Shown here piece by piece: positions 1 through 64,000 of a stretch of 64,000 bases of DNA. The DNA comes from Micropterix aruncella. Lineage: Eukaryota > Arthropoda > Insecta > Lepidoptera > Micropterigidae. The notes beneath the pieces are model-generated. The model had not been told where the DNA came from. It did not search any database and worked only from the letters and a program-made list of their open reading frames with translations. The position numbers and the translations under genes were made by a program. The stretch lies in contig OX155980.1 in the NCBI GenBank assembly GCA_944548615.1, positions 55,824,420 through 55,888,419 on the forward strand, in the 5' to 3' direction. Position 1 is the first letter of the stretch, and each line of letters begins with the position of its first letter.

Positions 1-2700
1 AAGTATGTTTTTCTCACCGGTGGTATGAAAAAATACTTTTATTTATTAATCAGTCATTATTTTACACTCGTTAAAGAATTGCCGTTAAATATAATTCACA
101 TATGCCAGAGATGTTTCAAACGTCAAACAATTCTGAAATTTCAATATACCTCTGAGGTAGTAGAACGTCATCTTATCCTGGTACTTTAGAACATCGGGAT
201 CAGGAGCCAAATCTGTCGTGAATAGTCAATTTATTTGATTATAGGCCAAAAACTTGGGAATTAATAGCTAAGCGCAGGCGCTTTGCCATGGTGCCATTAA
301 AATGAGTTGATCCTCTACTCTTGTCTCTTTTGATAAGGATATCCTTACGCAAACGGACGTAACACAATATTAATTTCTGACCGTATGGCCTGGTGGATTT
401 CCTATTGTAATTAAAATATCAAGACAGGTTTATGCCAATCGTAAACTTAGGTTTTCTCAAAATACCCACCGTAAATCATCCGCAATATTTGTAGTAATAA
501 CCTGAATAATTGTTTTCATACATATTGCATAACAATTCTTTAGTAAATCATTTTTCCTTTTTTTTAATTCCTAAGGCACACAAACACGTCTGACTTAAAC
601 CGTAGTCAAAATCAAACTACGAATCCAAAATGACCGAATTCAAAATGCCTATATGGGGCTAAGAAGTGTACCAACTGAAGAAAAAAAATGCGTACTTTTT
701 AATGACACTACATATACGTCATGGGTGGACCCAGCAATGTTATTTTCTTTTTGATAAACGCATGAATGGCAGCCGCCCCACAAGAGCGGGTCGTGACAAG
801 AATGGCGAATATTCTCTACGTTTAAAGGGCGAATCTTAAGTAAATAATTCATGGTTCAATAATCATGTAGATAGGTAAATTTCCATTTCATTAAACTATA
901 TCCACAACAGTGGATTATATCCACAGCCTATTTTCACCAGTTTAAAAAAATGGTTGAAGAATTTCAGGATGATGCGGAAAAACGTTTAATTTAATATACG
1001 AATGCTCTGCTTACATGTCATTCGAGTTCGTTAAGATCGGTGGGGCGGAAATCAAGGCCGTCGCACACTTACCTAACTGTTCCTAATTTATTATATAAAA
1101 CTGAACTACGTAGGGAGGTAGAAAGGTCTCAGTGAAAGACATTTTTTTTATTGAAACTTTATTTTTATTTTTTCTCATGATACCGCGAACATCAACACTC
1201 TTTCATAACGTATCTTCAATGCTTGAATCCCATACAAATACCAGCTTGGACCTTTGCATTAAAGTATAGGAAATAGCGATATGTACCTTTTCATCAAACG
1301 AAAATCCTTTCAGTTTAGAAAGAGGAAACAGTGGCTGGGGCTTGGACCTGCAGACCTGTTAAGAACGCTCTCGCATTTCAATCGCTATAAGATTCATTAA
1401 TTTCGGTATTACGAAAACTGTCGTTTCGGGTAGCCCCTAGCGGCGAGTAGCCGAACTTCCTTAGATCGCAGCGAGAATCGCTTTGTCGATTTTTGTCATT
1501 GCGAACGCCATTCCGCGTCATGTGTCTATCGCAAAAATGACATTTAGCAACGATAGCACATTCGCTTTGGTGCTGTGATTTTAAAGAAATGTAGTCCTGT
1601 GATTTTTTAACAGTCTCTAGGTGAAACATTTTACAGTTTTTATTTGTAATCTCTGCCGTCTATTAGATAGTCTTTATACTTCTCGACATCCGGGTGACGA
1701 GGACATTGTTCATAATTTAGATTGTTTCAGTCGAGAGCTCGCATGAAATGAAATCAATATTTTTATGCTATTATAATCTTTCTACAAATCAGTTTTTTAT
1801 AATATTTCACCAATAATAAACATTAAAATTACTGAAAGGATAGTATTATTTAAAATATTAGCTCACTTTTTAACCTTATTGTTTCGTAACCCAGCGACTA
1901 TTAGTCAATTTTCGACGGAATTAAAAGCAGAAGTTCCATTTTGATTTAGTCGGGTTTCTGCAGTTTATGAATTGAATAATGATAGAAAAGAGAAAGGTCT
2001 TTATAATGTGAAAGCGATGGCGATAGCGATATTACATTACAATAGCGAATCTTCTTTCGTTGGATTCATATTACGGGGCATGATTCTTCTTCTGTATTAC
2101 ACGTTTGCGTTTCTTCGTAAGTTCGTTTCAAACGCCTTCCCCTAAGAAGTTTCTACAGGAAAATGAAAGATTCCGATAAGTGTGCTACTGTAGGAAGCGC
2201 GTATTCGTTTCCTGCCGATTTGGGGTGCCTAACGAGGCTGCTCCGCTGAGGAGGGTTTAACCGTCGACAGGGTCATATTTCACGCATGCCGTCCTCCCTG
2301 TACTCCCACCTCAATATCCTGTCAACTTAAATCCCTAATCGATCCGAATCATGTATTGTTATCTCGCCTGAATTTAAATTGAAGAATTCTTTCGTAATAC
2401 GTATATGGGATACTCAGAAAGTTTGAGGAAACTAATTGTATGAGGTGATGGTTTTTCGATACTCTTGTCTTTGGTAGAACTGCTGATCGAAGTCTGCTGA
2501 GCCAATAATTTTATTAAATTTTAATATTCAGAAACATTTTTTTGCATAATCTTTTTAATACAACCACCATTTTCTTCCCGCCCGCCGCTTCTGCTGTGAC
2601 TTTTTAGTAAGTACGTCTGAGTTTGCGACCTTGAGAGCGGCTCATGAGATCACGAGATCATGAGATCTGCTCATGAGACCTGCTCGTGCTCCGACGCGTA
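1..2700. other. AT-rich sequence, no gene recognised
   Basis: Only short open frames broken by stops are present, and none resembles a protein I know. A short cluster of TCATGAGATC-type palindromic words occurs near 2640-2690. The block near 2200-2340 is somewhat GC-richer but is not identifiable. Confidence 0.6.
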
Positions 2701-2734
2701 CGAGCGGGATGATAAGTACCTGGTCCAGCAAGGA

Positions 2735-2972
2735 AATACTCAGTTTAACTTGTTACAATTATTTCTATTTTTGTATATAGTCTCCTTTAAGCTTTATGCA
2801 CTTAGTCCATGTTCGCTCTAAGGCCTTACATAAAATGAATTTCCGCAAGGAGTGCAATATATTCCACTTCATCAGTCGTTATGCCGTCATTCGTATTAAA
2901 TTTCTGTCCGCCTAAAAAGTTTTCATCTTGGCGAACAAGTGGAAGTCTGACGGTGCTAGATCAGGCGTGTAA
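2735..2972 (-). pseudogene. mariner transposase, C-terminal part (split copy)
   Basis: Read on the minus strand, this gives the end of a mariner-family transposase: YTPDLAPSDFHLF, then KMKTFLGGQKF, and after a frameshift LERTWTKCIKLKGDYIQK and a stop. PDLAPSD(F/Y) is the well-known block around the last catalytic Asp of mariner DDD/DDE transposases, and the WTKCIxLKGDY tail is typical of the C-terminus. At least one frameshift separates the blocks near 2830, so this is a dead copy. The upstream part continues at 3359-3580 on the other side of a foldback insertion. Seen: motifs and frameshift. Known: family motifs. Inferred: one original copy. Confidence 0.85.
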
Positions 2973-3358
2973 GAGCCTAAGCACATGGCGTATTTTAAAC
3001 GCGTAGACGACGCGCGTTTTAGGAACGCGCGTTTTCGGTGTCGTAGATGCCGATTGTTGCGTTTGTATCGATTCAAACGCGCATAAAACGCGATACAAAC
3101 GCACACGTGAAACCACGCGTTCGAAACACGTTTGATGCGCGTATACGCGCGTTTGAATCGATGCAAACAATCGGAGTCCCTGATTAAAACGCGGAAGTTA
3201 GGGGCGACTACAGCGCGTCTGTATCGCTGTATCTGCTCGTATACGCGCAGTAGACGCGCGTTTCACCAACGCCCCGTGTGCTTAGATTACAAGGCTGCGT
3301 TCGAGTCTTGTTTGAAGCGCGTCGTCTGCGCGTTTAAAATCGCCTTGTGTTTAGGCTC
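2973..3358. mobile_element. Harbinger-like foldback MITE inserted in mariner
   Basis: The 386-bp block begins GAGCCTAAGCACATGGCG and ends with the imperfect reverse complement of that stretch, giving inverted repeats of about 45 bp. They include AAACGCG and AGACGACGCGC. The flanks carry TAA on both sides (2970-2972 and 3359-3361). Removing the element and one TAA restores the mariner reading HLP-YTPDLAP, which fixes the boundaries. A 3-bp TTA/TAA duplication is the hallmark of PIF/Harbinger elements. The interior is dense in AAACGCGC words and has no transposase, so it is non-autonomous. Confidence 0.8.
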
Positions 3359-3580
3359 TAAGGTAGATGGGCCAACAAATCGTAGTGTATTTTTTTGATT
3401 TTCGCCATAGCCTTGCGCATGCGTGAACCCTCAGGTTGTCTTGGTTGAAGGTTTTTTTTTTCTAACGAAACCTGGATTTTTTTTCTGTCCATCATAAAAA
3501 TTCCCTTTGCATCCCAAAAGACGAATGCCATCATTTTCTTAGCCGATTTTATAGGTTGTGACGTTTATAATTATTAGTTT
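3359..3580 (-). pseudogene. mariner transposase, central part (split copy)
   Basis: On the minus strand this encodes KMMAFVFWDAKGIF, followed by a degraded stretch and then KAMAKIKKIHYDLLAHLP. VFWDxxG is the conserved block around the second catalytic Asp of mariner transposases, and the last block normally runs directly into YSPDLAPSD. That continuation is at 2735-2972, beyond the foldback insertion. The N-terminal half of the transposase is missing, so the copy was 5'-truncated or decayed before or after the insertion. It is not functional. Confidence 0.85.
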
Positions 3581-4265
3581 TGGGTATTTATAGTTTTAGA
3601 TTTTATCGAAGTTTATTTTAAGTATGAAAACGTCAATTACTATATTTTCGTATAACGGCCGCGGCAATATATTCACCGCGCCGAGTAACTATCGTACGTT
3701 CGCGAAACACTTAAAATCAACCAATTTAACGTTATTATAACCGAAGATTGAATAAAGTAAACTATGACCGGTAACTCAAAATTAGAGAAGAGCAGAGACC
3801 TGATCTCGAGGGTCGGCTCCGTAATGAGAAATCGGAAACAATCAGCTCAGTATTAATTTGTGTTTATTAATGGAGTTTTACAGAATTAAAAGATTTATAA
3901 AAAAGTTTAAAGTATGGAATTTAAAATAAAACGTTTAAAAGATAAAAATATAAATGGGGAAATAGAGAAACGTTGATGATATAAAAGCATGAAAGTTAAA
4001 GATACAAGAACGTTGACGATCCACGGTGAAAACTTGGGAACGAGGGGATAGCCCCGCGAGTACTCCCAGTCCGGGCACCGCGCCTGCGAGGCCTCCGTCG
4101 GCTTCAACTCCTCGGACGTCTGTAGAGGCAGCTTCACTGATCTTCAGCCGCACCGCTTGAGTCCGGAAGATTCTTCTCGCCGGGGATCCGCAGAAGTTCC
4201 CGGAACCTGGGGGTAGGTGAGGTGGACGCCCGCCAGATCTCGCCGCAGTGCTCGCCCTATACCGC
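3581..4265. other. no gene recognised; GC-rich from about 4030
   Basis: AT-rich to about 4000, then a GC-rich, CpG-containing stretch leading into the minisatellite. The short frames here match nothing I know. Confidence 0.5.
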
Positions 4266-4269
4266 TTCC

Positions 4270-4512
4270 CCTGAGGTCGCCTTCAGAGATGCAGACGCCG
4301 GAGGTGGGTCGTCTTCCAGGGATCTAGACGCCGGAGATTGGTCGCCTTTGAAATCCAGACGCCGGAGATGGTCGCCTTCAAGATGCAAACGCCGGAGATG
4401 GTCGCCTTCAAGAGATCAGACGCCGGAGATGGTCGCCTTCAAGAGATCAGACGCCGGAGATGGTCGCCTTCAAGAGATCAGACCCCGGAGATGGTCGCCT
4501 TCAAGAGATCCC
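4270..4512. repeat. 31-bp minisatellite (GCCGGAGATGGTCGCC core)
   Basis: Successive GCCGGAG words start at 4297, 4330, 4361, 4391, 4422 and 4453, with a variant at 4484, so the period is 31 bp in the regular part and 30 or 33 bp in the diverged part. The last four units are nearly identical. Because 31 is not a multiple of three, the overlapping open frames are a by-product of the repeat rather than a sign of coding. Confidence 0.92.
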
Positions 4513-5696
4513 TGCACAGATCACAATATTCGGGTTAGGAAACACTCAGCGCGGCCAGGGGATAGGACAGATTGGACCAAGGAGGACTGAGGGCAGCAGC
4601 GCCCCCCGTCAGTGGTCCGATCTTCCCGGCTGGCACTCTCCCTATCGCTAAACGGGAACCCATAGCGGGTTTCCTCTAACCCTCAAGCATTAAACAGGAC
4701 TCACCGAGTTATCCGTAACACTAATATTCCCTCGGGATCTCTTGATTATTCGAAGTGGTTTGCCTGAAGGCCGGAAAACGAATGACCCTTTTACAATCTG
4801 CGAGGTAATCCGCGGGTCAACGAACTTCGTTTTCCCGCCCAAAAACGAGATGAAATTCTATTGTGAACTAATAATTTTGTAACTCTTCTCATTAAATTTC
4901 CTGATTTATTTTTGTATTATATTCTATATTTCAATTATTTTTAAGAACCAAATATTTTGCAGTCTAAATAATAAATTTTAAAACAACCGAATATTACTTT
5001 TATTTATCATTATTATATTCTGACATAATTCCGAATTTATTCGAAATTATTTTATTTATGTGATATTCGTACCCAATCGGATCGTTAAGTGATCGCACGA
5101 TCGGTAACGGGTCGATACGTCGCTCAATCGACGTCCAAAACTACGCCGCTCGCGCGCTGGCTGAACTGTCAAACAGATCGCGGATCAAAGGGCATGTTGT
5201 GTTTTCGTATTCAATGTCGCGGACGAGATTGGGTTTTCCGACTGCTCTTCTCGCCGGAAAAGCCAATACCGTCACAAGGTTTAGCTTACTTTGGAGCTGA
5301 AAACCCAGATTCTGTCCACTGGTTTGATTGAATTTTGGATTCCTGTGTATAGTAATGGATGCATGGTTTCATCTGTTATTACAAATCGCCGAAAAATCTG
5401 CTTTATTACTCCTAAAATGGTCCAAGCAGTGTTGAGAGTTTTGCATTCGAATTCTTTTTTTGATCGAGTGCAAGCAAACGCGGCACCCAACGGTCGGATA
5501 GCTTTTTCGAGAACAATTATTCACTCAGTATGTGATGTTACCTATCTAAAGAAATGCTTACACTGTCACCTATGTTTGTGAGGAAATTTCAAATATCACC
5601 CAAATATCGTATATCGTTAACCAATTTTAAATTAAAAAAACGCCATTTCTATCAAACACAAGTCCATGAAATAGATAAAATGAAATAATAAAAAAA
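4513..5696. other. no gene recognised
   Basis: GC-rich up to about 4860, then AT-rich. The frames around 5089-5581 are short and resemble no known protein. The boundary with P600 copy 1 is at about 5697. Confidence 0.5.
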
Positions 5697-6298
5697 TACG
5701 TGTGGCACTCGGGGACTGCCGCGGTAAAGCTATTGCATAGCATTTTTAACAACTTATGCAATTATAATTATGTATTTATTTTATTTATTTTATTTTTTCT
5801 GATATCAGATAACTGCGCTCTATCGGAAAACTTGAAATTATTCCGAATCATTTGCGGCTGCGGTAACAAATGATTCGGAATAATTTAAACGTCTTCCGAT
5901 AGAGCGCCGCGCACGAATTTTTTATTCGATAAAGCAAAAAAAACGGATTATTCGAAAAAAATCGTAGATAAAAAGATAGATAATTAAATTATCTTTAAAA
6001 TTGTGCAGGTTTCATAATAATACGCCAGATAGTATTTGCGTAGTAGTCGTTTTTGTTTTCGGTTTGACCTAATTTCACAAATTAATTACACTATGTTTTA
6101 TAAACAAAATCTAAAATATTCAAAGCTAAGAATATTAGAAAAATGTTCTTGTTTAACATATATTTTTTTCGAATCGTAAGCGGTACTCGTTTAGACGTAA
6201 TTATCAGTTTAAAATCATTAATTTTCGTTAAGAAATTTCTTCATTCGGTCGCCGCGCTGGCCTACTAGGCCCGCGATAAAAGCTATGCAATAGCTTAA
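5697..6298 (+). mobile_element. P600 palindromic repeat, copy 1
   Basis: This is the first of several ~600-bp copies. The left end reads TACGTGTGGCACTCGGGG after an A-run. The right end is GCTATGCAATAGC followed by TTAA. AAGCTATTGCATAGC lies near the left end and is inverted at the right end. Internally, two ~42-bp arms (GCGCTCTATCGGAA to ATGATTCGG) form a long hairpin around 5816-5910. No protein is encoded, so it behaves like a MITE. The junction near its right end reads GGCCTACTAGGCC, where other copies have GGCCTAGGCC. Confidence 0.85.
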
Positions 6299-6651
6299 TA
6301 ACAAACAATAGGTAAATATTACATTGATTAGTCTATTACAAATGTATAATCATACCATAAGATAACAATCTTGCTTTAGGCATCGTCTAATTGTGTATGT
6401 GCACGCGTGTGTGTGTATCGTTGCAGCGTTCGGGATAGCCAGTTGTTCAAAATTAATCGGTAATTGATAATAACCAATTTTGAGAAATCGGTTACTATTA
6501 AGAGATTGAGATAAGGATAAAATCTTTGTTTTACCTGGATAAATATATAAAACGAATACGGTTATTTGTTAAATAATAACGAATAATAAGGTTATTTTAT
6601 TTGATATCATTATACTATTATTAGCTGGTTAACATGAAGAAATATAGTTTA
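6299..6651. other. spacer between inverted P600 copies
   Basis: About 350 bp of AT-rich unique-looking sequence with a short GT run near 6400. No gene is visible. Confidence 0.6.
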
Positions 6652-7254
6652 TTAAGCTATTGCATAGCTTTTATCGCGGGCCTAGGCCAGCGCGGCGACC
6701 GAATGAAGAAATTTCTTAACGAAAATTAATGATTTTAAACTGATAATTACGTCTAAACGAGTAATGCTTACGATTCGAAAAAAATATATGTTAAACAAGA
6801 ACATTTTCCTAATATTCTTAGCTTTGAATATTTTAGATTTTGTTTATATTACATAGTGTAATTAATTTGTGAAATTAGGTCTAACCGAACACAAAAACGA
6901 CTACTACGCAAATACTATCTGCCGTATTATTATGAAACTTGCACCATTTTAAAGATAATTTAATGATCTATCTTTTTATCTACGATTTTTTTCAAATAAT
7001 CCGGTTTTTTTGCTTTATCGAATAAAAAATTCGTGCGCGGCGCTCTATTGGAAGACGTTTATATTATTATTCCGAATCATTTGCTTCCGCAGCCGCAAAT
7101 GATTCGGAATAATTTCAACGTTTTCCGATAGAGCGCAGTTATCTGATATCAGAAAAAATAAAATAAATAAAATAAATAAATAATTTTAATTGCATAAGTT
7201 GTTAAAAATGCTATGCAATAGCTTTACCGCGGCAGTCCCCGAGTGCCACACGTA
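6652..7254 (-). mobile_element. P600 palindromic repeat, copy 2 (inverted)
   Basis: This is a nearly full-length copy in the opposite orientation to copy 1. It begins TTAA then GCTATTGCATAGC, and ends in GAGTGCCACACGTA before a T-run. The internal hairpin arms at 7040-7135 are well preserved. With copy 1 it makes an inverted pair whose arms are about 600 bp with a ~350-bp loop. Confidence 0.85.
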
Positions 7255-8480
7255 ATTTTTTTTTTTAAAAACTTCTTTATCCCTATCACAATAAAATTCT
7301 TTTGTGAATTGTTTGATTTTATTGAACCAGCATATAACCAAGAATAATTTTGGCCAAACCTATATGTTGACAATAATTGCAGCAAAAAGTGGCCACCGAA
7401 AAATCTAAACTTTTTCAGTGCAATCTTACTTGTTCCCACGATTTTTTTATTTTATTTATGTTTTATGGCAATGTAGCGATATTTATTATGGCAATGTCTA
7501 CACTTTAACAAGGAATAAAATTTGACTTATATATAGATAAATAAACATTGAAACACCGAAATATAAATTTAGTTTTAATGTAACTGTCATACCAAATTAG
7601 TAACAAAGGTTAAATGTAATGTAAGCATGCGATTTGTCGATTTGGTCTTGAGACCGAACTTCGGTTATAATTTACATAATATTGCCTAATATTACATTTT
7701 AGATAGTTAATTATTGGTGACCAACAATTTATTGAATGTAATGAAAGACCACATGCAAAGGCAGGGTCTAAAGTCAAACAGGCTGAGGTCGCTCTTATTT
7801 CCCTAAAATCATGAATAATTTAACCACTGATGAGGGAAGTTACTAGTTGGAAAGTTGTGCGTTGAACTGGGCTTAGAGCTTGCTGAAAAGTGCCTAATTG
7901 GACGTTATTGCGCACCTAACCTTGTATCTGAACAGTTTCTAACTACCTTATTGTTAATTGGAAGTTATGCACTTGTTGATACGAGAGCAGACATAGATTC
8001 ATGCTGTGTGATACCAGAGCAGACATAGATTCATCATCAGACATACATACATGGCAAAACTTCGGTATGTCAGTATAACAAAATAGTAAAATCCGGCATT
8101 GAAAAAGAGAGCCCAAATAGAATGTATAGACTTAATTCAACGACGATTTATGCTTTCATTTGAATAACTATTTTTTGTAGGTAAGAATCAAATCTAGAAA
8201 TATTGGGAAATATTTACGAAGAAATTTAAAATACATATTCTTTCGGTCGATACTGCCGTCATAACAAAATAAGGCACATCCGTTAAAAAGTTATAATTGA
8301 TAATGAAAACCTAAAGTTGTAATAACTGTGAAGGCTAACCACATCGATATTTTTTATAAAAGGATTTGATTGTGATATGTGCGAAAAATTATCGAAAACT
8401 TTTATTTTTTGCTTTATATAGGTAGGTAAGGGCCGCAGGCCTCAGCGGGTCTCAGCAGGTCTCCGCGACCCTGACTGGTT
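7255..8480. other. AT-rich, no gene recognised
   Basis: Short broken frames only. GATACCAGAGCAGACATAG-like words repeat around 7978-8040. Confidence 0.5.
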
Positions 8481-8610
8481 AATACCCTCTTCTACGAGGC
8501 TACCGGATGGGAGTCAAACCATGTGATGATCCAGCCATGGTGACTCAAAAACTGGCTAGCACCACCCACGGTGCGGAGGGCCATTAGCCATACATACTTT
8601 GAAGCTGTCA
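8481..8610. repeat. diverged dispersed repeat, copy A
   Basis: This shares ordered blocks with 9254-9385: CTACGAGGCTACCGGATGGG, then a GGAGTCAAA-like word, TGGCTAGCACC and CCATTAG near ACATAC. The family is unknown. The GC-rich sequence between the two copies may belong to the same element. Confidence 0.5.
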
Positions 8611-9253
8611 TCTACAACGATCAAAACCCATACCCCAGGCTATTCGATGTATATTTATACTCGATATAGTCTATAACGATATAATATATGTCATATATTA
8701 TATCATTCCTTCAGCCATGGGGTCAATACGCAGACACTAAGGGAAAGCACAGTCCACAGTCCAGCTCCACCAACTGACTGACAGACCATGAGAGGCTAAC
8801 GCCTTACCGCGAAGCACTGGGAGGTGAAAGCAACGGGCCGGCCTCGCGCCTTTACTACCAGATTTGGTCTGATTTCTCCGTCCCCCGGTTTCGCCATGGG
8901 TTCGAGGTCGCCTGCTCGGCCTCTACCTTGCATAAGCCGTTATTCAGTTTAAATATTTCGCGGACCGAGGCGCCTTTTTCTCACTACGGTCACTCGGGAT
9001 CAGGTGGCCTACGGATAGATTCAAGGGTTTAAGACGTCAGGTTGACAAGTACTCTCTGCTATTATAGGTAACATACATCTTCAGGCCCCTCTGGTTATTA
9101 GCCGGAATGCGTAAGCATGGCTGAGACAGCCTGGTACGCAATCCGCCCAGTTCCGCCCGAGGTATTCCCCCGAATCTGCGATTTTCTTATCCCATTCGTC
9201 TCCGAATGTAGGATTACAGCTGTGGCAGAAGCTCACAGCGGCCCTGGCGGGGT
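8611..9253. other. GC-rich stretch between two related repeats
   Basis: Contrasts in composition with the AT-rich flanks and lies between the two related repeat copies, so it may be the body of a decayed element. No readable protein on either strand. Confidence 0.35.
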
Positions 9254-9385
9254 AAGCCCCTCTACGAGCAGGCTACCAGATGGGAGTTAAATCGTGAGTT
9301 GGGCAGGCTATATGACATAAATTTTGGCTATCACCCCCCAAGCTGGCCGGAACCATTAGAAACATGTACATACATACTGTGTTAT
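9254..9385. repeat. diverged dispersed repeat, copy B
   Basis: Same block order as 8481-8610 and same orientation: CTACGAGCAGGCTACC, AGATGGGAGTTAAA, TTGGCTATCACC, CCATTAG and then ACATACATAC. Confidence 0.5.
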
Positions 9386-9972
9386 TTACACTGATGTTAT
9401 AAAGCAAAGGGTAGCCGCGCATGAGGGGGCATCCGAAAAGGTTGAGCAGCGGTAACCGATTTCACTATTGGTGAAGGTAGGGCAGGTACGAACTTGAAAC
9501 TGAGTCTGTACCTACATTCTTGTCTATATATTACGTAGTTAGCCACTTGTTTCCCGCTGATTACGCGTGTAGCCAAAAGAATACTAGTTTCGCGAATCTT
9601 TTGATTTAGCTTATTTCAAATAATTCTCATATAAATCTTTTTTACTCATTATTTATTAAATAATGATCATTTTGAATATATGTATATTTTTTAAGTTACT
9701 ATTTATAAAAATGAATCGCCGTGCGTTAGTCTCGCAGGATCTCGGAAATGACTCGACCGATTTGAATTATTTTTCTTTTATTTTGTTTGGCTTGATTGGT
9801 TTACGAAAAAAACTATTTAGGAAAAACTCAAAGAAACGACTGAAAGTCGAAAAAATCGAAATTGGTCATTTTGGGAACATTGGCCACTTTCTAGATGGCT
9901 ATCGCGGCGATCGTCATGTTTGACAGCTGCGCTATCCATAACGGTTATTCATTCCGTACAATGTGTAAACTT
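9386..9972. other. no gene recognised
   Basis: Mixed composition. An 86-residue frame at 9663-9923 has no recognisable motif and is probably chance. It leads directly into the 9-bp satellite. Confidence 0.5.
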
Positions 9973-10960
9973 TCAAAAAGTCGAAAAGTCAAAAAATGCG
10001 AAAGTCAAAGAAGTCGAAAAAGTCAAATAGGTCGGAAAAGTCGCAAAAGTCAAAAAAGTCGAAAAAGTCGATAAAGTCGATAAAGTTGAAAAAGTCAAAA
10101 AAGTCGTAAATTCGGAAAAAGTAAAAAAAGTCGAAAAAGCCGAAAAAGTCAAAAAAGTCAAACAAGGCGAAAAAGTCGAAAAAGTCGAAAAAATCGATAA
10201 AGTCAAATAAGTCAAAAAAGTCAAAAAAAAGTCGAAAAAGTCAAAAAAGTCGAAAAAGCCGCAAAAGTCAAAAAAGTCAAACAAAAGGAGAAAAACGAAA
10301 AACTTTAGTCAAAAAAGTAAAAAAAATCAAGTCGAAAAAGTAAAAAAGTCGAAAAAGTAAAAAAAGTCGCAAATGTCAAAAAAGTAGAAAAAGTCGAAAA
10401 AGTCGTAAAAGTTGAAAAAGTCGGAAAAGTCAAAAGGGTCAAAATGTCAAAAAAGTCAAAAAAGACGAAAAACTAAAAAAAGTCGGAAATGTCGGAAAAG
10501 TCGCAAAAGTTAAAAAAGTCAAAAAAGTCGAAAAATCCGAAAAAGTCAAAAAAGTCAAACAAGGGGAAAAAATCGAAAAACTTTAGTCAAAAAAGTAAAA
10601 AAAAACAAAAAGTAGAAAAAGTAAAAAAGACAAAAAAGTATAAAAAGTCGCAAAAGTCAAAAAAAAACTAAAAAGTCTAAAAAGTAGAAAAGTAGAAAAA
10701 GTCGTAAAATTCGAAAAAGTCGGAAAAGTCAAAAGGGTCAAAAAGTCAAAAAAGTCAAAAAGAAGAAGAACTAAAAAAAGTCGAAAATGTCGGAAAAGTC
10801 GCAAAAGTTAAAAAAGTCGAAAAAGTCGAAAAAGTTCGAAAAGTTGAAAAAGCAGAAAAGGTCGAAAATGTCGGAAAAGTCAAAAAAGTCAAAAAAGTAA
10901 AAAAGTCGAAAAAATCGAAAAAGTAGAAAAAGTCGGAAAAGTCGAAAAGTCGAAGTCAAA
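9973..10960. repeat. 9-bp satellite, (GTCGAAAAA)n and variants
   Basis: About 1 kb built from GTCGAAAAA and GTCAAAAAA nonamers, with scattered one-base length changes. The plus strand is almost free of T except in GTC. The lysine/serine-rich plus-strand frames and the phenylalanine/aspartate-rich minus-strand frames are direct translations of the repeat and are not credible proteins. The array ends in GTCGAAGTCAAAGTCGATT, a decayed edge. Confidence 0.93.
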
Positions 10961-11005
10961 GTCGATTTCGATTCCGATTTTCGAGTTTTAAAGGGTGTCG
11001 CTAGG

Positions 11006-11030
11006 TGGGGGGGTGGGGGGGGGGGGTTGT
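11006..11030 (+). other. G-run (possible quadruplex)
   Basis: Guanine tracts separated by single T bases, with the longest run over ten, sit just beyond the satellite. Quadruplex formation is only a possibility. Confidence 0.5.
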
Positions 11031-11279
11031 TGTTGTAGGATTAATGATATTAATATTCAGATGAATTACGTTCTTGGCTACTTGACAGGAAAGTCTTGGG
11101 GTGACACAACCTTTTTTTTTAATGACATAACCACGAATTTGGACGTAGTTTTTGGGGATTTCCATACTGTAAAGACCTCATGGAAATTTCGATCGATTTG
11201 AGTGAGCATGAAAACAATTCCGAGTCGTTTTACAGTATCCATTACAATGTCGAGAAGATGAGATAACATAGGTCGACGA

Positions 11280-12302
11280 AGTCAGTCAAATGTGCGGCAA
11301 GCTACTTCAAGTGTAAACCGCACTGATGTGAGAAAATTCCATCATCAAATACAAGATGAAGCTGTTAATCCGAAATTGCTTGCAGTGGCTCATAATAATA
11401 TGATCTATGGACTTCGCGAAGTTTATATCAACATCTCGCCCTGTATGCTCGATAAAAACTGTTCCAGGCGTTACCCGAGAGACCTGATTGCTAACACCAT
11501 CACAGGCAATGACGGATACCCATTGTATCGTCGCCGATCAGTTGCGGACAATCTGCGGTTGTGATGCAATCTGCAGTTGTGAAGCAAGATGTAAATGTGG
11601 TCAATCGTTAGATTGTGCCTTATTGTCCGAGGCTTTTAATGCGCAAATCAATGTGGAATACTGCAACTTCATCAACTCGATAAATTACATATGCAAATTC
11701 GTAAAATAAAGCAATATGGCTGTTTTCGCTGTGAGGAATTCAAATGAGGTGTATCTCAGTATCAGACGTGTCGCTATGTCAGCAGCAACGAGGCGATTTT
11801 GCGCATCTTTTCCTTTGCAACATGCCAAAGACAATCTACAGTTGTACACTTGGTAATTCTGGAAAGAGGAATTTAGATTCCCCGTGCGTCTGGCCTTCAC
11901 GATGACAAATCACACGTGTTGGAAGTTTGCGAAATTAACTTGGAATTTCCGTATTTCGCGCATGGACAACTGTATGTCCCGTGTTCGCCAAACCATCGGT
12001 CGGAAAGCCATCATTTTTGTTTACGCGCCGGAAAACAAAACGAAAAATATATTTTACCGGAATGTTTTGTGTTGAATGTGAACTGCATTTATATATTATC
12101 GTGTAAATTAAATACATTGAATTTATTTCAATCACAAACGACTTTCATTAAATCACCAAACGAAACTCAAACCGTACATGATTCCGCCATTTTATAGATT
12201 TCAATGAATTAGATTTGGAAGATCCATTAGGATTAATAAACGCTTATGAAGAGTTACAATCAAATAAATTTTAGGGGGTACGAAGTTCACCGGATCATCT
12301 AG
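11280..12302 (+). mobile_element. Helitron remnant with intact 3' end
   Basis: Three separate blocks match Helitron Rep/helicase proteins in the right order. Near 11430-11540: CMLDKNCSRRYPRDL and GNDGYPLYRRRS. Near 11740-11860: SQYQTCRYVSSNEAILRI. Near 11916-12060: LEVCEINLEFPYFAHGQLYV and, in another frame, FVYAPENKTKNIFY. The sequence ends TTCACCGGATCATCTAG at 12302 followed by T. This fits Helitron 3' termini, which end CTRR and insert before T. The helicase core between the blocks is deleted and there are frameshifts, so the copy is dead. Confidence 0.85.
11292..12075 (+). pseudogene. Helitron Rep/helicase protein, deleted and frameshifted
   Basis: The coding part of the Helitron remnant. 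The intact protein of this family is well over 1000 residues with a rolling-circle (HUH) replicase and a SF1 helicase. Here only the segment around the YRRR block, a short SSNEAILRI segment and the C-terminal helicase end (HGQLYV, then VYAPENKTKN) can be read. The two-histidine HUH motif and the Walker motifs are not present. At least two changes of frame are needed to read the blocks in order. Confidence 0.8.
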
Positions 12303-12412
12303 TATAATATATTTTTTATCAGTTCTAATTTTGGCAATGAACACAACGTTTTTGTGAAATTTCCGCGCCAGGGCAATTGGGTAATAATTTCTTATTAGTT
12401 TTACTTTATTTT

Positions 12413-13342
12413 ATAATAATAATAATAATAATAATGCTTTATTTAAGAGAAAGTAGTACAAAAATTATGTCTTAAAAACTACCCAACTAGGTTAATGCCC
12501 GTACTAGGGTAGATTCTTTTCTTTTAAATTAAGATGCGCACGTAATTTTATACTGCAATTATAGAACTATGGTGATATTTACATGTTTATATAATATTAA
12601 ACATTATACATATATTATTCTCATTTATATATAAATATATACATTTACCTACTTGTATTATTTACATACTATTATTATTTACATACATTTGCATTTACAT
12701 ACATGTATTTATTAGTAATATATAATTGTAATATTAAATTAAATTGATAACGTCGTTTTAAACGAGGATATGTGTAATAATTTCAGCTACCTTTTCCCTG
12801 CCGGTCTCAAACAGCCACAAAGTAAGTTTTCCCTTTTTCATATGTAAGCTTTTGCATTGTTTTAACTTATCCTGAAAGTAATTGTGGAGTTTAGGAGCTA
12901 CACAACTAAAGTGCCTTTGCGCAAATTTAGTTTTGGTTTTTTTAATTAAATGTTTTTCTGACGCGCAACCTCTAGTTAGAATCTTGTGGTCAGTGATGTT
13001 GTGTGTGTGCGGATTGTTGAGATAATAAAGTAGGGTTACTTTTGCATAAATCTGTCTAACGTCCAAAAGTCTCAGCTCTTTTGGTAGTTCGTTTGTTGGA
13101 TATCGATGTGGCTTTCTGGACATGACCCTCAGGAGAGCTTTTTGCGCTTTAACAAGCGGATCTAACGCCGAATCTGTAGAACCCCCCCATCCTAATATTC
13201 CATATGTAATCGTGCTATGGGCTAGCGCGTAGTAGACTTTAATGAGACCTCTTAACGGTAGAACATTTCTAAGGGCCTTAAAAGCAAAAATCAGCTTCCT
13301 GATTTTACCCGCAGTAATAAGTACGTGAGGATCCCACTTAGG
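12413..13342 (-). mobile_element. 5'-truncated LINE (CR1/Jockey-like) with ATT tail
   Basis: The minus-strand sense starts inside ORF2 (KWDPHVL), runs through the ORF2 end at 12758, a ~320-bp 3' UTR containing CCCTAGTACGGG and CCTAGTTGGG, and ends in (ATT)n at about 12411-12434. A short microsatellite 3' tail and 5' truncation are usual for this LINE group. The UTR motif resembles words at 29.4 kb and 61.0 kb. Confidence 0.82.
12758..13342 (-). pseudogene. LINE ORF2, C-terminal fragment
   Basis: About 195 residues are open on the minus strand, beginning WDPHVLITAGKIRKLIFAF. They include KVYYALAHSTITYGILGWGG and VKAQKALLRVMSRK, ending HILV. These match the region after the reverse transcriptase palm in CR1/Jockey-like ORF2 proteins (YxSYxxSxxxYGxxxWG, then LQKRxxRxI). 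The catalytic YADD region and the endonuclease are absent because of 5' truncation. The fragment itself has no stop or frameshift, which suggests a fairly young insertion. Confidence 0.8.
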
Positions 13343-15888
13343 ATAATGACTTTGCTAATATATTATAGCTCATAAAATTTTGCTTTTTAATGATAAATAT
13401 AAGTAGTTATGTATGATAAACATTGAGTATAAATTTTGAATATTTCCAAAAAAAATGACCCTCAAAACGACGTCTTCAATGTTATTTTGTTTACGACCTA
13501 ACCTGAAAATAAAATTTAAGAAAAGTTTTATCTCCGTCATACCTCATTCTTTTTTGTATGAGACTATAATAGTTAGTCGACCTAGAGTTACGTGTAGGGT
13601 TTATCAGTTGTTTAAAAATTTAAATTCGCGAGCAACTCATAGAATGTGTCAATAAAAATGAGGCAAAGGGGCGATTAGGGCGCACTAGGATATTGGATAT
13701 ACTTTGGAATTCATATTAATTCACTTTATCTCTAATACTGTATCTATTTTTATTTTTTAGCTTTAACGTGTGTAAAATAAACACATTAGGAAGTCATAAA
13801 CCTTTTTGTTATTTAAAAATCGTTTAAAATAATATATAATATACAACACAGCCAGATGCAGACCTTCTAGTTCTAGTTGGTTGTGCGATTTCGCCTCATT
13901 TTGGGGATCATAGTACAATTATATTGATAAAGCTATATTGTTCACCTAGCTACAATTAATTTTTGTTTGAAACGATTCTGTATGTATAACAATCTGCATG
14001 TACAGGGTTTTTCTCTGTATAATAAAACAAATAAACTCTAAAAATAAATGCAATTTTTGACCAAAACGTACAAAAATATCTCGAATTCGATTATCACTTA
14101 AAGGCCTTAATACAACAGATTATCTAGCAGATCCATCACTTGATGTAGGAGAAGAGTAGAAGTCGTTGCTATAATCCAACGCGCACTCACTTAAACTATG
14201 AATAATAAACAAGCCACGCAGACATTTTGAATCAATGACCATTTTTGTACTTGAATGGTTAGTTAGATATTCAACGGGCGTAAGCCATAAATAATTATAG
14301 TACAACTTCCTTTCCGGCCACGACCAATGTATTCAAATGTCGAGAGACCCACTGGAATCGACTAATCAACCGTAACAATGGGCACTATTACGTTACCCTA
14401 AGAACTGTTTCATCCCTCTCTTTGTATCTCACATTTGATACACCGGATACTAAAAATGTTTTTTTGAGAAAAAGAAGAATATGTATGAATAGTTATCATA
14501 TGTGGAAGAAACGCGACGAGATTATTGCTCTTAAAAATAATAATTATTGAAAATGGATATAAACGCGATGATTCATTATTTTACGTTTTTATCAATTTAC
14601 GTGATTACATTTTCGTTTACATCATTTTACGTTTTGGATCGAACGACATTTCTGGAATCGAATAATTCCTTGAATATATAAAATAAATACTTCATAGATT
14701 ATCAAAAATCGGAACGAAGAGAAACGGATTAAAAATATGTTATTAAATTACAAAATACCCACCCGAATGAAACATTACAATTTAACGAAAATGAATATGC
14801 TATTTAAATGAATAGACATTAATTTTGTTTATGAAGGCCAGAACCTCTACACGCTCCTGAAATATGAGAAAGCCATCTCTCACGACTTTACATCACATTC
14901 ATTAGCACTATCCCCAAGGCACCTGTTTATTGTAACTTTGAAACATCAAACATATGTTGAAGTATGTGCCTGGCATATACAGAAACAGGAAGCTGGCTAC
15001 CAGGATTTAGCATATGATTGACGAATTTAAACTTGGTGACGGGTTCAATGGAATACGAACTGACTATAAAGAACATATTCTTCGAATTGTAGAATAGAAT
15101 CCTTGAATCGGTGATTGTTAAAAGAAAATAATGTTACAAAAATATATTTTTTACAGGAGACAAAATAAATAAACAGTTTTTCAAAGAGGATATTTATCTA
15201 AATTGATTACATTGCATATTTTAAATAATGATCAAGCAAATTCCTATCAATTGAGATATTATTGTCTTCGTGTTAATCCATTATAAGCATTAAAATATAT
15301 GTAGTTTTATGAGGGAACGTGAGTTTCAACGTGAGTGTTTCATAGAGGTCTACAAACAAAGCTAAACCAGAATAAGCCCAAAGGTGCCACATTTAGAATC
15401 TAGTTTCGACTATTAAACACATCTTGAAATGGCCAAAATAGGCATGCCATGCCGGACGGCCACATTGCGAATCGCAACCGGTTTTTCTGCTCGCTTCAAT
15501 GTCAATTCGATTGAATAACTCTTAAAAGATATTTTACATAATCAGCGCGTCGATGGCCGCCCGGTTTACATATTTCGGATATACGAACTCGTCACAACGT
15601 TGCTTTGGAAAACCGGAATTCTCAATTTGGAGTGAGCCCGAACTTATAAACTCGCTAATTATATCTGCGATAAAGCTTGTAATTGCTGAAGTTCACCATT
15701 GTAGCATTTACTTACTCCAAGTGTTTTTACCTTTTCGATCCTGTTGAAAATAAAAGTGAAAATACACCAAACGCAAACGGGAAAAAAACTTTGAACTCCG
15801 AAATTTTATAGATAAATTCTGAGATACACTCCGATACGTCTTTATGCTATGAATTTTACTAAAAAAGTAAGGCACGGTCACAAAAAAA
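13343..15888. other. AT-rich, no gene recognised
   Basis: Short frames only, with no family motif on either strand. It runs up to the next P600 copy. Confidence 0.5.
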
Positions 15889-16489
15889 TACGTGTGGCAC
15901 TCGGGGACTGCCGCGGTAAAGCTATTGCATAGCATTTTTAACAACTTATGCAAGTATAATTATTTATTTATTTTATTTGTTTAATTTTTTCTGATATCAG
16001 ATAACTGCTCTCTATCGGAAAACGTTGAAATTATTTCGAATCATTTGCGGCTGCGGAAGCAAATGATTCGGAATAATTTAAACGTCTTCCGATAGAGCGC
16101 CGCGCACGAATTTTTTATTCGATAAAGCAAAAAAAACGGATTATTCGAAATAAAATCGTAGATAAAAAGATAGATAATTAAATTATCTTTAAAATGGTGC
16201 AGGTTTCATAATAATACGCCAAATAGTATTTGCGTAGTAGTCGTTTTTGTGTTCGGTTAGACCTAATTTCACAAATTAATTACACTATGTAATATAAACA
16301 AAATCTAAAATATTCAAAGCTAAGAATATTAGGAAAATGTTCTTGTTTAACATATATTTTTTTCGAATCGTAAGCAGTACTCGTTTAGACGTAATTATCA
16401 GTTTAAAATCATTAATTTTCGTTAAGAAATTTCTTCATTCGGTCGCCGCGCTGGCCTAGGCCCGCGATAAAAGCTATGCAATAGCTTAA
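15889..16489 (+). mobile_element. P600 palindromic repeat, copy 3
   Basis: Full-length copy: TACGTGTGGCACTCGGGG at the left after an A-run, a central hairpin around 16008-16100, then CGCTGGCCTAGGCCCGCG and GCTATGCAATAGC with TTAA at the right. No coding content. Confidence 0.87.
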
Positions 16490-17205
16490 AATCGCTTAAT
16501 AATGGAAATTTCGAAGTATTCGAATATGGCGGATTATTGACACTGGCTGCAACTCCCGAATGGCGACGACTCCCGTCATCCTAGTCTACCGAAAACAGTA
16601 TAGCAGGATTACGAATCGGTTTACGCTATCCGCGCATTCCGGTTAATTTCCGTGAGTTTTATTTTTTATTGATAATAAATAAAAAAGTCGAAGCGAAAAG
16701 TATTGAGCACGCACTGCGATAAACTTCAGAGGACTCTGGCGAGGGTTTAGAATTATAGGATCAATTATCATGTAAAAAAAATCAAGACAGGGAAAATGAG
16801 AGCAATGAGTTTGTATTTTTGTCTAATTTCTAGATCCCGCCGAACGCATCCCGCGATTTATAAAAGTTGCCAAACTTCTTTCAAATGATAATTTGTGATA
16901 ATATCAATTGGTATTAAAAGTTTTAAGCATTTAAACATAAGGAGGACGTATCTGTAGGACACATAGAACTGAAATGAAACGACGAGTCAGATTCGTCAAT
17001 TGATGCTACGCCAAAACATGCGCAAGACGAGTAAAACAGCCTTTAAATGTACCCAAAGGATTAAATTATTTTAATGGCAACTCTTACATTTCGCGAGGAA
17101 TTCCGTTGTAGAATTATAAACTCTCATGTATTCTTCGTATCCAAATGTCACTCTTATTTATTACAATATATTAAACCGACTCAAGATGTAATAATCGACG
17201 TATAG
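16490..17205. other. no gene recognised
   Basis: Moderately AT-rich. Short frames without motifs. Confidence 0.5.
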
Positions 17206-17505
17206 ATCATTCGCAGCGCCGCGGCGGTCGCGTCGAATAGAGAAAGCGTTCGGAAGGTGCGGCTAGGTTTTGCTTTCGTTGGTCGACTCGGGCGATATGT
17301 CCACTATGAAAAGGTGGAAACGGGTCCACGAGACCACGCAGTAGTGGCTGACCTTGGCGGCGACTCGGATGCGTTGGCAGGTCGACGAACCGCGGCTTGT
17401 CTCTTTGCCGCGCTGCCGCACCCGCGCTGTACTGCCCTAGCCAACCGCGTTTCACCGCCTGCGCCTCTCCCGTTTCACCAGCGCCGATAGAGGCACACCA
17501 AACTT
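17206..17505. other. isolated GC-rich, CpG-dense island
   Basis: About 300 bp rich in CG dinucleotides in an AT-rich setting. On the minus strand TATATAAAG (near 17500-17510) lies just upstream of a 113-residue frame covering 17207-17548, which would fit a promoter plus first exon. The protein (arginine/proline-rich) matches nothing I know. A 5' exon of a host transcript, or part of an unrecognised element, are both possible. Confidence 0.35.
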
Positions 17506-17584
17506 TATATAACTGCTTGAGGAAGTAATAACCTAATAGTAAGAACACATTTTTAAAAACAGGCTTTTATTTATATGCTCCGTC

Positions 17585-17950
17585 CCGGGCCAACCCTGGG
17601 TGTCATAGTGGAACATAGAATAGGCTATCATAATTGAATGCTATACAGCTTTTCGTGTTTTCCGCTGTTGGCCGTAAAGGAGTCCCATCGTTAGAAGCCA
17701 ACCCTGGGCGCCCTATCGTGATGAAACTGTGAACGGGCTGTCATAATTGAATACGACAAAATTTCGTATCTGTTCTGTTGACCGTTGAAGAGTCCCCTCG
17801 TCGAGAGCCAACCCTGGGTGCAGCAGCCATGTCATGGTGAAATTTAGAACGGGCTATCATAATTGAATGCGTACACAAAATTGTGTGTCTGTGCTGGTAA
17901 CCCTGTAAGAGAAGCCTCGTCGGGAGCCGATTCTGGGTGTAGAATCAGGT
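17585..17950. repeat. ~113-bp tandem repeat, about 3.3 units
   Basis: GCCAACCCTGGG(T/C)G recurs at about 17591, 17698, 17811 and (diverged) 17926. Each is followed by a TCATxGTGxAA word, GGGCT(A/G)TCATAATTGAAT, a GTxTCTGTxCTG word and an AGTCCCxTCGTxGAGA word. Units are 107-115 bp and about 75-85% alike by eye. Confidence 0.85.
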
Positions 17951-19224
17951 CATACTCACTATAAAAATGCATTGTCATCGGAACTGAACCAACATGTAAA
18001 ATTCAACTTCATAGGATAAGAGGAAGGGGTATTAATTCAGCTTGCAAGATTTGACCTAAACAAACTGACATAATATGTACATACTAACAAACATTGCAAG
18101 GTAAATAAAAGCTTGTAAAAATATAGCGTACCCCGAGTTCTGATCAGTAGTACTTTAATAAGGACCAGTTTGAGTTACAAGCTGATTTGTGAGTTGCATC
18201 AATAAGTTTTCCATAATTTTGACGTTCTGTCTGATTTTATTTTGCGTGAAAGTTATCACTTTGTGTTATTGAAAGATTACGAATTAAATAACTTTTAATA
18301 ATATACGATTAGGTAGAAAACGGTCTTAGGTAAAGTATTATTTAAATAAACTCAAAAACCAAACGTTAAAAAAAGTTTTAAATAATTTAAAACAAGTTTT
18401 CCATTAAAATTCAGCAAAATTTTATTACATTTTTATTTTTTGGCTAAATTGTACTGATAAGCTAATGAAATCCCATCAGCTGCAATATGAAATCTGAGAT
18501 TACAGATTTCAAAGATGAGAAATGTCATTTTTTTTTAGAGGATTCATTAATTTACTTAGAAATTGACAAGGGGATACGTTTTATTTATACGTAATCTAAA
18601 AATCATAAAGCCAGTTTGGCTCGTTTTTTTGTTGTTGATATTTCTCTACTTATAACATACCGAAGATGATGAATTGCCACTTTAATCAATTGAAACTTAC
18701 GGTAAATGTAAATAATTTTAGAATATGATTTGATAAAGCGGAGGAACAATTATAAAAGATATTACCGTGGCATTAAGTTTTAACGGCATAGATCATTAAA
18801 CATTTGTTTTTCGCTGTTGATATCTTACTTAGCCTTGAATTCATATGCTTGTACCAGAACAGGAAGCATGTGGTTCTTGGTTGCTTTGGCGAGTTGTTCT
18901 TTTATCCTCCTAGGAGTTTTATTTATAAAAACAAGTAACATTGCTTTTAATATACTTTTCATACAATAGTTTTTATGCAAAACGTAGTCATGTAAATAGG
19001 AATAGCAGTAATCCAAAATTACGTTGATAAACTTTTTTCTAAGTAATTTTAATTAATTGGGATATAGCTTAAAGTGTAATAAAATGGAACTCTTTCAGAA
19101 AAAAAAAGTTAATTAGTCTTCAAAATATGCTTCTTTAGCTTTGATAGCTTTAAACAGCGACAAATGTGTAAAGAAATTCGAAACATAATTCAAATCTCTC
19201 TCCACCGTTTTTTTATCCCATTCC
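17951..19224. other. AT-rich, no gene recognised
   Basis: No motif in short frames on either strand. Confidence 0.5.
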
Positions 19225-19612
19225 CGGGTAAATGCTAACTTTAACAATGGAACTTGTGTGTCGTGTAGTTCAGGCCCTTGATTCTAAAATGGACCATGTA
19301 CTGTATGTAGTCTATGAGATTCTGGTCGGGCCAGAAAGGTGGCCTATCTTGAAAGCTGATGAAATCAAGAATAATTTTGAACACTTTAAAGACCTCTTGA
19401 ATAGGCCTGTTGAATAGGTTGAACACCACTGTTGAACCCCTAAGTCTCTGTGAGCCCAAGCAGTCTTGTTGAAATGTATATAGTTGGTTGCCAAAATAAG
19501 TTTTAAGAAATAACCATAGCTACGAGCATGTCTTGTCAGTACACTGCTTGGTTTATTTTTACACAATTTTCAACTAAAATAAGAGTTTTGCCTGTAGCGC
19601 TAATACCACACC
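19225..19612 (-). pseudogene. mariner/Tc1-like transposase fragment
   Basis: Minus-strand reading gives WCGISATGKT, VKINQAVY, an NQLYxFQQD-like block followed by WAHRDLGVQQW, and then RPPFWPDQNLIDYIQYM. These follow the order of Tc1/mariner transposases (VWGGIS, VNQxxYxxxxL, QQDxAPxH, WPxxSPDLNPxDY). Two or more changes of frame and several stops are needed, and the SPDLNP block has become WPDQNL. The copy is old and inactive, and is not the same family as the mariner at 2.7 kb. Confidence 0.72.
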
Positions 19613-19941
19613 AAATAACTTTAAAAATATATTTAAATTTCATGTAGATTTAAAGATAAATTCAATGCATACCTTCTAAAATTTATGACTAAAAAATATT
19701 TAAAATAAAAACATATCAAATATTTAAACTTATAAAAGATTATAAAATATTTAAAATAAAAACATAGGTATAAGTAGGTATTAGGAGAAATATTAATTTG
19801 AAATACGTACAATTTTAAATAAACTGAAATAGTGTAGTGACTATGTATTATAATAATATCCCCGTGGTTTTTAATAATAATTATTATTTTACTTTCATTT
19901 TGATTAAATTCTGACTATTCTAAACGATTTTTCAAATATTT
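19613..19941. other. AT-rich spacer
   Basis: AT-rich with AAATATTTAAAATAAAAACAT-like direct repeats. No gene. Confidence 0.5.
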
Positions 19942-20568
19942 TTAAGCTATTGCATAGCTTTTATCGCGGGCCTAGGCCCGCGATAAAAGCGGGCCTTTTA
20001 TCGCGACGGGCCAGCGGTCGCCGCGCTGGCCTAGGCCAGCGCGGCGACCGAATGAAGAAATTTCTTAACAAATATTAATAATTTTAAACTGATAATTACG
20101 TCTAAACGAGTACTGCTTACGATTCGAAAAAAATATATGTTAAACAAGAACATTTTCCTAATATTCTTAGCTTTGAATATTTTAGATTTTGTTTATATTA
20201 CGTAGTATAATTAATTTGTGAAATTAGGTCTAACCGAACACAAAAACGACTACTACGCAAATACTATCTGGTGTATTATCATGAAACCTGCACCATTTTA
20301 AAGATAATTTAATTATCTATCTTTTTATTTACGATTTTATTTCGAATAATCCGTTTTTTTTGCTTTATCGAATAAAAAATTCGTGCGCGGCGCTCTATCG
20401 GAAGACGTTTAAATTATTCCGAATTATTCGGAATAATTTCAACGTTTTCCGATAGAGCGCAGTTATCTGATATCAGAAAAAAAAAATTAATAATTATAGT
20501 TGCATACCTAAGTTGTTAAAAATGCTATGCAATAGCTTTACCGCGGCAGTCCCCGAGTGCCACACGTA
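19942..20568 (-). mobile_element. P600 palindromic repeat, copy 4, with doubled terminal palindromes
   Basis: Inverted copy with TTAA at its left edge. Its terminal region differs from other copies. It contains one complete 34-bp palindrome centred on GGGCCTAGGCCC (about 19955-19990), a short linking stretch, and a complete 36-bp palindrome centred on TGGCCTAGGCCA (about 20018-20055). Other copies contain one half of each joined at CCTAGG. The central hairpin near 20390-20460 is shortened. Confidence 0.83.
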
Positions 20569-21724
20569 TTTTTTTTATTAATCTTAGTATCTTTTGACTA
20601 TCATTGATCATTTTTGTAATCTTTATTATATTTCAATAAATTTGCAATAGTTTATTTATATTTTGTATGACATTTTGTTTTGAATTTTAAGTAGGTAATT
20701 AAGGTAATTTTATTACAATAAAGTACCATAATGTTTGATAAATTTCTCAGTATGATAATGATTAAAATAAATCCACTACCTTAGAATAGGCGGCAGTCTA
20801 GATAGGTTTTGACTCTTGTAAATTTTAACTCTTGTAAATTTCAAAATGAATAAATTAAATTGAAATTTTAAACCTTCCCAAAACGAAGCTGATGCTCTTT
20901 TTAAAGAAGAGCAAACATGTAGGGGTAATATAAAAAAACTTTTATTATGTGTCAATTAAAATCTCAAAAGAAGACTCGTGGGCAATTAATCTAGACTCTC
21001 TTAATTGGGAAAAGTGTGACCAAATGGAGAAATGCAACCGTGACCTTTTGATAAGGCTGTTGGTGTAATTGAATTTGAAATTTCTCTTCTAAAATCACTA
21101 CGGCTGTAAACGAATATAATAAGAGCTATGGTGATTTTTTGGGCCATAGTATGGTGGTCCAAAACTGCCACAAAAAGGCTATTAAGTATAGAGAGACTTG
21201 CGTGTATCTCTCATATTATGTGCCACTGGTATGTTTAGGGCAATCGACCGGCTTGAACAGACAAACTATGAAAAGGCATAAATCTTTAGAAAGAATATTA
21301 CGGTCTATATATTATAGATAATTTCAAATAAACTGACCGGTAAATAGAGGGGACAAAACATAGCATTCTTGATTTAATCAGTTTAGGCACTTCGCTTGTT
21401 TGAAATAAAATCAGAGATCAGTCAGTAAAATCAGAATCATCCTATTGTGTCGGTCTCTACACGGCTTTGCTGGTATTCTCCGGTGCAATTTTCATATTCC
21501 GTCCATAGAAGTTTCATTACGCAACATTACAAACGTATGAGCATGACGAGCCAGGCATTTGGCTGGCAGCTCTTCCAACAATTTGTTTCTCATAACTACA
21601 GAACCGTGTTCATTCATGTGAACGTTGACGGGTCCGGGATTTAGCTGTATCATATGTACCGAACCTTTATTGTAGGCTAAACCATTGATTATATAGGGTG
21701 CTAGCTTGCTCAATGCCATAGTAC
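20569..21724. other. no gene recognised
   Basis: AT-rich. Short frames without known motifs. Confidence 0.5.
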
Positions 21725-21850
21725 CCTTTGGAAACCCTTTTTCGCCGGAGACATGCAGGTGGCGCTGATAGCATTGACCGGCGAAACTAATAGCAATTTA
21801 TTTGGCCATCGTAATAACATTAATAATGAATGCTTTTATTATAAAGGACA
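21725..21850 (-). repeat. inverted relative of the 435-bp repeat unit
   Basis: Read on the minus strand, this matches part of the units at 31.87-32.74 kb: AATGTTATTA, GGCCAAATAAATTGCTATT, AGTTTCGCCG, AGCGCCACCTGCATG and GGCGAAAAAGGG. Confidence 0.65.
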
Positions 21851-21952
21851 ACGCAAACAAGTATATCCAACAATATGTTTATTTCTGTTATATTTAATAA
21901 TAACCAATGACACCGACAACTATATCCAACAATAATCATCGATAACCAACGA

Positions 21953-22030
21953 TATCATTCAATCCATCTATCACATTCTATCACATCTATCACATCTATC
22001 ATATCAGTACCATCTATCACATTCTTTATA
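21953..22030. repeat. short ATCTATCAC tandem repeat
   Basis: About seven tandem copies of a ~9-13 bp ATCTATCAC(ATT) word. Confidence 0.8.
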
Positions 22031-22093
22031 GGCTGATTACCTCACAGAAATAATACGGAGAAATAGCATGTCATATACTAGTCGCTATTAGTT

Positions 22094-22690
22094 GAGTAGG
22101 GGAGAGGTGCTATGCATAGACTACTTAACTTCACAACCTCATGTCTTGAAATATATGGAAAAAAAAAACAAAATATTACTTTGTTTCGGTCTGTTAAGAT
22201 CTAAACTTTTGATATTTTAGGTTACGTACGATTTAGAAAAATGGTTTTCCTAATAAATGGAAAAAAGTAATTTTGAAGCTGATACCTTTATTGGACCACC
22301 GTCGCTCTCAATGGACCACTAAGTTATAAAGAAATCTTAAGTAAATATAAAAAAATAACGGAAATAGGTAATCAGTCGAAATAAATGCTCACATATAGAA
22401 ACAAAATAAATTTGTTTCAAACTTTACTCTAGTACATGCTGACAGACATGACTAGAATGATACTTACATCGAATTGATCAGAAACCAATTTTTAGTTTTT
22501 GACCGCCGTGAACACTGACACACACGTCTCTTCTCGCAGCGATTCGCAGCGTCACTAAGGTTAGGGGGGGGGGGGGGTGCGACTGAGACGCGAGCGGCTT
22601 GTCCCGACTTGTTTTGGCGTTGCTAACTGAAAGCGCTGGTCCAATGAAAGCGCTGGCCCAATGATTGCTACTCTCCCCTACTTGAAAATT
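22094..22690. mobile_element. possible MITE with AGTAGGGGAGAG ends
   Basis: AGTAGGGGAGAG near 22096 is repeated in reverse complement near 22670, with similar bases just inside each (GTGCTAT and TAGCAAT). No clear target duplication was found, so this is weak. It contains a long G-run at 22563-22577. Confidence 0.3.
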
Positions 22691-22799
22691 AAAGTGCATA
22701 ATATTACGTATTGCAAACTGTATACCAAATAAAAACATCGGTTTAGTTACTTCAAGACTTTCCCGGTAAGTATACCAGGACTGATTTTATCTAAATATT

Positions 22800-23175
22800 A
22801 AATTCATAAATAAAATCGACGAGCGCTTTCTCTCGGCCGGCGTAGTTTCGGTCCAACAAGGCATCTCTGTACTAAATTCCAAGTCTCTAATTCGAAATTT
22901 AAATATGACTTACCCCCGTTGGACCGATTTCAACCATGACCAAATGATGCCCGCATCTCAAATTTCAGCTCAATCAGATTGAGCATTTGGGCAACATCAT
23001 GAACAAATACACACACACACAGACAGACAGACTTCAATCTGGAAGTAGTTATAATCGTCTCAGGTGGGCTCAAATTGGATATTTACGTCTTGATCTCGAA
23101 AAAAAATTGCCTACACAACCTTTCCCTCCTCGTCGGCTGGTGGGCCGGGAAAGTAAAATTGATATATTTATGTAA
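22800..23175 (+). repeat. dispersed repeat with CA/CAGA microsatellite
   Basis: Shares ordered blocks with 31690-32090: CCAACAAGGCAT, GTACTAAATT, CAAGTCT, CCGATTTCAACCA, CCAAATGATGCC, a (CA)n run followed by GACAGACTTCA, CTCAGG, and GGCCGGGAAA at the end. The family is unknown and no protein is visible. Confidence 0.7.
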
Positions 23176-26100
23176 ATAATATGATCTAAAAATTCCTATG
23201 TTATTATATTATTTTAAGATACGATACCGTATATGTAGGTGTATTTAGAGCGTAATCAGTAGTGCCCCGCCATACTGTCATACCGCGACCGCTGCCATAT
23301 TGAAGATAAAAGAAGATTAATCAATATTTGGAAATATTAGTGCCTTCTACAGTTGCGTTTCCTAGTAAAAAATCCTAGATGTCAAAACTCGGTCCGTATT
23401 AAAATACTTCCGATATTAAATTTAAATTTTGTTGGAATATTTGTAGGTAAACTATGTTTCGTTACATTTCAAGACCACCTTCGGTATATGCGCAAAGAAA
23501 ATACGTTTTCACCTCTAAAGTTTTGTCTGTCGTTAGGCAAATAAGTGTTCGGCCGCAGAGAAGCAGCTGATGCCCGAATAATGTTTGCAAAAGTCGTAAT
23601 TACAGTTCGAAGGTTGGGGCTCTGGGGGTTTCGGAAGAGCCATTACTGCGCGAAGGAGAGGGATGTCTGCCATTAAGTAGTGAGCAACGGTAGAAGATAA
23701 CTTCGCCAATGAACATCTTCAAAAATATTCGGGCACCATTAGCGCAGTTTATCGTCTCGAGCCGAGCGGGAAGACTCCCACGAGCACAACATCAACGTCG
23801 TCATATTGCTCTTTTTATTATATATCCTCTTAAATTGCGGTATTATTGGACGTTGATGGGCGATCTGTGTTTATTAAAATACAAGTTGAGTGGTGCCGAG
23901 CGCCTTTTCCTATATCCTCGGCGTAGCAAATATTGTTCACGTTACTGGTCGCTAAGTTATGTTTTTATAGCACAATTCAGTTATTATATTATATTCTATT
24001 CTATTATATTCTTTACTACTCAAAAAACAAAGGTAGTATATTTCGTATGCCCAGATACAGGCTGTTCGGTCTAGTTGGGCATTCGTCTAGAATGATCGTA
24101 TTAGTTGTGTTCATTTCCTATTGCTTATATAAATAGTTACAAATTATATCTGTACGATCACACTGTTAACTCTCTATCAGGATGTAACAAATAAATAAAT
24201 AAGATAAATAAAATATGTATGGATTATTATGTAAGAAGAGGAACATTTCGATTTCAAAATATTTTTTTTTCTATTAAACATAATTAAAGATATAATAATA
24301 TACATTAGTAGTTAAGATAATATACAGGGATGGGCAGTTAAACGGATAATCCACACCAGCAAAAATTGACAATAATACCGAACAGTGCTTGGCAGTACTG
24401 ACAACGCGCAGAAAGCCACAAAGCACTAAATTTAGCGATACCTGCTAAATATCGACCGAGCGACTATTTTTTAGGCAAACAATACAAGAACAGCTAAAAT
24501 GGAAGTACAAATGACCCTTTTTTGTCAAAAATCGCAATCATTCTTGTAAACATCATGAAAAAAAATACACATGATTTTGAAATACAACCCACCCACAATT
24601 GTAATTGCATGAGCAGCTGGGACGCGTCCATGACGTCCTAGATGGTATTTCTGTGGAAGTACTTTTTGCGCAGTAGTCACACTTCATCTCACTCATCACC
24701 CTGCTTGTAAAACGCTTTCACAGCGATAGCACTTTCCTCACCACTCCATTGCTCCATGATTACAAAATGGCAACGCGTTCACAGAAACAACGCATCGGTG
24801 CCGAACAACTTCCGGCACCACAGTATTACTAACTCTAACGTTAAAATTTCTCTGCGCATTTCTGGGTTGCGAAGGGAAACAGATATTTTAAAGGGAATAA
24901 TAGATATTTTACTCCAATATACTTAGTAGATATTTTATTTCAAAATTATACAACAATAAAGCATAAATCGGTTAATTTGGTAATCTGATTGTTTAAAGGT
25001 AATAATTAAAGTTTGGATGTATGGTTTCCAAACTCTCTCACAAATTCTTATCGCTATGTTTTTCGAAATTCCGGTCATTTTAGTTGTAATTTAGATAGCG
25101 GTGATAGTCGATGGTTTGTTTATTCTCTTTTTGAAATTGACTAATCATTTGTCACTAATCCTTCGCTGGGTCTAGATAACGGTTGGATACGATTAGTTTT
25201 TTATTATCGGTCATATTATTATCCCTTAAGGAAGCTACCCAAAATACGTAAAACTTAATTGAAAAAACGTATGAACTACAAAAATATAGCACAGCCATTA
25301 GTGTTTATGAAACTGGCAGTTAAAATGTTCTCTTATTTAAAAAGTAGTGATAGACAGAATATAATTGATAGATTTGATCGGTCGCCGTTCGCTATCTAAG
25401 TTCGATTCAAGTCGATTAATTTTGACGATTTTGTAGTCTACGTAATGCATCATCAAATTGTCAAAAGCGTATAATCGCACATCATAAAATGGGATTTGAG
25501 TGAGGCAGTGAGTGAAAATTATAGTTTGTTTTTAGAAAAGCTACAAAATGAAACAATCCAGTGCAATATTCACCTGACATATATACTGCACAGACAAGAT
25601 AACAGAAAAAAACTAAACCAAATTATAATTTCTCTATTCAGAGCGAAAACATTCAGAAAAGTGGGATAGTTTCGTAAAGGTTATGGCATTTTAAGCATCG
25701 TTAAGCCAATTGCCCAAAACTATTAGAGTTGTATATTTCCAAAAGAACGGAGCGTTGTTCAGTGAGGGGATGTTATCACTTTCCCCGCAAATCTCAAACT
25801 GCTACGCCACGCGTATCGATAAAATGAGACAGCATCCGAGGACGATGTAAAATAGAAAACCTTTTTTAATAACATCGTTGTCGAATGCAACATATCAACT
25901 TCTGCAATTTTTAATCATACCGAAATATCCATACCTACGCCTTGACATTTGATGAACTAATTGAAATATATGGGATACTTTGCAGTAAGAAAGACAAGTT
26001 ATGGTTTAAAGAAGTAATCAAATTAAACCATCGCACAATATGGAGCGGAAATAAATAAATTGGTTATACCGTGTAAATGCAGTTGAATTAGAAGTCCCAA

Positions 26101-26739
26101 TAAGCGACATGTTCGTTATGGGCTTTGAATCGGTAAAATTAATGAATAGGATGTTAGAAAAAGATGCGTCAACTCTTGAATAACCTTCGCATCGGCTGTG
26201 GAAATTGCACTAGCAAAAGAAACTACAATATCGAATCGTCATCAGGAATATGCATAGGCAATCAAAACAAACAAATATGACGTCAGTATAAAAAAAAACC
26301 ATATATATATACCAGCTCACGTGATCTCGTTTTGATAATGCCTTCGGAATTAATCCGGCGAAAATCCTCCGGAATTTTCCTCTATTTTCCTCCATCCTTC
26401 ATTTTCATACAATATAAGACTAATATACAAATTAATATTACGTGGACTTCGCGCTCATGCAAGTTCCTTTTATGTTTTCCGAATGAATACCAACTCATAT
26501 AAGTGGAAATCGAATAAATGAATGGCGCCTTTGCCATTCATGTTAGCAGGATGTGTAAACGCTTGAATAGTCCTTGATTAACTTCATAGAATGTTGGCAG
26601 AATTCGTTCCCGGGAATATAAGAAAGGCAATCCGGTAATATATGTCAGAAGGATGGGTTTGGTCGTCTTGAAGATTAGTTTATTGGTTATTCTATTATTT
26701 TTATTATACATTTGTAGTCATGGCAAGAGCTCATAATTC
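23176..26739. other. no gene recognised
   Basis: Mostly AT-rich. The 121-residue frame at 23709-24074 overlaps another frame and shows no family motif, so I do not call it a gene. Confidence 0.5.
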
Positions 26740-26740
26740 A

Positions 26741-26960
26741 TTAATAAAATTCTTTGAAAAGTTCTTGCAATGAATGCCTAGAACCTCGTCTGTATTTTGA
26801 CCGAAAACGCCCCTTTAGCAGCTCACATAGATTTACCTCAGCAGTACTTTCCCATAGCATTATACCACAAGACCTAATGCAATGGAAAAGTTTGAATCGC
26901 GCCTTTTCCATGTCAGTCAGCTGCATGATTTTCCTAAATACAAAGCTTACCAGGTAACCA
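26741..26960 (-). pseudogene. LINE ORF2 C-terminal remnant
   Basis: Minus-strand reading RKIMQLTDMEKARFKLFH, then SCGIMLWESTAEVN and SRHSLQELFKEF. It lines up with the intact ORF2 of this window (KIRQITDVDTARLVYF, SYGILLWG, RRDSLRELFKEI at 42.73-42.93 kb), so it is a decayed member of a closely related family. The stretch that should read LQKRAxRAIY has diverged. Confidence 0.78.
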
Positions 26961-27949
26961 GGTAACTTTGATATAGGAGGCGTTAAATTTCAGAAAGCGT
27001 TTTGTCTATACTTTTCATTTATAGACTAATGAATTATGGAGTTTAGTTCACAGGGCTATTCAACATAGAACATCAAAATATTGGGTTTAAAAACATAGTT
27101 TACTTATCAATATCCCGTCCATTTTTTTCCATGCAAACAAATTTGGTCTACCATTTTCTTCAAAATGCTTTTCTTTCAAATATTTTTTTTAATAGCGAAA
27201 TGCAATCAGTCTCATACATATGTGGCGAATATTGTTGCTGTGATTTTCAAAACGAAATTTGTCGCCTTTAAATTTATGGATAAAATTAATAATCAACAAT
27301 AGTACTTCATTTAAACACAATATAACATGATTAAAAATTAATTGTGAAATAATAACAACAGGAAATAATTTTCTTTATTATTAAAGAATCGTGTCCAAAT
27401 GAACCATCATCGATAAATCTTAAGTAATTGAAATTGTTTGAATACAAATATCACAACACTGATTTTTTTTTAAATATATTCAATTTTATATTAATTATTA
27501 CCTATCGAAACTCGCTTTCATAATTATCATTTTTGCAAATTATGCACGGAAAAAATACCTAAACTAAGTTTTAAATTGAGTTTTGTCCAATTGAAATTCC
27601 TTACAATTTAATACTTTTCATAAAATTTTATAAACTTTAATGTAATTTAACATTAAAATTATATTTAGTTTCTATTAGTATATTCCTAATATTTAGAAAA
27701 TATAGTAAACGAAAAAAAAATCTTAGTATTTGTTCTTCTTGGAATGTAGGCAAAATTTTTTTTTTCAACATTGAATTACAAAACGATATTTGTCCAGTTT
27801 CGAGTTTCGAGTAATACAAGAGAGAGGGCTATATGTTTTTCCAGTAAATTTTCTTTTAGACGACTAATTTTAAATATTGATGTTTAGTGCCCTGCAATTG
27901 TTTAGGTCCTTGTACCGTATTTGAGTCGAAAAATATTTATATGTACATA
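26961..27949. other. AT-rich interval between LINE remnants
   Basis: No gene. It may be sequence inserted into, or degraded from, the LINE copy whose parts lie on either side. Confidence 0.45.
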
Positions 27950-28330
27950 ATAGAAATGGGCCCTTTGGAATACCAATTTTGACAACAGATCCTGGTGATT
28001 GTACCTCATTAACGTCTACTTTATGTAACCTATCTCTTAAGTATGAAATAATTTCTTCTAGAGCTCTTTACCTCTTACTCAATAAGGTTAAGTTTGATCA
28101 AAGAATTTCGTGATCACGCATCAATTGCCTTTGAGAGATCAGAGAAAACATCAGTAGCACCCTGCGATCTCTTCCAAGCGCTAAACGTACGCTTGATCAG
28201 AGTACTCCGACGTCTATTGTGGAACTGCCTTTTGATACAACGAAATTGTTAGCTGTCCGTAGTTCAGACTTATTGAAATGGGAAGGAATCTATAATATTT
28301 ACAACCTGGCCTGATCCTTTGTAGTATGCC
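27950..28330 (-). pseudogene. LINE reverse transcriptase remnant
   Basis: Minus-strand reading gives NNFVVSKGSSTIDVGVL, FSAWKRSQGATDVFSDLSKAID, then in other frames SYLRDR-like text and VVKIGIPKG. These correspond to QFGFTKGRSTTDAGVAL, SAWNDSQDAIGIFCDLSKAFD and VKMGVPQGS of the intact LINE at 40.0-43.6 kb. Several frameshifts and stops make it inactive. Orientation and order fit the same original insertion as 26741-26960. Confidence 0.75.
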
Positions 28331-28364
28331 ATGCACCATACGGGCGTATGAATGATAATTATAA

Positions 28365-28573
28365 TATATCGCACCTCCGATCAAATAGAATCATAACTTA
28401 AAAAAAAAGAGTCGTAACTGTTACTTCATTAGTGGCATTAACGAATTAACAAACTAACAGTTTTAACACTATTTGGGAAAGTAAAATGAGAAATGGCGAT
28501 AATTTTTATAAAGAATCACCATAATTGGAATTTTTCAAGTTATAACTCTATTTGATCGGAGGTGCGATATGTA
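28365..28573. mobile_element. 209-bp MITE with 34-bp inverted repeats
   Basis: The left arm starts ATATCGCACCTCCGATCAAA, and the right arm (28537-28573) is its reverse complement with two differences over 34 bases. The interior is AT-rich and non-coding. Flanks are TA-rich (TATA left, TGTA right), so a TA duplication is possible but not provable. Confidence 0.8.
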
Positions 28574-29329
28574 TATCGTATCTATTGCAGGGGTCTTTAA
28601 ACTGGATTTCATGTCCTGGCATGCGTGCTAAGGGTCTGACACAAAAGCGCCAAATGAGTAGCACTACAGCATGCCCCACGGCTGGTCACGCATCTGTAAG
28701 TTCGTGACGTACAGAGCGAGACAGAGCGCTATTTAAGCGCTCGACTGTGATGTCGGCACCACTCCGCTGCAGGCGAAGCGTTCAAATGAACGGAGGAACG
28801 GTTGCTCTGCGGTTTCATGGTATTGATGTAATAATAAAATAATAAGAAAAAATTATATATAAATATCGAAAACAAAGATATAAAATTAAAACCATGAACC
28901 TTAGAAGAGTAAGAAGAGTAAAGACAACATTATAGAAATTAATTACCCCAACCACCTAAGAAATCACCAACTGAATCTGATATCTTATTATGAAAAATAT
29001 CGAAACATTGACAAGCCTCTGATTACATCTACAAAAGAGGAATATTATCTGTGTTTAAATTGCTGAGGCGGGAGAAAATACGAAGAAAATTCGATAAACA
29101 ATAAAAATCATAGCAAAATAAATATCAAATCCACAATTAACCAACTGTAGGTATACGGACGAAATGATAAATACAACAACCCAATAAAGAGAAACAGCAT
29201 ACATCGCCAATAATGTTTTTAAACAATAATTTATTAACACTAGTTTAAAGTACATTGCTATTTGGAAATAATTTATGAAATAATTTCTATAAAACATTGA
29301 TGTAGGCTACAAAAATCACAGGAACCGAA
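28574..29329. other. no gene recognised
   Basis: A GC-richer patch at 28600-28800 includes AGCGCTATTTAAGCGCT, an imperfect palindrome. The rest is AT-rich. Confidence 0.45.
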
Positions 29330-29480
29330 TGGAAAAACAATATTGTCGTGCTTATTCGATTCTGTCACCCAACTGGGTCTAACCCGTTCTAGGGTGGGCG
29401 AGCCTCTAATAGTACAATAATTTATTTACATTTAAAGTTTTGCAACTATTTAGGCATTTAGGCCTTTTTCTGCAATATGA
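29330..29480 (+). repeat. LINE 3' UTR-like fragment
   Basis: GGAACCGAATGG, GATTCTGTCACCCAACTGGG, CCCGTTCTAGGGTGG and CTCTAATA appear in this order and again in reverse orientation at 60960-61055, where the copy runs into an (AAT)n tail on the minus strand. Confidence 0.65.
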
Positions 29481-31080
29481 CTGTTAGAGTCCAGATTTTG
29501 ACTCTATGGTGTAATATATTAAAATAATATATTAATTATTATAAAAATACATGCGTGCGCTTTTTGTTATGATGGACAGTTTCATTATCACTTTCGTTAG
29601 TAGTCTGCTTCTTCGTTGTTCGTTCAAGTTCAGCGAGCGTTGAACTCAAAGGCGTGCTTCGTTCACGGCCGGAACCGATTGCAGATCAGTCCGCGCGGCG
29701 CACAGTGGGCACGGTTGCGTTTCTTTGATGGCTTGAAACAAAGTCGAAAAATGCTCTAAAATTGTTACGAAATTCGTGGTGCAAATTTGAATTCACTTGG
29801 TTATTGCGTTTCTCTCATATTCAGTGCATTTTGTCGTTAATATTTTCCTTCGATAGCACCGAAACGCCTTTCCATTTATAAAATTTTAACATTCAAATTA
29901 AAATCTAATTCAAACGAGTTATACGTAATGAAATGAGTCGTAGTCTCCTTAGATAACCTCTGCGAATTGCACTGGTTTGGAATACAAGATACTTAGTTCT
30001 AGTGGTTACACTTATTATTAATGCATTAATCATAATCCTAATGATTATAATTATGATACTTGATTGTTCAAAGGGTACAATATATTATAATTGAGCGGCA
30101 CGAGAGCGAATAGAACAAAGAAATAATTGAGCGCAGCGCGATCGACCGTCTGTTCCGATCAATGACAGCTGGCGTTAAAAAGGCGTCGTTCAGCCCAGGC
30201 TCGCTTTACGCTGTCTTTGGTCGCGTTCAGCTGTTTTCCGCTGGATTGCTAAGCTAGAAGTAGCGACATATACTTATATTGATTTATAAGGACATTTGTA
30301 ATAATTATAAGCGATATGAATCACGTAACAATTTTAAACCGCATTTGTGTGGTCCATAGCTAGTGAGCGCTGGTATTTTCGCTTATATATTCTATTATTA
30401 CTGTTAAATTGCGAATAAAATGCTTAAAGGATACTCATATATGCTAATCTATGATATTGAATTTAAAACATATTATTTCTCAATGATGCGTATGAGAGCT
30501 TACCGAAATGATTGCTAAAAACACCAGACTACCGCGTTATAAAAAAACTACCCCCTTTCTCTGTGCATTCTACATATTAATATTACACGTTATTAAAAAA
30601 TATACATGATATTCAACTATAATAATGTTATCTATTTTTAATTATATAAATATTATTAGTAATAATAGAAGTATCTCCAAAAAATAATAAGTTTGAGTGT
30701 AAAAGTGTAGTGTAAAAATGCACTTGATGCAACAAAATTTGATTGCTTTTGCCACTGTTTTCGATAAAATTTAATAAAATACTACTTTTATAAAAAATAC
30801 CATTGTTGTATTTAAAAGACTAAATATGGCTGCCTTGCAATAAAATTACTAAGTTTGTTGCTGGGTACATGCCTATACATTAACATGATTTGTATTTATA
30901 AAATATTATATTTCATCATCGCGTCCTTTCGCGTCTCGGTATTAGTCTAATGCAGTAGTTCACACTAGCGATGGGTAATTACTGATTAGGATGCACCGGG
31001 TTCTGAGCACACCTCTACTGGCTATTGAGATGTAGACGGCTATTGAGATGCAGACGGAAATATTTATTTTTAGCCGATCA
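29481..31080. other. no gene recognised
   Basis: AT-rich except for a CpG-rich patch at about 29625-29720 and another GC-richer stretch near 30090-30240. No protein motif. Confidence 0.45.
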
Positions 31081-31195
31081 TTTCCAGATGGAATTCTGTC
31101 TGTGTGTCTGTGTATTCCTCCACGACGGAGCTAAAACGCTTAGTCCGATCGAGCTGAAATTCTGCATGCAGGCATCATTTCGTCATTATTAAACC
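31081..31195 (-). repeat. fragment of the CA/CAGA dispersed repeat
   Basis: Minus-strand order AAATGATGCCTGCATG, CAGAATTTCAGCTC, GGAGGAATACACAGAC, CAGACAGAATT corresponds to the central part of the repeat at 22.8 kb and 31.7 kb. Confidence 0.6.
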
Positions 31196-31689
31196 TGTGC
31201 ATTTGTAAAATATATTTCGAAAAGGAATAATCGTATGATGGAATAATCGTATGATGATAGGAAATATATATCTGAAAATATCCCCAAACAGTAAACAGTC
31301 ATACGCATTTGGTTGTTTGGAGACTTTATACTGATATCTTATCTGGAGAACAGTTCTCACTTACCAGTGGTTTGTGGTAAATAAAATGCATTCATAGTCG
31401 GACGTAGTCGGCACAACAATAAAAAGAAATGACAAAGTTTGCAACGCTAGCATTAGTCAAATGCTTATTGCTCAATCTTTTTGCTACTAGAGCAACGAAC
31501 ATTCTTTATATTCTGGGGTAAGCGTCCACTAGCGATGCAGACAAAAAACGACTGTGTAACCCCGAGACTTTCCCAGGGCTTATGAAAGCATTTTAAGCAT
31601 GATATCTCTTTGAGAAGGAAGTTAATCTTATGAAAGGGATAGTCGGCGACGGACGTGTTTAATGTAACGCATTAAACACGATCGATTCA

Positions 31690-31870
31690 ATCGCTTACGC
31701 AAATACACTGACCGGCGAAAATTCAATGTCATTTCGGCCCAACAAGGCATTTGTGTACTAAATTTCAAGTCTTATAAGTCCAATATTCCGATATTGAAAT
31801 ATGACTAGTGCACCCCCTGCTGATAGGCCGATTTCAACCACAAACTTTTTAACTCTTGCCAAGACCAAAT
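31690..31870 (+). repeat. 5' part of the CA/CAGA dispersed repeat
   Basis: Matches the first half of the 22.8-kb copy (CCAACAAGGCAT, GTACTAAATT, CAAGTCT, CCGATTTCAACCA) and runs directly into the tandem units. Confidence 0.65.
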
Positions 31871-32738
31871 GATGCCTGCATGTCAATCTCAATCAGATGA
31901 AGTGTTTGGCTGCTATCGTAGAGGAATACACACACAGGCACACACACAGACGGACAGACTTCAGCCTAAAAATGGTCTCAATCACCTCAGGGGGGTTAAA
32001 AATAGATATTGCCGCCTTCATCTAGATTTTTCTTTTATCGCGTTCACAATACTTTTCCTCGTCGTCGGTTAGTAGGCCGGGAAATTTAAACCAATCATTA
32101 TCAATGTTATTAAAGATGGCTAAATAAATTGCTATTGGTTTCGCTATCAATGCTAGCAGCGCCACCTGGATGTCGCCGGCGTAGAAGGGTTGCCAAATCG
32201 TACTATGGAACTAAGCAATATATCATAATACCATATATTATCAATGGTTATAATTACACAATTACATACCATTGTATGGTTGATAGGTAACATAAGCATC
32301 GAGAGGATGCCTGCATACCAATCTCAATCAGATGAAGTGTTTTGCCGCTATCGTAGAGGAATATATACAACAGACAGACAAACAGCAGACTTCAGCCTAG
32401 AATGGTCTTAATCGCCTCAGGGAGGTTAAAAATAGATATTGCCGCTTTCATCTCGATTTTTCTTTTATCGTGTTCACAATACTTTCCCTTGTCGTCGGTT
32501 AGTAGGCCGGAAAATTCAAACCAATCATTATCAATGTTATTAAAGATGGCTAAATAAATTGCTATTAGTTTCGCCGTCAATGTTAGTAGCGCCACCTGCA
32601 TTTCGCTGGCGTAGAAGGGTTGTCAAACCGTACTATGAAGCTAAGCAATCTATCATAATACCGTACATTATCAATGGTTATAATTACATAAATTACATAC
32701 CATTGTATGGTTGAAAGTTAACAGAAGCATAGAGAGGA
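31871..32738 (+). repeat. tandem duplication of a 435-bp unit
   Basis: The unit begins GATGCCTGCAT at 31871 and again at 32306, and both copies end near GAGAGGA (32305 and 32738). Shared content includes the (CA)n/GACAGAC stretch, GGTTAAAAATAGATATTGCC, AGCGCCACCTG, GGCGTAGAAGGGTTG and CATACCATTGTATGGTTGA. Copies are roughly 90% alike by eye. The second copy has lost part of the CA run. Confidence 0.88.
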
Positions 32739-34013
32739 AATACATTATTTAAAATGTTCCTGTGTTCCTGGTCTACACTACTAATCCACAGTGATCTTTG
32801 TTAAGCATTCAAAATATCTTTAGAATATTTCATTTTAAAGACAACCTTAAACAGTTTTTTAAATATTATTTTTATGACTTGTACCTATTAGAGATGCACT
32901 GTGCGTTACAGCGTGCGTCACTCTTTCATTCACGTTCTTCTAAACGCTCTCGCTATCTGCATTTTTGGCCAGACTGCATTCCGATATTAACTGACCAGCT
33001 TGAAGCAGATAAATTAATCCACGAATGATCGTTACTTGTAGCACCGGTTGCTCCAAAAACTAGTTCTAAGATTTTCTCAGTCACTCATTTATTGAAAAAA
33101 TACTCCGCCACGGATGTCCAAGTCTTTCGACACATTATTGCACTCAATTTATCGGTAGCTAGGTCTACCTAGTATTGGTTGGGTTTTAACATTAATATAT
33201 CATCCTGCAGACTCATTACGTCCACATGCCAAAAACTTCGATAACTGCTTCGTGATCAAGCTCCTCTACTGCACTTTAATAAGAAGCAGGGTCGATAGTT
33301 TTCTTTTAATATAGGTATGCGATTCAAGCACCCGTGCTTTAGATACTTAAATTCTTTCAGTTTCTCATTGATTGAATTGTTTTTTATCTTTTCTCTCAGC
33401 CTTTTAAGGCGTATTGTCGTATATAGAACTGATAAGAACCTTTTTAAAAACTCATAGTAATCGACGTTTTAATCGCTTATATTTATAATAAAGGGAGAAG
33501 TGATTCCCAAAACCGCCTGGAAGTGCTCAGGTTCATCGATTTTTCTTTGAATGTGAACTTTTCGAATAATGCGACTTAACTGCGTAATGTTCATTATATT
33601 GGTCATATTATAGGTTAGACATTTGGCCATGACAGCATAGCTAAATCTAGATTTTTCCAACGAGTTAATTTTAAAATTAGATAATTTGCAGTCTCTGCAG
33701 ATAATTTGCATATATATATTTACGAATCTTGAACCAGATATCTTATGCATGCCCCTGATTCGTTCATTGGTGGCTATGTCTTTTTCTTCTTCCTTAAATC
33801 ACTATTCACTTATCATTATATATTGACCTTATTCTCTCCGAGCGCATTCAGCATTAAGCGTTGTTTTTGGACTTTCTTTCGCGTTTGTATGGACAATTTT
33901 TAGGGTACATTGTTTGCCGTTTGGGAATGCAGTATTTTTTCTTTATTCGTCAACTCTCGCAATTCCTATTTTGGCATCGACTTAGAAGAAGAAGGGTGTT
34001 TTAATAATTTAGC
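32739..34013. other. no gene recognised
   Basis: AT-rich. Frames at 32798-33028 (+) and 33469-33750 (-) have no recognisable family motif. Confidence 0.5.
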
Positions 34014-34019
34014 GTCGTT

Positions 34020-34130
34020 GGCCAAGTTAACACCGGTTCTTCTTCCTGATACCGAAGTTAAGCAGCGTTGAGCGCTGTCAACACTTGGATGGGGGACCGC
34101 CTGAGTGTTTGACTGCGTGATGCTATAAAT
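34020..34130 (+). ncRNA. 5S rRNA-derived sequence (pseudogene or 5S-type SINE head)
   Basis: The segment reads ACACCGGTTCTTCTTCCTGA, ACCGAAGTTAAGCAGCG, then CACTTGGATGGGGGACCGCC. These match the body of eukaryotic 5S rRNA, including the internal promoter A box (AAGTTAAGCA) and C box (TTGGATGGGTGACCGCCTGG, here with one change). The first ~25 bases of a normal 5S gene are replaced, and the 3' end (GAGTGTTTGACTGCGTGATGCT) diverges, so it is not a normal 5S gene. It could be a lone pseudogene or the head of a SINE3-type element. No (T)n terminator follows directly. Confidence 0.85.
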
Positions 34131-35330
34131 GCCAGACTAAAAAATGTTGCCAAAAGGCAACAAGACAGGTTCCACAAAAAAGAACCATCTTTGTAAGTAA
34201 AAAAAAAGCAAACTTTTGAAGTTTTTCTTATTGTATTCTTTACATTTCGTTGTCCAGACCTGCTAATCTACGTTATTCATAAACTTAGGCGATAGAGGAA
34301 ATAATGCAAAACTTTTTAATCATTTGAATTTATTAGGTCTATATCATAAGTATAATATAGCAAACTACCATTGTCATATGATCTAAAAGAAAACAAAGGG
34401 AAGAAAAGTCTACAAACAAAAAAAGTTTATAATCAAATAAATGCAGAACTGTCAATAATGAAAACATGAGTATCCTCAAATTTGCTTATTTAAAAATAAG
34501 AAAAATAAAATGTATCACCTTCATCATTGACAAAATAGGCCAACGTGTAATGCTAAATATTTGTATTAATATAGGCTGTATTTGTGAGGCAATAGAATCA
34601 GCGATGGAAATAATAATATGATTTCCATAGCTGATTGTAATCATAGTTATCGCTGACTGACCAAGGTGTTGTCATAGTTAACTATGTACGGGAAATACTT
34701 GAATTTAAGCAAATAAAAATGCTAGTTTACGCCTTTTGTCAATTTATTTTGGAGTGGGGACAATCGAAGGACTATATAATTCAAAATATATCATTGAAAA
34801 ATCTAAAATCCTTATTATATTACAGAAAAAACTAAAATTAATTGTACTATTGAGTTGCTTCTCTAACCGGCCTTTATTGTTTAAAAATTGTTTTTATTGC
34901 TTTAAATTTTAATCGGATATCGCCAGCAGAGACGTTATCTTCTGCTAAGAACACAAAATTGGCGCAATTGCCACAATTGCTGGTGTTTTCTAACTTTTTG
35001 ATGCTGCCCAATCTAGCTCACAAATATAACTCTTGTAATGTTATAATGTTATTTCACGTCATATACTTTGAAATAGTCTTGTTTGTATATTCAGTTATCT
35101 ATAAATTATTATTTTTTATAATATTTGTTATCTATAATATTTATAAGAGTAAATTACGGATTTATTTAATTATTATTTTATTTTTTTTGTTTTAAATTTA
35201 GGTTTATTTTTTTCTTCCGATTTCGATTAAAACCTTAACTCGTATTTCGGGTTAAAACTATAAGATTAGAAAATAGAAACTTTGAAATTGGAAACTATGG
35301 TTTTTTAAAAAAAATAGAAATTGCCATTAC
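34131..35330. other. AT-rich, no gene recognised
   Basis: The hydrophobic frame at 34959-35195 is what AT-rich sequence yields by chance. No motif. Confidence 0.5.
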
Positions 35331-38300
35331 TAGCTGGGGATTTAGTGCAACAGTTTGTATGGGAACCCTGCATTTTGTGATTAAAGGCTCATACTTGGCA
35401 CAATTGTTTCTTAGGTGGTCCTGAGTGGATTTAGACCGGGAGCCATTGGGGGCCACCCTGCGGGTGGCGGGGGGAGGGGGTGGAAGTTTGATTCCGCCGC
35501 GCGTCACTTTGAGCCCTATATCTCTCGGACTATAGGTACTAGGGCAAGTGGGATATCATTTCTGGGTAACTCAATGATAAGGAATTCATTTATGGAAGAA
35601 AAAAAATACCGGTCCATAGAAAAAATATGAAATAATTGGTAACATCCAAAAATCATTCACATATTTGTTTTACATATTTAAAGTTTACTTTTTAACCATA
35701 AGAGGTAGCGGTATTCAAAAAATATATTCCGAAAGCCACACTTATCTTAATTACACCAATATATATTTTATTGGACTGCCATGGTAAAAAGTGAGTTAAA
35801 AAAATATAATTCATCGCACGGCAGACCGGTGTATTACGCCTGCTAAGTTGATACGGGCATCGAGCGAAGTTAGATAAGTACTTATAGGATTATTTAGTTT
35901 CTGCGATAGGTTAGTGAATTGAAAATAACAAGTACAATGGTAATAATTAGTATGATAATTATATTATTATTGTTTTTTCTATTTAATAAAAATAATTCAT
36001 CATTCACACACCGTACCTAATTACTTGTGCTTAACATACCTTAAATACTTACGTAAGTATTATTTTTTCTGTAATCCCTACTATTTCGTCGAAAAAATAA
36101 TAGCAAGTAGTATATACAAGTACATACCTACCCATACCTACTTAATTACATAAGGGAGGGCATTTTACCATACGTTATAATGCGTTGATAAGTTCGTCAA
36201 GCTGCAGAGCGGCGCGGGCACTACTCGCTCTTTTGAGCAAACAGTGCCCGCTCCTTTGGTGACCTTTTGGTCCATCCACTCAGTTTAGTAGTAAACAGTG
36301 AAAGAATTTGTCTGCCGTACGGAGAATTATTAAAGCACTTTGAAAATGTGTAATGGTTGGGTCGAAAAAGCGATCGCAAGTTTACGGGGATGGCTTTGGA
36401 CCAAGCACATGAGCAAATGAGTGCCACATTAAAAGGAGATGTACATAGGTAGGACCTATTTTTACACTTACATTCATCTTTACGCTAAATAGTTTGTGAT
36501 TACTTCTTCATTATGCAACATAATATTATTTTACACATCACAGAATTGATTGGTTTGACTGAAAACCCTGACTAAGTGGCTTCTCGCTGGACCTGAATTG
36601 GTATACCGTTTACAGTTTTGAGCCGGATGTTTTGTTACGGAGAACAGCTGAACACGGCAGCCATCTTTCTGACACTGCCGCAAATAAGAAGAACTTTATT
36701 CTAGACCTGCAATCACCGGTAGCTACAATAAATACTCCAGGAAATCTTCTATGTATTGAAGTTGTAAATGCAGTATTCAATATAGAAAAAAGCGGCAAAG
36801 AGTTTTTGATCTTGTAAAGCTATTGCTCCTAAATACATAACATTTGTAAAGGAAGATTACACATAAACTATAAAAAAAGTTTACTGGATCCAACCAAACT
36901 TAATGATGCCTCATTATACAACAAGTATATACACAATATAATTATACAAGTTATTAAAATACGTAAAAAAAGAGTGAGAGCAAAATGAAAGCAAAAATAA
37001 GAGGCCTTGAGAATGACTGCAGTCTATTCAGCAAACTTTATATTGCAACCTGTGAGCACAGAGTAGAAGATTTCGATTCATTCTTGGCACAAGAAAACCA
37101 AGCCAGTCCTCCAGCACTTTCTTCAATGGGTAAATTGCGATCTGGAATAAGGTCAGACCTACTAAAATCGATTACTAGTATTTTTGGCACTGCAACCGTT
37201 CCAAACGCCCCCCACGAGCGAACACTCTACATTGATTTGCATTAGTCTACATGCTGAGTTCAGGATATAGGAAGACTTTGGAGAATAGGTACACCAGTAT
37301 GTATACCATTTCTCTGCAAAGAACAGGGTTTCAAAAGTAGATATGGTTTGGGACGTATAACAATGAAAGCACAAAAAAATATTAACAGAGGAAACATTCA
37401 AAGAACATGGGTCACTGCTACGACGAAACTACCTAAAGGTTAGGCCAATTTGATGATAAACAATTCCTTAAGGAAGGATTGTTTGCTCTGACAACGGCAA
37501 GGAAGTTTGCAACATGGGTGGACCAAATATTTTAACCAATATCACACGTGATACAAAGCGTACGCTTCTTCGTGGTTACGTGATACGTAACCACGAAGAT
37601 GTGGACACTCGCATGATGGTGCATGTATCTAACACTGTCACTCATGGCTTGACAAAAATTATGCTATTGACTATGGATACTGACTTCGCAGACCAGCAGC
37701 AGCAGAAAGGCAAATTACCACAATTACCCAGCTTGAGAAGCTGTGGGTGCACAGAGGTACTGGAAAACACAAAGGTACTGGAAAGTACTTCTGCTGTCAT
37801 GATATTGCGAATGCCTTAGGTAAAAATTATAACGTTTGTTTAGATAGCATATATTAAGTATATAACATACATAACATTTACGTCGTGTCCAATTGGTGGC
37901 TAAAAACCGCTCTTGGACGTGGCAAAATATTTGTATTAGGTAGTAAATCTAATTACTACTCTAATCTTTACTTAACATACATAGGTTGTTAATAATTTAG
38001 CTATTAGATTGGATAAATAGTATCTTAGAAACATTGGAACCTACTAAAAGTTATTTATTGTAAAATCTTATTACAAAACCAAATAAAGGCTTATTAATTA
38101 AAAGAGTCAATAATCTTAATGGGTACCTACTAAGAGTCAATCATCATACTAACTAAAATAGTCAGTAAAAAATTAAATAATCAAAATAGAAGCCTAATAA
38201 TTGAAATAGTCAATTATTCGAGTAGGTTCGAAAACGTACTGAAAGTTGTTGAAAGTACCCTAGGGGTAATATACAAAATAGTCAGTAAAGTATTAAATAA

Positions 38301-39325
38301 TAAGATTAAAGTTAATCATACATTTAAAAACTAAAAGTACAAATTCATCATCTAAATTGGTATAAAATTTGTAAAGTCATAGCCCATACATTTTTCACTT
38401 ATAGGGCCACAAAAAGCGAGGTTGTTGCCCCTGTTTCATCTGAAATGAAATGAAAAAATTTAAAATAGGCATTCAAAAGAAATAGCCAATTGTCAGTGTT
38501 TTAATAGTTTCTCCTAGCAATTAAGTATGGGTAGGTATGTGCTTATATCATATGTATATAATACTTACTATTATTTTTTCAACGAAGTGGTAGGGATTGC
38601 AGACAAATTAATACTTAGAGTATTTAAGGTATGTGCACAAATATCAGTTAGTACGGTGTGTGAATGATGAATTATTTTTATTAAATAGTAAAACAATAAT
38701 AATATAGTTATCATAATAATAATAACGATTGTACTTCTTGTTTTTAACTCACTGGCCAATCGCAGAAACTAAATAATCCGATAAGTAATTATCTAACTTG
38801 GGTCGATGCCCGTCTCTACGTAACGGACGTAATACGCCGGTCTGCCGTGCGATGAATTATATTTTTTTTCACTCACCTTTTTCAATATCAGTCGAATAAA
38901 AAATATATGTCTGTAATTCAAGTAAGTGTGGCTGTCAGAATATATTTTTTTCATACCGATAACTGTTATGGTTAAAAAGTAAACTTCGTATAAGTAAAAA
39001 AAAGATGTCAACGATTTTTGGATTTTACCAATTATTTCATATATTTTCTATGGATAGGTATTTTTTTTCTTCCAGAAATGAATTTGTTATCATTGAGTTA
39101 CCCGAAAATGATATCTAACTTGCCCAAGTACTTATAGTCCGAAAGATAAAACGCTCAAAGTGACGCGCGGCGGAATCAAATTTCCACCCCCTCCCCCCGC
39201 CACCCGCGGGGTGGCCGCCGATGGCTCCCGGTCTAAATCCACTCAGGACCGCCTAAGGAACAATTGTGCCAAGTATGAGCCTTTAATCACAAAATGCAGG
39301 GTACATCGCACTAAATCCCCAGCTA
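35331..39325. mobile_element. ~4.0-kb DNA element with ~850-bp terminal inverted repeats
   Basis: Both ends begin TAGCTGGGGATTTAGTGC reading inward, and the outer flanks both carry TAC (35328-35330 and 39326-39328). The left arm runs to about 36150 and the right arm starts about 38520. They stay alignable throughout, including a G-rich block (GGCGGGGGGAGGGGG at about 35466), TAATTCATCGCACGGCAGAC and CATCATTCACACACCGTAC. Arm identity is about 80-85% by eye. The interior carries a decayed coding region in plus orientation (36360-37830). The superfamily is not assigned. Confidence 0.8.
36360..37830 (+). pseudogene. transposon-associated protein of unassigned family, decayed
   Basis: Reading across frames on the plus strand, blocks recur that I know from a large uncharacterised family found beside transposons in cnidarians, arthropods and other animals: FTGMALDQAHEQMSA (36380-36425), LTENPD and WLLAGPELVYRL (36560-36610), LFSKLYIATCEHR and FLAQENQASPPALS (37023-37130), NHEDVDTRMMVHVSN (37585-37640), a TMDTD block, then LEKLWVHRGTGKH and CHDIANALGKNY (37730-37835). 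The D/E-rich order (E/DADTR, DTD, later GCD) is reminiscent of PIN/XPG-type nucleases, but that is my inference. Many stops and frameshifts make it dead. Confidence 0.6.
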
Positions 39326-39726
39326 TACTAAGCCGTGGTTATTAGTAGACTGATCAACAGAAAGTAGACAATATAATATAGATCTATAGACAAACACGTA
39401 TGGGCATCAATATAACACCGATTGAGAGCGATATATTATCGTCCGTTACTTTTGTAACGCTTCCGTTAAGTGATTGATCAGCTGCTATTTCTAGCAGATT
39501 TCTTACAGAAAGATTTTTCCCAGATAGTACCGCCCGCACTTAAGGGGAAATGATTGATTGGAGTTGGCGCAGCTTCGCCTTCCAAATGATCCATTCAATA
39601 AATAACTAGATATTATTTTCGAGAAAGACCCAGAGGATGATAAGGTAGGTAATACCATTGATTATATAGGGTATTAGATTGTATATAATATTTATATTTG
39701 ATTGTAAATGTGTAAATTATTATTTT
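39326..39726. other. no gene recognised
   Basis: Unique-looking sequence between the 4-kb element and the direct repeat upstream of the LINE. Confidence 0.5.
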
Positions 39727-39815
39727 TTCAAATTGAAATTATGTTCATTACTAAATAAATGAAATTATAAAATAAATGAAAGGGCACTTATCTGGTCTGT
39801 GGCGACCAGGAGCGA
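39727..39815. repeat. 89-bp direct repeat, left copy
   Basis: Matches 43858-43946 with two differences. It contains a CTGGTC/GACCAG hairpin (39792-39797 with 39804-39809) just after CACTTAT. A related ACTTATCTGG word with its own small hairpin occurs at 51.61 and 52.07 kb next to (TA)n tracts. Confidence 0.88.
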
Positions 39816-40046
39816 ATCCACGCCTTTTTCTTTTTCTCTTCTTTCAGTGGTTGCGGTTTCCTACTGTGGTATTGGAACCTTTCTATTTTATCCTACAGTG
39901 GCAACACAACAATTCGAAAGATAAGATCAAAGTTGGAAAATAATAGGCGATTAGATATCTTAAAAACTAATGATTATTAAAAATGTGTATCAATATTTCG
40001 GCTAAGCCGTCGTCAAGATAAACGACAAGATAAAAGACACACTCAC

Positions 40047-40400
40047 ATGCTAAATACTAGTTTATACAATCTAGCCACTCAAAATGACATTTTGCTATTT
40101 TGCGACATAAATAAACTTAAATCAATGAGACTTAACTTAAAAAATAGATATGTTTTAAAAAAAAATCTGACAATATATGCTAAACTGATAGCAGATGATA
40201 TAAATACCCATATTACTCAAAATAAAAACCATAAATCTTATCAAAAGTATTCCCCTATTATTGTGGTAAAATATACTGCCGATATTGCAGAGTCGGCAAG
40301 CGCACGTAGTAAAAGTGACACCACTGCGCTGATACCATGCGACGCATCAGAAACAAATTCTGAAGACCTTATACTCATGAATGCACCTCATTTAAACTAA
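40047..40400 (+). CDS. LINE ORF1 (short or 5'-truncated)
   Basis: 117 residues from a true ATG to TAA at 40398-40400, basic in the first half (lysine/arginine/asparagine-rich) and acidic near the end. I see no CCHC zinc knuckle and no esterase motif, both common in ORF1 of these LINEs, so this is probably a shortened ORF1. It should bind RNA if functional, but the sequence does not prove that. Its last codons are CAT TTA AAC TAA, which place a TTTAAAC heptamer in the correct frame to slip into ORF2. The frame stays open upstream of the ATG only to a stop at 39978. Confidence 0.65.
   Translation: MLNTSLYNLATQNDILLFCDINKLKSMRLNLKNRYVLKKNLTIYAKLIADDINTHITQNKNHKSYQKYSPIIVVKYTADIAESASARSKSDTTALIPCDASETNSEDLILMNAPHLN
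40391..40397 (+). promoter_or_regulatory. TTTAAAC, candidate -1 ribosomal frameshift site
   Basis: In the ORF1 frame the bases are T TTA AAC followed immediately by the TAA stop. Slipping back one base gives TTT AAA CTA and continues in the ORF2 frame without a stop. This is the X XXY YYZ form known from coronaviruses and many other -1 frameshift signals. A perfect 8-bp stem (40429-40436 with 40466-40473) lies 31 bases downstream, further than the usual spacer. Confidence 0.65.
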
Positions 40401-43249
40401 AGTCTAAGACAAATGGAAAGCTATTACATCTAGTTCATCAGAACATACAGGGCTTTCTACGCAAAGAACTAGAGGTCGAGTTATTTCTTGAAACAAGCAA
40501 ATTGGACATCCTTTGTTTAACGGAACATTTTCTTAAAAACTACCAAATTCTAAATTTTGCTAATTATGACGTGGTTAGTGCCTTCTACCGTCAGACCACT
40601 ACTCAAGGCGGTTCTTTGATATTAGTTCAGAAGAATATAAAAGCAAGAGAACGCAAAGACATTTCTATACTCTCAGTAGAATGTAAAATAGAAATATCAT
40701 GTGTTGAGTTAGAGAGACACATCGTGGTTTGCGTCTACAGGCCACCATACAATCATAGCTTTTCCTGCTTTGAATTAGTTTTGGAAGATGTAATGAAAAT
40801 TCTTTCCAAAAGCAAAAAAAATATTGTAATTTGTGGAGACTTTAATACAAACCTTTTAGAAGATTCATCATTCAAAACCAGACTAATTTGTTTATTTAAA
40901 TCATTTAATTTACATAATATTTTTAATGAGCCAACCAGAATTACATCAAAAACAGCAACCTGTATAGATAACATCTTCTGCAATTGTGAGTTTACTGGTC
41001 AGAAGATTATAAACTGTCTCCAGTCTGACCACAGTGGACAGTCTGTTTTACTCCCATGTTTCCTTAATCATAATAAAATTAAAATCAAGAAACGTATTAT
41101 AAATAAAAATCTATTAGAAAGATACAAAACAGCAATAAAAGAAAAGCTCTCCTTAAACATTTTTAAAACAAATGACCCTAATAAGTTTTATGGGGAAATG
41201 TTTTCAATTTTGGTATCTGAATTTGATAAAAAAATTAAACTTAAAGAGCGTCAATTAGAACCCAAATTCAAGTTCACTGACTGGGCGACTAAAGGCATTC
41301 GTAATAGCAGAGGTCGGTTATTTGAATTGTATGATGAAAAGTCATACAATCAAAGTTTGCACTTTGTAAACTACGTAAAGACATATTCAAGGATTTTTAA
41401 GAAAGTATGTTTAGTAGCTAAATCAAATTTCATAAAGCGCAAGGTTATTAATTCAGAAAATAAAGCTAAAACTGTTTGGAAAATTATAAATAGTGAGACC
41501 AAAAAAAAAACAGCATTCAATAAACAGATCACATTAAAGACATCTCATGGTAAAGTTAGTTCAGACAAGGAAGTGGCACAAGAATTTGAAACGTTCTTCA
41601 CAAACATCCCATTAAAAACTACTGGACATCTGAGTTCCTCCATTTCAATAGCAAACAATCTACTAAAGTCAAATATTGGCCGATGTGAGGCTGTATTTGA
41701 TTTTAAGCAAATAGATTCCGAGACGATAGTCAAAGCGTTCCACGTTTTGAAACTAAAAAACACTGAGGATTTTTGGGGTATGTCTGTTAAGTTTTGTGAA
41801 TATATCATAGACGACATTGCGCCGTATCTAGTAACAATCCTAAACGGATGCATTGAAAATGGCGTGTTTCCGGATTTACTAAAGTGTAGCAAGGTTGTAC
41901 CCTTGTTCAAATCTGGCGATACAGAAGATCCTGGAAATTACAGACCGGTGTCTATATTGCCAGTGCTAAGCAAAATATTTGAAAAGATTTTATTAAACCA
42001 AATGCTTCCTCATTTCAACTTAAACCGATTACTTCATGATCAGCAATTTGGCTTCACCAAAGGACGTTCCACCACAGATGCTGGGGTAGCGCTACTACAA
42101 AACATCTATAGTGCCTGGAATGACTCGCAGGATGCTATTGGAATATTCTGTGACTTATCTAAGGCTTTTGACTGCGTAGATCATAATACGTTATTACTAA
42201 AACTAGATCACTACGGTATAAGGGGTAAATCTCTTAGCTTGCTTAAATCATATTTGACAGATAGAATCCAAAAAGTACAGATAAATGAGACAAAGTCACA
42301 AGGATCGCAAGTTAAAATGGGCGTACCACAGGGTTCTATACTGGGACCGTTTCTGTTTTTAGTATACCTAAATGACCTGCCCTTTATGGTACAGAGTCTA
42401 ACTAAAATCACACTATTTGCGGATGACACCTCGCTAATTTTCAAGCTAAACAAACAAAATACAAATGTGGACGAAATAAATATTGCCCTTGCACAGATTC
42501 ATGACTGGTTTGCTTCTAACAATCTGGTTTTAAATTCAAATAAAACTAAATGTATTCGTTTTTCGCTTTCTAACAGCAGAAATAACTTTAATGTTACTCT
42601 AAATAATGAAAAATTAGACTTCATAGAACAGACCGTATTCTTGGGAATCACGTTGGATTCTAAACTAAAATGGGATTCACACATTACCAAACTGTCAACA
42701 AGGCTTAGTTCAGCCGCATATGCTGTTATGAAAATCCGTCAAATTACCGATGTTGATACTGCGAGGCTAGTATATTTCTCTTATTTCCACAGTATTATGT
42801 CTTACGGCATCTTACTGTGGGGACAAGCTGCAAGTATGCCCTCAATCTTTATTCTACAAAAACGGGCGGTTAGAGCCATATACAACTTGCGCAGACGTGA
42901 TTCCCTAAGAGAATTATTCAAAGAAATTAACATTCTTACTGTACCTAGTCAATACATATTTGAAAACATTATGCATGCACGAAAAAATATATCTCATTAT
43001 TCAAAAAACTGTGACAATCACAAATACAATACTAGAAATAAAAATAAATATATAGTGACAAAATTTAGACTAAGTAAGATAAGCAATTGTTTCATGGGAA
43101 ACTGTATACGTTTCTATAATAAAATTCCAGAGGACATAAAGGGTCTATCAGACACTCAGTTTAGAAGTAAAATTAAACATATTCTATGTAAGAAGGCTTA
43201 CTACAAAGTAGTAGATTTTATTAATGATATTGATTTTTTTTTGGAATGA
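40391..43249 (+). CDS. LINE ORF2: APE-type endonuclease plus reverse transcriptase
   Basis: Drives target-primed reverse transcription: the endonuclease nicks chromosomal DNA and the RT copies the element RNA. The frame is open from 40364 to the TGA at 43247-43249. The endonuclease starts at once (HQNIQG, DILCLTEHF with the catalytic Glu, YRPP, ICGDFNTN at 40829-40849, SDHSGQ at 41024). RT blocks follow: VPLFKSGD, NYRPVSILPVLSKIFEKI, QFGFTKGRSTTDA, FCDLSKAFDCVDH, GVPQGSILGP, and the catalytic LFADDTSLI at 42413. The C-terminal blocks are SYGILLWG and LQKRAVRAIYNL. There is no in-frame ATG before 40793, inside the endonuclease, so I take the start as the frameshift point in TTTAAAC. The length (about 950 residues) is normal for the family. 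Confidence 0.9.
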   Translation, partial: FKLKSKTNGKLLHLVHQNIQGFLRKELEVELFLETSKLDILCLTEHFLKNYQILNFANYDVVSAFYRQTTTQGGSLILVQKNIKARERKDISILSVECKIEISCVELERHIVVCVYRPPYNHSFSCFELVLEDVMKILSKSKKNIVICGDFNTNLLEDSSFKTRLICLFKSFNLHNIFNEPTRITSKTATCIDNIFCNCEFTGQKIINCLQSDHSGQSVLLPCFLNHNKIKIKKRIINKNLLERYKTAIKEKLSLNIFKTNDPNKFYGEMFSILVSEFDKKIKLKERQLEPKFKFTDWATKGIRNSRGRLFELYDEKSYNQSLHFVNYVKTYSRIFKKVCLVAKSNFIKRKVINSENKAKTVWKIINSETKKKTAFNKQITLKTSHGKVSSDKEVAQEFETFFTNIPLKTTGHLSSSISIANNLLKSNIGRCEAVFDFKQIDSETIVKAFHVLKLKNTEDFWGMSVKFCEYIIDDIAPYLVTILNGCIENGVFPDLLKCSKVVPLFKSGDTEDPGNYRPVSILPVLSKIFEKILLNQMLPHFNLNRLLHDQQFGFTKGRSTTDAGVALLQNIYSAWNDSQDAIGIFCDLSKAFDCVDHNTLLLKLDHYGIRGKSLSLLKSYLTDRIQKVQINETKSQGSQVKMGVPQGSILGPFLFLVYLNDLPFMVQSLTKITLFADDTSLIFKLNKQNTNVDEINIALAQIHDWFASNNLVLNSNKTKCIRFSLSNSRNNFNVTLNNEKLDFIEQTVFLGITLDSKLKWDSHITKLSTRLSSAAYAVMKIRQITDVDTARLVYFSYFHSIMSYGILLWGQAASMPSIFILQKRAVRAIYNLRRRDSLRELFKEINILTVPSQYIFENIMHARKNISHYSKNCDNHKYNTRNKNKYIVTKFRLSKISNCFMGNCIRFYNKIPEDIKGLSDTQFRSKIKHILCKKAYYKVVDFINDIDFFLE

Positions 43250-43526
43250 TTATAAAATCGAATATTCTTTTCTTATTTTATTGAAAATTGTTAACTGTGT
43301 AGGTATATTGTCTTTTTATTTTTTATTTTTGACTATTGTTGTTAATTATGACTATTTTAAATTTTAAGACTATTTTAAATTCTAACTGTACCTATACTTT
43401 AAATTGCTTTTAAATATTTCTGTTGTTAAATATTTTATATCATTATCTATAATATAAACCGTACATTGTATCTCATTTTTGACGTCACAAAGCAATTTTA
43501 TACAAATTCTATTGTGAATAAAAAAC

Positions 43527-43562
43527 ATTTTGATTTTGATTTTGATTTGATTTTGATTTAAA
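43527..43562 (+). repeat. LINE 3' microsatellite tail (TTTTGAT)n
   Basis: Imperfect TTTTGAT/TTTGAT units end the LINE, ten bases after AATAAA. This is the usual kind of tail for CR1-like elements, instead of poly(A). Confidence 0.85.
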
Positions 43563-43600
43563 CGTCAATAGATTTAATATATAAAACGTCAATAATTTGA

Positions 43601-44221
<621 letters not shown>

Positions 44222-44222
44222 T

Positions 44223-45787
44223 TGTAATGTTTGGGGTTCTACATATTTAGATTCTATAAAATCGTACGTAGTACGATAGGCCCCAACATTGCCGGCGAAA
44301 TGTCGTCGACATAATTCGCCGTACTTTAAACGTCCCTATTCGGGTGACGGCGGTCGCTAGCGCAGATCGGAGAGAATCCGTATTCACTTGTCCCGGACAT
44401 CTCCTACGAGAAGTGGCTCCCTTCCTTTGGCGTGAGTAAATTTCTAGTACTAAAGTAATATATAGGACTCTGGCTTAGACCATCCTTTCGGTTTTCTAGA
44501 GGGTTTTTATTTTCCTATTGGCTTGGATTATCGCCTCCACTATCAACCGTAACATCAATTAAGAATACGCCGCCGCAAAGACGATCTACGCGCGACGGCG
44601 ATTCAATTCGACCACGTGCTCGCCCTTGACGGATGTACCATACCTATATAATTTTGAGGACGAAAGTATCTGCCCGGCGTAACAGCAAAGCAGCTAGAGT
44701 TTCGACCAGCAGGCTGATGCAGCACGTGTACGCCGCGGATTCAATCAAGGTACAAGTATTCCGATTTTATGTGAGGTCTAGGCAACTCTTTGGTTTTCCT
44801 CGAATGTTCCGAATTTGATATAATAGAGGGGTGTAAAACGGGGCAGGGGCGTAAGGCTCAAAATACCCTGAAGCTAAGGACCCGGTGAGAAACCGGATGA
44901 TGATATCAGTTTCAATGAAGACATAGTAAAAAAATAATTAATTAAAATGTTTCAAAATTAAAATAAATCAAAAAGTCTAAAATAATTAAAAGTTACTAGA
45001 AAATTATCTGCCGCGTGTCGCGCGGCGAAAAAGGTATAAAGTACATCAATGGTCGTGTCAATTATCAAGCGTGTCGATTATCAAGCGTGTCGATTATCTA
45101 GTGTGTCTAAGTAAATAAATTGTGCTAATTAAAATGTCAATATAAATAAACTAAAAAAAATGATAGTCATTGTAAAACCTTGAAAATCAACTTAATAATT
45201 TAATTTTGTATCGGTCATTATCATCGCCATCCGCGAGATACATGAGAGTATTAATGCTGTAAAATAATGTTATAAAAGTTAAGAAAAGGAAGCTGGAAGG
45301 CGTTTTATGAAATATTATAAATTTAACCTTTGATCCCGCATTTAGGGAAATAAATCTTTAATTTCGAAAATACAGTTTTTCTCATTTGAACGGGAGGAAG
45401 TGCTACTCCGTAAAGGTACAGAACACGCCAAGTCGGCCACCAGCGCGTATTTTAATACCAGCTATTCACCACCCACCCCTTTCCGCTGAGCGAACCGGAT
45501 AGCTGAGCTGGTGGCTTAGGACTTAGGCAGCGACACTGGAGGATTTCCTCAGTGTCTGCACAGGGGAAAAGAACTGGGGACGTGCGATAGGTGGGGAAGC
45601 CTCTCGAGAGGACCTGGGTATGGCGCCCGCTCGTCCCTAGGACGGGATTCTATGACATTGCCTACGAGAGCAATATTACCCAGGCCCCCTCGAGACGCAG
45701 GAAGAAGAACGCGCGTCCCGAGAACTTGTTGCCGGACTCCACCAGGGTCGCACCACCTCATCAAGGTGAGGAGCCCGGACCACTGCA
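44223..45787 (+). mobile_element. probable 5' LTR of a gypsy-type retrotransposon
   Basis: Starts TGTAATGTTTGGGG and ends CACTGCA five bases before a tRNA primer site, so the TG...CA limits fit an LTR of about 1565 bp. An inverted AATGTTTGGGG/CCCCAACATT pair lies in the first 75 bases. GTGTCGATTATCAAGC repeats about three times near 45055-45105. No second LTR is present in the window, so the limits rest on the primer site and the TG/CA ends alone. Confidence 0.6.
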
Positions 45788-45792
45788 GAAAT

Positions 45793-45810
45793 TGGCGCCC
45801 AACGTGGGGC
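45793..45810 (+). promoter_or_regulatory. tRNA-Lys-type primer binding site
   Basis: TGGCGCCCAACGTGGGGC is complementary to the 3' end of animal tRNA-Lys(CUU), a known primer of several retroelements. A degraded second version (TGGCGCCTCAACGATGGGCC) lies 100 bases downstream at about 45894. Confidence 0.8.
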
Positions 45811-47213
45811 CAGGTTTTTTTATCAAATCTACTAAAATTTTCTAAATAAGTATCAATAGCGTTGGTCGCAATTTTGTGCGGTAGCACAAAAACTGGCGCC
45901 TCAACGATGGGCCAAAATTTTTTTTTAACCTAATTCTTTCTAAAAAGTAAAAATTTTCCTGCCCAGTATTATTTTTCATAATATCAGAATTTCTGTAAAA
46001 TAAAGTGTACCTCAAATATAAAATCTACCCAGTAAAATATAAAATCATACCCCAGTAAAATACATTCCGGCGGTTCCATACGGAAACCGGTATTTCTTAG
46101 CTGCAATTCGTCTAAACATTATTTCCAAAACAGTATACTTCGAAGGATGGAACAAAATTCTATAAGATAATCATAAGTGTTAAATTTTTTATAGTGCTAT
46201 CGCCAAAATAGGGAATTTTTCTTTTATATATAATACGGCAAAAGTACAAAGTTGAAAATAAAATGATATAACCCTATTATACAAAATAATTTGATATAAC
46301 GATATTTTTCATATGCCTACGTTAATAATCGTGTTCTGTAGTACAAATAAAATGTCTATGTAAAGTTCGATTAAAATAAAACTCGCAGCGGAGAAAGTGG
46401 ACGAGGGCTCGAATAAAAATAAACCGGTTCCGAGATAACGAAATCGAGAACGCACAACGCACGGCGCACACAGCGAAGTTCTACCGTCAAACGACGCATC
46501 GAATATTACCGATTAGGATAGCGACAACGGAATAATAAAATTACAGGAATGCGAGCGTACAACGAGTAGGTACATACCGGCAACCGCGGAAAATAAAATA
46601 CAGCGAGCGCTCTGGCCAAATAACACCGTCATGAATAATATGCACGCATAGGACATTGGAATGATAAATAAAAAGTAGATATGCCGCACTTTGATGATAA
46701 AATAAATCAATAAATAATATTAGTAAGAGTAAAGGGGTAAATAATAAAGGAACAGTGTATAGGAATATTACTTAAAAACAAATAATAAGTTGCTATAAAA
46801 ATAAAATAATAGAATAAAATTTTTTTCGGAAATTAATCTTGTTAAATAAGGGGGACTTTAGAATTTTAAAATTAGTTGAGAAAATTAAGACTTAAGGGGA
46901 CTTACAACATTAATTTTTTTTTAAATTTCAATTTCTTTTTAAGAATTGAGGATTTGGGAAATACTTAGAAACTTCGAATATTGAAACTAAGGATGAAGGT
47001 GTTGTAGTAAATTTGTTTCTTGTACATTTATTTTTAATATTGTCTATATTTGGGACTTAGACGTTTGGACTTATGTAATTTTTCACAGGTGTCTACATTT
47101 TGATTTTTAAAAATTTTTTTTTGACTTTCACATACTCATTGCTTAATTTAACTGTAGCAAGGTAAGATATTTGTATTAGGGCCATAAAGGTGTTTCGCTT
47201 TTCTTCGGAATTA
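45811..47213 (+). other. retrotransposon leader
   Basis: About 1.4 kb between the primer site and gag. A CpG-rich part lies near 46380-46580, the rest is AT-rich. No open frame of note. Confidence 0.5.
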
Positions 47214-48421
<1,208 letters not shown>

Positions 48422-49189
48422 TGGGTCATTCCGCCATTTCGTGCAAATCGCCTGTAAACTCTAATATCAGACTGCATACCGCATTTAGAAAAAAAGTTTT
48501 ATTGAAATATATTTACTCTAAGTGTGAGGAAGAAGGCTCTTTAGGAAATCTAATTCTAAAGTACATAGTTTTTTTTTAATCTTAAAAATACATGGAAAAA
48601 TTTCATTCCTCTCCGCCTCCAAACCACAAACTTCAAATTCGTCGATGTGTTGTACCTAAACTTGCCAACACATACTTAGTTGTCTTAGCATACATGAAAG
48701 ATAAGGTAAACACACTATAGGTATTAAAATATAAGACATCTACAATTACATATAAACAAAATATTTCTACTTTTGTCTTTGGCAACAGAGATTCTATCAT
48801 TTCCCGCGCAAAAAAAAAATAAGTATATCTTGCTCCGCAACAGGAGCCCAAGCTTCTACCATAGATCATTATGCTCCTCATTGGTCAGTCTGTCGCGTAA
48901 GCTCTGAAGGCTGTGTGAATAGTCGCCGTGTAAAAAGATATTTAAGTTCTTTCTCTTCATTTCGAGTTTGTCACCGTTCATCAGTCATTACCATCCATCC
49001 AAGTCAAACAGTAAGTACAAAACAAAAAAGCTAAGTTTATATCCACTTTGGTGTGTTTTGGTAGGGTCTTTTCGTCCACTGTTATTGAAACTTGTAGGTC
49101 ATCAATCATGCGAAATATGCAGAATAAACTTCCATTATTTCATTCCACTCCTTGTCATTATCTTCCTTACCTTCCAAATTTATGTAGGA

Positions 49190-49262
49190 TGGTAATGAAA
49201 CGTATTGGAAGGTAATGAAAACGTGTCAGATGGTAATGAAAACTTTTGGAAGGCAATGAGTT
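49190..49262 (+). repeat. subterminal GGTAATGAAA array, left end
   Basis: GATGGTAATGAAA, GAAGGTAATGAAA, GATGGTAATGAAA and GAAGGCAATGAG follow each other with spacings of about 18-24 bases. A reverse-oriented TCATTACCATCC lies further out at about 48984. Confidence 0.78.
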
Positions 49263-49493
49263 ATTGACAATTTCGAATGGTTTTGAAGGTTTTTATAGGA
49301 AACTTAAGAGCTAAGTAGATAAATGTCAATTATCTATATGTCAATTTTGGCCTGTTTAAGTTTATTTGGGGTAAATTATGAAAGAATTCTAGAAGAAAGA
49401 GAAGAATTATAGAAGAAAGAGAGCTAAGCTCTTTTATCTCCAGTTTCATCTACGTACCGTGCAACCATACTAAGCATTTGGGGAGATTGAGCG

Positions 49494-50165
49494 TTGGGAT
49501 TGACATCACATAACCTTGAATTAATCAATCGCGATTTTGTAGAAAGCTTCACTCAATACGATGAAATTATAGTTAACCATGTGTTTAATGTAAACCACCT
49601 TACTAGCAATGAGATGAAAGACGATACACCGAAAGTTCATGTAGCAAGCAATGTATTGAACAACGAAACACCCGCTCTTCATAAATACAAAATGAAGGCA
49701 TAATTATTTCAATACCAACCAATACGATAAGTTAGGTTGACATTTTTTTTAATTATGAATGAAGCGTGGAAGTGTACTACCGTTTTTGAGACACAACGAC
49801 ATATAAACGTCATGCCGTTTTATATGAATACTGACGGCACAATGTTGATAAGCACACTGATGACGTGGATAATGACAATACAAAAAATTGCAACGCCAAA
49901 AAAGAAAATCTTAAGAATGTAGCTTGTCATGGTGTACATTTCGACAATATTGATGATTTGGGTAATAGTCCAATATCTATTAAACAAGCTGTATTAGTAC
50001 ATAGGAAAAAATTGAGAATACTCAAATGGCACATACACCGTAATTTTTTTTTAATGTTGTGATAAATCTAATATGCTTTCTTGGCCCGTAGTAGACGATG
50101 AAGATAATGTTGCGGAAACTAGCAGTTTCTATCCTTTGCCAATGCCTGACATTACTAGACGAGGA
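49494..50165 (+). pseudogene. coding-like region, not recognised
   Basis: Several short frames follow one another on the plus strand (about 69, 65 and 36 residues, the last reading MLSWPVVDDEDNVAETSS). They are more acidic and polar than AT-rich noise usually gives. They could be exons or a decayed gene of the inverted-repeat element. I know no family that matches. Confidence 0.25.
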
Positions 50166-50335
50166 AAAAATTCATTTTAAAATCTTCCTGATTAAAATTA
50201 TAAATAAAAGCGTTGATCTCAAGATATTATAATTTCCATTTTATCTTACGATTAGTAAGAAAAGTTTTCCTATATTGTTAGTAGAGAGTTTTGTTGCATT
50301 ACTATTACAAGCAGTTTTTAAGCTAAGATAACATT

Positions 50336-50850
50336 GAAATGAAATGAAATGAAATGAAAATCTCTTTATTGCACAATAAAATAAGGTACAATGGCGGACT
50401 TATTGCTACACTACAGCAATATCTTCCAGTCAACCAACATGCTGGTGTGAAAAGAAGAGTAGGCAACAAATTATAGCCTAAAATTAAATTTGAAATTATA
50501 GCATATAATATACATTGTGTGTGTATCTAAAGTAAAATGTAAACATATAAATAAATTTTTGAGTTTGACATATTATATGTATGTATATGTATATACATAC
50601 ATATTTTGATATATTAACAAATAAATAAATAAATAAATAAGTAAATAAATAAACTGCCAAAATAAGGTAAGGAAAGGGAGGGGATAACGGAAAGGTTAGA
50701 ATTTATGATTAATATTTATTGTGAAAGGAAGTGATTTTTCAATGATTGCTTAAAGGTGAACAGCGAGCTAGCGCCTCGAATAGTTATAGGAAGCTGATTC
50801 CACAGTCGAGCTCATTGATGCTCGAGTCATGATAGATTACAATAGGGTTA
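50336..50850 (-). mobile_element. 5'-truncated LINE fragment with TTTCA tail
   Basis: On the minus strand the ORF2 end reads LWNQLPITIRGASSLFTFKQ and then SLKNHFLSQ and stop (about 50817-50727). A ~390-bp 3' UTR follows with (TTTCA)n at 50336-50358. The WNxLPxxIR...SLxxFKxxLKxxL pattern is standard for the C-terminus of CR1/Jockey-like ORF2. It differs in tail from the intact LINE, so it is another family. Confidence 0.78.
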
Positions 50851-51282
50851 GAGTAACTGATATTTTTTTTTGATTTTTAGATATTTTATATTATAAAGAT
50901 TTTTTTTTGATTGAGTATTAGAGCATAAAAGCTTACATTTGGTACTAGATTCCGTGAAGTTGTACTAAGTTACAAAAGTACAAGAGCACAAAAGTCTATT
51001 GATTTTACAAGAAAAGTAGATCTCAAGATTTAATATTTTTTATTTTCTATTTCTTATTCCATACTTTATGTTTCTAGAATTATAATAATATGTTTTGTAT
51101 GTAATTCATGTAATGCGAAAAAGAATAATAAAGATTTCTTAAAATTTCTTAGATGATTTAGTTCATTAGTGGCCGCTTTAAAAATAGGCTTCATAACTTT
51201 TAATGTTGGTTTTGGTTATGAATTTTTTTAATAAATATATTTTGTAAAGAAACAATAAATTACTGAAGTTATTTCTATATCA

Positions 51283-51395
51283 CATGTCATTACCATCCTC
51301 AGCTAATATTACCTTCCAGGCTAGTGTCATTACCATCGTATCATTACCTTCTTGGCAAATTTCATTACCATCCCGATCTTCAATACCCTCCGCCC
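51283..51395 (-). repeat. subterminal TCATTACC array, right end
   Basis: TCATTACCATCC, ATTACCTTCC, TCATTACCATCG, TCATTACCTTC and TCATTACCATCC occur in a row, inverted relative to the left-end array. Confidence 0.78.
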
Positions 51396-51585
51396 ATTTA
51401 TTAGTAAAGTACACTATGTACCAAAGTGCCTCCCACATAAATGTCTTTACTAGGAGGTCCTAATTATATTAAATATCAATAAATCTGAAATTCAAGAAAA
51501 AAAAATTTGCTCCGCGGAATCGCCTGTTTTGCACGAAAGGACGGAATGACCCATATATATATATACCCTATATAAATTATTTTCA

Positions 51586-52342
<757 letters not shown>

Positions 52343-52520
52343 TTTTTTCAAAATTTAAATTTAAAAAAAACTGAACATAGAGAAATGGGTTAATAATATT
52401 TTGTAATATCGTTATAAATGCACTATAACCGACCTTGAAAAACATTATTAATAATGATTTTTAAATGAAAAATATTAATAAGCTTTTAATGAATATGTCT
52501 GAACAAATATAATTACTGTA

Positions 52521-54281
52521 TTAATTTTGCCTATTCAGACCGGGACCCTTGCAAGCGCCTAAAATATTTATAAAAGCCAACTCCCAAGATTTAACGTCTC
52601 TTTCTTTAGCGTTATCGCCAAGGCACTTAATAATTTTTACTTTAAAACAATTATCAAAAGTTAAATTGTGTGCCTTAGCATGCAATGCTATTGGAAGTTG
52701 ACTTTCATTGCCTACGCTGGCCCTGTGATTATTTAACCTAATGCTAAGAGGTGTAGTTGTTTCCCCAATATAAAATGCATTGCAGGTCTGGCAAAGTAAT
52801 TGATATACAATATTTTTTGAAATGCAACTACTATTAAAAGGAACTCTGTAACTGTTGGGAGTGTTAGGACTAGTAAAATAAATGCTTCGATCTAATAAAG
52901 GACATGTTTTACAACGTGATCGACCGCAAGGCTGTAGGCCCAAATTTTTGTTAGTACTAAGATAATTTCGATTATTTTTATTAAGTATTGATTTTAAATT
53001 AGGAGGTTTTCGAAATGATAAAATTGGTGGTATATCTAATAAACCTTTGGTTGATGGGTCGTTAGCTATAATAGGGAATAAATCTGCTAAAATTGGTCGC
53101 AGTTTCTCAGTGCCAGGAAAATAAGTAGTACTTAGAAAGATTTTATTTTGATTTAAATTTGACACCAATTTAGGTTTAGGTGAAAATTTTGTTTCGGAAT
53201 TTATTATATTTTTATCTAACAAAGAGGCAGGATAATTTCTTTCTATTAGTGATTTTTTAAGATTAGAAAGGTACTTATCTAGATTTTCTTTATTATTAAT
53301 TAAACGGTGTCCGCGAATGGACATTGAATATGGAATTGACTTTTTGGTATGAAACGGATGACAGCTATCGAAATGTAGGTATTGCTCTTTGTTTGTAGGT
53401 TTTATATGAATTGCAGTTTTAATGGTGCCTTCGGATAGAGTTAGATCAACGTCTAAGAATGTAATTTGATTTTCTGATATAGTGTATGTAAAATCTAAGG
53501 GTCCGAAATTATTTAAATCTGTAAGGAAGTCAGTGAGTGTGTCATGTCCATGTGGCCAAAACAATATAATATCATCAATAAACCTATACCACATTAGTGG
53601 TTGTAAATTTTGAGTAAGAAGAAATTTATTTTCTAATAACCCCATGAAAAGATTCGCATAAGAAGGAGCCATTCTTGTTCCCATTGCTGTACCTTTAATT
53701 TGGAGATAAAATTCATCCTCAAAAGAAAAAGCATTCTTAGTGAGGACGAATTCAGCCAACTTACAAAGAAAATTTGTAGAAGGAATTTGGGGGCTGGGCC
53801 TTTGATTAAGGTAATGGGAAATCGCTTCTAAGCCTAAATCATGGGGAATATTAGTATAAAGAGAGACAGCGTCAATTGTAACAAGTAATAAGTTGTCAGT
53901 CTTAGGAGTTGTGGTATTTTTTAGAATCTCGATGAAATGGTAACTATCTTTAATGTGTGACTTTAGATTTTTTACAAATGGCTGTAGAAAGTAATCGACA
54001 AAAGCTGAAATTCTTTCTGTGGGTGAGTTAAAACTAGCTACTATCGGTCTTCCTGGATTATTAGGTTTATGAATTTTTGGCAATAAGTAAAAATTTGGTG
54101 TTCTGATAGGGTTAGGAATTAAAGTGTTAACATCTTCATCTGATAATTTTTCAATGGTTTTTTGTTGTTCAATATATTTTTTTATTGTATTAGCAAATTT
54201 TGATTCGGATCACTATATAATTTTTTATAGGAAGTTTCGTCTCTGAGTTGCCTCAAACCTTCAGCTACATAGTCTGTTTTA
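52521..54281 (-). pseudogene. Penelope-like RT core plus GIY-YIG endonuclease (3' part)
   Basis: Copies element RNA and cuts the target with a GIY-YIG nuclease rather than an APE nuclease. In order on the minus strand: NKTDYVAEGLRQLRDE; a one-base deletion near 54204; DEDVNTLIPNP; LLPKIHKPNNPGRPIVA; VTIDAVSLYTNIPHD (catalytic Asp); KGTAMGTRMAPSYANLFMG; WYRFIDDIILFW (catalytic Asp pair); a CxxxxCxxC cluster (CGRSRCKTC); and the nuclease NAFYIGETTTPLSIRLNNHR with the later WELAFI Glu. It ends at a stop at 52521. From 54083 the frame has 520 intact residues. The single-base deletion and the insertion upstream make the copy inactive. Confidence 0.9.
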
Positions 54282-54599
54282 TTAAGGCGACGACTATTGT
54301 CAACGGCTTTGGGCGATTGGGCGGAGCCAACGCGTGATAAGAAAACTGGAAATGCCGCGCGCGCCGAGAGCGGCTTGTAGAGTGACCATACGTACGAAAA
54401 TAGTTACCTTCAAGATTCAAAGGTATTAAATAAATAAAAGTACGTATTGTGAAATAATAATCGGATTTGTATTGTAATCATTTTATTATTGTTAGAAAAT
54501 TTGGTAAACAAGAATTACGTAATTACGTAAACAAAAACGCCCGCAATTAGCAAAAAAACATAGCATAAAGGTAATAAAAAACATAGGATAATGAACTAG

Positions 54600-54790
54600 T
54601 CGATCCTAGGCATACGAGGGATATGATCATTAGAGACCCCTCTTATATAGTTAGTGCTATACAGGGACGCAAATAAAAAAGGGATGAGGAAAAAAAAACA
54701 AGAAACGAAAAATGACGATTTTGAATGAAGTCAATAAAGACGAAGACACGCTTCGTAATCAAAGTCCTGGTATAGTTGCTGAATCGGCAA
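54600..54790 (+). repeat. inverted copy of the YqaJ-gene 3' end
   Basis: On the plus strand this reads DPRHTRDMIIRDPSYIVSAI followed by a stop and a lysine-rich stretch. The same protein text is on the minus strand at 56235-56050. The two arms are about 185 bp and about 1.25 kb apart. Confidence 0.82.
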
Positions 54791-54945
54791 AAGGTGTTGT
54801 GGCGCTGCGTCTCTGGTCATCATTTTGGGACTGAGGCCTTGTGAGGTGGATATTCATCCCCAGTCGAGAGGGTCCTGTCCGGCTCCCAGCCATTTATGCA
54901 CCTGCAACAGAATTGACAGTTGAAGAGAAAGTGACGAAAGACAAT

Positions 54946-55790
54946 TTATATATTTAGAAATATAGAGTAGAGCTGTATACGAGCTGTATAAGAACGATTT
55001 AATTTGGTACCTGATAGCTGGTAGGTGCGGTAGAATTGACGGGTAGCCTCTCTTGTACTCAACCTGGCGAGATTGAAGCTCGTTTTGGCTGCAGCCCTCT
55101 CGAATAGATGATACCGCAGCTCATCGAGGCTCTGGATGTCGTATTCGGGGTTGCCACTGTACAGAGAAACTATCAAATCTGGTCCCCTGCTGCTGCTATC
55201 TCATCAGGTGTAGAGGTGGTGTCAAGAGAAATAGCAGCTTTCTTTCCGAGGTCCGAGTGTTTTTGGAGTATGAAAAACATTTTTATCTTCCCTTGTCCGA
55301 AGAAGCAAGATGCCGAGTCACACCCACTGAAAGTGTGGATGAAAAGAAAAATCTCCGGTTTTGATGTTACGTTGAAGAGGTGATTCTGGAATAGATCACA
55401 TCTGCAGCATTGTGTATTACACGTTTCTTGAAATATAACGTCACGATGGCGTGAGATCCCAGTGAGGATTATAAACAAGTCGATGTCCTCGCCAGCGTCT
55501 AACACTATATCATAGGAAGAGACAAAAGTGACAGCTGTAGTGATTATGAGCCTGTCAGCATCTTCCTTAGCATGCAGTAACCGAATGTTATGCTTTTCCA
55601 TTCTCGTTTTCAGCAGGTCGGTGAAACGAATTTTACTTTGTCGTTTGATAAGAAATTCTCTTGTGAAACCTGAGCCTTAGTATTTTTATCAAATATTATT
55701 TCCGGAGATTTCAGAGCTCTTCGTGCCTTTTTGTGTAGGATCTGTTGGGTATCCATCGAAAACTACTGCCACGATTGAACCGTAATAAGT
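54946..55790 (-). pseudogene. transposon-associated protein of unassigned family (second member)
   Basis: Minus-strand blocks in order: SIVAVVFDGYPTDPTQKGTK, an FDKNTKAQVSQENFLSNDKV block, IRLLHAKEDADRLIITTAV, VLDAGEDIDLFIILTG, LFIHTFSGCDSASCFFGQGK, TPDEIAAAGDQI, and after a frame change at about 55175 VSLYSGNPEYDIQSLDELRY and AAAKTSFNLARLSTREATRQ. This is the same family as 36360-37830 but a different branch. The DADR, EDID and GCD...GQGK order suggests a PIN/XPG-like nuclease fold by analogy only. One or more frameshifts and stops. An upstream GT microsatellite separates it from the YqaJ gene. Confidence 0.68.
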
Positions 55791-55849
55791 AGTGGTGCAC
55801 TGGGTGTATTTGTCAGCTATTGAAGCAAATGATGAGCTTCGACACACGT

Positions 55850-55888
55850 GTGTGGTGTGTGTGCGTGTGTGTGTTTGTGCATGTGTTG

Positions 55889-55969
<81 letters not shown>

Positions 55970-55980
55970 GTGTTCGTGTG
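55850..55980. repeat. (GT)n microsatellite
   Basis: Imperfect GT run with GC, TT and TA interruptions. The cysteine/valine and histidine/threonine frames are artefacts. Confidence 0.95.
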
Positions 55981-56064
55981 GGTTTTTCGATTGGTAACTG
56001 AATTTAAAACTCATCAAAAATCAGTACTTTTTCAGTAGCTATACTAGGACTTTGATCATGAAGT

Positions 56065-56664
56065 GTGCCTTCGTCTTTATTGACTTCATTCAAAATCGTC
56101 ATTCTTCGTTTTTTGTCTGTGTTTTTTTCTTTTCTTTTCCTCTTCCTTTTTCCTTTTGCGCCCCTCTATAGCACTAACTATATAAGATGGGTCTCTAATT
56201 ATCATATTCCCCGTATGTCTAGGATCTACCAGTTCAGGAAGCATGCAATCTGTGTAAAACTTAATCAACTTATTTTTCATTTTAGTTTCCCAAAAGGTGC
56301 AATCCTTGTAAATTAATTATATTTTTACAGGAAACTTATCCCCAGACCAAATACCAAGCATACACTTAGATCTTCTTGTTACATGCAATTGCCTCTGTAT
56401 TTGATACCACCAATAATTTTTTTTGTTTATTATATAATTACCGTTCTGTATTTTTTTGTAGAACGATATCTTTTTTTCATGAATAGCTTTTTCTAATCCT
56501 AGTTTGTAAGCTGTGATTGGACATTTTATTTCAACAATTGTATTTTCATCAATGATACCGTCTGGTGACGCACCAAGAAATGGTACTTCCTCATCAAGAA
56601 AAGTCCACTCGGGTCTATTTTCACATTCTCTTGTTTTGACAACTGTTTTTTGCAATATTTTCAT
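56065..56664 (-). pseudogene. YqaJ-like exonuclease of a transposable element
   Basis: YqaJ domains are PD-(D/E)XK nucleases related to phage lambda exonuclease. On the minus strand FLGASPDGIIDENTIVEIKC shows the core Asp...Glu-x-Lys (SPDG, then EIKCP), followed by GLEKAIHEKKISFYKK, YWWYQIQRQLHVTRRSKCML with the Gln motif, and FPVKI. A TAA at about 56317 interrupts. The same frame then resumes with FWETKMKNKLIKFYTDCMLP, ELVDPRHTGNM and a lysine/glutamate-rich tail. The N-terminal half is missing upstream of 56664. It probably served the TTAA-flanked element but is now broken. Confidence 0.82.
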
Positions 56665-56689
56665 TGTCAGAAATTATCGAAATTTAACC

Positions 56690-57015
56690 GAAATTCCGAA
56701 TTTCAAATGTCAAAATGTCAAGTGCGAAATTCGAACTTGAATGTTAAATTCGTAATTCGAAGTAGAATGTCAAGTTCGAAATTCGAAGTAAAATGTCAAG
56801 TTCGAAATTCGAAGTAGAATTTCAAGTTCGAAGTTCGTAGTAGAATGTCAAGTTCGAAATTCGAAGTAAAATGTCAAGTTCGAAATTCGAAGTAGAATTT
56901 CAAGTTTGAAATTCGTAGTAGAATGTCAAGTTCGAAATTCAAAGCACAATTTCAAGTTTGAAATTCGAAGTACCTACAATCTCAAATTCGAAATTCGAAG
57001 TAGCATTTCAAGTTT
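56690..57015. repeat. 26-bp minisatellite (TCAAGTTCGAAATTCGAAGT)
   Basis: Units starting at 56767, 56793 and 56819 show a 26-bp period, and about twelve units can be followed. Each contains TTCGAA twice, so each unit is partly palindromic. No coding value. Confidence 0.9.
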
Positions 57016-57944
57016 AAAAACTGACAAATTAAAAAAAATACTGTCTTTACCTACAGCGTTACAAAGTCAGTCAGTGAGTCAGGGATGCGCGTAACTATGT
57101 TATAAGTAGGTTTATTATTATTACTACAAAATTTTTGGCTAAAAACCACAATTATCTTTTTGCAACAAAAACAACCCCCTTCAACCAAAGTATAATTTAC
57201 GTCATACTACGAAAACCCGAATTAAATTTTGTCGCTTTATGAATGAATTTAGTAAACCGATGGTTCAACTTACATATATTTGTACTTTTACTTGCAGGTT
57301 TCATATATAAATCGGCCCTAAATCGATTTTCAAATTCAATATTCAAGTTTGATATTTGATTTCAAAATAATATTTTGATTCCGACAGTTCTGATAAAACT
57401 TTAAAGTTCTGATAGTTAGAACATAATTATTGTTCGAATTACACTAATATCAAAATATTAAATTAGGTATGCATTTACCTGTGAGCATTACCTTTTGATG
57501 TAGTTTTGTTTACCTACACTGTTTACTCACCTCGTCTGTGAATTTACATCTTCAGAATTAGTGTTGTTTCGTATTCGCCTAAAATAAAAACAGTAATCAC
57601 GTCAGTTTATAAAATAAAAGAAGTAATTTATTTTATGTGTTGATTAGTTAAATTGTTGCACGAATCCTATTCGTGTGGTCACCCCAATTTGACGTCAGGC
57701 AAAGAGCATCAGAGTAGACAAATGGTAATAATATACACGTAATAATACACTAATACACGTTACTTACCTTAATAATCTATTTTTCTCTAACATACTGCGA
57801 TTAAGTTTTAAAATTTTTGAGTTTCTGGCCATTTTGTTTTTAATTAACGTATTTTTTTCGTTCGGAGCGCAGCGTCAGCATCCACCCGTGACAGTGGTCG
57901 CAGTCGTACTGAGTCTCGTCGCCGGCGAGGCCCGCTTTATAACT
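57016..57944. other. AT-rich part of the TTAA-flanked element
   Basis: No gene. A GC-rich patch at 57860-57950 precedes the P600-like end. Confidence 0.5.
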
Positions 57945-58268
57945 CGCGCACCAATTTTGTTCGAATAAGCAAAATCGGATATTATTCTTTGACTTTTCAA
58001 AAAAAATCACAGATAAGAAGATAGATAATTAAATTATCTTTAAAATGGTGCAGGTTACATAATAATACACTAGATAGTAGTTGCGTAATTATCGTTCTTG
58101 TGTTCGGTTAGACCTCATTTCCCAAATTAATTACACTATGTAATATAAACAAAATCTAAAATATTCACAGATTAAAATATTAGGTATATATTCTTGTTTA
58201 ACATATATTTTTTTCGAATCGTAAGCAGTACTCGTTTAGACGTAATTATCAGTTTAAAATCATTAAAG
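57945..58268 (+). repeat. P600-related subterminal region (partial copy)
   Basis: Matches P600 from its GCGCACGAATTTT word through GATAGATAATTAAATTATC, GTGTTCGGTTAGACCT, ATTAATTACACTATG and CGTTTAGACGTAATTATCAG to AAATCATTAA, then departs into GTCGTATATCAGCGCC and TTAA. It is more diverged than the other copies and lacks both P600 ends. Confidence 0.83.
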
Positions 58269-58287
58269 TCGTATATCAGCGCCTTAA

Positions 58288-59188
58288 GGATGACTGTAGT
58301 TGAACCTTTATCAGCTGGCAAAATGATGATATTGGTATCTTTGCTTAGATTGTTAAGAGCTGAAAGTTCATCAGATGTTAAGTTAGGTGTAGGTTTGAGG
58401 CTGTTTAAAAATGTTGGTTGTGTAACTTTGTTCATTAAAACTGTAATAAATATTTCTACAGGATGATTTTTTGGAAGAGAGGGTGGCTCTTTATTAGAAT
58501 ATTGTCGAAATTTTGCCAGTGCGTCATGTAATTTACTATTATTACCATTTTTGTCCCTTGAATGCCAAAACTCACGCCATCTCAAATTACGACAAAATTT
58601 TGCTATATCATTTCCAAAACTGAAATGGTCAACTTTGGGAGTTGGTGTGAAATTTAGCCCTTTAGATAAAACTGAATATTCATTATGGTTTATAATTTTT
58701 GAGGACAAGTTTTTTACGACAAGTCTATCGGTATTTATAGGAACCTGTGCAGCATTAGAATTTGTAACTGATGATATCAAATTTTCAATAATTGGGATTT
58801 CTAAAGGAACTTGTGTAGGTTCGGGATGCATATCTGCATGAGAATAATTGTTTATAAAATGACGATTAGCTGAGAATTTGTTTTGTGATGAATATAAGGG
58901 AATGTTTTCGTTATTGTTATAATTTGAAACAGGATTTGAATTATATCTTGTATAATTTTGTTGTGTAGAGTTGTTGATTTTGTGAAAAATTTGTAAATTA
59001 TGAAACTTATTTTCGTGTTTTAGCCTAATATTGTTTAAATCAATTACAGAACTGCTAACTATTTCACTAGCATATATATAATGCATTGGAGAATACATTT
59101 CTATCAAATCAACATAATATATAAGAGACCTTAAATGTTTATCTACCAAAACTTTGTATTCATTGTGTAAAACAAATGTAATCTCCAT
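58288..59188 (-). CDS. Penelope-like protein, N-terminal part (cut by insertion)
   Basis: The frame starts at ATG 59188 and runs about 300 residues to the TTAA junction at 58287. The first half is asparagine/serine-rich. The second has blocks known upstream of the Penelope [44 protein letters not shown], then [20 protein letters not shown], the first RT block. It stays open for some 38 codons into the insertion (to 58172), which adds foreign residues. The continuation of the true protein is at 54281. Alone it would have no catalytic core. Confidence 0.88.
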
Positions 59189-59317
59189 TGCATAATTAAA
59201 CCTTAAAGTGTGGAAATTATATTGGATTTCTGGACTTATAGCTGAGAAAGGAAATTTAGGTATTAACCCTTTGGGACATATATGATTATTTAAACATTTT
59301 GACAGATATTCTACAAA

Positions 59318-59784
<467 letters not shown>

Positions 59785-60830
59785 ATGCCTGACATTAATT
59801 TCCTGATAGAAATTGGAAAAAATTGTAGGCCATTTATTTAGTTTGTGTCAAATCTGTTTCATTTCAACAGAAGAAGATAGAAGAAGGAAAAGGATTCCGA
59901 TGCATCAAACAGGCAGAAGCCGCACTGTACCTGCATGGTATGCGCTAACTAGCAGCCAACGAGCTAATTGAAGGATAATTTAAATTTCATTTAAGTCACG
60001 ACTTTTAGTTAGTATACGGTAGATAACACTGGAAAGACTGCGTACCCATCTTAACACCTCACAGATAAGCGAGTCTGTATAGCACAACCACTGGTCGCCC
60101 TTGAAAACTCCTAGCTGCTAGAGAGAGCACTTATACCGCATTCTTAACATAACCTTTGCTGTTGGTCATCACGTGTATGCCTACATGTATGTACATACGT
60201 TACATGATTACCTGTTCGGTCATATTTTGAGCCGTAGTCAAAGTTTACTAAATTAGGCAACAATAAGAACGAATATTAGGCAACTATCAAGGACACAGGC
60301 CTCGAGGTTCAGTTTCAGGCTAAAGTTTCAACTATCACGCGAAATTAGTAATACAGTATTAGCAATATAGTTAATCAATGTCAATTCAAAATCTTTCAAA
60401 ATTCTCAATTCTCCCATTCTCTTATATTAACAATTCTCCTATCCTATTCAGGCATCTTCACCCCCCCCCCCCCCTCTCTAAATGTTCCAGCTCACTGTTT
60501 TATTAATTTTACATGGAAACGGTTGATTTTAGTATAAATCTATTAAATGATTAATTCAAAAACTAAATAAATTTGGCCCGATTTCTTATACATTGAGATC
60601 TAATACTCCCCGTCTAATAGTAATATGTTTATAGCTAATGTAAATTATGTGGAATTGTATGAAGTCCTACCTAAATATCGCTACTATACCTCTATCAACA
60701 AGTCACTAAACAAGCACTTATTATTATCACTCCTCTATACCTATCTTTAATCGCGGTATTGTCTGAATTTTATTTTATATTTATTGCCGATTATATAATG
60801 GAATTGCATTTTATTTATTATTTTATATTT
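59785..60830. other. no gene recognised
   Basis: Mixed sequence with a pure C-run (at least 15) at about 60460-60475. No motif in short frames. Confidence 0.5.
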
Positions 60831-60833
60831 TAA

Positions 60834-60834
<1 letters not shown>

Positions 60835-60865
<31 letters not shown>

Positions 60866-61055
60866 GACGACCGCATTTTAGGGCAATTTAGCGATATTAG
60901 CTTTTTACTAAAACTTGTACATTTGTAAGCAATCAAGCAATCAAGCAAACTTGATTGTAATATTAGAGTCATGTCCACCCTAGAACGGGCTTAGTCCCAG
61001 TTGGGTGACAGAATCAAATAAGCAAAAGGTTAAGGTTTTGCCATTCGGTTCCTGT
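60835..61055 (-). repeat. LINE 3' UTR fragment with AAT tail
   Basis: On the minus strand GGAACCGAATGGC, TCTGTCACCCAACTGGGAC, GCCCGTTCTAGGGTGGAC and CTCTAATATTACAATCAAG lead into (AAT)n at about 60838-60865. It is the inverted relative of 29330-29480. Confidence 0.68.
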
Positions 61056-61557
61056 TATTTTTGTAAGCAATTCAATGAAAAAGTCCCGAAACTGGGACAA
61101 TACACACATTTTTTACTATATTTTAAAATAGTTTAAAAAAAATATATTTAATATGATTATAATAAATAATTTGATTTAAAATTGAAAGGCTGCTATTTAA
61201 AATGCATAATCATGAACATTTTTACCATATTTTTTCTTGGTCTATATTTCTTTATTTATTTATAGATTTATTTATTTACTTACTTATATTTCGGTACTTA
61301 TATTAATTATAAATCGGTTAGTTAGTTATTCAACTAAATAAATCTCGTAGTGTATAGGAATGAATGAAATGAGCGATTTGAATTAATGGAAGAAAAGAAA
61401 GGTAATAGTAAAGTCACTATTTTTTAAATACCATCTAGTGGGGGTAATAAAATCCACACAAATTTATCTAATCTGTTTCGCAAAAAAAATATGTAAAAAT
61501 GATTATATATACTCTTTTTTAGCAAAATCTGGTGTATTAAACAATTCACAAAAAAAA
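61056..61557. other. AT-rich, no gene recognised
   Basis: Only short frames. Confidence 0.5.
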
Positions 61558-62151
61558 TACGTGTGGCACTCGGGGACTGCCGCGGTAAAGCTATTGCATA
61601 GCATTTTTAACAACTTATGCAATTATAATTAATTGTTTATTTTATTTATTTTATTTTTTCCGATATCAGATAACTGCGCTCTATCGGAAAACGTTGAAAT
61701 TATTAATTATTCCGAATCATTTGCGGCTGCGGTAGCAAATGATTCGGAATAATTTAAACGTCTTCCGATAGAGCGCCGCGCACGAATTTTTTATTCGACA
61801 TAGAAAAAGAAACGGATTGTTCGAAAAAAATCGTAGATAGAAAGATAGATAATTAAATTATCTTTAAAATGGTGCAGGTTTCATAATTACGCCAGATAGT
61901 ATTTGCGTAGTAGTTGTTATTGTGTTCGGTTAGACCTAATTTCACAAATTAATTACACTATGTAATATAAACAAAATCTAAAATATTCAAAGCTAAGAAT
62001 ATTAGGAAAATGTTCTTGTTTAACAAATATTTTTTTCGAATCGTAAGCAGTCTTCGTTTAGACGTAATTATCAGTTTAAAATCATTAATTTTCGTTAGGA
62101 AATTTCTACATTCGGTCGCCGCGCTGGCCTATAAAAGCTATGCAATAGCTA
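61558..62151 (+). mobile_element. P600 palindromic repeat, copy 5
   Basis: Full copy with TACGTGTGGCACTCGGGG at the left and GCAATAGC at the right. The palindrome centre is deleted (GGCCTATAAAAGC), and the right flank is TAAAAA instead of TTAA. Confidence 0.85.
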
Positions 62152-62918
62152 AAAATAAAATGTTTTTTTTTTTTAATGACAGAGGTAAATCAATCGAATG
62201 ACCAAAGGCAGTGAAGTGCGCGCTCGGATAGCGCATCGTAAACGTCGTACAGTGGATACGAATGCAGCATGCGGGTAGCATTATCGTGTTTCAAGCAGGT
62301 GAAGCATCGAGACAAAGGCAAAACAAAGCGACACATAACGACACGATAACAACTGTCCGTCACGAAACAACAAGGATTTGTAATACGACAATTCAAGCAC
62401 TTCAGTGACATTTCGGTTAGGCATACATAACAAGTTGTCCGAATCGATTGTTAAAAGTCACTTGGAAATGACTGCAGTTATCTGGAATACACATAAAGAT
62501 TCTTATATCCTTATATTGGGAAAGTTTGAAAACTGATTTTTATGATTTCTATATTTCAAGTAATAAATATTATCTATTTTGATGTCTTACAGCATTTCTC
62601 TCCTAATCAGAGGAAAATTTGAGTATAAAATTATATACTTATTTTCAGAAGATCGCCACTGGTCGCAGTGATGAGAGACAGTACAGCCTGCCTGTACTTT
62701 CAACCCCTTTACTGTATGCCATCTACGGCTTTTTTACATACGTTTTTTCTGCTTTGAACCATATAATCATGTAGTAAAGTAATTGCATATGGCTGTTTTT
62801 AATGACATTGGCATATTAGGGCGACTATCATTTTTATAGTTTTTAGTATCAATATCTTTTAGTAAGGGATTGATATTGCGTTGCGGTATTTAATTAAAAA
62901 TCTTGTTTTTAATCCTGC
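62152..62918. other. no gene recognised
   Basis: Short frames without family motifs. Confidence 0.5.
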
Positions 62919-63002
62919 AATCCTTGCCGTATCAGATACACATCGAGAAAGATTTTCCATATCGAAAAACTTTCTCGATGTGTATCTGATACGGCAAGGA
63001 TT
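62919..63002. repeat. perfect 33-bp inverted repeat with 18-base loop
   Basis: The arm at 62919-62951 (AATCCTTGCCGTATCAGATA onward) is exactly the reverse complement of 62970-63002. The inner TTTTC/GAAAA extends the stem by five pairs after one mismatch. Confidence 0.97.
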
Positions 63003-63658
63003 GGCAATAAATAAAACTAAAGTCTGTATTTATCATTTCGGTCGATTTCACTCGGAAATGGCATTCCTCCTTAGACAAAATAGGTATAAACAGTGGCTAT
63101 TTGTTATACGAAGTTTTATTAGTATTATGATTTAGATAATTTGAACCATCTTCCCGTCAATAAATAATATCATCTATATTCTGGTATTAGCATGGGGCGC
63201 GTGTGCGAGCGAGACGCTGCTAAGCCAAGGGAGCGAGCGAGGCGACATACTACCTGAGAAAAATATCTAAAATAGGCGGACCCGCGAAGAAATGGGTGGG
63301 TTTAAGGTCACTGCTGTAGGGTTTGAATAATAAAAATCCAGCGTTGATGAGCGTCAGGCACAGACGAGCGAGCGGACACTAAACGTTCTGTGCTGTCACA
63401 GTGCTGTCACAGTAAAACTATCTATACGCAGTGGTGGTATAATGGTGTTAATGGTAAAGCGTATGTAGCATAACTCTCTCACGGTATAATTAATTGTATT
63501 TAGGGCCTATATAAAAATGTGGCTAAGTGCAACGCTAGAAAATTATTATAATTAGATCAAAATAAAACACACTCACAGTGTACATTGCAGGAGTATTCGG
63601 GCCTGAAAGTTTTTAAATTCAGTATAAAGCCTGAATGTTCAAGGCGATGAGAAACTTT
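63003..63658. other. no gene recognised
   Basis: GC-richer near 63190-63260 and 63340-63420. No protein motif found. Confidence 0.5.
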
Positions 63659-64000
63659 TTAAGCTATTGCATAGCTTTTATCGCGGGCCTAGGCCAGCAC
63701 GGCGACCGAATGAAGAAATTTCTTAACGAAAATTAATGATTTTAAACTGATAATTACGTCTAAACGAGTACTGCTTACGATTCGAAAAAAATATATGTTA
63801 AACAAGAACATTTTCCTATATTTTCAGTCTTGAATATTTTAGATTTTGTTTATATTACATAGTGTAATTAATTTGTGAAATTAGGTCTACCCGAACACAA
63901 AAACGACTACTACGCAAATACTATCTGGCGTATTATTATGAAACCTGCACCATTTTAAAGATAATTTAATTATCTATCTTCTTATCTACGATTTTTTTCG
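63659..64000 (-). mobile_element. P600 palindromic repeat, copy 6 (cut by window end)
   Basis: Begins TTAA and GCTATTGCATAGC, then CGCGGGCCTAGGCCAGC and the conserved subterminal region, and continues past the end of the window. Confidence 0.85.

Follow-up and report, generated by a model that had tools for sequence, protein, structure and literature searches.

Slippery heptamer TTTAAAY directly before the ORF1 stop codon in three LINE families of Micropterix aruncella: a candidate site of -1 frameshifting into ORF2

Programmed -1 ribosomal frameshifting is already known in non-LTR retrotransposons, being described as a requirement for ORF2 expression in the Dictyostelium elements TRE5-A and TRE3-A (PMC5911963), and in Drosophila the gag gene of HeT-A is also reported to require a frameshift (PMC5009743). 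For the animal LINEs treated for ORF2 translation in the accounts consulted here, reinitiation or other unconventional initiation has been proposed (PMC2881922, PMC5972666, PMC5009743). According to these accounts, SART1 and human L1 each have two ORFs with ORF2 expression tied to ORF1, SART1 through an overlapping UAAUG stop-start and L1 with a 63-nt spacer followed by an ORF2 AUG. Our literature search, mostly outside subscription journals, turned up no animal LINE reported to carry a canonical slip site at its ORF1/ORF2 junction.

The element analyzed here lies in a 64,000-nt stretch of contig OX155980.1 of Micropterix aruncella (hereinafter, the window), and we take it to be a LINE of lepidopteran type that probably belongs with CR1/L2. 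The features of the window copy are as follows, with A denoting its own family and B and C two diverged families from the same genome.

40025..40400, + strand: 3' part of ORF1, 5'-truncated, with 117 codons from the ATG at 40047
40364..43249, + strand: ORF2 frame with endonuclease and reverse transcriptase; stop codon at 43247-43249, proposed entry by a -1 slip at 40391
40391..40397, + strand: slippery heptamer T TTA AAC, present in B as TTTAAAT and in C as TTTAAAC
40398..40400, + strand: ORF1 stop codon TAA, adjoining the 3' end of the heptamer
40406..40412, + strand: AAGACAA, a second conserved block 5 nt past the stop codon, common to A, B and C
40414..40459, + strand: weak candidate hairpin, z-score between -0.78 and -2.20 according to the stretch chosen for folding
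43528..43559, + strand: 3' terminal short repeats (TTTTGATTTTGATTTTGATTTG...) of the element, read from the sequence

The first-pass annotation had placed the heptamer in the phase T TTA AAC at the end of ORF1, and the window sequence bears this out: ORF1 ends CAT TTA AAC TAA (40389-40400), within a frame that reads ATG AAT GCA CCT CAT TTA AAC TAA over 40377-40400, so that the protein ends in ..NAPHLN*. It had further claimed that a -1 slip at T TTA AAC would enter the ORF2 frame (TTT AAA CTA ... HQNIQG) and lead into the endonuclease; the frames, read directly, agree, and the ORF2 frame, open for 961 codons, carries matches to PF03372 (Exo_endo_phos, APE endonuclease) and PF00078 (RVT_1). The overlap usable for such a slip is 37 nt in the window copy. 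We assign a probability of about 0.82 to the reading that programmed -1 ribosomal frameshifting at T TTA AAY, immediately ahead of the stop codon, couples ORF1 and ORF2. Most ribosomes would then terminate at the ORF1 stop codon and release ORF1p, whereas a minority would slip back by one base, with tRNA-Leu and tRNA-Asn re-pairing on UUU AAA, pass the stop codon and produce a Gag-Pol-like ORF1p-ORF2p fusion. The slip and how often it occurs, any element that stimulates it and the fusion protein are inferred from the sequences. The Dictyostelium TRE5-A and TRE3-A elements, likened here by their description and not by their slip site, share the -1 frameshift for ORF2 but belong to another host group and have a zinc-finger ORF2 (PMC5911963). 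HeT-A, again compared by description and not by sequence, is a non-LTR element with a frameshift, but the shift falls within gag and no reverse transcriptase is encoded (PMC5009743).

The window copy is broken at its 5' end near 40025-40047, and many other copies continue upstream with common sequence that is absent here, which is why only the last ~117 codons of ORF1 are present in the window. At four other loci (L020, L023, L026 and L032), the complete ORF1 spans 528 codons from its Met. By listed length, not by sequence, CR1 Zenon, an abundant lepidopteran CR1 LINE of about 3.3-3.5 kb (PMC6740152), is shorter than this element with its 528-codon ORF1 and 952-codon ORF2. ORF1 gave no Pfam match above the cut-off, a search of its sequence against solved structures yielded a best E-value of only 0.12, and the ORF1 tail searched against the protein database produced 28 candidates, none of them at E <= 10. 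The predicted structure of the C-terminal domain of the family B ORF1, derived from a three-row alignment, has a mean pLDDT of 54.8, with blocks of 56-89 over residues 51-180, and its best structural matches are SGNH enzymes such as OatA and PAF acetylhydrolase (best E 1.6e-5), so that, judging from this model, ORF1 probably adopts an SGNH fold. The N-terminal part of ORF1 is coiled-coil-like by eye. A coiled-coil-like stretch followed by an SGNH-like fold, the putative arrangement in this insect element, is described for the esterase ORF1 of the zebrafish CR1/L2 element ZfL2-1 (PMC3905857). Esterase ORF1 in the Jockey superfamily has been attributed to vertebrate groups only (PMC4120745); another account, as far as consulted, reports elements with an esterase ORF1 from many animal phyla, so the novelty of an insect case is limited (PMC3905857).

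How much the junction of a single copy can tell is best judged against its background. Within the element, 41 of the 3567 positions are starts of XXXYYYZ heptamers and 2 are starts of TTTAAAC; in the whole window, counting both strands, an XXXYYYZ heptamer directly precedes 101 of the 7990 stop trinucleotides, and TTTAAAY precedes 15 of them. A single heptamer-before-stop site is about a 1% event, and therefore the weight of the case comes from the other families. This background, together with the 5' truncation of the window copy, is what an accidental heptamer in an AT-rich, decaying copy would have in its favor, an explanation that we regard as very improbable in view of the family comparisons below and the genome-wide abundance of the junction block.

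A search of the 1.08-Gb genome with the junction region returned 33 matches, every one of which was retrieved; 29 of them, including the window copy, cover the heptamer. As the first-pass annotation would lead one to expect, the other copies of family A keep it: TTTAAAC-TAA is found in 27 of the 29, and the exceptions are one TTTAAAA-TAA and one TGTAAAC-TAA. The copies are 95-99.6% identical, which indicates a young element but does not imply selection on the heptamer, and sharing within the family was accordingly set aside as proof.

Families B and C are far more informative. The ORF1 of family B ends TCT TTA AAT TAG, with ORF2 in the -1 frame, in all four fetched copies, and that of family C, which was found with P0011 as the query, ends TTT AAT TTA AAC TAA, with 7 of the 9 fetched copies reaching the junction and all 7 identical there. 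The ORF1 proteins of B and C show 28% and 21% identity to that of A, respectively (the latter over a partial C sequence of 311 codons), and all three finish ..LN*. Over the 20 nt preceding the heptamer, the matches amount to 6/20 for A-B, 8/20 for A-C and 6/20 for B-C, and over the 60 bases upstream at best 19-22 match between families, as against 8/10, 10/10 and 8/10, respectively, for the heptamer plus stop codon, where the differences are the last heptamer base (C or T) and TAA versus TAG. Thus, heptamer type, phase and position directly before the stop codon are the same in three families whose upstream flanks have diverged, which argues strongly against chance and supports frameshifting as proposed in the first-pass annotation. 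That the three families recently exchanged the entire junction was considered and rejected because the flanks on both sides differ between A and B/C; B and C do have 15 nt in common over the 20 nt starting 13 nt past the stop codon. UUUAAAC and UUUAAAU have both been named as endogenous slip sites, and a high-throughput study reports that at some sites the last heptamer base cannot be swapped freely (PMC7297798), so that the two forms of the heptamer may not be equivalent.

Genome-wide, the pattern TTTAAAYTAR-n5-AAGACAA has 236 matches, against 2 for the reversed control pattern, an abundance that further counts against a chance heptamer. Among 33 ORF2 copies, these being protein-search matches on contigs C1-C19 among the best 46-48 matches of each search, 32 have the exact junction block upstream at the family-specific distance; only L061 lacks it, and its sequence ahead of AAGACAA departs from that of the other C copies. 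An endonuclease pattern used to look for a fourth family matched at five places, none with an endonuclease reading frame upstream, which look like chance or degenerate matches; having yielded no family, this search leaves the DNA comparison with three families from one genome.

The junction has also been transferred between families. In a chimeric lineage of 13 loci, the 5' part of A, up to the position equivalent to 40497, is joined through a short filler to the ORF2 of B, with one common breakpoint; all 13 loci share this single 5' capture, which placed the A junction in frame with the B ORF2. The heptamer is present at 12 of the loci, of which 7 are open for 1038 codons, 1 is cut by the end of the locus and 4 are broken. 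Family B is itself abundant, since 27 of the 40 scored places represent B without the A part, and the ORF2 of the chimera (that is, of B) is 52.7% identical to that of A over 946 columns.

The possible ways into the ORF2 frame are constrained by the frames themselves. A single fused ORF1-ORF2 frame does not exist in these families, the two ORFs lying in different frames; 2A (NPGP) coupling, which goes with one fused frame, thus does not apply. Such a fused frame, with NPGP between the ORF1 and ORF2 parts, is present in the distant relatives L003 and L004. Stop codon readthrough was ruled out because the ORF1 frame closes again 10 (A), 4 (B) and 4 (C) codons past the stop codon, so that readthrough would fall short of ORF2. 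Upstream of the heptamer, the ORF2 frame is open for 27 nt in A, 24 nt in B and 0 nt in C. In family C, where TAA directly precedes TTT, only a slip on the heptamer itself can enter ORF2.

Downstream of the heptamer, the first Met in the ORF2 frame comes after 134 codons in A, 54 in B, and 29 and 102 in the C copies L059 and L060, respectively, the lack of a nearby AUG in A and L060 being directly legible; for family A, an in-frame AUG for ORF2, which the first-pass annotation had named as evidence against its reading, is thus absent over these 134 codons. These distances bear on two further explanations. Initiation of ORF2 at a later internal AUG, or by some other internal entry, with the junction unused, would find a suitable codon in B, where an in-frame AUG lies 155 nt past the stop codon, just before the endonuclease, but this AUG is preceded by four out-of-frame AUGs, the first ORF2-frame AUG of A sits inside the endonuclease, and the conserved heptamer would be left unexplained; we consider internal entry improbable. 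Termination-reinitiation in the manner of SART1 or L1 is the more serious competitor, although still an unlikely one. After terminating, ribosomes would restart near the stop codon; in A and C they would do so on a non-AUG codon, in relatives perhaps on an AUG, and TTTAAAYTAR-n5-AAGACAA would represent the reinitiation signal. The mechanism is described or proposed for SART1 and L1 (PMC2881922, PMC5972666), the stop codon and the point of entry into ORF2 are close together in A, B and C, and AAGACAA, located past the heptamer, is conserved as well. However, unlike SART1 and L1, the three families have no AUG in the ORF2 frame at the junction: none overlaps or adjoins the ORF1 stop codon, the nearest lying 80 nt past it (in the C copy L059). 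UGGGA, which is TURBS motif 1, is absent within 150 nt on either side of the junction in all three. Furthermore, reinitiation does not explain why the X XXY YYZ pattern is kept in its exact phase before the stop codon, nor why the ORF2 frame of C is closed up to the heptamer.

Two properties of the junction sit less comfortably with frameshifting. Coronavirus ORF1a/1b and other viral X_XXY_YYZ sites have the same type of heptamer, and a stimulatory RNA structure is usually found 5-9 nt downstream of a slip site. Pseudoknot-free folding detected no strong stem at this distance here and no stimulatory structure common to the three families: for stretches of 68-100 nt downstream, the z-scores are -0.78, -0.89 and -2.20 in A, +0.89 and -0.15 in B, and +0.53 and 0.00 in C, and no stem of B or C is as strong as that of A. 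The main stems begin about 15-16 nt past the heptamer, farther than usual, which counts against the frameshift reading. The second property is the conservation of AAGACAA, which simple slippage does not explain and which likewise counts against plain frameshifting. Over the 8 nt starting at this block, A matches both B and C at 7 positions and B matches C at all 8; the block may be a sequence-type stimulator or may reflect a coding constraint.

A protein search with ORF2 retrieved 553 relatives, of which the best 120 were examined; those named among them come from the lepidopterans Plutella, Euphydryas, Choristoneura and Parnassius. In three of these 120 (P0011, P0030 and P0038), FKL falls among the first eight residues of the predicted N-terminus, as expected from TTT AAA YTR read in the ORF2 frame. 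Altogether, 12 of the best 120 have FK[LF] in the first 100 residues, but nine of these were set aside because the motif is internal, including the distant P0084 with FKLD at residue 31. A search with the N-terminus of P0038 returned one candidate, P0038 itself. The predicted starts of the other relatives among the best 120 lie elsewhere, mostly downstream, and in 9 of the 120 the predicted start is MTTE, MTKE, MTTG or MTAE, which by eye lines up with KT in the three families. The Met that some relatives have where A, B and C have Lys (FKLRGMTKA in P0038, and the MTTE/MTKE starts, as judged by eye) speaks for reinitiation. Since an AUG located a few codons beyond the heptamer could account for such starts, reinitiation may operate in part of the clade, which is evidence against a coupling mode uniform across the clade.

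With ORF2 and with the ORF2 alignment, viral contigs gave 1 and 14 pattern matches, respectively, and no relatives, and plasmid and phage collections gave 37 and 2 records, none covering 80% of the query, with most of the best 20 of the 37 plasmid matches annotated as group II intron reverse transcriptases. Nine loci in prokaryote records match ORF2, the closest (L001) at 51% and only from residue 181; these are probably contamination. The two of them whose sequence was inspected are L003 and L004, with the fused frame mentioned above.

The mode by which the scarce second protein of LINEs is expressed is unsettled for most clades, and insect LINEs that are young and abundant and share a conserved slip site provide a simple case that can be tested with a reporter. 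If the frameshift reading is correct, part of the ORF1p and ORF2p is present as a fusion, and the mode of coupling would seem to vary within one clade. On a broader hypothesis, which we would give even odds, a whole clade of lepidopteran LINEs would produce a retrovirus-like ORF1-ORF2 fusion through T TTA AAY and the adjoining stop codon, aided by AAGACAA rather than by strong RNA structure; the junction would be a portable module, as in the 5' capture that joined A to the ORF2 of B, and other members of the clade would have moved between frameshifting and reinitiation at an AUG a few codons apart.

The LINE insertion is flanked on both sides by a 128-nt direct repeat (window 39688-39815 and 43819-43946) whose copies are 87% identical. 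Pieces of other LINE reverse transcriptases lie on the minus strand at 12968-13339, 26750-26974 and 27939-28280, and show 26-42% identity to ORF2 of the window LINE. Also on the minus strand, a 562-codon ORF (52521-54209) combines RT-like and GIY-YIG-like (YIGE...) parts, by eye resembling a Penelope-like element. An ORF at 47166-48464, with the look of an LTR-element gag by eye, extends into a long (TA)n tract, more of which are found elsewhere in the window.

Distant relatives of the window LINE occur on two contigs from prokaryote records (L003:1-600 and L004:1-600), which are probably contaminants; each has a LINE-like ORF fused into a single frame and containing NPGP 2A-like motifs. Closer relatives, from the same genome, provided two features:

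Window 40406-40412, equivalents in L055 (family B) and L059 (family C): AAGACAA block, 5 nt past the ORF1 stop
L026-L036, L039 and L041 (e.g., L032:4325-7438): chimeric LINE, 5' end of family A (that of the window LINE) joined to family B ORF2

The AAGACAA block is about as conserved as the slippery heptamer. In the chimeric LINE, the family A part extends through the position equivalent to window 40497 and is followed by a short filler and then by family B ORF2, which picks up right behind B's own ORF1 stop. The breakpoint is identical in 13 of 13 loci, which argues that the chimeric LINE is the product of a single 5' capture, amplified afterwards.
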